64,000 nt of DNA from Uloborus plumipes (Eukaryota > Arthropoda > Arachnida > Araneae > Uloboridae): the NCBI GenBank assembly GCA_038373865.1, contig JAXGGA010001033.1, forward strand, positions 1-64,000, written 5' to 3'. Below the pieces are notes generated by a model, which saw nothing but the letters and a program-made list of their open reading frames with translations, had not been told where the DNA came from and ran no database searches. Both the position numbers and the translations under genes were made by a program. Shown here in pieces: positions 1 through 64,000 of this stretch (its first letter is position 1; the number at the start of each line of letters is the position of its first letter).

Positions 1-198
1 GCTAGAAAACATCACATTTTCATAGACTGCAAAACTTCATATGCAAGAACAAACCTTCTTATATTTAAAAACTATGAGTGGTATGTTTCAATTATACATG
101 TATCTGAACAACAGAATACCACATTAGAATTTACATTTTTTATAAATTGTGTCATAAAAGTGAAGAATTCTGAAAAATGCCATATGAAAAAAATTTGC

Positions 199-886
199 GG
201 GGTGAATCGGAACACTTAGTTCTGTTGTTCCAATTCAAACTTATTTGAAGGAAATTGTTTGAAAAATCAAGATTCTAACCCCAATTCTTCTAATCAAGAC
301 AGGGACAAGGATTTATTACTGTTTATCCCTTCTCGTGAGCAACTAGATCTTAGAATGACAAAAGTTACAGATTTCAAAAGATTTTTTCTCCAGGAGACTT
401 TTTTTTACTTAAAATAAAAGGGAGAAAGTCACATAGACTTTATGTAGTAAACGTTCAGCACATAAACAGTGATGAATAAGCGAAAAAATCTTTCAGGACA
501 ATCCCCGAAACCCAGAAATTTCAAAAAACTAAAGAAAAGGCAGAGTTCATCCCAGGAGATGTTATGAAAAAACTTAAGCCAAGTCACAATTGCTAGTTTT
601 AAGGACAAGTACATATTTGTGGACGACATGAGTGACTTCCATTCATGTTAAATCTTTGCATTTCAATTCAAAAGCTTTTCTTAAAATTACTTTTCATTTT
701 TCATAAGTTCAAAATTATTTTGAATTTTCACAAATTATAAACGTTTACTGGTACTGAAATTATACATTTATTTGACATTAATTATCTGTTCTTATTCTCC
801 CCCATCAATATTACTCATGTTTGTGAGACCTATTACAGATTAAATTGAAAAAAATAAAAATTTTAACAAGTGTTCCGATTGACCCC
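199..886. mobile_element. MITE A1 with 19-bp terminal inverted repeats
   Basis: The left end GGGGTGAATCGGAACACTT (199-217) is matched inverted by AAGTGTTCCGATTGACCCC (868-886). The 688 bp between are AT-rich with no convincing reading frame. No clear target duplication was found. It lies 7 bp from a shorter relative with the same ends (894-1078), so the pair may be sister insertions or one element with an internal end copy. The superfamily cannot be assigned. Confidence 0.6.
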
Positions 887-893
887 TATCAGC

Positions 894-1078
894 GGGGTGA
901 TTCGAAACACCCATAATTTGCTATATATTTTAATACTAATTGCTCAAAATCTTTTGTCTTTGCTTGGAATATCAAAAGTAAAGCAAGACCGAAGTTTTTA
1001 CCCAAAAAATCAAATTAAAAAAATATCTTTTAACTGCTTTTTTTACAATCAAAGCTGAAAAGTGTTCCGATTAACCCC
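894..1078. mobile_element. MITE A2, short relative of A1
   Basis: It begins GGGGTGATTCGAAACACCC (894) and ends AAGTGTTCCGATTAACCCC (1060-1078), nearly the same inverted repeats as its 688-bp neighbour, but is only 185 bp long. It is non-coding. Confidence 0.55.
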
Positions 1079-1667
1079 ATTTTACGGTACCTTGTATATT
1101 CAACAACATTTATCTATCCACACACATACACACACCGCACTTTATATATACAATACACTTACATATAAGCGTGTTTGTACGTATTATATAAACTGTAGTG
1201 ACAACCGACTACACATATTTGATACTTTCTTTTCTCTTAAAATGAATTCCTGATCAGTGTTGATACTTTTTTTCTTCCATTTTTACGGTGTAAAAATTTT
1301 TCTTGGAAAGATCCTTCTTGAAAGGGTTTCAGAAGCTAAGGGATTAAGGAGACACGGGACCTTTAATACAAAGCTTCAATTTTCTGTATTTTTTACTTTA
1401 CTTCGGCTTTTTTATTATTATTATGTGTTTTGGCTACAGACCGACACACAGACATTTTGCCTCATCTCAAAACCCCACTTCAAAAATTTTCATTTTCGAT
1501 ATTTATCTTATTTCTTTATTCCTTTTTTACTTTTTTTTGACTAGGCGAAAATTTTATGATGCATGAAGCCACTTTTAAAGCTTTTTTTGTTTTTTTTTTT
1601 TTTCATTTTAACGGGAAAGTAGGCTAAAAACAGTGTTTTCGAGTAATATTTTTAGACAGTGGTTCTA
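1079..1667. other. AT-rich intergenic DNA
   Basis: T-rich sequence with homopolymer runs. The short reading frames here have no coding character. I see no gene or regulatory site I can support. Confidence 0.6.
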
Positions 1668-2320
1668 CAGGGTGTCCACTCCAATCGTGGACCAATAGCT
1701 AATTTCTAAACCGTTAGAGATAAGCATATAGTTTATTTATGAAAAAATCTCCAAATTACGAAAGGAATTTTGGGTCTATTCAATGTTTTTCAAAAAATCA
1801 AATTTTGAAAGAGTTACGAAATTTAAATTTTTATACAGCCCCCCAGTCCTATCAGTCATATTTAGTAAAACATTCTTGACACTGTAACGTTTAAAACTAA
1901 AAAAAAATCACTCTTCTACCACAAAAATTGACCGAGTTATGACGTTTTGAAAAATCAAGATTTTTGAAGGATTTCGCATACGGTCCCTTAAGCGATCGCT
2001 CGATGACGTCATGAAATAATGCAAAATCTTGATTTTTCAAAACGTCATAATTCGGTCAATTTTTGTGGTAGAAGAGTGATTTTTTTTTTAGTTTTAAACG
2101 TTACAGTGTCAAGAATGTTTTACTAAATATGATTGATAGGACTGGGGGACTGTATAAAAATTTAAATTTCGTAACTCTTTCAAAATTTGATTTTTTGAAA
2201 AACATTGAATAGACCCAAAATTCCTTTCGTAATTTGGAGATTTTTTCCTAAATAAACTATATGCTTATCTCTAACGGTTTAGAAATTAGCTATTGGTCCA
2301 CGATTGGAGTGGACACCCTG
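1668..2320. mobile_element. 653-bp near-perfect palindromic (fold-back) element, copy 1
   Basis: The left arm (1668-1964) is almost exactly the reverse complement of the right arm (2023-2320), with a 58-bp loop centred on a GCGATCGC/GACGTCAT-containing segment. The ends are CAGGGTGTCCACTCC and its complement, flanked by TA on both sides (1666-1667 and 2321-2322). A second copy of identical length lies at 16319-16971. The TA duplication suggests mobilisation by a Tc1/mariner-type transposase, which is inference. No protein is encoded. Confidence 0.88.
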
Positions 2321-2439
2321 TATTTTCTTTAATAGCCGCCACAATAAGCTTAAAGATGAGAGGTAAATTATGGAATTTGATAAAGAGGAATTTTTCTCGT
2401 GGTAACAGGAAACAGGTGAGAGAATAAAATAGATAATTT

Positions 2440-3140
2440 GCCTAAGAAAACATACCCCACAGATTTCTTATGCAAATATAAAACTATTACCTACTCGTTT
2501 TAAAATTAAATATGGCTATGGCACAAATTGTCTGCTTTTTCAGGAATGGCTCTTATGACGAATAAGTACTGCTCAGGGGCAACATAACTCGGCGTAATGT
2601 GATATATCCATTGTATCATGGCCACTTAGTCAAAGAAATGGTTGGTAACTAAGAATATGACTTCGTTTTACCCGTTGAAAAAAAACCATTAAAAAAACTG
2701 TTTTTGGAAGCTTTTTCTAGAAATTTTAAAAAAATGTCACATATCACCTTTATCCACTTACCCCTTCAACTCTAGCAATATATCCTTGAAATATATTATT
2801 GCAAATTGAATATATAGTTTGCTTTCCTGCTAATTATTTTACAGTGTTTCTTTCCAAAAAGAAGCAAATTGTGGACCAGTCAAAAAACCACCATTTTTCC
2901 CCATACGTGACAGCTCTGTTTCTATTCAAAGTAATATCTAAATAAGGAAAATATTTCGTTTAAGAAAACACCTATATCCCACTTGTTTCTTATGCAAAAA
3001 AAATGCTTATTACGCATTTTAAAATTAAATAGAGATATGTCAATTACGGTACAAAATGTCTGCTTTTCCATAAAATGCCTCTCATGATACGAATATGTAC
3101 TACTCAGTGGCAACAGAGCCTGGCGTAATGTGCGTGTCTT
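2440..3140. repeat. Direct duplication of about 170 bp
   Basis: About 2450-2605 is repeated at about 2960-3135. Both blocks run from 'taagaaaaca' through 'tttaaaattaaata' and 'tgtctgctttt' to 'ggcgtaatgtg', with many substitutions. Between them (2743-2775) is an inverted copy of the 'aaggggtaagtggataaaggtgat' motif also seen near 28.2 kb. No gene is visible. Confidence 0.55.
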
Positions 3141-3181
3141 CTTCGATTTTGCTCGTCAGGGGATGATTGATCCCATCGTCA

Positions 3182-3441
3182 GGGGGCAGTGGAACGTTTA
3201 CTTATCTTGCCACTCATTCTGACGCCCCAACTACCAAGAAATGATTTCTTTGCCTCCGCAAGCTGTGGCGATCCTGTACGAAGCGAACTGCCAAAACTTT
3301 GGGCCGAGGCGTCATTTATTTCAGGGCGCAGCAGTTGTTGGCCAGAAGTGATGATTTTTCCATTTCTACGAGACTTAGTCACGAATATTATTGAGGATTT
3401 TGGCTTTGACAAATGGCATTTGGGTATTTGTTCGAAATTTT
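3182..3441 (-). CDS. Possible 3' coding exon, unidentified
   Basis: The minus strand is open from just after a TAA near 3442 to a stop near 3180. The second half (about 3182-3316) is GC-richer than its surroundings and has coding character, with residues reading SPQLAEAKKSFLGSWGVRM before a basic tail. The first half overlaps tandem copy 1 of a cassette whose relative at 7186-7330 looks like a working exon. No good splice acceptor was found close to the GC-rich part. The plus strand is also open here and has a strong acceptor-like TTTATTTCAG before 3325, so strand assignment is uncertain. No family recognised. Confidence 0.28.
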
Positions 3442-4050
3442 ATTTCTGAAATAGTAAGAAAATCATTTTTTAAAAAAAATTTCAGTTGAAAATTGCAGGT
3501 TTACACACATATCCTGGCTAAAATCAACATGCTGTAATTATTACTGCATTTCTTTTATTTCATTTATTTCAGGGCGCAGCAGTTGTCGGCCAGAAGTGAT
3601 AATTTTTCTATTTCTACGAGACTTAGTCACGAATATTATTAGGGATTTTGGCTTTGACAAATGGCATTTGGGTATTTGTTCGAAATTTTATTTCTGAAAT
3701 AGTAAGAAAATCATTTTTTAAAAAAAATTTCAGTTGAAAATTGCAGGTTTACACACATATCCTGGCTAAAATCAACATGCTGTAATTATTACTGCATTTC
3801 TTTTATTTCATTTATTTCAGGGCGCAGCAGCTGTTGACCAGATGTGATGATTTTTCTATTTGTACGAGACTTAGTCACGAATATTATTGAGGATTTTGGC
3901 ATTTGGGTATCTGTTCGAAATTTTATTTCTGAAATAGTAGGAAAATCAAGTTTAAAATTTCAGTTGAAAATTGCGGTTTCACACACATTCTCGCTAAAAT
4001 CAATATGCTGTAATTATTCCTATTTTTCTTTGATTCTAGGAAATTTTAGA
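3313..4050. repeat. Three tandem copies of a 248-bp exon/intron-like cassette
   Basis: The phrase CATTTATTTCAGGGCGCAG recurs at 3313, 3561 and 3809, exactly 248 bp apart. Copies 1 and 2 are nearly identical and copy 3 is more diverged, with a short deletion. Their far end resembles the sequence around 7310-7430, so the block looks like local duplications of the cassette that includes the exon candidate at 7186-7330. In the tandem copies the donor GT of that exon is lost. Confidence 0.8.
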
Positions 4051-4098
4051 AAATGTGTTGTATATCTATATTTTTTAATATTCTCAGTATATTTCCCA

Positions 4099-4640
4099 GA
4101 TACTAATGAAAAAGTGTCGCTTTCTATTTAAACGAGGTCTAATCATGAATATAATTGAATTTTTAACTTCTGCAAGTAGCACTTCTCATTTTCATTAAAG
4201 CTTTAATTGCTAAATAAGTGAAAAGTTCAATAGCGATTTTTGAAATCAGCAGTTATGAAATTTACATTTAGCGCATTGTGTACATGCATAAATCAATATA
4301 TTCTGCAATCTATCTTATACTCTTTTAAATCAAGAAAAGTTTATGTAGAAATTTTAATTCGAAAGTTTCTCCATTTAGATATTTTTCACTTATAACGTAC
4401 AACACTGAAATTTAGTTTTAAAAGCTACTATTTACTTTGACTGCAAAGAGCCTTCAATCTACGCAATTTTTTGTCTTTATAGAAAGTAGTTAAGTGACTG
4501 ACTGAATGGTATTTTTTATGAAAAAGGGGTAGCGCGAAAATATGGCCTTTAAATTTGACATGATCTTTACCAGTTTAATGTTTGCATTTTTTAAAAAGAC
4601 TTCTTGAAATGTTTAACTGTTTGTTTCTGATCAGAAAAAG
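4099..4640. repeat. Segment duplicated at 10426-11040
   Basis: Both segments start 'tactaatgaaa', share 'tgcaagtagca', 'gctttaattgctaaa', 'agtgaaaagttcaatagcg' and 'ctttaaatttgacatgatctt', and diverge by substitutions and indels. With the cassette homology to the left this indicates a local duplication of at least 0.9 kb. Non-coding as far as visible. Confidence 0.65.
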
Positions 4641-5723
4641 AAAAACTTTATTTTGGTGTAGTGCGATGAAGAAATGTATTTGTATTTATTTTTACAAAAT
4701 AAAGGAAATACATTTCCATTTTCAACTCTCCGTCCCAAAAGTTATTTTGGTTTAATTTTTGTCACTTTTGAGAATACATTTTGAGCTAATTTGAATTGGA
4801 CAAATAAAACAACTTTTTTGCAAAAATTTTCAAGTTTGAATCTGTATATAAAAATATTTTTGACGGTAAAGTAATTTGCGGAAACATTTTTTTAAACTTA
4901 TGCTTCTATTTAAGAACTTTTAATTTACTTTTAAAGGATGGATTGTAAAGGATGGAGTGTTAAACGTAATAAAAACAAGTCATTTTTTAGGTGTTTAATA
5001 ATAGCAGTCTTCTAAAATGTGGTTATTAACAACATTTAATATTTTTCAGAATTAATAAAACAGCATTTAAAAAAGAATTGATCGGAAGTTTCATAAGCAA
5101 AATGGAAGTGAATTCACAAAGTTTATTTTTAATGAAAAATACTTTACTAATTGAATTGAAGAAAATTGAAAAACTCATTATGCGTGTCGAATCTGTTGCA
5201 TAGACGGTCCTTTATTGCGTTTTTAAAAAATATATAACAAAAAGATACGCTATGAAAAGGTCAAAGAATTGCAAACAACTTCTCCCAATTGAATTCTTGA
5301 ATACTTTATGAAAATTAAACCAATCATTGATGTAAGCTTGATTGAAGAATCCAAAGTTAATAAGAAACTAAAATAGAGATAATTGAATGTTTAACTAATT
5401 TTTTAAGCAACGAAAGTATCATTTTAGTAGTTTAATTTAAATATTCTTAACAACTAGTAACGTACAAACGAATTTTCATTGCTGAGCTTTTTACAGAATT
5501 TACGAGGTATATGATGGTTACAAGGTATGAAATGATAAAAACACGACGTTAAAAAGAAATCTTAATTTTACACATTAATGTAAAAAAGGAAAAAAAAAGA
5601 TGCATAATATGCGGATATATATACCATTCTATTAATCAAAGAACAAGTATTAAATGATTTTGTTTCTCAAAAACATTATCTGATACCCCGCCCACACCTG
5701 ATCCATAAAAATACAAATCCACC
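4641..5723. other. AT-rich intergenic or intronic DNA
   Basis: No coding-like frame, inverted repeat or tandem array that I can support. Given the exon candidates on either side, it is probably intron. Confidence 0.5.
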
Positions 5724-5729
5724 ATTTAC

Positions 5730-5879
5730 GAGGCGATGCACACGTCTTTGCTTGAGAGCTCGACAAATATCATTAAACCCAAAGTTTGGTCATCGCAAGT
5801 TCCGTACAAATCCTCGAAGCTCCTTGAATCCTTGATTTGCTGCTGCTCCCAATGTATACACAAAAGGGTGTCAAGATGT
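5730..5879 (-). CDS. Putative internal coding exon, unidentified
   Basis: On the minus strand a 150-nt stretch reads 49 clean codons between an AG (before 5879) and a GTAAAT donor-like site (5724-5729). The residues include HLDTLLCIHWEQQQIK and later DLYGTCDDQTLGLMIFVEL, which look like real protein. The frame has a TAA 11 nt before the acceptor and another at the donor, as expected for an isolated exon. It begins and ends in phase 2, so it could be skipped without a frame change. Its start phase fits the end phase of the candidate at 15334-15487. The acceptor's pyrimidine tract is weak. No family recognised. Confidence 0.42.
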
Positions 5880-5884
5880 CTCAG

Positions 5885-7180
5885 CGATATTCGTTATTCT
5901 TTCCAAGCCAAAGTTAGCTTTACCTATTTCATTTTGTTATATTATTCTTTTTACGAAGTTTGACGAAATATTTCATGTCTACTGAAATTTTAACACCCAC
6001 TAGGACTGTCCGATCTGTGAATAAACACTCCAACAAATGAAAATGGCACACTTTTTAAAAATATGGCTTAATTTTTAAAAAAGTGAACTGGCTACTACAA
6101 CTTTCTTCGATACAATTTTAAAGAAGAAATAAACAAGAAAAGTTTTGTTTGTCCACTATTTGGAAGTGTTCATTTACTAGGTATCTTCCCCTACTTTCAT
6201 TTGAACTTACGAAATCCTAAAAAAAAAAGAACCGCAAAAGTTCACCTATACTTGAAAATGATCACTTGCTACCTGGAGACTAAATTTCTTACATTAGTGG
6301 CCAGATAAAATACTAAACCTGTCACATTTTGAAAACCGTACCGGCCACAAATATATTTATAACATTGTTTTTAATGGCTATTCTTTTCTATCTTGAAGCA
6401 ATTAGTCTGATGGGAAACCAATTCCAAGCTTTCTCATAGTCATAGTATTCCATTTCTCCCCCCCCCCCCCCCCAACGAATAAAAAAAGCCATTGTTAATT
6501 TCGCTTTCTTACCCCTAACCTTCAAGAACTAGTAAGCACAAACTTGCGGGAATGTACAAAGGTTTGAACATACGTTGAAGAGGCGGGGGGGGGGGGGGGG
6601 CAAAAAATTAAAATGAGTAAAATTGGAGTTAGTCGTATGCTAATATTTTCTCCCCTGCTTACGTTTCATCGTAAGACCTTTATGATTTTGTAATAAAAAA
6701 TAAAATCATTATGGATTTAATGTCTATTAATGACAAAAAAGTGGCTAGTAAATTAAAAGTGTCTGCTGGTTACTAGCCTCTAACTCAAAATTTGAAGTCC
6801 GCATAAGTTTATTTCAATACCAGCACCTATCAATAAAAATGTCTAATGGCCTGTACCAACATCAAGTTTAAGATATGAATTTCTGAAAATGAAATAGTGC
6901 TTAAGTGTGCATTTAATGGCTGGATTATCCTATATGCCTGAAATCCATCCGCTTTTCTTATTCTTACTGCTTTATTTGATGCACAAAATAACTGAATTTT
7001 CAAGTTATTAGGTAGCTAAGCATACATTCTGCATTTTCGTATTCAGGCAAATGCTCTCAGAGTAGAAATAATGAAGTTGTTAATCATTTAAAAGTAATAT
7101 CAGTCAGAATTAAAATTCCCTGTTCTTAAATATTATGGAAAATAGCTTTTATTGTATAAAACTAAATTGTATTTAATTTT
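5885..7180. other. AT-rich interval with a C16 tract and a G16 tract
   Basis: A run of 16 C (6458-6473) and a run of 16 G (6585-6600) lie 111 bp apart on the same strand and are mutually complementary. No gene is evident. Confidence 0.6.
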
Positions 7181-7185
7181 CTTAC

Positions 7186-7330
7186 TTTGTTTCCATGGAA
7201 CCTCCTGTGTCATTAAAAAACCTTTGTCGGTTTTGATAACTCGAGTATTGCTTGAATACGAATTTCGTGTTAAGTGATTTTCAATTTGAGGTACTGGTTT
7301 TCTACCTGCATTTTCGCTTAAATTAACGTG
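7186..7330 (-). CDS. Putative internal coding exon (cassette parent), unidentified
   Basis: The minus strand has a good acceptor (TTTGATTACTTACAG before 7330), 48 open codons and a donor GTAAG (7181-7185). The predicted residues run from HVNLSENAGRKPVPQIEN to a segment ending QEVPWKQ. It starts in phase 0 and ends in phase 1. Diverged relatives of this exon and its flanks occur as the tandem copies at 3313-4050. There the start reads HVDFSQD, conservative changes against HVNLSEN, which supports coding history on this strand. The frame is also open upstream of the acceptor, so the true 5' boundary may differ. No family recognised. Confidence 0.42.
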
Positions 7331-8302
7331 CTGTAAGTAATCAAATATTTCTTTGATTTCAGAAAAAGTTAGGAGACTTTTTGTAAATTGATATTTTTTC
7401 AATACTGTATCTAAATACTTACTAATACAGTCGAACCTGTTTATCTCGAAAACCTCTCTACGTTAAGTTTTTCAATTTTTTTTTGCTCTTACAGCATACA
7501 TTTAATGTTTTTTCTCTCGTTTATCTCGAATGATTTTTATCGAAAACCTCTATATCTCGAATTTTGACGACTCTTTTTGAATTTTCACCTCCAGCCACCT
7601 TTATCAATGGTATAACTTGTGGAGACAAAAATCATCTTTTGCACAATCATTCAAAGACTATGTTCGTACTTAGCGGTATGCATTAATTTGCTACCCATGT
7701 AGTCATCACAATTAGTAAAACGTGGACTCACAACATGTCGTACAGTAGGGTGTATCGAAAAAAACTTTTTTTCGAAATTCAATTTACTAAGTTGATAAAA
7801 AGTTGCCCCTACCTACCCACATATTCCACAAAAAATTTCAGTCTAATCAGAAATTGTTTAGGTGTTCCGCACAAGGCCTGAAGTTTGTGAATTTCTTCAA
7901 AAATATGATTTTTAAAATTTTTTTTTAAATATTAAGAATAAATGTTAAAAATAATTCAAGTTGAAAAATGTGTACCGCAAAGTCGGAGGACAAAATTGGG
8001 TTTGAAAAAGAGTACATTAAACAACATTTAAATCTCCCACGTTTATTCTGAACTTACGTAATTTTCACCAAAACTTGCATTTTACAAGTCTATGCGGCTT
8101 GGTTAGAAACTTGTTTATGAATGTGGAATCTAACTGAAATAACACTTGAAACTGGGACTCATCTGTGATTAATGTGGAGTAAAAAGTAAAATAATATAAA
8201 CTATAAACGGAATCTAAGCCCCTCGTCACACAGTGCCCGCGTTTCTATCGGAGCCCCGTGATGGTAAACGAAGTACAACTCCGCTAGCGTAGCTGCTTTA
8301 GG

Positions 8303-8990
8303 ATGGCAGAAGAACATCTATCTTTGGTTGAGGAAACAGACTCTAAATATTTCGGACATGGTTCTCCAGTAAATGGCCCAAGAAAAGAAATTGTAGCTTT
8401 AGTTTCACGATTTATAGAAAAAAAAAGTTTTATTGATAAAGAACATAAAAACTATCGGTTGTGATGGCACATCAGTTAACACTGGAAAATCAAATGATGC
8501 TATTAGACTTCCAGAAAAGTCTTTAGAACCCTCACTACAAGCTATGGTATGTTTTCTTCATTTAATGAATTACCACTTAGAAAGTTAACGGGGGCTCTTG
8601 ATAAACCGACTACTGGACAAAATTCTTTTAGTTGAACTATTGGAGAATTCTAACAATATTGGTAAGATCTACCAGTCATGAACTTTAAGAAAATAAAACG
8701 CGTTTTACCAGAAGTTGACGTCAAAGAATTGAGTCAAAAATACTTATGGGATGTGTCAAAAGCTGTAATGTCTGGCAAATGTTCTTAAAATTTAGCAGAA
8801 AGGAACCCTGCAAACTTTTCCCATGTAAGATGGCTCACGATGGTAAAGTTTTGAGGCTATACATCGCAGGTAGTGATCCAAGTTCAGAGTTAAATAAACT
8901 AGCATAATTGATAATAAAGGTTTATGCTCTCTGCTTTTTCACAATCGAATCTCAGCATAACATTATTCATGCATTTAAGCATTTTTTAAG
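8303..8990 (+). pseudogene. Degenerate hAT-like transposase fragment (left arm and spacer)
   Basis: An ATG at 8303 opens a 54-codon frame, then a frameshift leads to residues reading GCDGTSVNTG, FLHLMN and GALDKPTTGQNSF, and further on LAERNPANFSHVRWL. From memory this matches a widespread uncharacterised transposon protein family in arthropods and other animals, with a CDGT...NTG signature followed by an LHxNELP-like motif. The CDG aspartate would be the first catalytic residue of an RNase H-like hAT fold, which is inference. Several frameshifts and stops make it non-functional. Homology continues a short way into the unique spacer and then ends, so the C-terminal half is missing. Confidence 0.68.
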
Positions 8991-9082
8991 ACCATAGATT
9001 GCAACAAGAATTTGGATTCAAATCTCCAAAATGTTATCCATTCCACATTGTAAAGAACTCATCTTGCCTGGGAAAAAAGCTT

Positions 9083-9712
9083 GCAGGGTTCCTTTCTGCT
9101 ACATTTTGAGAACATTTGCCAGACATTACAGCTTTTGACACATCCCATAAGTATTTTTGAATCAATTCTTTCCCAAGTAGCACACTTCGTTTTTTAAAGG
9201 TTGTAAAATAGTTATTAACGTTGTAACAACCGCTTAAAAACGTTTATAAAACGTTTAAAAGTTATTTGTGCTACCTGGGTTGACATCAACTTCTGGTAAA
9301 ATGCGTTCTATTTTCTTAAAGTTCATGACTGGTAGATCTTAGCAATATTGTTAGAATTCTCCAATAGGTCAACTAAAAGAATTTTGTCCAGTAGTCGGCC
9401 TATCAAGAGCCACCGCTAACTCTCTAACCGCTAAGTGTTAATTCATTAAATGAAGAAAACATACCACGGCTTGTAGTGAGGGTTCTAAAGATTTTTCTGG
9501 AAGTCTAATAGCATCATTTGATTTTCCCGTGTTAACTGATGTGCCATCACAACCGATAGCTTTTATGTTCTTTATCAATAAAACTTTTTTTTTTCATAAA
9601 TCGTGAAACTGAAGCTACAATTTCTTTTCCTGGGCCATTTACTGGAGCACCATGTCCGAAAAATTTAGAGTCTGTTTCCTTAACCAAAGATATGTTATTC
9701 TGCCATCCTAAA
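9083..9712 (-). pseudogene. Inverted second copy of the hAT-like transposase fragment (right arm)
   Basis: This is the reverse complement of the coding piece in the left arm, including the CDGT...NTG segment (about 9530-9560) and the region around the start codon (about 9700-9712). It has its own substitutions, so the arms have been separate for some time. A MITE at 9172-9279 interrupts it. Confidence 0.7.
9172..9279. mobile_element. 108-bp MITE nested in the fold-back arm
   Basis: The left end CCCAAGTAGCACA is matched inverted by TGTGCTACCTGGG. Comparison with the uninterrupted left arm (8716-8740) gives the exact empty site and suggests a TT target duplication. It dates after formation of the palindrome. 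Confidence 0.8.
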
Positions 9713-10425
9713 GCAGCTACGCTAGTGGAGCTGTATTTCGTTTACCATCACGGGGGCCCCGATAGAACGCGGGCACTGTGTGGCGAGGGGCTTAGATTCT
9801 GTTTATATTATTTTACTTTTTACTTCACATAAATCACACATGAATCCCAGTTTCAAGTGTTAATTCAGTTAGATTCCACATTCATAAACAAGTTTTTAAC
9901 CAAGCCGCATGGCCTTGTAAAATGCTAGTTTTGGCGAAAATTACGTAAGTTCAGAATAAATGTGGGAGATTTAAATGTTATTTAATATACTTTTTTTTAA
10001 ACCCAATTTTGTCCTCCGACTTTGCGGTGTACATTTTTCAACTTGAATTATTTTTAACATTTATTCTTAATATTAAAAAAAAATAGAAAAAAATCAAATT
10101 TTTGAAGAAATTCATAAACTTCAGGCCTCGTGCGGAACACCTAAACAATTTCTGATTAGACTGAAATTTTTTGAGGAATATGTGGGTAGGTAGGGGCAAC
10201 TTTTTATCAACTTAGTAAATTGAATTTCGAAAAAAAGTTTTTTTCGATACACCCTATCGTACAGTAAAGTATTCAACAATGCCAATGCAAAACAATCTAT
10301 TAAGTATTTGACTTTGTTCCAATTGCTTATTTTTGTAAATTTTATCACAACCTCTGTATCTCGGAACCTCCGTATCTCGATTTTTTCTTCTGTCCCGTGA
10401 AATTCGAGATACACAGGTTTGACTG

Positions 10426-11040
10426 TACTAATGAAAGAGTATAGTTTTCTATTTCTATTAGGTTTATTCGCGAAAATAACAGAATTTTACCTGCTGCAAG
10501 TAGCATTTCACATATCCATTCCAGCTTTAATTGCTAAAAAAGTGAAAAGTTCAATAGCGGTATATTAGTAGTCATGAATTACACATTTTACTCATTGCGT
10601 AATGAACTACACATAAAGCGGCACACTGCAATCCCTTATACTATTTCGATTCGATGAAAAAATATATAAATATTTTCAATAGAAAGTTTCTCCATAGTTT
10701 TCATTTATTATAACGTCCAAGTACAACAGAGAAATTATGTCTAAAAAAATATTTTCATTAACTGAAAAGAGCCTTCAATCCACGTATTATTCTATTTGTT
10801 TTTCTTTATGCAATAGTACACAAAGTAGTTGATTGATTGAATGGTATTTTTCTTTAAAGTTAATATTATTGTTAACATTTAAATTTCGGTTAGACGCGGT
10901 CATGAAAACGGGGTAGCGGAGGAAAGCAACCTTTAAATTTGACATGATCTTGATGAGTTTGATGACATTTGATTGGTTTGCATTTTTTTAAAAGCAGCTG
11001 AAAATGTGTAAATTTATGTTTGCTCCTGATCAGACAAATG
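10426..11040. repeat. Second copy of the 4099-4640 segment
   Basis: Homologous to 4099-4640, as shown by shared blocks such as 'agtgaaaagttcaatagcg' and 'ctttaaatttgacatgatctt'. The pogo-like MITE sits at a TA at its left boundary, where the 4.1-kb copy has an uninterrupted 'actaatgaaa'. Confidence 0.62.
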
Positions 11041-12800
11041 TACTTTTAATAAATTCAATCCATCAACTGCATTAAATAGCATAATTTATTTTTTAGTTCT
11101 CGATTATTTCAAAGGAAATTTGATTACAATAGAAAAATATGCTGTAATACTAGAATTCTTGTCAATGTCGAAATTCTTAGATAAGCTGTGCAAAAGAGAC
11201 GAAATGACTATATGAGATAATTGTTTTAGAACTTTAGTGAAGATTATCTTACTTTTTTAAATAGAGTTACATTGTCAATTTCTGTTATCGTTTCTTCTCA
11301 AAAAGTTACCAAAAAACAAGTTTTGAATTAAGATACACCAACGTAAAAATACCGTATTTCCTTGCACAAATACAAAGCCGATGTTTTTACAAAGTTTCTA
11401 TTCTTGCTTATACAGTAACGCGCTCTTAATTTTCGATTAATTTTCCGTAAAAATACACTTGCAATGACCAGCTGTTTCTTTGAACAAACTGAAACATTTT
11501 CGAGTCAATAAAAAGTATTTGAAATTACTCAAATATTCGACAGAAATTTGTATTTTAGACATCATTTTTTATATTTTTAAGAAAATCTTTAGAAAGTAAC
11601 ATTAATTCAGGCTGAAAGGTATGTGCCATTTTGTATTTAAAAGGATTTTTTTTTTAAATTTCTGATGTTTAGCGTTAATTATCATAGCAGAACTGCTGTT
11701 TACATTAAATGTGCTCAAATTTTTAATTATTATTTATTATAATACATTTTTTAACAAGTGATTTTGTGCAAAAATTTCATTTTTAAGTCAAAATATTTAA
11801 AGGCAAGTCTTCTTTTTTAACCGGATGGTTTGTATAGCAAAAATAATCTGCACCACTACTCCTTTTGGTGCTCTACATTTGAAGTTTCGAGCAAAAGCAT
11901 AGTGAAATAAAAATGCCAGATTCAAAGAAAAACCTCAATGCATGAAATAAAATGTGTCACACACAAAAAGAAAATAGTAATTGAACATTTCGTCCATTAT
12001 AATGTTATACTATTAAAAACTTGGAAGTAATTCGACTAAGATTTGGGGCGTCGATCAAAACCGTCAACTTTTTCTGGGTGATATTGTATTTATGCATTTA
12101 TTAATAATACAGTACATTAACTCAAAAATTGTACTTAAATGCAACACAAAGAATGTTAGATTAAAACAACACTCAGCAAAATCTTAATTTTTTGGATGAC
12201 TTAGTTAGATTTGACTTTAAACTAATTTAAAAAACGTCTTCTTTATTTCTTGAAATGTTTAATTGCATGGCTCTGCAGCAAACCTGTTGAATTGCAATAA
12301 TTACTTACTGCATTAATCAAAGTAAATAAAATGTCTCATAAGCAATCACCCTGATCCTAAATAATTAAGTAACCTTTAGCCATGTGTAATATTCATGATA
12401 ATGTATTTTTGATGAAGTTTTTCAAACAAAATGGCATTATGTTTGGCAGAAAAGTTGTCTCAAAAATACAACTACAGGCTCTCATAAACACAATAAACTT
12501 TAAAATTGTATTCGAAAATTAAAATTTATTGTAACATTTGTAGTCTAAATTCCACTTAATTCCATTTTAAAATACAGCATTAAAATTTTTTCAAACAGTT
12601 TTTGAACTAAAAGCATGGTATAAACAGTTATAAACAATAAGAAAAAAAGGACATTAAAAGCATTTTTTATAATATAGAAGAAATAGATATGTCAGTGTTT
12701 TCTTTGAAAACTTTTTGCTCCTTTATGTCCAGATTTCACTAATGTTTTGAATTACGTTGAAACATTACGGCAATTTTAAAATAGCCTCATAAACATAACA
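11041..12800. other. AT-rich intergenic or intronic DNA
   Basis: No reading frame, inverted repeat or RNA gene I can support. It lies between exon candidates on the minus strand and may be intron. Confidence 0.5.
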
Positions 12801-12860
12801 CGAATCAAAACGTTAAATACCTGAACTTCTTGAAAAGCGATCTTTTTCAAATCTTCATTA

Positions 12861-13631
12861 CTATGCAGAACCCAAAGAAAAACATCTTTTTAAGGCTCTT
12901 CCTTGCTCGTCAAATTGGAAAAAATTGCTTGAATTGCAAACTTTCTCTGGTATTTTATACTTATCACCTAAAAACGGCATGTAGCCTGACTTCTCACTAC
13001 TATCTTCATTGCCATCATCGCTTTCACTGGACAAACTTGGAGGATTCGATGCACAAACTGCCATCAGAGAGTTTTTGCTATGACTACTGCTATGGGGGCT
13101 AAGATCAAACACATCATTATCTACATCCAAAATGGAATCCACACTTAAAAAATTGGGATTCGGCGATAACGGTTTTCTGTTAAAACTAACAAAATCATCC
13201 TTACGTATATCAGCACCAGCATAATAAATACAGTCAGCAAGATCTGGTAGCGATCTACAATAGCGATAGCTCCTACTTACGTAAGTCTCTGTAAGTTCAG
13301 GATCGGATGTGAAACTTTGCAAGAATACGTGTAAAAGATTCTGCTTTGAGATACTCTCCGATGTTGAACCATCGGATAAAAGCTTCTTAGCAAGTTCGGC
13401 GTCAGAGAATGCATTGCATCTATGCAATTTAGCTTTTGGGGTTTGCTCTCCGGATAACTTCCTCTGAATGATTTTTAAGCTTGGAGCATCATCAGCGGAT
13501 ATCACTTTGATATCAGGTATTGAAAAGCATCTTTCCTTGTTGTCCGCTTGCTTGCTTACTGATGTTTTCAGAAAGCTTTTATTGGCCTTGCTCATGGAAT
13601 CCTTTTCGGTTGGATTCAGTTTCTTTGCCAT
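12861..13631 (-). CDS. Coding exon, 256 residues, unidentified serine-rich protein
   Basis: A single open frame of 256 codons begins with ATG at 13631, directly after an acceptor-like TTTTCTTTCAG, and ends at 12861. The coding sequence may therefore continue from an upstream exon, with this ATG internal. The protein is rich in Ser, Asp and Lys and predicted largely disordered, with no membrane segment. A short motif recurs: ERCFSIPD, HRCNAFSD, YCRSLPD and KRCFSLGS at the C-terminus. The first matches the R-x-x-S-x-P pattern of some 14-3-3 sites, a weak inference. The exon is clearly GC-richer than its flanks. I do not recognise the family. The phase-2 end of the 15334-15487 candidate does not join this frame directly. 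Confidence 0.72.
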   Translation of the reverse strand: MAKKLNPTEKDSMSKANKSFLKTSVSKQADNKERCFSIPDIKVISADDAPSLKIIQRKLSGEQTPKAKLHRCNAFSDAELAKKLLSDGSTSESISKQNLLHVFLQSFTSDPELTETYVSRSYRYCRSLPDLADCIYYAGADIRKDDFVSFNRKPLSPNPNFLSVDSILDVDNDVFDLSPHSSSHSKNSLMAVCASNPPSLSSESDDGNEDSSEKSGYMPFLGDKYKIPEKVCNSSNFFQFDEQGRALKRCFSLGSA

Positions 13632-13689
13632 CTGAAAGAAAATTACCTGTATTATTGGAAAGCAGATTGTAATGTTGATACTGTCTTTA

Positions 13690-13856
13690 GTCAGCTAGGC
13701 TGGTAATTTTGGGGTGTGCTGCTTCCCTTTTCCAACCGTTCCGTACTTTGGTGTTAAGTCCAACTTCAACAAAACACAAGTGCCATAAGGACACCGTTTC
13801 AAAGGCCGGCAACTTTTCGCAGTTCAATAACACATTCATACAAAGAAAGGACTTGG

Positions 13857-13894
<38 letters not shown>

Positions 13895-13985
13895 CCATGC
13901 CAGAACCGGGATTCGAGCCCGGAACCTCCCCATCCGCAGTCCGACTTTTCTGACCACTAGACAAGGTGACAGAGACCAGGTTGTG
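13690..13985 (-). mobile_element. tRNA-derived SINE, family S1, copy 1
   Basis: Reading on the minus strand, a tRNA-like head (CTTGTCTAGTGGTC A-box-like, GGCTCGAATCCCGG B-box) is followed by a body ending near CAGCCTAGCTGA. The same head and body occur at 15570-15845 and 34958-35225. A GA microsatellite (13859-13891) has expanded inside this copy. Confidence 0.78.
13859..13891. repeat. (GA)n microsatellite inside the SINE
   Basis: About 16 uninterrupted GA dinucleotides between the tRNA-like head and the body of the SINE. The other two SINE copies lack this expansion. Confidence 0.95.
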
Positions 13986-14617
13986 TTTGTACAGCCTTTA
14001 ACAGACAATGATCTAAACAACAAATAATAGTAAAATTTGAGCCTTCGTGATCGAGCCTGCTTCTATACAGTATAGAAGGATTGGAACTCGATTATCACCG
14101 ATGCCCTGGTTATGATTTTCCTTATTTGTGTCTTAAATCTTTCGCGTGCTTAGTGTATTGAAGTATAAAATTTTGTTAAGTTGTCTTTGTTGTGTGTAAA
14201 AACAGAGGATATGAGCTTAGCTCTCAGTGATTCTTTGAGGGAACAAATCTTAAAGTAAAATCTGAGCCATGAAGACCAAAGTTCATTAATTGAAACATAG
14301 CAAAGAGAAATGCGATCGTTAACAATGAAAAAGTATATAAGTTTTTTGTATGTTTGCATTTACTGATTTTTAAAAATCAACATTTACTGTCTTTATTTAC
14401 TGCGGCAGTCCCATGGAACTAGCATAAAGTTCATAATTCAAACTTATACTTTATACCGTACGTTCTGATTCAAATGTAAATAACTTTCACATACTATTAA
14501 GGTAAATTCAGCAGTGACCTGCATCGCTCATGCGGGGGGGGGGGGGTTACACTATACAGAAAAAGTAGCACTGAAATACAATGAAAAAAATATTTTTCTT
14601 TCAAGTTAGGTGAAAAT

Positions 14618-14795
14618 GTGCTTTAGGTCCCCTGCTTGGCGCAATTTCAAAAATCGCCAAGCGATTGGCGTCAAAAATCCGCTCCTGAAAGGCTTTCGTA
14701 GGTTTAAGGTTGCCGCAAGTTGGCTGGTAAAATTGCAGGGTTACCATGTTTTGTGCAGTTATCGCCAATTTGGCGAATAAGGGGACCTAAAGCAC
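14618..14795. mobile_element. 178-bp MITE
   Basis: The left end GTGCTTTAGGTCCCCTGCTT is matched inverted by AAGGGGACCTAAAGCAC. The interior includes repeated 'cgccaa' and 'ttggcg' phrases. No clear target duplication and no coding. Confidence 0.72.
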
Positions 14796-15333
14796 AGATT
14801 AACCGTGCAATAAAAATATTATATGCACTCATGGAAAAATTTGAGCAATATGCTTTTATTTAATAGTTTTTTTATTATACATTTACTAGATTGAAGTTTT
14901 CTACATTGTCGTTTAAAATATTCAATGTAGTAAAAATATTACAATGAATTGCACGAGCTAGGAACTAATATTTTAGTAATTGGAAAAGCTATGTGCAAGT
15001 GACAAAAGTATACGTGTTCCTCTGGAAAGTTGAGCTATGACCTTGACACTGTTTCCTTCTTTTTGGGTAATAGGAAAGGGTAATTGTTTTTGACTTGAGT
15101 TGGAACACTTTTGTAAAGCGAGTACAAAAGTTACCTAGCTTAATTTAGTGCCAATTACCCTTACTATTAACCGAAAAAGAGGAAACATTGTCTATGTCAG
15201 AGGTCAACTTACTAGAGGAGTAATTTTTTTCAAATACTTTTCGAAGCAAATATGAAGACACACGAAAATATAAAACAGCACAGATAAAAAATAAAACCTT
15301 ATATACTACCATTACAATTTCTACAGCACTTAC

Positions 15334-15487
15334 TTTTGTTCCAAGAGCAGACCGGAAACCCGACACATGGAAGGACGTTCGTGAATGAATGAGGGGGACA
15401 CGGTTGCAGAATAGTTTTCGCGTTGCCACTCATTTAAATAATCGTACCTTCGAATAATACCGAACCACATTGTATTAAAAAAATCTG
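15334..15487 (-). CDS. Putative internal coding exon, unidentified
   Basis: On the minus strand a good acceptor (TTATTAATTTTCAG-like, before about 15487) is followed by an open frame. It includes residues MWFGIIRRYDYLNEW, a middle segment SPSFIHERPSMCRV, and SGLLLEQ, then a strong donor GTAAGT (15328-15333). It starts in phase 1 and ends in phase 2, about 50 codons. The composition (Trp, Arg, Tyr, Cys) is unlike random AT-rich DNA. Another frame runs through the donor. The phase-2 end fits the candidate at 5730-5879, but other exons may intervene. No family recognised. Confidence 0.45.
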
Positions 15488-15569
15488 CTGAAAATTAATA
15501 AGACTTTGAATATTTTTCTCATTTTAAATGTTATGTCTTTGCAAAAAGAAACATAAAGTAGCATTGTTG

Positions 15570-15845
15570 TTGCTGTTTTGCTCCAGCTAGGCTGACAATT
15601 AGGGGTGCAATGCTTCACTTTTCCATTTGCACCGTAATTTGGAGTGAAGGACGACTTTTACACTACGCAAATTCCATAGTGACCGGTTCATAGGGTAGGC
15701 AAACATTCATTGCATAGCAACAAATTCACATAAAGAAAGGACAAGGACAGGAGATAGAAGGTACATCCATGCCAGATCCGGCATTCGAACCCGAAACCTC
15801 CCCATCTACAGTCAGACTTCTCTGATCACTTGACAAAGTGGCCTG
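15570..15845 (-). mobile_element. tRNA-derived SINE, family S1, copy 2
   Basis: Same organisation as the copy at 13690-13985: a tRNA-like head near 15775-15840 on the minus strand with a B-box-like GGTTTCGGGTTCGAATGCC region, and a body ending near 15585 in CAGCCTAGCTGGAGC followed by a short CAA-rich tail. Confidence 0.75.
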
Positions 15846-15888
15846 CACAGGAAGCATTAACATCATTAACAGAAGAAATAATACTCAA

Positions 15889-15985
15889 GGGCATGGGCGG
15901 GAATCGAACCGCCAACCTCTTTTACTATTCTCAAGTAGCTCTCAGAGCAGGCGCATTTCATCGCCCGACCACAGATGAACCTAAC
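15889..15985 (-). mobile_element. tRNA-like sequence, probably a SINE head or tRNA pseudogene
   Basis: On the minus strand, GGCGGTTCGATTCCCGCC forms a T-arm-like hairpin with a B-box, and an A-box-like TGGTCGGGCGATG lies upstream. The 3' part GCCCATGCCC has no matching acceptor 5' strand, so this is not a working tRNA gene as far as I can fold it. Confidence 0.45.
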
Positions 15986-16318
15986 CTTCTCCGCACACTT
16001 TTAAAAATGCAAGAATAAGAATTGGCGCTGATTGTGTTTTAGCCCATAAAGCTGCTAGGTGCTTTATTTTTCAAAAGCCTTAATGCAATCCATTGTTTTT
16101 CTAGTTTCAAACAACTGCTACATGAAAAGACGAAAGAATTCAGCTAATAATTCTTCCACAAGTAAGGCTCTGTTTTAGGCCAGGTTTAGACTAACTTTTG
16201 AAACCAATCAATTCAAGAGGAGGAGCAATCAAAAGTTTTTTCTCGTTAAAAGTGTGACGATTACATCTTAATGCATATTGTGAGGGTTTGCACAAATATA
16301 TATATATATATATATATA

Positions 16319-16968
16319 CAGGGTGTCCACTCCAATCGTGGACCAATAGCTAATTTCTAAACCGTTAGAGATAAGCATATAGTTTATTTGGGAAAAAATC
16401 TCCAAATTATGAAAGGAATTTTGGGTCTATTCAATGTTTTTCAAAAAATCAAATTTTGAAAGAGTTACGAAATTTAAATTTTTATACAGCCCCCCAGTCC
16501 TATCAATCATATTTAGTAAAACATTCTTGACACTGTAACGTTTAAAACTAAAAAAAAATCACTCTTCTACCACAAAAATTGACCGAGTTATGACGTTTTG
16601 AAAAATCAAGATTTTGAAGGATTTCGCATACGGTCCCTTAAGCGATCTCTCGATGACGTCATGAAACAATGCAAAATCTTGATTTTTTCAAAACGTCATA
16701 ACTCGGTCAATTTTTGTAGTAGAAGAGTGATTTTTTTTTTAGTTTTAAACGTTACAGTGTCAAGAATGTTTTACTAAATATGATTGATAGGACTGGGGGG
16801 CTGTATAAAAATTTAAATTTCGTAACTCTTTCAAAATTTGATTTTTTGAAAAACATTGAATAGACCCAAAATTCCTTTCATAATTTGGAGATTTTTTCCA
16901 AAATAAACTATATGCTTATCTCTAACGGTTTAGAAATTAGCTATTGGTCCACGATTGGAGTGGACACC

Positions 16969-16971
<3 letters not shown>
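16319..16971. mobile_element. 653-bp palindromic element, copy 2, inserted in a TA microsatellite
   Basis: Nearly identical to 1668-2320 and exactly the same length, with the same CAGGGTGTCCACTCC ends. It sits inside a (TA)n tract (about 16298-16318 and 16972-17055), as expected for an element targeting TA. The few differences from copy 1 lie in the loop and scattered arm positions. Confidence 0.9.

Positions 16972-17055
<84 letters not shown>
16972..17055. repeat. (TA)n microsatellite
   Basis: An almost unbroken TA run of about 84 bp, continuing the shorter TA run on the other side of the palindromic insert. Confidence 0.95.
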
Positions 17056-17056
<1 letters not shown>

Positions 17057-17649
17057 GGAATCTACTTTTTTTTGTCATGAATCGTTGTAGCGGATGGAGC
17101 AATTGAAGGTTTTCTTTTTGGTTTTATTTGAACGGGCGCCAAAATCCACAAAAAATTAGTTGCGATAAAGTATGAAATTTCTCAAAGACAATGAATTGCA
17201 TAAGCTTGGTTGCCACCTTACGTAAATGTATTCTTCATCTAAGCCACACCAACACGGTTGCAGTAATTCATAAACTAGAAATTGTGTTAAGATAGTAAAT
17301 TATAGCCTAAACTGCTGCAAAAAAATAAAACTTGACATGCCACTTTGAGTTCCATTCTCACTATGGAACCACACCAATGGTTTAAAAAGAAAATGAATGA
17401 AACAATCAAAAGATCATATTGAAACTTTTGACGCATAAATTAATTTCCCTCGTGTCCCCATAATGCGTTATAATCGAGGTCGTAGTAATGATTCTTTTAA
17501 TGCAAAATTATTGAAATGTGTCTTTACAAAAATGTAAGTTTATTATCATGCTACCGATAGTTTTTTCTAATAAAACAAAAAAAGTATTCCCAGTTTTATC
17601 GCATGCAAACTAAAAAATCAGTTTATGTAATAATTGAAGGGCTTGGGAG
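17056..17649. other. AT-rich intergenic DNA
   Basis: No gene, tandem repeat or inverted repeat that I can support. Confidence 0.5.
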
Positions 17650-17763
17650 ATGAAGGGGTATGTGAGAAAACAGAAATTGCGATTACTTAAAACTCAAAGT
17701 TTTATTGTCGCAGTTGTTGTAGCTTTGTTTTCTGGTTTTGTCGTTAGCGTGAGTATAAAATAA
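17650..17763 (+). CDS. Possible signal-anchor first exon or 37-residue small ORF
   Basis: An ATG at 17650 with G at -3 opens 37 codons: a basic N-terminal tail (MKGYVRKQKLRLLK) followed by a hydrophobic stretch (about residues 17-34, FIVAVVVALFSGFVV). This is the layout of a type II membrane anchor. A donor-like GTGAGT begins at 17749, so the real exon might end at 17748; otherwise the frame stops at 17761-17763. No matching downstream exon was found. It could be chance in T-rich DNA. Confidence 0.3.
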   Translation: MKGYVRKQKLRLLKTQSFIVAVVVALFSGFVVSVSIK

Positions 17764-19560
17764 GTCTAATGACATTTACTTTTTGATATACCAAGTTTTA
17801 TTTACTCACTTGTATCCGTTGCTTAATATTGTCCAGAGTGTTCATTTTTTAAAGTGTAACATAACCCCTTCATCCTCCAAGCCATTAAATTATAAAAGTT
17901 TAAAATGCTTTGTTATACTGTGGAATACGAGTTGAAAGTTAAAGCCTATACTGCAACGATATAAATGTGTCTGCAAGTTCTGTTTAATAATATAAAAAAA
18001 AGGAAGATACTTTCTTTGAGCATTGTGGTCTTTTTTTCTGTACACTGAAGTATAAAGCAATATTTTTTAGCCTACTCTTCCATTCAAGTAGAAGAAAGGT
18101 GAAAAAAGCATTAAAAGTGGCTTAACCTTCTCGCTGCGTATTTTATTTTTTTAAATAAAAATAAGTTCAAAAATTGGGTATTTTTTATTACACATATCTC
18201 ATTTCTTTATATATTTTAGAGTTAAAACAAAAAAAAAAGGTTTTGTACACAGCCAATAATCCATGTAAACCAAGGAATTCAACTGAAAGCAAGTAATACT
18301 TAACTTCAAGCTGATTAAACATTTATAAATAACGCGATTCTAGTTATCATTCAGCTATAAATAGTCTTATATTTGTAACAAACAATTCAAATGATTCAAT
18401 GAAGTATATATATTCCACCACTATAAGACTAAGTTTTTGTAAGTAAAACTAAATAATCAAATTTTCTCTGTAGTTTAGATTTTTTGTTCCAAACCAATTT
18501 TTAAAAAAATTACTACGATTTCTTTTTAAAAAAAAGGTGTAACAGTTCATAATTTTCAACATTTTGGAAATATTAAACCTATTAAAACAATGCTTTATCA
18601 CATCGAATCATACAGTAAAACATACAGTCAGATTCAGGGTATATTTCAATTCATTAAATGTACCAAGTTCCATAAAAAATCTAGTTTAAATTACCTATCA
18701 ATAAATTGCTGTAAATTGAGTTTCTTTAATTAATGAATATTTAAATCATTATGCAACGATTTATTTTAATAACTTTACATCAAGTGTCATAACTAATAAA
18801 ACTAATACTTCATTCTAAGTGCAGAAATGGCAAAATTATCACACATTTTAAAAATTATGATCAAATGCAAAACATTTTTCAGAATTAGGCTAAATTGAGT
18901 TTTTATAGCACGAAATAATTAAGGTGCTGGCAACTTTATACATATTTCTTTAAAGGTATTCTTGCATGCTTTTAAATTCTGACTGAAGATAAAAAAATGT
19001 AATCCTTCATTGGATTTCTTTTTGAATAAACATTTCTTAAATGTAAAAACTTGCTGAATTGTTTTATCTCTCATATAAAGCTTTTACAGCTACTATTCAA
19101 TAATTTACCTATGTATTTAAAAATAAAGAAGTTATCTTTCAAATTAAGATAAGTTTATCATATTTTATTAAGTATTTTTTTAATATTGAGAAAATGCTAA
19201 AACATTCGTTCCTTAAGAGAAAATACAGTTCAAAACAACCCGAGAGCAAGAAAAAGGGTTGATCTTTCTAAAAGCGAAGTCTTTAAATTGAAATTTACTC
19301 TCAGAAATAATTTTGTTTTAATACACATAAGTCGTTTTTACATAAATGAAATGAAAACAAGTAAAATTCCTTATTTTATATATACTTTAAAGTACATTTT
19401 TCATAAAATATTTTTTTAGAATGTAACATTTCAATATACAACATGAAACGAATATACATAAAATTTTGACTTCCTCGCTTTCAGAAAGTGTCAACATTTT
19501 CAAAGTAAATTACAAGGACTTTATATAGTAAAAGTATTAAAATATAAAAATTTCAGTTCT
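17764..19560. other. AT-rich DNA downstream of the large minus-strand exon
   Basis: No coding-like frame. The right part should hold the 3' UTR of the 19614-24752 exon. Several AATAAA-like words occur on the minus strand, for example near 19160, but none stands out. Confidence 0.45.
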
Positions 19561-19613
19561 CAATTGAGCGCGGGTCTTGTAACATAAAATGTTTTTCCAA
19601 CATCTATATGACG

Positions 19614-22600
19614 TTAAAACCTTTTATTATTCTTCCGCTTTGATTTTTTTGATTTTTTACCCTTCTTTTCAGACGCTTTTTTCTGATCTTGCTCCAGTTT
19701 AGAAGATTCATTAGGTTCTGCACATTGAGCACTTCCATGCAACATTTCATTGCAGTCTGAGTCTTGCTTTTTAATGTCCACATCAAGATTTTCTATGTTA
19801 TCAGCCACATCTCCGGTACGAACGTCAGTCGTTTCAGCAGTGTGTTTGGATGTTCCAGCAGCCAATTCAGCAACACCTCCAGCATTCATAGCAGCCGCAT
19901 CAGCTGTGTCTTCTTTATTCGGAGTTTCTGTTTCGAAAACATCTCCGATAATCAAAGCAGCCGCTTCAGCAGCATCTGAAGCATTCAAAGAAGCCGTATC
20001 TGCTCTGTCTCCTTCATTCGGAGTTTCTATTTTGGTACCATCTCCGATAACCAAAGCATCAGCTTGAGCAACATCTCCAGTATTCAGAGCAGCAGTATCA
20101 GCTATGTCTCTTTCACTCTGAGTTGTACTTTTCGTAACATCTCCGATAATCAAAGCAACCGCTTCAGCAGCACCTAAATCATTCAAAGAATCAGTATCTG
20201 CTCTGTCTCCTTCATTCGGTGTTTCCCTCTCGGTAACATCTCCGATAACCAAAGTAGCAGCTTCAGCAACACCTCCAGCATTCAGAGCAGCCATATCAGC
20301 TATGTTTCCTTCACTCTGAGTTGTACTTTTCGGTACATCTCCGATAATCAAAGCAGCCACTTCAGCAACACCTCCAGCATTCAAAGAAGCCGTTTCTGCT
20401 CCGTCTCCTTCATTCGGTGTTTCCCTCTCGGTAACATCTCTGATAACCAAAGCAGCAGCCTCAGCAACACCTCCAGCATTCAGAGCAGCCGTATCAGATA
20501 TGTCTCTTTCACTCTGAGTTGTACTCTTCGTAACATCTCCGATAATCAAAGCAGCCGCTTCAGCAACATCTCGGGCAACATCGTAATCCGTTTCAGCTAA
20601 AATGTTCACATCAGTTATTTTCAAATTTCCATTAGAAGAGATCTCAACAATCACTGGATTAGTGTTACATGCTCTTTTCTTTTTCTTTTTCTTTTTGTTT
20701 TTACGTTTGCCACTAGTTCTTGAAAAGCCTTTTTCTGATTCGTGATATGATGGTGGTGGGGAGAGACGTGACAAGGTTGTGGGATTGTTTATTTGGGTAT
20801 CACTTGGTTTGAAAGGTATTCCTTGACCCTGGTGCAGACGTCCAAATTTTGGATCAAAAACTTCAATTTGTTGGTAAAAAGAACTTTTATCATATTCAGA
20901 TATTGGGCTGTTTTTGCATTTTTTAGAGAATTCGTTCTCGTTGGAGTTTAACATAGTTTGAGTTTCCTTGTTCAAAAGTTTGAGCACAAGGCATGCATTG
21001 TTTTCATTAATTTCATTGGAAGGTAAAGTTTCTGGCTGGATGTCGAATGGAACCAGGTTTTTTTCTTCTCTCCGATTCTTAAGGTAAGTTTTTAGACTCG
21101 TATTTTGCCTCCAATCTTTTAACTCTGGAGAAGCCTCTAAGATACCAGAAGTTTCTAGCTCAGCTATTTGCAATGATGAGTTTTGATGAAGTAACTCTTT
21201 GGAATTATCAGTATTGCTTTCAGAAGGGTTTGATAATTTAGAAATATGTTCGTCCGTAGCGAAATTATAATTAGTCATTTGAGTTTGAAAATCTGAATTA
21301 CCATCATGCTCTATTAGCTGATTCGAAGCAGTTGATTCATATTGCTGGTAAAATCGGTCGATTGGGTTGCAATACACAACTTGTATTAATTTAAGCTCGT
21401 CAATAATTCGATTTAAATTTTCTAAGTCTGCTTTTTCAATGGATGTTGTGCTATCGCCGGCAAAAAAGTTTAGCACTTGACATTCTTGCAACGCAGCTAT
21501 AAAAAACTCTGAACCAAGCACATAAGATTTTTTAGCATTGGTAAGTGGGAAGAACTGTTGTTCGCTCTCATTGACTTTTTTCAGACGGCCTTTTGATGCA
21601 CCTATCATACTCTCTGCAACTAAATCTATGCTTCTCAGAGTAAAAGCTACCGATTTATCCTCCCCTCTACCATCGGTTAATTTCTCTTTGGAACACAATT
21701 CAGGAATATTTAGGCAATCGGAAGAATTTTCAGAAAATATTTTTGGACGAGCTCCGCTAAATTGTTTGCACGTAACTTCAGGCTCGTCGTTTATACCACT
21801 CACATGATCAATGTCTTCAGTAGTTTTCCTGTCAAAATAGTCAATGTTATTTTTACTATCTTTATGATCTGGAAATTCAGATAATGTATCCTCATTGCTG
21901 TTACAGCAGGAATTCCGAAGCACTGGAGTTTTAGTACCCTGATTTTCAAAAGTAGTACCCTTGCAAGTAGTAGATTTAAACTCGACATTTTCAGAAACTT
22001 CAGATTCATGATCCTCGTCTTTGCAAACTTTAGAGGCGCGAAATATAAACTCATTATTACAAACTTTACCAGTGGGTGAGTTAAGAGCACCACTTATCTC
22101 ATTATCGTGTACTTCGTAAGCATAGCTAATTTGCATGTCGTCAATTGGATTTTCAAGCTCCATATCATCACAACCTTTGTAATCAGGAGATTCAATAGAT
22201 ACAGACTCCATATGTTCAAGAACTTTATAAAGAGGAGATTCAGGAGATTCAAGCTCCATATCTTCGAGAATTTTATCAGCTGGAGATTCAAGCACCACAT
22301 TTTCAAGAGCTTTTTGAACCGGAGATTTAGGTTCCACTTCTTTAAAAACTTCATGAACTAAAAGTTTGGGAGAATCACGCTCCATATCTCCTAAAGCTTT
22401 ACGAACCGGTGATTCAAGAGAATTCGGCTTCATATTTTCAAGAGCTTTGCGAACGGAAGGCTCAGGAGATTTAAACTTCACATCTTCAAGATATTCATGA
22501 ACTAAAGCTTTATGAGATTTAAGCTCCACATCTTTAAGAGTTTTATTAATCGGAGATTTAAGCTCCACATCATCAAGAGCTCTTTGAGCCGGAGATTTAG

Positions 22601-24752
22601 AAGATTCGAGCACCACATCTTCCGGAGCGTCAAGAGTAGATGATTTAGGAGATTCAAATTCTACATATCTAAGAGTTTTATTACCCAGCGATTCAACATT
22701 TTCAGGCTCCATATCTGCAAGAGCTTTATAAACCCGAGATTCTGGAAATTTAAGCTCCGCATGTTCAAGAGTTTTATGATCATGGGCTTTAGGAGATTCG
22801 AGGTCCATATTCACAACGGCCTTGTTAACCGAAGATTTAGGAGAGTCAATCTCCGCATTTTCAAAAGCTTTATGAACCGTAGATTTAGGAAATTCAAGCT
22901 CTATACCTTTACGGGGCTCATGAGCTGGAGATTGGATCTGTACATCTTCAAGAGCTATATGAACCGGAGATTCAAGAGAATCAAGATCTATATATTTACG
23001 AACTTTATGAACCGGAGATTTAGAAGATTTAAACTCCACATCTTTAGGAGTTTTATTTACCGGACATTTCGGAGATTCAAGTTCCATATCTTCAGGAGCT
23101 TTATTTACCTGAGATTTTGGAGATTTAAATTCTGCATCTTTAACAGTGTCATTAGCCGGTGGTTCAAAATATTCAGGATCCATATCCTCAAGAGCTTTGT
23201 GAACACGACATTTCAAAGATTTAGACTCCACTTCAAGATCAACATGAGCTTTAGGAAATTCAAGCTCCACATTTTTCAAATCTTTATGAGCCGGTGATTC
23301 AAGAGACTCATGCCCCATATTTTCAAGAGCTTCACAAACTGGAGGTTGCATTGAGCTCCTCCTGCGTTCAAGCTCTACATCTTTTACAACATTGGCTAAA
23401 TTTTTAGTGACAGTAATCAGACTTGTATTGGCTGTGCATTCAAGTTCTTTATGCTCAAAAACTTCGACAGGAGCTTTTACTGAAGTTTCGAACATAAAAT
23501 CGTTATGAAGTTCATTTTCAGAAATTGCTTTCTTAGTTTCAGAAGAATCAGTAGCGACTGTTTTACTGCATCCATGTTCTTCCAGAATAGAATCTTTTCG
23601 TCCTTCAGATTTTGATATTTTGCACAGTTCAGAAGTTGACATGTTTTCAGTTTCAGCAATTTCTTCATTTGTTTTGATCTTGAAACCTTTCAAAGAAGCA
23701 GTTCGGTCAATATTGAGGTTCCAGTTTACTTTCATGCTTGTATCAGTGATATCCCGAACAGGAGCTTCAGACAGCACATTTTTATGAGATTCTTGGCCAG
23801 CAGAAGCTACTATATCTTCAATAACAACGTCGGCTAAAGTTTCCAACTCTGTGCTTTGAGGTTTCTTATTACCTGAAGATGCAAACGCTTTATCTTCAAG
23901 AATTTCTTCAGCAGCTTTAACTAAAAATGCAAACATAGAATCATTCCGAAGTTGATGTGCTGAAGTAGAGTTTTTATTTTCAGAAAAACCAAGTTCACAT
24001 TCCGGAATAGTTTGATTAGTTTCAGAATAACCTACAGCGGCTGTTTCACATAGCTCCTTACTTGGAACGTTAGAAGTAGAAGCATCTTCATTTTCAGGAC
24101 TGCAAGTTTCATTCGCAGGTACGGAGAATTCATTAACTTCAAGACGCAAATCGTCTGGTCCTTTAGATTCCGATCTTCCACATGCTTCAGGAACAGACTT
24201 GTTTTCTTTTTTAAAAACTTTTGTATGGGTTTTCAGAGTGAAAACTTTGAAAGATTCTGCCCTGTCAGTATTGAAATTCCACTTTGCTTTTACGTTTTCA
24301 TGAGAGAGCTTGTCAAAATCAATAAAAGCAACATTGTCATTAATGGTAGCGCAATTATTAGAGCATTCTTCGTCCTCCGAACTGCAATCTTCAGAATCGG
24401 ATTTGCAACAAGTAACCGTTACAGTTTTTGTCTTAGATCGCAATTTGCAAATTAGCATGCTTCCTGTTGACGCCGGAGTCTCGCGATTTGTCTGTGTACT
24501 AGCATCATTCTGAAGTATGCTTGATTCAGAATCAGACGATGTACTGTAGAGTTTTTCCTCGCTAGCTGCAGTATTTACTTGTCTAGAGTCTGTAATGCCA
24601 TCGTTATTTAGCAATGATTCTAAGTATCGTTCAACTAATCTTCCTACTTGTGCGACAACCTCATAAAATGCTCTAGTTAGTTTCTCGATAAGACGCAAAA
24701 ACAGTAAGCAGCATACTGTCACCAAAATCATTTTGTCCTGGCAGCTTGTATT
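19614..24752 (-). CDS. Long exon encoding a 1705-residue repeat protein, unidentified
   Basis: One uninterrupted frame runs from ATG 24731 to TAA 19614-19616. A good acceptor (TTATTCCTGTTTCAG) ends at 24753, and the seven codons between it and the ATG are in frame, so the true start may lie in an upstream exon. Residues 2-12 are hydrophobic and could be a signal or membrane segment. A block of about 190 residues is duplicated (from about residues 144 and 332; markers KWNFNTDRA and NWNLNIDRT). Residues about 463-860 hold some 25 copies of a 16-residue repeat like VHKALEDMELESPKSP, several shortened to 13. A lysine-rich stretch lies near 1343. Residues about 1388-1620 hold seven 33-residue repeats like VAEAAALIIGDVT..., with KSTTQSE and ETPNEGD types alternating. 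The C-terminus is lysine-rich. The protein is strongly acidic outside the lysine blocks. No family recognised. Confidence 0.85.
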   Translation of the reverse strand, partial: NTSCQDKMILVTVCCLLFLRLIEKLTRAFYEVVAQVGRLVERYLESLLNNDGITDSRQVNTAASEEKLYSTSSDSESSILQNDASTQTNRETPASTGSMLICKLRSKTKTVTVTCCKSDSEDCSSEDEECSNNCATINDNVAFIDFDKLSHENVKAKWNFNTDRAESFKVFTLKTHTKVFKKENKSVPEACGRSESKGPDDLRLEVNEFSVPANETCSPENEDASTSNVPSKELCETAAVGYSETNQTIPECELGFSENKNSTSAHQLRNDSMFAFLVKAAEEILEDKAFASSGNKKPQSTELETLADVVIEDIVASAGQESHKNVLSEAPVRDITDTSMKVNWNLNIDRTASLKGFKIKTNEEIAETENMSTSELCKISKSEGRKDSILEEHGCSKTVATDSSETKKAISENELHNDFMFETSVKAPVEVFEHKELECTANTSLITVTKNLANVVKDVELERRRSSMQPPVCEALENMGHESLESPAHKDLKNVELEFPKAHVDLEVESKSLKCRVHKALEDMDPEYFEPPANDTVKDAEFKSPKSQVNKAPEDMELESPKCPVNKTPKDVEFKSSKSPVHKVRKYIDLDSLESPVHIALEDVQIQSPAHEPRKGIELEFPKSTVHKAFENAEIDSPKSSVNKAVVNMDLESPKAHDHKTLEHAELKFPESRVYKALADMEPENVESLGNKTLRYVEFESPKSSTLDAPEDVVLESSKSPAQRALDDVELKSPINKTLKDVELKSHKALVHEYLEDVKFKSPEPSVRKALENMKPNSLESPVRKALGDMERDSPKLLVHEVFKEVEPKSPVQKALENVVLESPADKILEDMELESPESPLYKVLEHMESVSIESPDYKGCDDMELENPIDDMQISYAYEVHDNEISGALNSPTGKVCNNEFIFRASKVCKDEDHESEVSENVEFKSTTCKGTTFENQGTKTPVLRNSCCNSNEDTLSEFPDHKDSKNNIDYFDRKTTEDIDHVSGINDEPEVTCKQFSGARPKIFSENSSDCLNIPELCSKEKLTDGRGEDKSVAFTLRSIDLVAESMIGASKGRLKKVNESEQQFFPLTNAKKSYVLGSEFFIAALQECQVLNFFAGDSTTSIEKADLENLNRIIDELKLIQVVYCNPIDRFYQQYESTASNQLIEHDGNSDFQTQMTNYNFATDEHISKLSNPSESNTDNSKELLHQNSSLQIAELETSGILEASPELKDWRQNTSLKTYLKNRREEKNLVPFDIQPETLPSNEINENNACLVLKLLNKETQTMLNSNENEFSKKCKNSPISEYDKSSFYQQIEVFDPKFGRLHQGQGIPFKPSDTQINNPTTLSRLSPPPSYHESEKGFSRTSGKRKNKKKKKKKRACNTNPVIVEISSNGNLKITDVNILAETDYDVARDVAEAAALIIGDVTKSTTQSERDISDTAALNAGGVAEAAALVIRDVTERETPNEGDGAETASLNAGGVAEVAALIIGDVPKSTTQSEGNIADMAALNAGGVAEAATLVIGDVTERETPNEGDRADTDSLNDLGAAEAVALIIGDVTKSTTQSERDIADTAALNTGDVAQADALVIGDGTKIETPNEGDRADTASLNASDAAEAAALIIGDVFETETPNKEDTADAAAMNAGGVAELAAGTSKHTAETTDVRTGDVADNIENLDVDIKKQDSDCNEMLHGSAQCAEPNESSKLEQDQKKASEKKGKKSKKSKRKNNKRF
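19850..20570 (-). repeat. Coding tandem repeat, 99-bp units paired as 198-bp dimers
   Basis: Seven 33-codon units. Odd units carry KSTTQSERDI-like and even units ERETPNEGD-like middles, with a mixed last unit. This dimer pattern points to duplication in two-unit steps. The frame is preserved throughout. Confidence 0.85.
22150..23345 (-). repeat. Coding tandem repeat, 48-bp units
   Basis: About 25 units of 16 codons, with 13-codon variants that drop three residues between SP and the next unit. Units of ALEDM...LESP type tend to alternate with TLKDVEFKSP type. All length changes are multiples of three, so the frame is kept. Confidence 0.85.
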
Positions 24753-24814
24753 CTGAAACAGGAATAAAAAAGGGTTTTACTTTAATTATATATCAAAACT
24801 ATTAATATATATAC

Positions 24815-24905
24815 CAGGGCTCTCCAAAGTATGGCCCGTGGGACAAAAGTGGCCCGCTAGCAACTGAAATCCAGTTCGCGGCTGCGGGCCAGATTTCAGA
24901 TTTAT
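24815..24905. mobile_element. Solitary hAT-like end relic
   Basis: CAGGGCTCTCCAAAGTATGG followed by GGCCCG-rich sequence is a familiar terminal pattern of non-autonomous hAT elements. No matching second end was found nearby, so this is a truncated relic or single end. Confidence 0.5.
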
Positions 24906-25952
24906 AAATCAGCCTAGTCATTGTTGCTGGATATGTTTAACGCTCTTGTGAGAGTTTCATCTGTATTTATATCTTACGAGTTCTTAATTGCACATATTAG
25001 CATAAATTCAATTTCAAGCGCTAAAATCTTTAATGACATTAACCCTACACTGCATGATTTTTTATTTTTCGTAGAAAAAAATATATGTGTTTGTCAATGT
25101 AATAAGAAAACATGGAAAAATATTTTAAAAAATTTAACTCTAAATTTTCACCCCTTTCTAATTAAAACTAGTTTTGTTGCCAAATGGCTACACCATGCAT
25201 TCAACAGATAAAAATGATCGTAAATGATAGTCTTGAAATTAGTTCTTTTTTGTAAAAAAAATAGAGGAATTCAACATTTGGTGCAATGTACTCTTGTAAT
25301 CCTTTACATTTTGGCATTTTACATTAGTTTTTATATGTACTTGTACTTTCCGATGATCAATTCTGTCAAATCTGATGTCTTTTGGAGGCTTTCTCGCGCA
25401 AGCACTCTTTCTTTTCTCTTTTTTTTTTTTTTTGGTTTGTAACTAGTTCCTCTGTAGCTAATGGTCTCTTTTTAATACGCTTTTATTAATTTCACATGTG
25501 GGTTTGTTTGTATGTATGTAACTCTGAATAAAAGATAAAATTTAAGTTCTTTGCAAACATAAAATTAATATATTTAATATTATTTTTAATACTAAAGGCT
25601 AAACTGTATTACACATTGATGTATTATAAGTACATGTAAACTTAAGTGCGGATATTCAGTAGTTTTGAAAATCAGAGGGAAACCCGTGATGATCACAGCG
25701 CATTCCAATGTAAAAGCGTATTTTTTAGTTTTCTTTTCAAAACTATATTGTAAAATTATTAATGACTTTACTTGTCCGTATAAGCACAACGTTTGTGCTA
25801 ACTGAAATCTAAAATGAACACGTTTTAAAGGATTTTCCGTATTGATTTTTTGTTTGTTCACTCTGTTGAACATCAACTAAGCATTGATAATTGCGAGGTC
25901 TTATAAACGGTAGAACAGCCGAAAGTACCACTTTTGGGTCCGCATGATTATA

Positions 25953-27344
25953 TACTGCTCGACATTGAAAATGCAACACCAAGAAGGAGTGGTCAGAAAT
26001 TGATGAAATTTGGTAAGAAGACGGAGACAGCATGGAACAATAAGTGATATTTATTTCAAAATAAATAAGCAAAATTTAGAGCGAGGACACCGCGGACAGC
26101 GATGCACGAAGAAACACGTCTAGGCATGAAGTCAATAAGCCTGCGGATGGTGTCCTGAGAGATGGCACTCCATTCCCTTTCAACCATTTGCCACAGTTCG
26201 TCCTCTGAACGAGGCAGTGACAGGTTCTGCAAACGGCGTCCAATCACGTCCCACACATGTTCGATTGGTCACAAGTCAGGAGAGTATGGTGGCCAGGAAA
26301 GCATCTGTACACCTCGTAGAGAATGTTGGCTGATTCGAGCACTGTGAGGCCGGGCGTTATCCTGTTGAAAAATTGCATTTGGCAGACCCTGAAGGTAGGG
26401 GATTGCCACCGGCCGCAGTACATTATCTACATATCGTTGGGCCGTCATAGTGCCCCGAATACGAACTAGAGGTGATACGGAATTGTATGCAATAGCGCCC
26501 CAAACCATTATGCCACGGTGTCGCGCTGTGGGGCGTTCCACAGTTACTGCCGGATTCGATCTTTCTCCACGTCGACGCCACACACGTATGCGATGACTAT
26601 CGCTGGACAAACAGAAGCGGGATTCATCTGAGAACACTACGGTTTGCCATTCTGCCATCCACGTCGCTCTGGTCCGGCACCATTCCAAACGTTGGAGTCT
26701 GTGCTGTGAGGTCAATGGCAGTTTTCTTAGCGGGCTCCGTGATTGCAGGCCACGTGCAACCAGTCGACGGGAAATGGTTCTGGTCGACACAGGAACATCC
26801 AGGGTACCTTGCACGTGCTGCAGAATCGACGTACAAGTGACTTGCGGGTCCGCCACAGCTTGTCGGTGAATCCGTCGATCCAAGCGGTCTGACGTCACTC
26901 TGGCTGCACCTGCACCCCTCAATGTTGCTACATTTCCTCTTTCCAACCATCTCCGACACAGCCGATGCACAGTGCTTGCATCCATGTGGGTATCAGCTGC
27001 AATTTGACGCATGGACCAACCTCCCCTTCTCAGTCCAATCACCAGACCCCTTGTAAAGTCGTCTATATGCTGGAAGTGTCTTCGTTGAGGACGGCGTGGC
27101 ATTTCCTCCTATCACACGTATCCTTCGAGACAAAAACCAAATTTCTCCGATAATTAGTCTGGCAGAAAAACCAACATGAACATAGCCACTTTTCAACTTC
27201 ATTCTCTTATATCTTACTTCACGTGCGTCGGAGAGCTGCGCATTTCATATCATTTGCATAACTCAGTGACGTGCGTCTACGGTAAAATTTGCATGAATTT
27301 CTGACCACTCCTTCTTGGTGTTGCATTTTCAATGTCGAGCAGTG
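25953..27344 (-). mobile_element. Tc1-like DNA transposon
   Basis: Terminal inverted repeats of about 45 bp (CTGCTCGACATTGAAAATGC inward) at both ends, flanked by TA (25951-25952, 27345-27346). The two ends are nearly identical, suggesting recent insertion. It encodes one transposase on the minus strand with a single nonsense change. Confidence 0.93.
26056..27102 (-). pseudogene. Tc1-like transposase, one premature stop
   Basis: The frame starts at ATG 27102 and would end at 26056, about 347 residues, the normal length for Tc1 transposases. The N-terminal third has the helix-turn-helix DNA-binding pattern (FTRGLVIGLRRGGWSMRQIA and a second HTH). The catalytic acidic residues are D159 (VVFSDESRF), D248 (FQQDNARPHSA) and E281 (PIEHVWD). 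My count gives 32 residues between the second D and the E, against 34 in classical Tc1. A TGA at 26269-26271 falls between PDL and PIEHVWD, just before the catalytic Glu. Related proteins have Ser or Asn there, so one base change probably inactivated the gene. The frame is otherwise intact. Confidence 0.93.
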
Positions 27345-27840
27345 TATTATACCTTCCAAAAATAGAAAGAAGCTAGCGCGAAACATAAACAAAGCACACA
27401 TACTTCATGAACTATAGATATGAATCGAAGTGTTCTCTGGATGCTTACTGCATAATGTTGCCAAATGGCTACAGACGTGTATTATGTCCTAGATTTTTTC
27501 CAAATAATTATTTTGATGTAAAACGCATCTTAAACGAAAGATAAATGTTTATTTTATTCATGTTATTTTTTTAAAAGACGAAGAAAAATATTTCATTGTA
27601 AAAAATAATTTCAAAACATGGTAGTTTGAGTGATTTTAAAAGCTATCCATATGGATTCATTTAAGAGCATGTAACAGACCAGTGCTGCCATGTATGGAGG
27701 ATAAATGATGATAATTGCTTTAAATATACCCAATACTTGCTTTTTATGCATTGAGTTGCCTTATGACTACATTATGCCATTCATAAGGAGGACAAATTGT
27801 CCATGTAGCCAACTGGCAACACCATGCAGTGTAGGGTTAA

Positions 27841-28160
27841 GTAATCCTGTCCTTGTATACTGTCCTAATCTGACATTTAAAAAGTCCCTTGCATTTTTTT
27901 TGGGGGGGGGGGGTGGCTCACGGGCATTCCTTCAGAAAATTTTCTGACTTTAAACTCAGAAATACTGAATAGTGAGTCAACTTTGAGGATGGAATATTGT
28001 TCAGAGATTCCTCATCTGACGTTTCCTGAAATTTGAGTCCTAAAAGAGCAATTTTAATCTATCTTTCTGTGAAGGGAGACATACACTCCACTTGATTTCC
28101 TAATTTTTTGAAATTAAAAGTTGTAAAATCCCAACTGTTGGCTACTTTTGATGATGTTGA
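27841..28160. other. Intergenic DNA with a short G tract
   Basis: A G10-12 run occurs near 27902. Nothing coding is visible. Confidence 0.5.
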
Positions 28161-28430
28161 GGGGCATAAAAGAAGGGGCAAGTGGATAAAGGTGATATGT
28201 GACAAATTTTGCCGATTTACACAAATTCAAATTAGTGCGTGTTCAATTGTGTTAACTCCCAAACACAATTGAAGGGAAAAGTGAATAAAGGTAGTATGTA
28301 ACATTTTTTAAAATTTCTAGAAAATTCCCTTTTGAAAAGAAAATTACTTTATCACCTTCATCCATGGTAAAAAATATGTTTTTTAAAAATTGCCAAATAT
28401 TACCTTTATTCACTTGTCCCTTCAATTGTG
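28161..28430. mobile_element. MITE B and adjacent half-copy
   Basis: CACAATTGAAGGGAAAAGTG (28264) and its near-complement ending 28430 bound a 167-bp MITE; the inner ends read AATAAAGGTA and its inverse. Directly to its left, 28161-28250 carries another AAGGGGCAAGTGGATAAAGG end and a TTCAATTGTG end, so a second related copy abuts it. The same motif appears inverted at 2743-2775. Confidence 0.62.
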
Positions 28431-28784
28431 CTCCGAACTCTTTCCTGGAATAATCTCAAAATTAAATCCTAAAACACTTATAGGCCATTTTTTATGACGT
28501 TAGAGTAAAAGTTGGGGCACAGAGACTCGTTTATAAATGTCTCGAAATTGTACAAAGTCGAAATTTTAGAAAATTTAAAAGTATTGGGGGAAGTGTGAAA
28601 TTGGGGACTCTTTCGCGGATATTTGTAGAATTTTAACTTTTTAAGATTACATTTTACATTATAGCTTTTAGAGTATTCTTTTTAGATTCACCACTGCACT
28701 CAAGTATTGTTGGTACTCAAAAGCACAACTATTTTTACCCCAAAGCATTTATGATCGTCTATTATTGGAATAATAACGTTTTAA

Positions 28785-29603
28785 TACACATTAAGATAAC
28801 TGTAAGTATGCATAAAACAAAAAACTGACGAAAAAAAAATTGTAAACAAGTAAATATTTTTTGGCAAACAAAAGTTCAACATTTAGTACGAAAGTGTAGT
28901 AAGTAAAGCAACAAACAAGTGTAGGAAGAATAATCCAAAGAATGAAATAAAAATAATCCTCACAGTCATTATTATTATTTTTTTTTTGATAAATTAATTT
29001 TCCCATTTTGAATTAACATGCACTGTTGCAAAATTATCATTTGTCGATGCTTTCACCTTATATTGCTTTTAGATAATCTCTAATTTTGTGCAAAGATGAA
29101 AAGTATTGAATTTAATGAATACTAGTAATTGAGAAATAACTAAATTGAGAGCACTCCTGGATTAGAGTGTTCACTTCAGTCTCCCCCTAAATAAAAGAAA
29201 AATCAAGTCTACTTAACGTAATGTGTTTATTATGCTATGTGTTTATGTAATTTTACTAACAATATGAAAGTTGATTCAAAGGAAATGGGTAAAATTTTGA
29301 AACTACTCTGGGAAAATTAAGAAAATTTAGAAAAATATACTCGAAGAAAAACGTTGGTTTTCTGTTCTGAGATTTCGATAGATCGATTCGATAGATCCTT
29401 AAGATTCTGTTTCTGAAAAAAGTTTTTCAGAAACAGAAAAGAATCTGTTTCTGAAATCGAAATTGTACGGGAAAGGGAAGGAAAAAACAGTAATAGTTAA
29501 ATTGGTAGTATTAAAACGATGATCGTGATCATTAATCGCCTCTGTCGATTATCAACAGCCGAATAATCGATAATTGGCCAATTTTCTTTTCGGTGCAGCC
29601 CTA
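28785..29603. mobile_element. hAT-like MITE relic, related to the next element
   Basis: Its right end is CGGTGCAGCCCTA (29591-29603), and internal blocks such as 'agtacgaaagtgtag' and 'gagcactcc...gagtg...acttcag' are shared with 29683-30845. The left end is not clear. Non-coding. Confidence 0.55.
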
Positions 29604-29682
29604 TACTCCATGAACTTGAACAAATTTAAGTAACAAAATTTCCTACGATTCTTGTATTATATATGTAAATACTAGGGATGCG

Positions 29683-30845
29683 CCGATAAATCGGTCATAA
29701 ACGACCGCTTTACTAATAACTGATTATCGTCAAAATGTTGCCGATTAATCGGCAACATTTTGACTATTATCAACATTTTTTAATAATATTTTTTTGAAGT
29801 ATATCTTCACCAAGAAATAATTATGATGAATAATTTTACTAACAGTAAATAAATGTAATTTTTGTGCAATCTTTACTATAACATCAAGTATGAAAGTATA
29901 CAGAGTAAAAGCAAATAGTTTATACAGTGCGCAAAACTGAATGAAATGTTAAAAGATAACCCACACAGCTGATATTCATATGATACTTTTAGGAATAATT
30001 AAATTCCTGATTTTTTTTATTGGAACGCGAAAACACGAGTATTTCATTATATTTATAGTGACTCAAATTTGACCGGTAAAATAACGGAAAAAATATGATG
30101 GGCCAGGGGGAAAAAAGATGAAAGTGACCAAAACGCAATTTTGAGAAAAACGAGAACAAAGTTTGATTTCTCGTAGCTTTTTATGTAGTTTTTCTAGTTT
30201 TCATGCGCATTTCGATCGCTTCTCATCTTCTTTCCCCCTTGTTGTTCTACCAGATGATACTAGTCCTTCATAGCCCCTAGATAGCGCTAACATCTCAAAA
30301 TGGACGAAAAAGTGACTTTCATCTTTTTTACCCCTTTCCCTTCATATAGTTTAAATAAAATTACTTTAAGTATACCTTGAATAAGAAACAATGATGAAAA
30401 AATTTATAAGCAGGAAATAATTTTCTGCAGACATTGGTGTAACATGTAGTACGAAAGTGTAGCGAGTAAAAACAAAAGATTTTTCTTGTGTCGATACTTT
30501 TCTTCTTAGCATAATGCTTTCAGATAGCCGCTAATTTTCAAGAATAGGTCTTAAATTAAAATGCTACTAATATTTAAAAAGTAACTTTTAATTAAAAGCA
30601 CTCCAAAATTCGAGTGCATACTTCAGCCTCCTCTTAATTTATTTTTAAAATTTTTATGTCTAGTTAGCGTAATTAATAATGTGGAAATCATGTTATGTGC
30701 TGATGTTAACAATAGGAAAAATTGGTGTAAAGAAACTAGATCAACGTTTGAAATTATTTTGGGAAAAATCGCAAAATTGGTGCAAAAAAAATCGGTGGAT
30801 TAAACACGATTAATCGGTAATCAGCTAATTATCGGTGCATCCGTA
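29683..30845. mobile_element. hAT-like non-autonomous element
   Basis: The left end TAGGGATGCGCCGATAA is matched inverted by TTATCGGTGCATCCGTA at the right. The flanks GTAAATAC (29675-29682) and ATAAATAC (30846-30853) agree at 7 of 8 positions, an hAT-sized duplication. Further CCGATTAATCGG palindromes lie near the left end. No transposase. A small inverted-repeat insert lies inside. Confidence 0.82.
30101..30340. mobile_element. Small MITE nested in the hAT-like element
   Basis: AGGGGGAAAAAAGATGAAAG near the left and CTTTCATCTTTTTTACCCCT near the right are inverted repeats. The related element at 28785-29603 lacks this segment, consistent with a later insertion. Target duplication unclear. 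Confidence 0.55.
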
Positions 30846-30853
30846 ATAAATAC

Positions 30854-32329
30854 AGTTGGAACAGTACTGTACGAATAGTATTTATAGCGTCGTATATGAT
30901 AAATATTACGAAACGTTTAAATGCAGAAATTAATTTTTGATCTAAGTCACCCGAACTCACTTGTTAAGCTTTAAAATACCATAACAATTGTTTTACTTAC
31001 TGTAAGACATTAGAATGCATTTGAGAATTATAAATACATTTCATGTTTATTAACGCACAGTTAAAAGCAAATTTTAAGAAGATTTTACATTTAATGACTA
31101 ATTTAATATCGAATGAAATTCAGTTTCTTTAAAGTCAACCACTGAAACTTGTGTAAGAAATTGAGAACATGTGTTTTGGATTAATTCAAGATTCTGCTTT
31201 CAGTGTTTGCATATATGAACCGTACAACAATGACGAATTAGTTTCAAATAAATATTCTAAAAGTAACTGTTGATACTTGGCATCAATGTCAAAAAAAAAA
31301 AAAAAATAGTAACAAAAGTATCGTCTAAATTACAAAAAACTAGCTACTTATATCTCCAAAGAGCACGACTGCTAGTTCATCTATTAAAAAGTTCACATCA
31401 ACTGATAAATCAAATACAAAAAAAAAAATTGTACTTTTAAAGCGTTAATTTCTGTTACTTAGACGACATTAAAGTCCAATTCATTGATATGTGAAATCTA
31501 TTTTCTCACTAATGTGGTTGGGTACTTTGCACTCCAATATTTTACAACGCTTACATTTATTAGCTTTATGCGTTTTTACTCCAGCTATGAAAGTGATAAC
31601 TAAAAATTTTAGAAAACACACTGACTATTGATTTAAAATAATAATTTGATGATCATTCCTGTCGCAAAAACGCTAAGATAGCTTACATAACTGATGCGTG
31701 ATGACGTAAAAATGATATAATAAACAGTGATACATCATTAAAATTCAATAATTTAGAAGAAAAGTTTTCGTTCTTTAAATATGCATAATTAATTTAATTA
31801 AAAACTAAACATGTACACATCACATTCTAATTTTTTATCGCGTATTGCAATATTCGAAACTAAATCCCTTAAAACTAGTATTGCGTAAAACCTTGATTTG
31901 TTTCCAATGCTGCATTTTTTAAGTTTTATCACTTTTATTTACTGCAATGCGATTTGACACTTATTGATGGTACTGTATTTATATACAGTACCGTAAGTGT
32001 ATATACGATATAGTCATATTTATAAAATATTTATAATTTATGTCATATTTATAATAAAAAGATAAAATAAAAGCATGACTGTATTTATTTTTTGTTACAT
32101 TAAGTTGCTAAATTTTGAGGAATGCTCAAGAAATAATAATTGCATACACATTACCACTTATGTTAGAAAAAACCACATTTCTTGTAAAGGAGCAAAAATA
32201 AAGTAATATATTTTAAAACTTAATTTACTTTGATTAATAAATCGTTAATAAAATATTCAATTCGATCACTTATTAGAACACAGCATTTTAAATGATAGAC
32301 TGCTCATTATTTTCCACCATCAATTCAAA
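30854..32329. other. AT-rich intergenic DNA
   Basis: Includes a short local palindrome of TATATACAGTACCGTAAGTG type around 31970-32010 and A-rich runs. No gene supported. Confidence 0.5.
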
Positions 32330-32331
32330 TA

Positions 32332-34027
32332 GGGTGAGTTCTGGTAAGTGCGTCCACGGGGTAAGTGCGTCCACTGGGAATTACATGAACACTGTCCTGA
32401 AATGGCTTCTGCAACACATCGACTATGTTAGATAACTGTCTAATGATAATTTCAATAGGTAGAATTCAGGCCTGGATTCAATAGACGAAACACAATCAGA
32501 GACAACTTAAATGTGTTAAAAAAAACTCTAAAGTAAAGATTGAGAAGGTTTTGCTTCAGTTTCTCTTGCAGTCATACCGAGCAATTAAAGTCAAAAAATG
32601 CAAGTTGTTTCTTTTGAGTAATAGCTACTAATAACATACATGGGGTATTTTGATCAAATACTCTAACTAAAATTTGTTTATATGACGGTACGCACTTTCC
32701 CTTTCTTTAAAGTAAGGTGGGGTAAGTGCGTACCATTATGATGGGGCAAGTGCGTACCACTATCATGAGGCATATGCGTACTATTATGCGGAGCAAGTGC
32801 GTACCATTATGATGAGGCAAGTGTGTACCATTACGTGGAAAATCCGACTCTCGTAATTCACCTTTAATTTTGCTTATAACTCTTTTATAAGCCGATTATA
32901 AATCCGACGTCATTTCCATCAAGTATTTATATTTACATTGAATGCGGCATAAGATTTCAATTTTATTCATTACCTCTGAAATATATTGGCTTTTAGATAT
33001 CAGTTAGTAAATTTTTCGTTGAAAATAGCGATCATAAGCTATACTTAATTTAAACCAGAATGACAAATGAAGCAATGAAATTAAGTGAAACACTAAATAA
33101 GGAACCAACTGATTCAAAAAACGAAGGTGGAGTAATGAATAAATTATATTTAAGAAAATTAAGAACACCTTGTGAAAAACTATTTCAATGTACAAGAAAA
33201 AAAAGTACAAGTATCATATCATGATCAATTATTTTCTTTTTTTTTTTTTGCTCTTTATTTTGTGTTTTTTCTTACTGCTGCTGATTCTAATAAGAAAAAT
33301 ATTTTAAAACCGTATTTATTCAAAAAAAAAAAGAAAAAAAAACGAATTGTTCACTCAGGTCACCTAACGATCTACCATACAAATAGAATTAAAGAAAATC
33401 ACAGGGGTACGCACTTACAACAACGCTATTGGACGCACATGTCTCATCTTACATTTAAGAAGGGGTAAGTGCGAACCCTGGCTTAAACACAGACTGATTA
33501 ATGTATTAAACCAAAATAAACTATGTAGACTATAAGTGATTATTACTAAATAAAAACAACTTACATTTGCTCACTTGGTCTTATTAAAAGGACAGAGGAA
33601 GAATCACAGACACAACTCTCTCAATCTTCAAATCACAGTTGTTCGCAAGACACGTGGGATATCACTGATTGCGTTTCATCCATGCAAGCAAGAGCTGATC
33701 TCTAGTATTAGGAATTATCCCAAGGCAACTACCTAAAATATTTAATATGTGCCAGAAGTTTTTCCCTGCTCATATTCACATAATTCAAGGTGGACGCACT
33801 TACCCCGCTAGGTAGGGAAAGTGCGTACCTTAGAATAGGTGTCATAAACCAGGTCACAAAACCTATGCTTATGGTTTATTTAACATATTATATGCTTGAA
33901 AATCTTAGTGAAGGATCTAGAAAGAAAACTTTAAAAAAATTGTGAGTGTACAAGATTTTTCAACAGAGCAGCATCCTTGAGAACACGAACTTTGAAAAAA
34001 AGGGTACGCACTTACCAGAACTCACCC
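32332..34027. mobile_element. 1.7-kb element with iterated GTAAGTGCGTAC motifs
   Basis: The ends GGGTGAGTTCTGGTAAGTGC and its complement (to 34027) are flanked by TA (32330-32331, 34028-34029). About a dozen copies of the inner motif (G)GTAAGTGCGTAC or variants occur at 32344, 32360, 32705-32830 (five in a row at about 26-bp spacing), 33405-33475, 33790-33830 and 34003, in both orientations and denser toward the ends. The motif's GGTAAGTG also matches a consensus 5' splice site. No transposase-like frame was found. Confidence 0.75.
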
Positions 34028-34029
34028 TA

Positions 34030-34420
34030 CATATGCCTTAAGTGTAATAGAAGCAAAAACTTTCATTAAAACTATGCAGTACTTTAAAGCGAGTAACTTT
34101 TCAATTTTCTAAAAACTTACTTGTATAAAAACTGCATAAAATCTTAAAAACTACTTCGTTATACAGTTGGTTTAAAACATAGCAGCCGCCATCTAGTCAT
34201 AAAGTCTCTAAAAAAAACTACACGTTGCATGTGACTTGTGACATAAAATTACATTGCCAGTTTCAAGAATTATATTAAAACAATATAGTTGTGGTTTCCA
34301 TATGCATTATTTTTGGCTTGTAATCAGCTCTATGTTATCTGAGCAGCAAAAATAAAAGACCTTATATTTATGTCTAAAATTTCTAACTTTTGCATAGCAA
34401 TGCCGACTGTAGGGGGGGGG
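34030..34420. other. AT-rich intergenic DNA
   Basis: Nothing coding visible. It ends in a G-run at about 34412 that borders the next tRNA-like sequence. Confidence 0.5.
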
Positions 34421-34423
34421 GGT

Positions 34424-34640
34424 GCTTTAATGACCGAGCGGTGGACGGTGCTATTTCTAGCTGCTGCTTGTGGGCAGTCAAGGAGATCGTGAGTTCAATT
34501 TCGATCGATACTTTGAGTGTTATTTCCTCCCTCTTTCTGATGTAAATTTTCTTCTGACCCGTGCCTTTTGTGTAAAGTAGTATTCACTATGGAGCACGAT
34601 AAAATGCATGTATTGTCGGGGGGGGGGGGAGGCGTGTTCA
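34424..34640 (+). mobile_element. tRNA-like SINE, second family
   Basis: GACCGAGCGGTGGACGGTGC resembles a Ser/Leu-type A-box region, and GTGAGTTCAATTTCGATC lies at B-box distance. A body of about 120 bp follows, and G-runs bound both sides (about 34412-34421 and 34619-34629). Not a foldable tRNA. Confidence 0.5.
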
Positions 34641-34957
34641 CTATAAGCATTTTCTGAAAAAAAAATGTGAGAGATTTGTATTAATAGTTTTTAGTTCGAC
34701 TTATGTTTAATAAGTGAGATTTTCTTTCTGCGAAAATTCTAGTCTATCATTTTCGGAAACAGTTCAACTCAGGCCTTTTCTAGGATCGTTGCGGCTTCCT
34801 CGATAGTATGCATTTTCACCAGTAAATCTTATTTAAATTTGCTTATACAGATACAAATCAGCTTTATATACACAAAAGATTGCGTCTGAAGCACCTTTGC
34901 CTCCGAACAAACACAAGAAACATTCACAACACAAACTGTAGCAAAAACCACTCAGAG

Positions 34958-35225
34958 TTCTTGCCACCTTGTCTAGTTGTCAAGGAAGTCTGACGCCGGA
35001 TGGAGAGGTTCCGGGTTCGAATCCTAGCTCGGGAATGGATGTACTTTCTCTCTTAAATCCTTTCTTTGTATAAATGCGTTGCTGTGCTGCGAATCGTTGA
35101 CTATCCTATCAACGGGTCCCTATGGCATGCGTGTATCGTGGTAGTCAGATTTCACACCAACTGACGGTACAGTTGGAAAAGGGATGCCGTGCATCCCAAA
35201 TTACCAGCCTAGCTGGCACAAGACA
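34958..35225 (+). mobile_element. tRNA-derived SINE, family S1, copy 3
   Basis: The head (CTTGTCTAGTTGTC A-box-like; GGTTCCGGGTTCGAATCC B-box) and the body ending CCAGCCTAGCTGGCAC match the two minus-strand copies near 13.8 and 15.7 kb. The tail is CA-rich. Internal phrases shared by all three include the 'aaatcctttctttgt' and 'gttggaaaaggg' types. Confidence 0.8.
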
Positions 35226-35230
35226 ACAAT

Positions 35231-35674
35231 GGACCCTATTCATGTGACGTCATTGCGGGTATTGACCTAGCCTAGCAGACGAAATTTAAGATTTGGAACT
35301 AATCAAGATTGTGGAAACTGGATGTAAATACCCGCAAACGAAGACCGTTGCCAGAGCCGTGGTGGCCCGATCGGTAAGGCATCGGTCTCGTGTCCGGAGA
35401 GACCCGGGTTCGAACCCAGCCGATCAGAGATCCACCGTCTTGATTAATGGTGGATGGGAGGCGTTAAAAATGTCGTGGTCACAAAGTCGTCCAAGTGAAA
35501 CGAAACCTCTGGGGGTGCTGGACCTAGGGTTTGCTCCACCCTAGGTTCTGGTTCATAATTAAGAACAGAGCGCTCTTCAGGGCCCTATTCCGGTTAAACC
35601 ACGAAGTTGTGGTATTGGGGGACCCTGGAGTGTGAAATGAAATGAAGACCGTTGCCAAACCGTGAATAGGGCCC
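35231..35674. mobile_element. Possible MITE interrupted by a SINE
   Basis: GGACCCTATTCATG at the left and CGTGAATAGGGCCC at the right are inverted, and an inner pair 'tgcgggtatt'/'aatacccgca' is also inverted. The SINE at 35354-35643 lies inside. No clear target duplication. Confidence 0.4.
35354..35643 (+). mobile_element. tRNA-derived SINE, third family, with 14-bp target duplication
   Basis: GAAGACCGTTGCCA occurs exactly on both sides (35340-35353, 35644-35657). The head has an A-box (TGGCCCGATCGGTAAGGC) and a B-box (GGGTTCGAACCC) in a tRNA-like arrangement, followed by a GC-rich body and a tail ending GTGAAATGAAAT. Perfect target-site duplication indicates a fairly recent retroposition. 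Confidence 0.9.
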
Positions 35675-35685
35675 ATAATGACACT

Positions 35686-35758
35686 CAAGGTTTCGAGTGT
35701 CGAACCCACGACCCCTGTCATACGAAGTGGTGTTTCTACTTCAGAGCGACGGAACACC
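35686..35758 (-). mobile_element. tRNA-like relic
   Basis: The minus strand reads GGGTCGTGGGTTCGACACTC, a B-box-like element with a T-arm-like stem. An A-box is not clear. Probably a SINE fragment. Confidence 0.35.
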
Positions 35759-35759
35759 C

Positions 35760-37299
35760 TAATTTTGAGTAACGTTCAAATTAGACTACCGATTAACTCA
35801 GGATGAATCAAATGTCGGTACAATATCGGTAAGTTCCGGTTGCTCCATTGAGTGCTTTTGGTTCAATAGTGACTACTTCATTAGAAAAATGCACGCAAAA
35901 ACTGCTTTAGAAATTCGATTTATACTACTAATTCGTCGGTCAAAACTACCAGGTTATCTGAAGCAGTCTCGATATGGAGTGAATCTGGGCATAATAGGGT
36001 GATTGAGTGGTGATGGTGAAGCTATTAGAACAGCCGGTTAACCGGTTGGCGTATTCCTGCGTGGTCTTGTGTCGGTCTTCGACTGGCGTTGTTGAAGGAT
36101 TCCAATCGAGTACTAGAATCTTGTTCACGTTGGTGCATTAAATTTTAATAGTTAAAATGTTTCATTCATGTTCGTTACTCAAGTCTGAAAATCAAACTGA
36201 AAATAAGCATACTAAAGGATTATGACGATGAAGTGTTCGCAGTATTAATGTGCAGAAAATCGCCGCTTCGATGAATGGTAAGTACATTATTCTTTATTTT
36301 TGAAATGTTTTTATGCTTGCATTTGTATACCATATGCAATTCCTCAATGTTTTCTAAAAAAACAAGAGAAATTCTTATTCATAATGAAAGTTTTCGAAGT
36401 GAATTATATAGATTTGATGAATTAATAAGCCTTTTAACTATTAAATTCTCACTTTTAATACATTATTTGTCAAACCCTTAATATTTTTCTGTTAACTCCA
36501 AAATGTATCAAAAATAGTAATTTGTTCCTTATTACTGTACTTAATGCATCTTTACTGTAATTAAGGCATAATATATAATTTAATGTACAAGTTGGTTGCC
36601 ATGTATAATGAACTCGTTTATGATTTCATATGTTGTGTGTATAACTGCAAAAGGTTTTATTCTTAGAAGCATTTTACGCGGGAATTTGCTGTAGAATCTA
36701 CCATATCAAAAATATTAAAATTTTAAGTAACAAAACTGTTATTTAAAATGCTTTTGAGTTGTAGCAATAATTACGTACTGAATTTTAAGATGGAAACTAA
36801 TTGCCGCCCGGCAATTTGTACGCGTATTTGTGAATTGTTTTTAAACCTGCATCAAAGGCCGTTTTGTTTTTGCTTTTAAAGTACTCGTCAAATTTTTGAA
36901 TACTTTTTGCATTAAACTAAGCAAATATTAAGCTCTGAAACACATTTTTTCTTCACTATCGCTTATAAATAGGCGATTATTTTTAAATGTGTAATGTTAT
37001 ATAAATTAAGGATTATAATGAACTAAATCATTTTATTCGCCTCTATCTATCAAAATACACTAAAAGCCACAGCCATTGATATAGTGTCCTACAAAGACCT
37101 TCAATTGTTCATGAGGAATTTAAAAAAGTAAATTAATCAATAATTAGAAAACATTCAACGCATGCATCAAGTTTACTCATTCATTTGTAATTAGTTATTG
37201 ATATGAAAATGAAATTTTCTAAACTACATAAGTTAAAAAATCAAATTTAAAACTGTAACGGGGCACTCATTCACAGGTTACTAGAAACCGACTCTTTAG
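35760..37299. other. Intergenic DNA
   Basis: A moderately GC-rich patch at 35940-36130 is open on the minus strand but lacks splice or start evidence, and a strong donor-like GTAAGTAC occurs on the plus strand near 36279. I cannot make a gene of either. Confidence 0.4.
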
Positions 37300-37301
37300 T
37301 A

Positions 37302-37553
37302 TACTGCCGTGCTAAACGCAAAAGTGGTATCTGCAGTCGGGCTAAAACAGAGAAAAAACTCTTTAAAGTTTTGCTCCTTCATGTATGTGATTTGGTTGAT
37401 AATTTTTCAGAAATTTTTAAAACATGTTTTTTGTTCTCAAATGACCATAAAACATTATATGTGGGTAAAATACGTCACAGAAAACCACCAGATGGCGATA
37501 ACTCAATTTTGTTAAAAAGTGCCGACACGACTTTTATGCTTAGCACGGCAGTA
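37302..37553. mobile_element. 252-bp MITE
   Basis: The left end TACTGCCGTGCTAAACGC is matched inverted by GCTTAGCACGGCAGTA at the right, with TA flanks (37300-37301, 37554-37555). Open frames inside are fortuitous. Confidence 0.82.
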
Positions 37554-37555
37554 TA

Positions 37556-38460
37556 GCGATGCGAAATGAAATTTTCTGGGAATTCTTTCTCATTTGCTCT
37601 CATGAAGCTGATAGAAGTTTTTGCTTCTCTAAAGAAGCACATATTTTACATTTTTGTCTAAAATTTATGGCTATGCACTTTGAATTTCAATCAATTTGAA
37701 ACAGAGTTGAAGTAAATACTTTAAAAAATGAAAATGTGTTTTGAAACTTACTAAGCATTTTGAAGATCACTTTTACATTAAACAAACCAATGAATCATTC
37801 ATAGCTGTTGATCACATATTTTAAAGGTTATCTTCGGAAAATTCCTATTTCAATATACATGTTGGAAATAAGACTTCATTAAAATAATTATAAAAAAAAT
37901 TCAATTTGAATGCCCTAACTTAGTTCCTTTCTACACTTTACGATAAGTACAGAATAAATAATTTTTGATTCATAAACTTATAATAAGTAGAGTTTGGTTA
38001 TTGGAGACCTTACTTGCGTGCACGTGCTAGAGTAGGAAATATGGCTTAAAACCTAAAGGTTTGATCCCTCAAATCTATTTTGCTGCGCCCCTGTTCTTAC
38101 ATATAAATTTATAGTTTTGAATACTATTTAGTAATCCAATGCATTATAAACTGAGACTTTAATTTAACTCGATTTTACAAAGTGTGATGCTGATGAATTG
38201 ATGATAATGCTCCTGTAAGTAGCATACAATTCGATCACCCGTCAAATAAAAAAAAAATGGATTTTACAACGTTATTAACTTTTGCAGACTGGTCTGAACT
38301 CTGCTCTAACAAATCAGTTCCAAAGAAAACAACTAAATGTTGCTGTATGACGCAAATTAAACGCAATTTACAAAAAGTGGATTTTTTTCAGAAAAGTATT
38401 GCTTTTCTTGTTTTGTATGATCTAGCAAATTTTCGCAAACGAGTGTCAAAACTTCAGTGT
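37556..38460. other. AT-rich intergenic DNA
   Basis: No supported gene or repeat. The 78-codon plus-strand frame at 38257 lacks coding character. Confidence 0.45.
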
Positions 38461-38466
38461 GTATTA

Positions 38467-39271
38467 TCTATATACATAAAAGACAACTTTTGAAAACGTA
38501 TGTCCGGGGTAATCTTCCAAACTACTGGACCGATTTTAACCATTTTTGCACCGTTAGATAGCTACAGTAACAGAGAGCAGGATAAGCTATAATTTATTTC
38601 TAAAAAGCTTAATTTAAAAAAGTTATTATGGAAAACAGTAAATTTCATTTAATTTCCCCATTAAATAATTAAATTTTCAGTGCATTGTTGCAAAAATTTG
38701 GTTGCCATGCAACAACAATATTAATAGTAATCATGGTGAAAATTTTGTACCAAGGCTTCTCTGGAGTAAGTATGGAATTTATTGCCTTCTAAGGATTTTT
38801 ATATTTATCTGAGCCTACAATCGCTAACGGGTGAAATTAAAAAAAAAATGATTTTGGCAATAGTTAGAGAATAGAAAGTGTATTATAGTCAAAAAAATTT
38901 CTAAATTAGGTACATAAGATGTTTTCACCTCACCAATGTTGTCACGAGGATAGAAACTAATAATGGGACTTATTTAACGAGCAATATTTGGAAATGGTTA
39001 ATTTCAGTGCGATTGATACTGTAAATATATATTTATTTTAATATACCAAGCTTATAACATTTCCTATTTACTCAAACATTATTTGTAGCTTGCTATTTTT
39101 TTTTTAGCTTGCATTATTTTTTTTATAGTTTATCCATAACATAGCCATTGTTTACAGAAGTAGCCATTATGTTTATAGATATGCACTTTAGTGTTGGGAA
39201 ATTTATGAATGAGTTTCACTAAACCACCCTACGCCCACAGAAACCCGGGCAGGGCCGGGTACCCGGCTAGT
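38467..39271 (+). mobile_element. Helitron-like non-autonomous element
   Basis: It begins TCTATATACATAAAAGAC and includes the phrase 'actactggaccgattttaac', commonly seen near 5' ends of arthropod Helitron-like elements. It ends with the hairpin ACCCGGGCAGGGCCGGGT followed by ACCCGGCTAGT, the 3' hairpin plus CTAG-type terminus of the group. No Rep/helicase protein. About 805 bp. Confidence 0.7.
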
Positions 39272-40234
39272 TTTACATAATGTTTAAAAATAAAAATCTG
39301 GATTTCTAGCGAACGATTTTTACTCAAACTGAATGATATAAACAGCCAACCTCTGTAATCTTGAAGTGAAAGACAATTTTGGTTTTATGCAGACAAGTAT
39401 CCCCCCCCCCTCTTTCTTCTTAACATATACTCTTCAAAAACTTAATTTTACAAAACGGCGCTAATTATTTTATTGAAGGATGGTTTTAACATGTTTTGAT
39501 GTAGTAATGATTATGTTCTTCCAGATTTGATTTTAAAAAGTGGCTGATTTTATAATCCAGTAATAATATTAGTGGCGGGCACTGTATTTGACTGATAGAA
39601 GATTAAGGTTCTTTCACAAAAAAGACGTCACGCTTTAAGAGGGGGACATAAAATGAACAGTTTGGGATTAGAAGGAGGGATCGAGTAAGAAGTGTAATAT
39701 CAGACACTTAGAAATGAAAGCATTTTTATAACAAAATGTCTATGTAATATACCATGGCGTGTGACAAGGGGAGGGGAAGATGTAAGGTAAAGTGTGACAC
39801 TAACAGAAGTGGTCAAATGTGTTGAAAAAAAATGACATAATAGACAATCTTTTATCCTTCTTTTTGAATCAGATATTTATTTTTATTCTGTAAATTTACG
39901 TTACGCAGGTTGTTTTTGGCACCGTTTATAACGTAATAATTTTCCTACTAAATAACCAAATTTAACAATCACTCTATGATTCATAACAATACTCACATAT
40001 TGCTTTCATTCGCAAATTTATTTTCGTCTTTTGGAAATGACTTCTAACGCACTTGGTATTTAGCACCTAATTGGACCATTATTTGACGAGAGCTTAGTAA
40101 ATATTCAGGCATGAGGTATTCAGAAATAAAGGTATCTAAGTACCAATATGAACTGTTTGAAAATAACTAACATAAATGACAGTAAAATCACAAAACTGTT
40201 TAGGGTTGGAGATAGAGTAAGATAGAGGAGATAG
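39272..40234. other. Intergenic DNA
   Basis: About 39895-40110 has a diverged duplicate at 42530-42975; shared phrases are 'taattggaccattattgacgag' with gaps, 'ttcgcaaa' and 'actaaata'. A C-run lies near 39400. No gene. Confidence 0.45.
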
Positions 40235-40870
40235 AGTTTTGTAAAAAACTAATACCTCTGTTACCTCGGAATTGCCAATTTCCAATGTCAGCCTATATAG
40301 AAACTGAAAACGCGTTTTACTCAAACTTTAAAAAATTCCGCGCACATTCCTCTATTTCTCAGTGATTTGTATAATTTTTTAAAACATTTCTGCATAAGCG
40401 TTAATATAATATTCACTGATTATGCAACCACACTAGGTAACATACCCTTAAGTCATGCCATTCTAGGAAATGACATTCATGCGTCAAGAAAACACTTAAA
40501 ATATTTAGAAACTGTATCTTTTCTGCATTGCGTAAAATAAAACAAGGTTTTAGCATATTTTTAGTCTTTGTAAGCTGTTTTGTGAAAAATTGATACCTCT
40601 GTTACAGCGGAATTGCCCATTTTCACTGACCCATTTTGACTGAAAACGTGTTCCACTCAAAACTTTAAAACTTCCATGCACATCTCTGTTTCTCAGTGAT
40701 TTGTATGATTTTTTAAAACGTTTTCACATAAGCGTTAATATAATATTCACTGATTATGTAACCACACTAGTTAACATACCCTGAAGCCATGTCATTCCAG
40801 GAAATGACATTCATGCGTCAAGAAAACACTTAAAATATTTAGGAAACTGTATCTTGACTGCATTGCGTCC
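40235..40870. repeat. Tandem duplication, unit about 345 bp
   Basis: About 40241-40540 is repeated at about 40586-40870. Shared blocks include 'gatacctctgttac', 'taagcgttaatataatattc', 'actgattatg' and 'gacattcatgcgtcaagaaa'. Similarity is high but imperfect. Non-coding. Confidence 0.8.
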
Positions 40871-41944
40871 GAGAGCTAATTTCCTAAATTGAAATACAGT
40901 TCAGATATATGTTATTAATCGCTGTGAAACCGCACAGCGGTGATAACTTTGCTCGAAATCTGAAGTTGCATCTCAAACAGAAATTATCGCTGAATTATTT
41001 GAGGCAATTCTCGGAGTTATGATTTATTTCAAATAGGTTGTTCAGGCTTGTTAATTACTGATATGGAGATGTTTTAATCATAAGTGTAACTGATAATATT
41101 TCCATGTTGGGTGATCTCTGCGGATTAAATTGTGGTGTACTTGAAATATTGGGATGGTTACAAAGCAGTTTTAACATCTGTAGGGCATGAATGGCATGAT
41201 CAGATGTATTTCTTCTCAATGTTTAGTTTTGATTTATGGATTCACGTTTAACTTAAATTTAAAATAAATAAAATGTACATACATTATTATGGTAATTTGC
41301 TTTTATAGTGTGTTGAAACGTAAGAGAATGTGAGGAAAAATGAAATAGTGAAAATAAATTACATTCTCTAAAATGAAAATATTGGGAATTTATTTTGAAA
41401 GTTGCAGTTCATATGTATTTTGTAAAGGAACTTGGATTGAAAGGTTAGTTTTCATTTCTAGCATTTAATTTTTTCCTTTAAATAAAATTTGCCCAAGGAA
41501 AACTTTTGAAGTCTCGGAAAACTCAAAATTTGCAGGGACACGTAAAGTGAAGGACATCATTGTTAATCAAGAGCTAATAATATGTTGCTATGATATATTT
41601 TTAGTCTCAAGCAATCAGACCAACTTTAATGCTTTATAATGTAATCTCCTATTCGTGCTAATACTGACAGTAACTGATGTACCACTATCATCGTTGTTAG
41701 CAAAAGGATATTATAATATACGAGTCTGGTAGGAAAATAAAACTATAAATATTTAGCTAACTCATAATCAATAGACGAATTCTAGAAGATGTATAAAGAT
41801 GATTCTTATTGGAGTGCCTTATTTTGCCTTTATTTATTTATTTATTTTTCTTTTTTGAAGTCACTAAAATTCTTCGAAATGGATGTACTGACTTAACTGT
41901 GCGCTTTAACAGCTTTTACTACTCAAACTTATCTTTGATTTTAC
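40871..41944. other. AT-rich intergenic DNA
   Basis: No supported gene or repeat. Confidence 0.45.
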
Positions 41945-41946
41945 TA

Positions 41947-42494
41947 CAGTGAGCTCTCACTTATACGCCGCCTAATTTGTGCGCCTTTTTCACTCATACG
42001 ACGATTTTAAATAGTCCCAGCACATTCCATAGTAAAATAATGATAGTATCATTCGTTTATGCGTCGCTCTAAAGATAAATATTTCACTTATGCGTCGAAT
42101 TTTCCGTAAAATGTAAAAATTTAATTTATTTTCTTTAAAAAAATAAACATTTTTCTTCACTTTCTTTAATCTTTTGCCTTTATTGCTCACGGAAGGCATT
42201 TTTTCCGCATGAACTAGAGTTAGGAGAGAGATAATTATCTATTATGCATCGTTTTAAGGGTAACAGTTTGTAATTAGGTATGCCACAATTCTTGTTTTCT
42301 CTTTATCATTGTATTTACATTACAGTAATTGCCAAACCGTAGTAATATGTACCTTTTCTGTAGAAACAGTCTTATTCATTCCCTCATTAGAACCTATGTT
42401 GCGTTAGAGTAATTTAAATAGGCTTGTTCACTTGTACGTCCCTCTCACTTATGCGCCTTTTTTTGTTGGTCTCTTGGGCCAGCGTATTTCACTG
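41947..42494. mobile_element. pogo/mariner-like MITE, 548 bp
   Basis: The left end CAGTGAGCTCTCACTTATAC and right end ...GTATTTCACTG are flanked by TA (41945-41946, 42495-42496). 'cacttatgcg' and 'cacttatacg' phrases recur inside in the same orientation. No transposase. Confidence 0.65.
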
Positions 42495-42496
42495 TA

Positions 42497-45395
42497 CTTA
42501 AATTAAGTTGATTCTATAGTGTAGGTTTTTTTTTGGCTCCGTGTATTGCGTAATAGTTTTTTCTTACTAAATAAACAATTTTTACAAACATTCTGATTTA
42601 TAGCAATACGCAGATATTGCTTACATTCGCAAACTGATTTTTAAATTGAAGGGTTTGCTGCAAAAAGAGGTAGCTTTCAATTTTTAAAAGCTTAAAGCCT
42701 CAAAAAACATTTAAAAAATTTTAAAGCTTGTGTTATTCCTCTTGTATAACTGTACTGTGAAGCCTACAAGAGAAAGTACTGAAAATGAAAAATTAAAAAA
42801 AAGTGGATGGATTTTTGCTTTGATGCAATTTAAAACTCTAATACAAACCTTTTTAAAACATTGTAATTGGAGCTGCCTCATTTTTGCAGCAAGTCCTTCA
42901 ATTTTGGAAAAGTCTTCTAAAACACACGGTATTTTGCAACTAATTGGACCATTATTCGACGAGAGTTTAGTGAATAACACATGCAAACTTCTTATGTCAC
43001 ATATGAATTAGCAAAGCTGGTCTCAGTTACTACCAAATTCATTCAAGCTAATAGTTTTTCTCTGCTATAATTGTACAAAAATGCGGAAAAAATAATCTGT
43101 GTGAGTGTTATCAAAATAACATCTCATTTAATTGTTACGTCAGTGGTTGCAAATTTTCTTTGAGCGTCGCAATAACATTTGGCGATAAAATATACAAATG
43201 GCGATAAAACTCATTTACTTCCTGAACATATTTTTTTATTTAATTTCTTCGCTGCAATATTTTGTTTCCATACAACTCTTGAAGTGCGTTGAATTTTTTA
43301 TTCAAAATGCAATGAAATGATTTGATATAAATTAGGACTTTATGACATAACCAAAGAATTTTAACCCATTTATGACCAAGTTTTTTTTAACAATTTTTTT
43401 TCAATTTTTATGTGCTTAAAACTCTTATTTGGAAGGGTTTACATACATTTTAGGCTTAAAATAGTTCGCCGTTGCTATATTTATTAAGTTATTTAACGTC
43501 CTGTTTATGGGATATTTTACAGTTTGTGAGCAAAATACAACCTTACTTGACTTCACTTTGCTAAGTAACATTACAGAAGGCATCTCTGATCAATTTTAAG
43601 GAACTCATTTTAAAATAGTTTAATTTTATGAAAAATAAGTCCCCCCCCAAAAAAAAAAAAAAAATTACTTTCTGTGGCTATCCATGCTGGCTCGTTGTTT
43701 GACTGATTTGTCTGAAAATAGTTGTCAATAAATAAACTCTGAGGTCCAAATAGTGGCTATAACTGGTTTCCTCAAGAATAAGGACTATTTAACTTGTGAA
43801 AAACAGCTTCAGTAAAATGATATAACCATTACAGGTTTTTTGTATGCAGTAACTAACAAGCCTCCCGTTTTTAGGCTGCTGGGCATAAATGGGTTAATGG
43901 ACTAAAGCAGTGGTCAACTTTACGTATATGGGTGATTCTACGCTATTTGAATTCAGACGGCCAATGGAAAAACTTCATGTAAAACTGATTGTATTAATGT
44001 TTTTGCATGCTTAAGCATTACAGACTATTATCTTTTATATGGACCACCCAATTAATTCACTACAATTATTTTATTTTAGCATTTATAGCCGAAAATAGTC
44101 ATAAATGTATACTCCCCTGGCCTGTCCAAATACTAGTTTTTATGCAAACATGTTCGACGTTCGATTTTTGCTAACTTGGCGTAATGTTTTTTGCCATAAC
44201 CATACACTTACATTAACAGAGAAACATATTTCATCAGTAAACATTGAAAAAATATTTATTATTACTTAAAAAAAAAAAACACTTTTCAACGGGCCATATC
44301 AACAGTGTCACCCTCACCTGGCGAACTTCAAAGACTGAAATTTTGCATAAAAAATGCATTAGGATGATGTTGATTGCGAATAACCAGTGTAATACTGAGT
44401 AAGGTTAAAAGCAAGCTAAGAGTTTAAAAAAAAATTCGAATATTATTTCATAGGTTCTCGTTGAAAGTGCCTCAAAGCGTACTGCGCCAGTCGCTGTAGT
44501 ATTTCCCCTGGTAAGTATAACTTTTTATATTTCATCGTTACATAAGTGTGAGTATGTATAATGCAATGCTTATTGTGCGCAGACATCACGGTTTACGTGA
44601 AGTTCTGGTAAGAAGAACGCGTGATGTTGTTTTTATAGGTAATGTGTGATTTTGTCACTTCTCTGGCGTCATTCCCCTGGCAGTTTTGTTCCAAAAAGGG
44701 TAAATATGCATTAAAACTGTATTATAAGCATAATTAATTTCATTTTTAATCTTAATTGCCCCTGTGAAAGCAATTTGAAGGAACTTTAAATTATGCGGGA
44801 AGTATTTTTATTTAGGATCTGCGGTGCGACTTGTACGCAACATGTCGTGTTTTCATGATTGATTTTTTTATTTTATTACAACGCGAAAACGTTTTTGAAC
44901 ACAGGTCTTATAGAAATGAGTCCATACTATGATTTACACCGAAAAATAAGTGAAATAATAGCAAATCAAATCAGATTTCTGCCAATAGTGTCACTCCCCT
45001 GGCAAAGCATTTCCCCTGATACCGATAAATCCCCCAAAATTTGAAATTTCGTCTGGCCCTTAACACTACAATCATAAAAATAGCGGCTACTAGTGATATA
45101 ATGAGTGTGAGGCTAAACAGATTATTTTTTCTTAACGCATTGACCGTAGAATACCCATATATTTGTATATTCTTTTCTACCAGAGGTGGTTTTTTGTTTT
45201 TCAAAATGTAAGATTTTGCCTCCATCAAAGTGTTTCAACAATGTGCAAAGTAAATTTTGGCTGGCAGAAAGCTTTATAAAGGTCAAGAACTGAATTCCTT
45301 CGACTGATTTAAAACTATTGCATAAAAGTTTAATGATGGTACTTTTATGCTTTTTTTTTATTCAAACACTAAGATTTTGTTGAAACATATCATAC
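42497..45395. other. Intergenic DNA with an iterated CCCCTGGC motif
   Basis: Between 44110 and 45020 the word TCCCCTGG or a close variant recurs six times in one orientation (about 44111, 44310, 44503, 44670, 44992, 45008). One instance, at 44503, merges with a donor-like GGTAAGTAT preceded by a short open stretch after an acceptor-like TTTCATAG. No gene is convincing. Confidence 0.4.
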
Positions 45396-46863
45396 ACTAG
45401 CAGTACCCGCACGGCGATGCCCGTGCAATAAATGTAAAGGAAGTTAACTAAATAAAGTTTAACTCACTCTTAAGATTTTCCTTCTTTTCGTGTGTGTGTG
45501 TGTGTGTGTGTGTGAATAACTTATTTATTTTTAGCGAAATTTTTACGTTTCAATGGAACTTTTGACACAACTGTAGAGCCAAGATTTTCGAAAACTCTCA
45601 ACGACCACAGCAATATTGCCCTTGAAATTTAATATAATTCACCGATTTAACCGTAATTTCAATGTAAAATTGGTCGCCAAATCTAAATTTATTAACATAG
45701 GGAACCGATTGTATCAGGTAGATCAGCCACAACCATTCTTCCATGATTTTATTGAGAACATTAAAAGGAAAGAAATATAATGTCTTTCGTACCATCTCTT
45801 TGAAGTGATTACAATCTAACAGTGACTCTCAAATAATCAAGATTTCACTGACCGGGAAGTTTGGAAAATTTCCCGGTTAACTGAATAGCGGTGTTACAGA
45901 AAATGTCAGAATGGAACTATTATTATTAAAAATTTAGTGATGGCGGCATTAAATACATGTTTTAAACATGCAATAAAATACGCTTTAAACTGCAAACAAC
46001 TACTGTTCCTTCCCAGACCGTTTCATTTTTCTTTTAGTTGGGGAAAGTAGTGTTTCACTGGCTGGGAGGTTTGGTAAATTTCCTGATTGTCGCCAAACTT
46101 TACGACGCCAAAGGCGAAGAGGAACTGAATAGCCATCCCTAAATTTTTAACAATGATAGTTCCATTGTGACATTTTCGGGAACCCCGAATTTTGAGGAAG
46201 TCAACTTAATAAATTTAAATTCACTTTAACCTCTTCTGAAGAAAAAATATTATATCCTTTAGTTCAAATGCGCTTCACAACCTTTTAAATTCCACTTAAA
46301 GTCATGTTAAAGTTTAAATCAATTCGCCAAATAAATATAAGAGACAGAAAGTTAAGTAAGTAACAGGAGATATTAGTTAATCAAATTGAATAAATTTTCA
46401 AGGCTTAAATCTATACGCAAATTTAAACCACAAAGTAACTTCAGGGACAAAAGAGCAGCTGATCAGGAAAATGACTCTAGTGTTTCAGTTCTGCGTAGAG
46501 TTAGGCCTTGAAAATTGACTAAATTTGATTAATTAATATCTCCTGTCCTAATTAACGGACAGAAACGTGCTAAAACTTTTCTTTTTCAGAAAAAAAACCC
46601 TTTCCAACGATATATAATGTTTTGGGGTGGGGGAAGGTTTTCCCCCCTCAATTATGGCGGATACACCAAAAATGAGACTAATTAATTAATTTAAAAATAA
46701 CTAATTCGAAATTAAAAATTTGGGCTTCGAGGTGCACGAGGGCGGGGTACATTCGAATTTTTGAGCCAAGTTTCAGGTCTGTAGATGCTGTGGGGGCTTC
46801 TGGCCAGCGGTTACAAACGACAAACAAACGACAAACGAACACCGTCATCTTTATATATATAGA
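45396..46863 (-). mobile_element. Helitron-like non-autonomous element
   Basis: Read on the minus strand it starts TCTATATATATAAAGATG (46863) and ends with the hairpin GCACGGGCATCGCCGTGC followed by GGGTACTGCTAGT (45396). This is the same terminal plan as 38467-39271, in opposite orientation. It contains a (TG)n tract (about 45490-45516) and an internal inverted repeat (about 46340-46420 against 46490-46560). No Rep/helicase protein was found. Confidence 0.72.
45490..45516. repeat. (TG)n microsatellite
   Basis: About a dozen TG dinucleotides, inside the Helitron-like element. Confidence 0.9.
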
Positions 46864-47722
46864 TAGTCTAATAACTTAAGAATAATGCTACAAAACTTGA
46901 AACTGATGCATTTCCTATATTGAAGTCAATATCAGAATATTTTTCATATCGACTATGCATGTTTCATTAGCCTTTAAGGCTCCAAGCTTGCCTGTATCCA
47001 ATTGCATGTATCTCTCCCTACGACAAGTTTCTAAATGCCAAATGTGATGTTATGGTAAATGAAATTCCAGAATTAATTCCCACTCAATATTTTCCACTTG
47101 TATAGCCGATGCATTTCAGAATTCAAAACTTAAACCCTATTAGCTAGGCTGGTGGTTTTAATCGAACGTATATAATTAGGCATCCATTGCCCATTTGTAA
47201 TTGCTGTCTCTTCGATCCGTTAAACACAGAGCCCGGACGTTTCGAGTTTGAAGTATGGTGGACAGCCTAATCCATTATTAGAGACACCAGTTTCTAATTG
47301 GGTACCCATAATTAGTAGCATGCGTTATTAGGAGAGCATAAGGAATACTTCAAAGTTACAACAAATAGAGAATTGAAACGTGATCCTTGGTTGGCAGTAT
47401 GCCTTACGAGCCAATTTGGGGAATTATGTATCGGAAATAAGTATCGAAGTAAATTCCAAAGGATAAAGTAATCGCTTCGAAATATCCCGGAATTCATGGA
47501 CACAAATATTAACCAGAGATAATCTGCAGAATGTGAAATGTAAATAAGAACTCGTGTTAACTATTTAGTAATTTATACTGCCATATCCGGGTTTAATCTG
47601 CATGATCTTATCTCAATCACTTACATGCATACTTCCAATTCGCAAAAATAGTAAAAATGAAACGCAGAGTTAAGGTATTACAAATTTGAAGCGAGAAAAG
47701 AAGTGACTAAATACATTTGTAA
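46864..47722. other. Intergenic DNA with a 32-bp direct repeat
   Basis: The phrase starting CATTTGTAATTGCTGTCTCT is identical over 32 bp at 47192-47223 and 47714-47745. The second copy abuts the Penelope-like fragment. Nothing else is recognised here. Confidence 0.6.
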
Positions 47723-47744
47723 TTGCTGTCTCTTCGATCCGTTA

Positions 47745-48031
47745 AGGAACACGAAAATTATGTTAAAAAGAAAGAACTTTCAAAATCCTCAATTGCGAAA
47801 CACTGTTGGGACACAGGCCATAGATTTGTTTTTTCTGAAGCTAAAATTATTTGCAGACCTTCAACTGTTGGTGAGTTAGATTTCTTAGAAGCCTTTCATG
47901 TTCACAAAAATTTAAGTAATATTTGTAACGAATCCTTTGCAGTTTCACACATCTCGCCAATTTTACTTCACGCATTTAAATTTTCTAACAATGCAACGCC
48001 AAATCCGGGCTTGGCACGCGCTGATATCTGA
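47745..48031 (+). pseudogene. 3' end of a Penelope-like retroelement ORF (GIY-YIG endonuclease part)
   Basis: About 95 codons, open to a stop at 48029-48031. Residues SSIAKHCWDTGHRFVFSEAK, then a GELDFLEAFH segment and FAVSHISPILL resemble the C-terminal part of Penelope-like element proteins, where a GIY-YIG endonuclease carries a conserved H..GH.F...E pattern. The catalytic GIY and YIG motifs and the reverse transcriptase are absent, so this is a 5'-truncated copy. There is no convincing start codon; similarity begins right after the 32-bp direct repeat. The downstream 200 bp looks like the element's 3' non-coding tail. Confidence 0.62.
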
Positions 48032-48113
48032 TTGGCCTAGCTTTTGCTCCTCTTAACTATTTTTCTATTTAAACTCTCCTGGTACTTTGGTTCTTTCCAT
48101 TTCTTGCTTCGCA

Positions 48114-48145
48114 CTGAAGAAAGAGGTTTTATGTCTTTGAAACAT
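48114..48145 (+). ncRNA. Possible hammerhead-like core in the Penelope tail
   Basis: CTGAAGA (48114-48120) fits the CUGANGA core. It is followed by AAGA...TCTT, able to pair as a short stem II, and then GAAAC (48139-48143). Penelope-like elements are known to carry hammerhead motifs. Stems I and III are not convincing here, so this is a relic at best. Confidence 0.25.
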
Positions 48146-48249
48146 GTTTGCCGATTTTTAATCTGACTTATTTATGCTTTAAGACGTTGCTTTTTGGTTT
48201 TTACTCATTTGCGCACAAAGTGAACTGCTTTTAACACAGTTTACCATTT

Positions 48250-49560
48250 GCGCTACCCAGGTCCTAAAACTTTTAATTAAAAAAATCGTCCCGTTAAAAA
48301 GCAATATAAGAGACATTTTCGACTAAAATTCCAGGTGGTTGGTTGGTTGTTGGAATTTCAACTCGCATAATTCAGCAATTATTTGAGCTATCAAGATGCC
48401 ACTTGCACACCTTTTGGACGAACTATCAGACTACAAACGAGGAAAGAATTAGCTTCAGAAAGTCATTCAGCAGATACAAGCTGATAACGTATGATTAAAA
48501 TTTGCCAATGTACGATTTTTTACCAACTTTGGCAGCAAATTGCAAAAAATCTACACTGCATGGAGCTTTTGTTACACAAGTAGGCTATTCTTTCCTAAAC
48601 AGTGATCAGAATCACCAAATTTGAGCCTGATAATCGATTTAGATCGCGAGCAATAAAGGCACAAACTTGACGATTTGGTCATTTTTTTCAAGACACGAAA
48701 AAGAGGCCTTTGTAAAATAATTTTTACTGGCTGAACCATAAAGCTTACGGAGCTATATTTTGGTATGGTTTCATGCAAGTCTTATATGTACATTCAAAAA
48801 AAAAAAAAAAAAAAATCATCAAAATCGGAGGGGGTCCAGTGGGGACGCCTCGTACACTTGACATGGAATGACCCCTATTTATCTGTTTGAAAAAAAAAAC
48901 TTTGTCACACTTATTTAAACATTTAACTTTAATTAGTGTATAATTTAATTGTTTATGAAACAGAAAAGCGTTCAGGCGATGTAAATATTAATATAGTCTA
49001 AGTAATCATTACCTTTTTATTTTAAACATAAAATTTATTGAATGTGTTTCCTTCTTATTTCTTTCCTACTTTCAGCTAATACTTTATATTAAAGAATGGG
49101 AAAATTCAAGAGAAATTTGAGAAATAAGGTCGTAAAATTAGTAACATCTAAAGAAATTGTGAAAAAACGACAAAGTCTTAAAAAACAAGTACCCTCTCGG
49201 CGATGCCCCTCATTTAAAAAAAAATATGTGTTACTAATGTGTACTTGAAATACTCTATTAATTTTATTTTCTAATTATCTTTATAAATTGAAAATTTCCA
49301 TGGTCAAATTGGCACTTTTCCTGATATTGACCCTTACATATTGCGGCAAAAAAAATTTCGAAAAGTACATTACTGTAAGAATGTACAGGAAATTTGCGAT
49401 AAAATGAACGCAACTTGGCGAGTTTCAAAATTTTTTTCAGCAAGCCAGTCAATCAGCGCCGAAAACACTGCAGCTGAAATGTAAAATTTAAGGCTTTAGT
49501 TTAAAAAAAAAGTCCTTCAGCGAGACTAAAAGTAAAAATAACAAATCAAATAGTTAAATT
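48250..49560. other. AT-rich intergenic DNA
   Basis: Includes an A19 run near 48797 followed by a short GC-richer phrase ending 'gacatggaatgacccc' that looks like a transposon terminus without a partner. No gene. Confidence 0.45.
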
Positions 49561-49569
49561 AGTAATAGT

Positions 49570-50410
49570 CAAATAGTAAATAATTTGAATTTTGACATCT
49601 TCAAATTATAATTTTTGCAATTACGAGTTGCGATAGGTGGTGTGTAGGCGTGTAGACGCGTGTTTTATGTGTGTATAAAACACACGACCACTACAGAATC
49701 ATAACGTAGTGACTAACGTAACATTCAGAGCTGATTTTGTAACTTATTATTTTTTACTTGTAACTTGTAGGATAAAAAATATTTTTTAGTTATGCTGGTG
49801 GATTTACAATGTCATGGTATCTATGTATCATTTCTGCTAAGAATTTAAAACAAAATGACTGACAGTAGATATTTTTTCAACTAAAATAGCTGCGTGACTA
49901 ACGTAACATTTTTGCAACCCTGAAAACTAATTCTCATGTTGTGGGGCAAAAAATTCTCAAAGTGTTAAGCAAGTGTTAAAAATTGAATGATATATTTGAA
50001 AAATGTGTAAAGTTGGCTTTTAAAAACATAAAACACATTTATTAAATCTTAATTTTTTTCTGTCTTAAGTGTCACTTTCACTCAAGATGGAGTGTGACTA
50101 ACGTAACGTGACTAACGTAACCATCGAATAACAAGCAGTAACACTACAAACTATTTATTATGGCTAATCTCAGTGATAATTACAATACTTTTTCAATTTT
50201 TTTTCAACTTCTTATGTTGTATGATTTTTATTTATTTATTTATTTTTTGATACTTTTTTTCAACTTCGGTATTTTTTTTCTTCGGCTGAGGTTGACATTT
50301 CTATGGAATGACCTTACAGTTAAAAATGAATATAAATAGCATATCGTCCTTGCTCTGTAGAAAAAATAATTTGAGTTTTGACATCTTTATTTCAAATTAC
50401 AAAAGCCCGC
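49570..50410. repeat. Decayed outlying pieces of the satellite unit plus a GACTAACGTAAC cluster
   Basis: About 49575-49690 and 50310-50410 resemble the AT-rich half of the satellite unit ('tttgacatcttcaaattat', 'aattgc', 'cgtccttgctc'). Between them GTGACTAACGTAAC or GACTAACGTAAC recurs four times in one orientation (about 49721, 49893, 50095, 50106). Confidence 0.5.
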
Positions 50411-52380
50411 GAGGAAAGCAATACGAGAGTGACTGATACTTATGTATATTTCCTTCCTTTTACGAAGTAAAGAAAACTTTGCAGTCACGAAAAAATGTTC
50501 ACTTTAATATCGGTCGAAATTTCCTTTTTGCTCACCTGTGAATGAACGTTGATTAGTTTTTTCAACTAGTCAGCACATGCATATGTACCTGTGAACAGCC
50601 AGAATATCCATTTTGACCACTCGTGAGCTATTTATCACGAGTTTTCTCGTAAAGTCTGTATGTACGTATGTATAATGTATGTATGAATTTCCCATGAATC
50701 AAAAACGGTAACCCGTAGAAGATTCTAATTTTCCATTTAGGCACCGAGTGGGATCTAGTTGCCCCTTTTGATTGTATTCGAATGTTCCAAAGTGTCTTTA
50801 TCTCCTTAAGGAGTAAATCTTATAATTTCAATACAAATTCAAGTAATCTTTTGATTTAGCGAACATTTGGCGATATATCGCATGCCTTTGGTCGCGTAGT
50901 AAGTGGCAAATTTGATTATTTTTTATTTATTTATTTTTTTGGTTTTTGACTATATTTTGTGAAAAATCTGCTAAATTATGTTAAAAATTGGCGATATTTG
51001 GAAGATAATTCATTGTAAAACATGTTTATGTATCCAAGGCACTGTTATATTGTATTTTGTTTTTAAACACGTTCCATGGAGTTCTGTGTAATTTTAGATC
51101 ACAGACGCTATTTAGAATATCACTTTTCTTTACATTTGAAATTTTATTTTCTTAAATTTGACTACAGTTTTTCGCGTCGGAAACAATCTAAAATGCTGCT
51201 CATATAAAAAAAGAAAAAACTTCAAATATGAAATTTAGATGTGGAAGGAAGTAGTGTTAGGTTCACACCAGATTTTTTGGCGCTCATTTCAGGGAAAAAG
51301 GTGAAAAATTCCATCACGTCTGGATTTCCTGAAAAATTGATTTTGATTTTTTCTATAATTTGCTTCAAAAATAATTATTTCGACAAATTTTACATGCCTT
51401 ATCTGCTTTTTTCTTTCACTTATATAATCTATTCTAACGATTCACATTGGTTTTTCAGCAATAAATGGCTTTTTGTTGGTTTAGGAAAAAGGATAAAAAT
51501 ATGCCAAACTTTACTTATCCAGAGATCAAAAAAATAGCTATGTACCTCAGGAATAAAATTTCTTTACAAAAAAAAATTTGGGAGTACATAGTATGAAAAA
51601 ATATTGCCTAATAGACTTAATCCATATACAAAAAATTATGACACCAAAATTTGCTGATTTTACACGGAGTGACGTTGTAGCCAGATTGCATTAACCTCCT
51701 CTTGGAGATAGAAAAACTCAAAATCTCTTGATTTTGAACTTTATACATCGAATTATGTAAAGGAAAACCTTTTTTGTTTTATTTTTTACTGTTTTAAATT
51801 CGTTTTAGTAAGCTGGCTACAGTGTTTATGAAATATGGCTAAATGGCCATTCAATGTAGTATCAATAAGTTTTCGCGTCGTACTATTTTTTATTTTGATC
51901 AAGTTTGACGGGCAATCTGTATAAATATTCTGTACTCATGAACAGTTTTATTTCATTTTGCTCCGTGGTTGAGTAAAAATTTGTCACTTTTGATCTTTTT
52001 AAATTTAGACCAATAAAATGATTTTTATTGCTGAAAATCAATGTGAATCATCAAAATACTATATGCAGAAGAAGAAAAAAAATGATGCCAGATATTTCAT
52101 GTAAAATACTTAAAAATACTTACTTTTAAAACAAATATATAAGAAAAACAGAAATCAATTTCGTTAAAAATCCTGATGTGATGGGATCAAAAATGGAAGT
52201 CATTTACAAAATTAGAGACCAAACCCCATACGCCACTGAAAGAAAAACTGTTTTTGAAGTTTTCCAAAAGTTAAGGCGCGTAGTTATCTGTTATATTTTT
52301 TACGCAAGGTTGTGTGTATGTGTTTACATGGGGGGCGAGGGAGGGTATGTATGTTCACGCACGTGTGTAGGCAGTCATGT
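50411..52380. other. AT-rich intergenic DNA
   Basis: Short GTAT/TATG-rich patch near 50655-50690. No supported gene; the open frames here have no coding character. Confidence 0.45.
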
Positions 52381-53121
52381 GTTTTTGTGTAGGACATTCA
52401 CAACACCACCAGCAGAGGCGGAGGCGGAGGACCTCCACCTCCTGCAGCAATTGAATTGCACCATCTTTTCTCCCGGAGGACAGGCTCAGAGTTCCAAGCA
52501 GGGCCGGTTTACCTTCAAAGTGGTGAACCAGGGTCCCCTTCAACCCCTTCAGATGGCCTGTTTATTATCCAATCAAAAATGCGAAACACACGACCGATAC
52601 GGTTGAAAAGAAACATAAATTCTTCCTTTCTTAGTAGAAAAAATAATTTAAAATTTTGACATATTTAATTTAAATTACATTTTGCGCAATCTCGAATTGC
52701 TATATGTATGTGAGCAGTCGTGTGTGTGTGTGTAGGCAGTCGTGTATTTGTGTGTAGGACATGGACAACACCAATAGCAGGGGTGGAGGTCGAGGACCTG
52801 CACCTCCTGCAGCAGGGGTCGGTGCACCTCCGAGGGGGTGGAGCACCGCCCATTCTCCCGGAGGCAGCCTTCGAGTCCAAAGCAGAGGTAGGTTTACCTT
52901 TGAGGTGGTGCACCAAGCTCCCCTCTACCCCGGTGATATGCTCAGTCCAATCTGAAACACGAAACAGGCGACCCCTACAGTTGAGAATGGAAAAAAAAAG
53001 TAATTCGTCCTTGCTCAGTAAAAAAATGTAATTTAAATTGTAACATCTTCGAATTTTAGCATCTTTAATTCAAATTATATTTTTCGCAATCAGGAATTAC
53101 TATATGCGTGTGTACATGTGT

Positions 53122-53126
<5 letters not shown>

Positions 53127-53190
<64 letters not shown>
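53127..53190. repeat. (TA)n then (TG)n microsatellite inside the satellite unit
   Basis: A long TA run followed by TG repeats between units 2 and 3; the same position in other units is much shorter, which explains much of the unit-length variation. Confidence 0.9.
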
Positions 53191-53199
<9 letters not shown>

Positions 53200-54819
53200 A
53201 GGCAGTCGTGTGTTTTGTGTGTAGGACATAGACGTCTCCACAAGCAGGGGTGGAGGCCAAGGACCTGCACCTCCTGCAGCAGTGGTCGGTGCACCTCTGA
53301 GGAGGTGGAGCACAATCCATTCTCCCGGAGGGAGTCTCCGAGTCCAAAGCTGAGGTAGGTTTACCTTTGAGGTGGTGCACCAAGGTCCCCTCAACCCCGG
53401 TGATATGCTCAGTCCAATCTGAAACACGAAACAAACGACCCCTACAGTTCAGAATGAACAAAAAAGCAACTCATCCTTGCTCAGTAAACAAATGTAATTT
53501 AAATTGTAACATCTTCGAATTTTAGCATCTTTAATTCAAATTATATTTTTCGCAATCAGGAATTACTATATGCGTGTGTACATGTGTGTTTATATACATA
53601 TATATATGTGTGTAGGCAGTCGTGTGTTTTGTGTGTAGGACATAGACGTCTCCACAAGCAGGGGTGGAGGCCGAGGACCCATACCTCCTGCAGCAGGGGT
53701 CGGTGCACCTCCAAGGAGGTGGAGCACAGTCCATTCTCCCGGAGGGAGTCTCCGAGTCCAAAGCTGAGGTAGGTTTACCTTTGAGGTGGTGCACCAAGGT
53801 CCCCTCAACCCCGGTGATATGCTCAGTCCAATCTGAAACACGAAACAAACGACCCCTACAGTTGAGAATAAACAAAAAGGCAATTCATCCTTGCTCAGTA
53901 AAAAAATGTAATTTAAATTGTAACATCCTCGAAGTTTAGCGTCTTTAATTCAAATTATATTTTTCGCAATCAAGGAATTGCTATATGTGTATGTACATGT
54001 GTGTTTATATGTGTGTAGGCAATTGTGCGTTTTGTGTGTAGGACATGGACGTCTCCACAAGCAGGGTTGGAGGCCAAGGACCTGCACCTCCTGCAGCAGT
54101 GGTCGGTGCACCTCTGAGGAGGTGGAGCACAATCCATTCTCCCGGAGGGAGTCTCCGAGTCCAAAGCAGAGGTAGGTTTACCTTTGAGGTGGTGCACCAA
54201 GGTCCCCTCAACCCCGGTGATATGCTCAGTTCAATCTGAAACACGAAACAAACGACCTCTACAGTTAAGAATGAACAAAAAGGCAATTCATCCTTGCTCA
54301 GTAAAAAATGTAATTTAAATTGTAACATCCTCGAATTTTAGCATCTTTAATTCAAATTATATTTTTCGCAATCAAGGAATTGCTATATGTGTATGTACAT
54401 GTGTGTTTATATGTGTGTAGGCAATTGTGTGTTTTGTGTGTAGGACATGGACGTCTCCACAAACAGGGGTGAAGGCCGAGGACCTGCACCTCCTGTAGCA
54501 GTGGTCGGTGCACCTCCGAGGAGGTGGAGCACAGTCCATTCTCCCGGAGGGAGTCTCCGAGTCCAAAGCAGAAGTAGATTTACCTTTGAGGTGGTGGACC
54601 AAGGTCCTCTCTACCCCGGTGATATGCTCAGTCCAATCTGAAACACGAAACAGACGACCCTACAGTTGAGAATGAACAAAAAAGCAATTCATCCTTACTC
54701 AGTAAAAAAATGTAATTAAAATTGTAACATCTTCGAATTTTAGCTTCTGTAATTCAAATTATATTTTTCGCAATCAGGAATTGCCATATGTGTGTGTACA
54801 TGTGTGTTTATATATAAAC

Positions 54820-54850
<31 letters not shown>

Positions 54851-56879
54851 AGGCAGTCGTTTGTTTTGTGTGTAGGACATGGACGTTTCCACAAGCAGGG
54901 GTGGAGGCCGAGGACCTGCACCTTCTGCAGCAGGGGTCGGTGCACCTCCGAGGAGGTGGAGCACAGTCCATTCTCCCGGAGGGAGCCTCCGAGTCCAAAG
55001 CAGAGGTAGGTTTACCTTTGAGGTGGTGGACCAAGGTCCTCTCTACCCCGGTGATATGCTCAGTCCAATCTGAAACACGAAACAGACGACCCCTACAGTT
55101 GAGAATGAACAAAAAAGCAATTCATCCTTACTCAGTAAAAATTGTAATTTAAATTGTAACATCTTCGAATTTTAGATTCTTTAATTCAAATAATATTTTT
55201 CGCAATCAGGAATTGCTATATGTGTGTGTACATGTGTGTTTATATGTGTGTAGGCAATCGTGTGTTTGTGTGTAGGATATGGACACCACCCCTAAGCCGG
55301 GGCAGAGACCGAGGACCTGCACCTCCTGCAGCAGTGCATGTCCGAGGAGGTTTACCAACGTCCTTTCTCCTGGTGGAAGCCTCCGAATCCAAACAGGGGT
55401 CGATTTACCCCTGAGGTTGGGGACCAGGGTCCTCCCCAAGCCCTTCCGTGGCATGCTCAGTCCAATCTGAAACACGAAACAAACGACCCCTACAGTTGAG
55501 AATGAACAAAAAGGCAATTCATCCTTGCTCAGTAAAAAAATGTAATTTAAATTGTAACATTCTCAAATTTTAGCATCTTTAATTCAAATTATATTTTTCG
55601 CAATCAGGAATTGCTATATGTGTGTGCACGTGTGTGTTTATATATATATGCGTGTGTAGGCAGTCGTGTGTTTTGTGTGTAGGACATGGACGTCTCCACA
55701 AGCAGGGGTGGAGGCCGAGGACCTGCACCTCCTGCAGCAGTGGTCGGTGCACCTCCGAGGAGGTGGAGCACAGTCCATTCTCCCGGAGGGAGTCTCCGAG
55801 TCCAAAGCAGAGGTAGGTTTACCTTTGAGGTGGTAGACCAAGGTCCCCTCAACTCCGGTGATATGCTCAGTCCAATCTGAAACACGGAACAAACGACCCC
55901 TACAGTTGAGAATGAACAAAAAGGCAACTCATCCTTGCTCAGTAAAAAAATGTAATTTAAATTGTACATTCACGAATTTTAGCATCTTTAATTCAAATTA
56001 TATTTTTCGCAAGCAGGAATTGCTATATGTGTGTGGACGTGTGTTTTTATATAAATATGCGTGTGTAGGCAGTCGTGTGTTTTGTGCGTAGGACAAGTAC
56101 GTCTCCACAAGCAGGGGTGGGGCCGAGGACCTGCACCTCCTGCAGCAGGGGTCGGTGCACCTCCGAGGAGGTGGAGCACAGTCCATTCTCCCGGAGGGAG
56201 CCTCAGAGTCCAAAGCAGAGGTAGGTTTAACTTTGAGGTGGTGGACCAAGGTCCTCTCTACCCGGTGATATGCTCAGTCCAATCTGAAACACGAAACAGA
56301 CGACCCCTACAGTTGAGAATGAACAAAAAAGCAATTTATCCCTGCTCAGTAAAAAAATGTAATTTAAATTGTAACATCTTCGAATTTTAGCACCTTTAAT
56401 TCAAATTATATTTTTCGCAATCAGGAATTGCCGTATGTGTGTGTGTACATGTGTTTATATATATATATATGTGTGGGTAGGCAGTCGTGTGTTTTGTGCG
56501 TAGGACATGTACGTCTCCACAAGCAGGGGTGGGAGCCGAGGACCTGCACCTCCTGCAGCAGTGGTCGGTGCACCTCCGAGGAGGTGGAGCACAGTCCATT
56601 CTCCCGGAGGGAGTCTCCGAGTCCAAAGCAGAGGTAGGTTTACCTTTGAGGTGGTAGACCAAGGTCCCCTCAACTCCGGTGATATGCTCAGTCCAATCTG
56701 AAACACGGAACAAACGACCCCTACAGTTGAGAATGAACAAAAAGGCAACTCATCCTTGCTCAGTAAAAAAATGTAATTTAAATTGTAACATCTTCGAATT
56801 TTAGCACCTTTAATTCAAATTATATTTTTCGCAATCAGGAATCGCCGTATGTGTGTGTGGACATGTGTGTTTATATATA

Positions 56880-58307
56880 CACTGGCGGAAAAAAAAATCC
56901 CAACACCAAGAAAAAATTGCCGTAGAGTAATGAAATTTGGGTAATGCAATTGTCTAGTTAACATGTTTAATTGATTAAATGTACAAGATCACTGGCTAAT
57001 TTAAGCTCAAGAAAATGCTGTGCAAATGTGAAATTATGTTAATTTAATAGAGGGTGTAACCTCCAGAATTTTGAAGGCAAGCCTGCAAGCGTGAATGCAT
57101 TATGTCATACAGGTGCCGAATGTCACTTTGAGGTATGGAGTTCCAGCTTGTTGCACTTGCTGTGTCAATACTAGGACCGTCATTGCTGACTGTGGATGAT
57201 GCTCGAGGTGCCATCCCATGATATCCCATACGTTATCAATTGGAGACAGACCTGGTGATTTTTCAGGTCATGGTAACATGTCAGCACTCTGTAGAGCACA
57301 TTGCGTTATAGCAGCGATGTGAGGGCGAGCGTTATCCGGTTGGCAAACGCCCCCTTGAATGCTACTCATAAAGGGCTGTACTACTGCGGTTAAATTAACA
57401 GACTGATGACAAATTTTCAGTCAGTGAGTTTGGGATAACCACAAGAATGCCCCTGCTGTCTCAGGAAATTGCTCCAGAGACCATAACTCCAGGTGTGAGT
57501 CCCGTTTGTCTAGGCCGTAGACCGCTTGGATGCAGGCGGTCCCCTGGCCTCCTTCTGACCAATATACAGCCACCACTGGCACTAATTCAGAATCTGTTTT
57601 CATCAAAAATTACAACAGATCTCCACTCCGACCTCCAGTGAGCTCTGTCGCGGCACCTCTGCCGTCGGAAAAGGCAATGGTTGCAGTCGATGGAATACCG
57701 GTTACAGGCTGCCTGGCTCGGAGCTGTCCTTGAAGTAAACAGTTTCTTATCGTTCCTTGGGTCACGACGGTACAAACTGCAGCTCGAATGTCAGCCGCAG
57801 ATGCAGTACGATGCGCCACAGCCGTACGCAAGATTCGGCGATCTTCCTTCTCAGTCGTGCCACGTGGCAGCTCGGAACTCGATCTTCTTGATGTAGCACC
57901 ATCCTTTGCCCATAGCTTCCAATAATCAGGCATGGTGGAAACATTCCCACCCAAGTCTTTCTGCAATATCGCGAAATGAAAATCCACCTTCTCGTAGCCA
58001 AATTGTACGACCTCGTTTAAACTCGGTGAGCTGTTGATAATGGCTTCTTCGTCTTCTTAAAGGCAGTCCTGGCTAACGTGAACGCAATTCGTCAAATTTC
58101 ACGGAAAAATAATGCACACGAGCTTCGAAACACGCTTTTAAAACAAGCTTTATTTGCATGTTCCATATGACGCCAGCTGCGCCACACCTGTGAGCGGAAC
58201 ACGAAATTTCAATCGATGTCATCTTTCAGTTGTATAAACACGCTTACCAAATTTCGTTTATCTAACACAAGTCTTTCTTGGTGTTGGGATTTTTTTTTCC
58301 GCCAGTG
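56880..58307 (-). mobile_element. Tc1-like transposon inserted in the satellite
   Basis: The ends CACTGGCGGAAAAAAAAATC and their complement are flanked by TA within the TATATA part of a satellite unit (56878-56879, 58308-58309). Length 1428 bp. It encodes only a broken transposase. Its ends differ from those of the Tc1-like element at 25953-27344, so it is another family. Confidence 0.92.
57044..58001 (-). pseudogene. Degenerate Tc1-like transposase
   Basis: Pieces of a Tc1 transposase lie in different minus-strand frames. An N-terminal part runs about 57987-57670 (HTH region with RTASAADIRAAV). A segment ending HWRSEWRSVVIFDENRF carries the first catalytic Asp (about 57590-57640). A C-terminal part near 57050-57160 reads NSIPQSDIRHLYDIMHSRLQ. 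At least two frameshifts and several stops separate them; the middle catalytic region is eroded. Confidence 0.85.
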
Positions 58308-58945
58308 TATATATATGTGTGTGTAGGCAGTCGTGTGTTTTGTGCGTAGGACAAGTACGTCTCCACAAGCAGGGGTGGGGCCGAGGACCTGCACCTCCTG
58401 CAGCAGGGGTCGGTGCACCTCCGAGGAGGTGGAGCACAGTCCATTCTCCCGGAGGGAGCCTCCGAGTCCAAAGCAGAGGTAGGTTTAACTTTGAGGTGGT
58501 GGACCAAGGTCCTCTCTACCCCGGTGATATGCTCAGTCCAATCTGAAACACGAAACAGACGACCCCTACAGTTGAGAATGAACAAAAAAGCAATTTATCC
58601 TTGCTCAGTAAAAAAATGTAATTTAAATTGTAACATCTTCGAATTTTAGCACCTTTAATTCAAATTATATTTTTCGCAATCAGGAATTGCTATATATGTA
58701 TGTACATGTGTGTTTATATGTGTGTAGGCAGTCGTGTGTTTGTGTGTAGGACATGGACGCCACTCCTAATCCGGGGCAGAGACCAAGGACCTGTACCTCC
58801 TGTAGCAGTGCATGTCCGAGGAGGTTTACCAACGTCCTTTCTTCTGGTGGCAGCCTCAGAATCCAAACAGGGGTCGATTTACCCCTGAGGTTGGGGACCA
58901 GGGTCCTCCCCAAGCCCTTCCGTGGCATGCTCAGTCCAATTTAAC

Positions 58946-59770
58946 AAATTTGGTGTGGACCCTACTGTACTTCTTTTCCTTTCCGTCGATTAAATTTGAT
59001 GTTTTTTAAGTGTTGGAAAGAATGAGCAGATGTACTCATGTACGAGTGTTAGAAGCAATTCCTCTGAAATGAATAGCATTTTAGATATGTTTCAATTGAA
59101 AATATAAAGGAAAATGGTGTATTCATTAGCGTGTGTAATCTAGATTCGCATAAAATGGCATGGAACGTGTGTAAAGATCAAAAATACAATATAGTAGTGC
59201 TGAAGAGTAAGCAAGAAAACAATTCGAACACTTCCACTCTTAGTTGGTCACGAATCAAAGTATTTTCTTTTGATTTATCTTCTAAAAATCGGCCATATTA
59301 ATGTCATTCAGTGGACTAATTGCAAAGTAACTCCAATCGCACCAAACTGAACCCAAATTAAAAAAAAAAATTTTTTCGCTCTTTTTTTTTTTTTTTTGCC
59401 AAGTTGGCGACAAAAAGTTGGCGACCGAAAGGTTGCTAATACCAAGTGGTCATCAAATCATAATATCATGTAAGTTTGCTTTAAAATTAACACTGAGTTA
59501 CCCCAAAAAGGGGGTAAAGACTCCCTTTGGTACAGTAGAATGCTACTACAAGGGAAGGTGTACAACCAGGTCCCCTCATAGCTCACATGCCAAACTAGAA
59601 TCTTTTACGTTATTCTTTACGTTTAGTCTTTAAGTTATGCTAGATGCGTACGTAGATGCGTACCAACATACGTACGCACAAACATACACGCCTACATACA
59701 AACGTCATGAAAAAAACTAGTGGTAAATATATCGGGGATTGTTGAAACGGCTTTTTCGACTGTTCATATG
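58946..59770. other. Intergenic DNA
   Basis: A short tract of ACGTACG/CATACA-rich sequence lies at 59640-59700. No supported gene. Confidence 0.45.
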
Positions 59771-59775
59771 TATAT

Positions 59776-62568
59776 TAGGAGATATCACGAAATTTTTTTT
59801 TGTAAATTCAAATTTTCAAGTTGATAAAAAGTTGTCACTATATTCACATAGTTACCAAAAAAAATTTTTTTTAATTGAAAAATATTTATATATGCCGGGA
59901 TTAGCTTGAAGTTTTAAGTTTTTTAGTCAACACGATGATTTTTTTGAAAAAATGCATAAATTATGTGTAAAGCAAAAATAATTATTTAAGTACAAAAATG
60001 GACTACTGGAGGTGCAATCTATTTAAAAAATGTATTGAGATAAAATTTAACTTTTAGGTCTCCAGGAATCCTTATGAAAAATCTCATTTTTGCCAGTCCG
60101 TTGGGTTTTTAGAATAGTTGCCCATCCTACAGAATAATTTCTAATATTGCATAAAAAGACTAAACATTGCAGTACAGAGCTTTGAAATAGCGATATTACT
60201 ACTGCATAATTACTGGAGTACAGTATTACAGTCTGAGTTCAAGGTCGTATCGCTTCCCTGTGACTATGGAAAAAGGTGCTACGTGCGTAAGAACGTCCGT
60301 CGTGCGATTCTGCCCGGATCCGTGTTGATTTCTTTTGTCAGTCTGTTTTTCTGCAGTTCTGATTTGTGATGGTATTGGCATGTTAGGTGTTGATTTGCTG
60401 ATTCATTGCCGTGAGCAGAATTACTCATTCTAAATCTACAATAAACGCTACGGACGTTCTAGTAGTCGGCCAACTTCTAGCTACAAGTTTTACCTACTAA
60501 AATTGTTGGGCTACGTTATTTCGAATGGGTAAGAAACCAGTTGTAATGTGAAGGATGTCATCAATCAAAAAAAAAAAAAAAGGTAATGGCAATGCGAGTG
60601 GCCTTTGAGCTAGAAAAAAAATCGGAGAAGGCTCCTATTCCTGTTTCATCAACAAACAATGTTGTTTTATTATTTTAAAACTGCATGGGAAATGTAAAAA
60701 GTTAACAAAAATCATCAGGGTGTAACACAAAACTGCCAAGAGCTGTAAAACGTAACTTGAAAACTTCAGATATGGCGTTGTGAATAGTCTTTTCAATGAA
60801 GAAAATAAATACCTTTGTGCAATTTATGTGAAGTATAAATCCAACGTTAAACGTTGGATTTACACTTCAGTCTTTTCAATATATTTGTTTATATTACTGT
60901 AAAGATTTAGCGAAATGTTTGGGTTCAACTCTAAGGAAAGCTCACCAGCTAGATCATGCCTTCTTGAATGACCAGCGACACATGAGGCTTATGATTATTG
61001 GAGGCATTGATGCAGCATAAAACTCAAAACACGTAACAAAAGGGGAAAAAAAAGTATTTACAATCCTAGATACAGAAATCTGCGACCAATAAAAACACCT
61101 GCTTTGAAACATGAATGCACTCTTAGTGACTGATTCTATTCAGCAGGATTCAAGTGATGGCTCAATTGTTTTAGCTATTAAAAATGTTTCATCAGAAGAT
61201 AACAAATAAATTCCCTCTTACCCCAGAGAAAATCGTTCTCTGGTCTAAAAGACGAAACTGTAGTTAAAAAAAATGTGCGTGGTAAATCTGTTCGGTAAAG
61301 CATAAAAGAGCACATATCTTTAGTGGAAGAACTGAATTAAAAATTACTTGGTTATGTAACTCCAGACAGTGATTCGGGGGAAGACATGCATCCTCAATAC
61401 TAGGTGAGAGTTGAACTAATACTTTAACGGCAATTCACCCTCTCATGAAAAACCTTCGATGTATCAACTACAGTTTTCTGATTTTTTGGTGTCACAACAT
61501 TTAAAGCCTGAAAAAGAACACTTGCTAAATGAGCTGCTGCTCTATTGGAAATGCCTCTGCGATCACATGTTCTAGACAACGATGGCAGATTTAATGGTAG
61601 GCATTTTACTACTGAAATACGAACAATTTCTTTTTTATCCTTTGATGAAATATTTTTACTAGCTAAAACACTTCAGCCATCACTTGAATCCTGTTGAATG
61701 GAATCACTAACACTAAAACTGTATCTAGAATCACTTTAAACTTGAAAATGGCCGACTATTGGAACGTCTGTAGTGGTTATAGTAGATTTAGAATGAGTGT
61801 TTCTGGTCATGACAATGAATCAACAAATCAACACCTCTCATAGCAATACCATCACAAACCAGAACTGCAGAAAAACAGACCGACTTAAGGCCCAGTTTCC
61901 TAGGAGTGAAATCGTCGATCTCTGGCGAGGCGGCAGACGCCGCCGCCTTCTGCGCATGCGCCTGAGGCGCAGATTGACGTCGCTTCATGCTACGCTCCAA
62001 TCAAACTGGTTCTAGAGGTGGAAGCAGCAGAATCGCACGACGCTTTTACATACGTGACATCTTTCCCCAAAGTCACGCGGAAGCTATACGACCTTGAAAT
62101 CAGACTCTAATACTGTACTGCAATAATCGTACAGTAGTAATCTCGGTACTTCAAAGCTCTGTACTGCAATGTTTGTGCTTTTTGTGCAATATTAGAAATT
62201 ATTCTGTAGGATGGACGAATATTCCAAAAATCCAACCGACAGGCAAAAACGTGAGATTTTTCATAACTATTCCTGGAGACCTAAAACTTAAATTTTAACT
62301 CTAATACATTTTTTATTGATTGATTGCCCCTCCAGTAGTCCAATTTTGCACTTAAATAATTATTTTTGCTTTTTACATAATTTATGCATTTTTTCAAAAA
62401 ACTCATCGTTTTAACTAAAAAACTTGAAACTTTAAGCTAATCCCGGCATATCTAAATGTTTTTCAATTTCAAAATAAAATTTTTTGGTAACTATGTGAAT
62501 ATAGTGACAACTTTTTATCAACTTTAAATTTTGAATTTCCAAAAAAAAGTTTTTCGTGATACACCCTA
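59776..62568. mobile_element. Second hAT-like fold-back element
   Basis: The left end TAGGAGATATCACGAAA and right end (complement TAGGGTGTATCACGAAAAA) resemble those of 7746-10256, and both share a subterminal 'aagttgataaaaagttg'. The flanks ATGTATAT (59768-59775) and ATGTGCAT (62569-62576) match at 6 of 8 positions, a decayed hAT-size duplication. Outer arms of about 550 bp (59776 to about 60330; about 62030 to 62568) are inverted copies. A further inverted pair lies inside (about 61075-61210 against 61640-61735). Coding remnants lie between. Confidence 0.8.
61430..61735 (-). pseudogene. Transposase-like N-terminal fragment in the fold-back
   Basis: A minus-strand frame reads KEIVRISVVKCLPLNLPSLS, then TCDRRGISNRAAAHLASVLF and further. 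This resembles, from memory, the segment upstream of the CDGT motif in the same uncharacterised transposon family seen at 8303-8990 (CDR.GVSDRAAA pattern). An inverted partial copy of its beginning lies on the plus strand at about 61110-61210. Stops and missing parts make it non-functional. Confidence 0.5.
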
Positions 62569-63783
62569 ATGTGCATACGCATGTGCTGAGTGTTTGGATG
62601 TGAATCGAACGCGTTTACGTATGCTGTCTTTTAACCTTTATGCCCATATGCGAATTTTTTTCCGTCTATCTATTACGTCAGTCACTGGCATACATCATTT
62701 GACTGAGATAATGAGTTATACTCTCCTTTCTCTCTTTATTTAATTTTAATTAAAATCACTAAGCGACTGAAGTTTCTCTGCTGCATCAAATATTGCTAGA
62801 AACTGGGCAACAGCTAAGTGGAATTCATTCGGAAGATGCAGACGGCTTTTAGTGACGATTTTTCCAGCAAATTGCTCGCAGTTGATTCAGATGTGTTTTT
62901 TTACAAGAACCAAACTCTTGTGATTTATTCAACAGCCTATCGCCTTCTGTAACTTCTGGCTGTTTCTGGTTGAAAATTTTGTATTAACAGCAATTAAAAA
63001 GCTACAAAGAAAAGCAAAATGCGTCAAGAAGTCTGTAGCGTTCCTACGCGACAACTTAAGGAACTTTTTTTTTTCTGAAGACAATAGTTATACCCTTTTG
63101 TACTATTTTTCTGAAATGTGTGTTTGTAGCAAAACTGCTGCTACAGAACGTAGTCACATTGAATCTGAAGAACAAACGTATTGTTTTCAGAGCATTCGTA
63201 TGTTCCAGTTTTCCTTCTTGTGTCTTATTCTCACTGTAACGTAACACATTGAAGCTATTATAGATACATCTTGATACACTTCAAATGAATGTAGCTTATA
63301 AATTTTCAGTCTTTTATTGCATTTTACATATTTTCTTATAATACTGCATTAAAATGACAACATTTATGCTCAGGTAAATGCTGAAATTTACATTTGTTGC
63401 TTAAATTTATTCGATGCAAACCAAACAATCATTTATAAAACAACTTTTCGAATAGAATATAAATCTAAATAACAGAAAGGTATAATACATCCATTCAAAA
63501 TGCATTTTCAAAACTTATTTTCATCTTAAAGTTTTTGATAAAAAGTTAAAAACTTCATGAAAATGCTTAGTAAGCATTTTCTTAACTCTTCCGTTTTAAC
63601 AATATTCAAATACCATTAATAGGTGAATTATTAAAAAGTTTGGCGATTTTTAAAATTTTAGTTTCGCTAATAAGGAATAAAAATAGTTCTTTGAATAATT
63701 AAATTTTCCATTTTTTTAAACCTATTTAGATATGTGGGAACTGGACACAAAGCACGTTCTTGTATGCAAAGGAGTTTTTCAGA
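62569..63783. other. AT-rich DNA, including the 3' UTR of the sulfotransferase-like gene
   Basis: No separate gene found. On the minus strand below 63784 this should be 3' untranslated sequence; an AATAAA-like word lies near 63313. Confidence 0.45.
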
Positions 63784-64000
63784 TTACGGCCATCCAAAAT
63801 TTCTTCCTACCATCTGATAAAATTTGACGTTAAATGGTCTGTAGAAGTCTCTCAGCCTTTGGATGGTGGATAGTGATATATCAGGATGCGTCCTGCCTTT
63901 AGTCTTGCCTAAGCAGTGTGGATTCCCGCTGCCTTCTGACTTCTTGAGGCAAGGGAAACCTTTGGTCTCATTGAAATAGAAATGTTTATCTGATATGACT
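63784..64000 (-). CDS. Heparan sulfate glucosamine 3-O-sulfotransferase-like, C-terminal exon (partial)
   Basis: A minus-strand frame enters from the right edge and stops at TAA 63784-63786, giving 71 residues. It reads [19 protein letters not shown], then a second cysteine ([14 protein letters not shown]), and ends [16 protein letters not shown]...GRNFGWP. This matches the C-terminal sulfotransferase fold of the HS 3-O-sulfotransferase family: YFN.TKGF.C, a second Cys expected to form a disulfide, the K-G-R-x-H segment involved in cofactor and substrate binding, and the final F(Y)....G..F.W. I judge it closest to the HS3ST5-like branch, from memory. Such enzymes are type II Golgi membrane proteins that transfer sulfate from PAPS to the 3-OH of glucosamine in heparan sulfate. 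No frame disruption is seen. The catalytic N-terminal part lies beyond the window. Confidence 0.88.

Follow-up and report, generated by a model that had tools for sequence, protein, structure and literature searches.

A multicopy hAT-like fold-back in Uloborus plumipes, very probably one copy of a mobile, non-autonomous transposon family

The fold-back described here occupies positions 7746–10256 (2,511 bp) of a 64,000-nucleotide stretch of Uloborus plumipes DNA, the whole of which is called the window below. It is inserted in another element, which we take to be pogo/Tigger-like and which measures about 480 bp once the fold-back is subtracted. The features of the locus, and a second fold-back further along the window, are as follows (strand given where one applies):

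7428–10425: presumed pogo/Tigger-like element hosting the fold-back insertion, CAGTCGAACCTG.../...CAGGTTTGACTG, with TA on both sides
7738–7745: left target duplication TCGTACAG (from the sequence)
7746–8832, + strand: left arm, which opens with the terminus TAGGGTGTATCG; no coding is recognisable in about 560 bp, after which transposase-like coding follows (sequence and alignment)
8309–9062, + strand: broken transposase-like coding of the left arm and loop, residues 260–514 of P0114 (alignment)
8833–9059, + strand: central spacer (loop), in which the reading direction of the left arm goes on (sequence and alignment)
9060–10256, − strand: right arm, an inverted copy of the same transposon end as the left arm (sequence)
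9079–9159, − strand: additional right-arm coding piece, residues 405–431 of P0114 (alignment)
9172–9279: MITE-like insert of 108 bp, in the right arm only, CCCAAGTAGCAC...GTGCTACCTGGG, with a 2-bp TT duplication
9285–9702, − strand: broken transposase-like coding of the right arm, residues 260–397 of P0114 (alignment)
10257–10264: right target duplication TCGTACAG (sequence)
59776–62568: another fold-back, older, from the same transposase family, with 86% similarity between its outer arms

An earlier note on this DNA had described a hAT-like fold-back with complementary ends, an exact 8-bp flanking duplication and arms of more than 1 kb that share a CDGT...NTG coding piece head-to-head; it did not mention the 108-bp insert, the surrounding pogo-like element or the second fold-back. 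Its description holds: the ends are TAGGGTGTATCG on the left and CGATACACCCTA on the right, with both coordinates exact, the duplication is found without mismatch at both flanks (eight bases at a fixed offset would agree by chance with a probability of about 3e-5), and the coding piece is present in both arms. Aligned with each other, as the note had proposed, the arms are 93.3% identical over 1,078 aligned positions (K2P 0.070), the differences being 44 transitions and 28 transversions, and their longest perfect stretches reach 82 bp. The terminal 200 bp match at 95% without gaps, compared with at most 39.5% for equally spaced segments in other parts of the window, sampled in 50-bp steps. When the arms are divided at 127 bp from the ends, a boundary set post hoc, 1.4% of sites differ in the outer part and 6.6% further in; the low divergence of the extremities fits selection for movable ends, and also exchange between the ends. 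The central junction lies at about 9060–9066. Internal tandem repeats consist of six short arrays of about two units each (Tandem Repeats Finder, score 30), and Rfam at gathering scores gave no match anywhere in the 64-kb window.

In each arm the first 560 bp or so show no recognisable coding, and the transposase-like coding that follows is broken in both. With P0114, a relative of 608 amino acids, as alignment reference, both arm alignments begin at residue 260, so that the first 259 residues are absent from both; the left copy extends about 240 bp deeper into the transposase gene than the right one, and the dead coding amounts to about 500 bp per arm. The aligner gives four frameshifts and four stops in the left-arm coding, to which two further stops, aligned as insertions, are added at about 8786 and 9054. 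One frameshift and three stop codons are common to both arms, the left arm having more. A check of 31 other copies, comprising 28 full copies and loci L036, L043 and L045, showed the same three stops in both arms of every one. Therefore, the element whose end was duplicated was already dead and had suffered internal deletion. The arms are one transposon end, duplicated, in agreement with the inverted duplication proposed in the note. The copies checked cannot encode their own transposase and, since the source was already dead, the enzyme must come from elsewhere. Protein-coding selection on the arms of the window copy was also considered and rejected, as the arm differences (15, 7 and 8 of 173, 174 and 172 sites at the three codon positions; p 0.15) show no excess at third positions.

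The relatives of this coding sequence (P0001–P0121) are transposases of about 600 amino acids that form a family widespread in arthropods. The best match of their predicted fold is Hermes, a hAT transposase, and in the models D, D and E follow in Hermes order on an RNase H core with a helical insertion; Foldseek hits ranked by E-value place the bacterial ISCth4 transposase ahead of both Hermes and the P element. None of 84 relatives matches a Pfam transposase model, hATC included, at E 0.1, and for this reason the family is called hAT-like. Likewise, Pfam gave no transposase match for 10 relatives at E 1 or for the X-marked read-through of the coding, and NCBIfam none for the 5 relatives scanned. 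Solved structures searched by sequence yielded nothing credible, and no relative was confirmed in viral contigs, the terminal pattern included, or in bacterial and archaeal genome contigs. The hAT-like character claimed in the note is supported by the 8-bp duplication, the hAT-like ends and the transposase-like coding; the TAGGG end is presumably a hAT-type feature.

The second fold-back, at 59776–62568, is flanked by the 8-mers ATGTATAT and ATGTGCAT, which agree at 6 of 8 bases. Its relation to the first at the DNA level is confined to the outer 95 bp or so (80%), and its junction differs. The coding it retains corresponds to parts of residues 33–287 of P0114, in three pieces, two on the + and one on the − strand; internal deletions differ from arm to arm, and an extra GC-rich stretch (about 61890–62027) is present in the right one. 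Two different fold-backs in 64 kb, which are two cases and not a rate, suggest that this transposase family forms such structures readily.

Other repeats and open frames are also found in the window. Tc1-like terminal repeats at 25947–26011 and 27285–27350 surround positions 26269–27102, with a 277-amino-acid frame that has a DDE_3 match, and a second element with Tc1-like terminal repeats occupies 56872–58315. An inverted repeat at 32357–33807 (about 400 bp, 66% alike), with ends CGGGGTAAGTGCGTCCAC and several GTAAGTGCGTACC-like motifs inside, is possibly an older mobile element; another lies at 51308–52187 (about 240 bp, 71% alike). On the − strand, positions 19614–24731 hold a 1,705-amino-acid open frame with many similar short segments and no Pfam match, while 12861–13631 hold one of 256 amino acids with no Pfam match and no homologue found.

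Copies of the first fold-back were sought in the host assembly (1,424,420,891 bases, or 1.42 Gb, in 25,906 contigs). Among 2,807 candidates the best 40 loci were scored and all were examined, namely the window copy and 39 fetched loci; the sample is thus biased to close relatives, and the copy number is a lower bound. Full-length fold-backs were found at 29 of these best 40 of 2,807 candidates. The other 11 (L015, L027, L033, L036, L039 and L042–L047) include truncated and rearranged loci, loci interrupted where a contig ends and loci that have no insert. Exact 8-bp duplications flank 26 of the 29 full copies, and all 26 differ from one another; the remaining three have imperfect ones (7 of 8 bases at L011 and L022, 5 of 8 at L019). 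The exact duplications are biased, with T at position 2 and A at position 7 in 24 of 26 each. Comparison of the 29 left flanks over 150 bp gave no matching pair; the right flanks were compared over the eight duplicated bases. The central junction is the same in 38 of the 39 fetched loci, as judged by the 20-base junction of the window copy with at most 4 mismatches at 1,302–1,316 bases from the left end; in the only exception, L033, the contig stops before that point. The note had named other genomic copies with this junction as a check on its reading, and a one-off assembly artefact as what would overturn it; the recurrence settles the matter in favour of genuine copies. Since these copies share a junction but have unrelated left flanks and different duplications, the whole palindrome transposes as one unit, and a single origin followed by transposition in this form accounts for them. 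One further locus, L043 (C2087:108300-115500), contains an expanded series of alternating inverted fold-back units inside one pair of ends, with no matching duplication at its flanks (3 of 8 bases), as if the palindrome had grown by template switching; such expansion is expected of an unstable palindrome.

The full copies differ little from each other, pairwise divergence among the 29 having a mean of 0.0139, a median of 0.0092 and a maximum of 0.0346, and the window copy is 0.4% off the majority. Within copies, the two arms are 0.044–0.067 apart over the outer 0.98 kb. The arms descend in parallel, drifting apart. A midpoint-rooted tree of 42 arms, to which 16 of the 29 full-length copies and seven further loci contribute, groups 18 left arms together and 17 right arms together, the two clades showing matching sub-groups; since arms from old copies are intermingled close to the base, the left and right labels require three changes and not one. 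Many of the inner branches are weak, and 18 of the 39 are left open. The 108-bp insert gives a further marker, an exact 14-base motif of it being found in 31 of the 39 fetched loci. It is absent from several older copies; among insert-bearing full copies, most divergences are about 1%. Arm divergence is lower in two of the old insert-free copies, being 0.017 at L045, whose duplication ATGTGCAA is exact as read by eye, and 0.027 at L043. L036 is also insert-free (arm divergence 0.053) and belongs to the recent clade; beside the site it has one left-like and one right-like base, which suggests that the insert was lost through excision or through conversion by the other arm's sequence. The insert motif is nevertheless present in L044, a locus with about 5% divergence, so that the insert is not cleanly sorted by age. 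In the simplest account, the fold-back would have formed first, then moved, gained the 108-bp insert and recently burst.

Other readings of these data have to be weighed. One, which takes up the RNA-silencing source inferred in the note, is a silencing hairpin like maize Mu killer, whose read-through transcripts would fold, be cut to small RNAs and restrain autonomous relatives; we consider it unlikely. Mu killer, a MuDR derivative, is portrayed in PMC3440606 as internally deleted, with both ends from the transposase-adjacent end and part of the transposase gene duplicated in inverted orientation; a hairpin RNA is proposed and MuDR is silenced. According to a proposal in the same paper, the active molecules are shorter antisense transcripts, and the long hairpin may contribute. 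The present fold-back shares this anatomy, both of its ends deriving from the transposase-start end and its two partial transposase copies being inverted. Folding of the window copy is predicted to reach −1,732 kcal/mol and to include 1,002 arm-arm pairs (figures without shuffled control); the arms have the perfect stretches mentioned above, and chelicerates are described in PMC5805368 as possessing RdRP and Piwi proteins, both of which apparently act against transposons. On the other hand, the arms of the full copies are 4.4–6.7% apart, the coding of the source was already broken before the duplication, just 6 of 2,491 21-mers have a site (at most 2 mismatches) in the other fold-back of the window, and spread by transposition into many copies requires no regulatory role. 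Furthermore, Mu killer belongs to Mutator, not to a hAT-like family, and is a single dominant locus with a reported silencing effect, whereas the present family, whose silencing role is hypothetical, counts at least 29 full-length copies, 26 of them with their own exact target duplications. To our knowledge, inverted derivatives of the Mu killer kind are known as rare single loci. A mobile Mu killer, that is, dispersed hairpins with inverted transposase pieces that spread by the very transposase their dsRNA would silence, seems to us a similarly doubtful proposition. The hairpin of any read-through transcript, which the model predicts to be long and imperfect, would be a by-product of the anatomy unless small RNAs are found.

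Spread by segmental duplication would be in keeping with L043, a local expansion of palindromic units without matching duplication; given the unmatched left flanks of the 29 full copies and their 26 different target duplications, it is refuted for these 26 and very improbable for the family. Two separate head-to-head insertions that lost their inner ends would equally produce head-to-head coding pieces, yet they leave unexplained the exact outer duplications and the recurrent junction; refuted for the family and tenable at most for the very first event, they too have hardly any probability. Palindromes are often misassembled and two loci do end at or soon after the centre (L033 by a contig end, L015 past the junction), but a read folded back on itself, or any one-off rearrangement, can practically be dismissed, being refuted by the copies with their unrelated flanks, duplications and common junction, and by arms that are 6–7% different and start exactly at a terminus.

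We are thus left, with considerable confidence, with a hAT-like transposon family of mobile, non-autonomous fold-backs, of which the one at 7746–10256 is a copy. The family would have started once, when a relative that was already dead and had lost internal sequence left a gap: in the repair of this gap, each side of the break may have received a copy of the transposase-start end, the two copies then being joined unequally. The junction shows microhomology of a few bases at most. Both ends presumably being functional termini, transposase supplied in trans would move the fold-back; an intact relative, itself a presumed source, would supply it.

Several known systems resemble this family in part. 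Galileo and other Drosophila fold-back elements have long inverted arms, mobility and 7–8-bp duplications, according to PMC4168063, and the present family, moving as a unit, is like them in all three. The same paper attributes defective copies to gap repair that is inefficient and suffers abortion, slippage or template switching, and describes a nearly complete Galileo copy whose 3′ TIR overlaps the transposase coding by 69 bp (PMC4168063). Galileo differs in belonging to the P superfamily and in having long TIRs that are part of a nearly complete element, whereas the arms described here are a duplicated end with dead coding in each. The arms of Drosophila FB are built of internal tandem repeats, and those of the present family lack such a build. 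With hAT elements (Hermes, hobo, Ac, Buster, Tip) the family shares 8-bp duplications and the Hermes-like predicted fold. Ac-type hAT elements prefer nTnnnnAn targets, and the T2/A7 bias reported above agrees with this preference. Unlike them, the relatives match no Pfam transposase model and the fold-back codes for nothing intact. Terminal repeats of hAT elements are short, 10–25 bp, according to PMC3942097, and not arms of about 1.1 kb as in this derivative. Non-autonomous hAT MITEs are moved in trans, have no coding capacity and burst into near-identical copies, features which the fold-back shares, its own movement in trans being presumed; MITEs, however, are short, a few hundred bp, and without coding remnants, whereas this element is 2.5 kb long with transposase fragments in 1.1-kb arms. 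The literature matches listed included no hAT-like fold-back family of this kind.

The hairpin in the window is, very probably, a mobile parasite of a transposon and not a one-off curiosity, and an anatomy like that of Mu killer belongs here to a successful mobile family whose history is partly traceable. The transposase concerned is that of a widespread arthropod family falling outside the Pfam copy used. Should the silencing reading hold in its mobile form, unlikely as we consider it, these elements would be a self-spreading and self-limiting brake on a host transposon family, and the independent second fold-back would mean that hairpins of this sort arise again and again from the transposase family. 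The fold-back copies, dozens in number and unequal in age, would in any case allow a test of whether transposase-gene hairpins give rise to small RNAs in an animal, and of whether the small-RNA yield changes over the life of the family.
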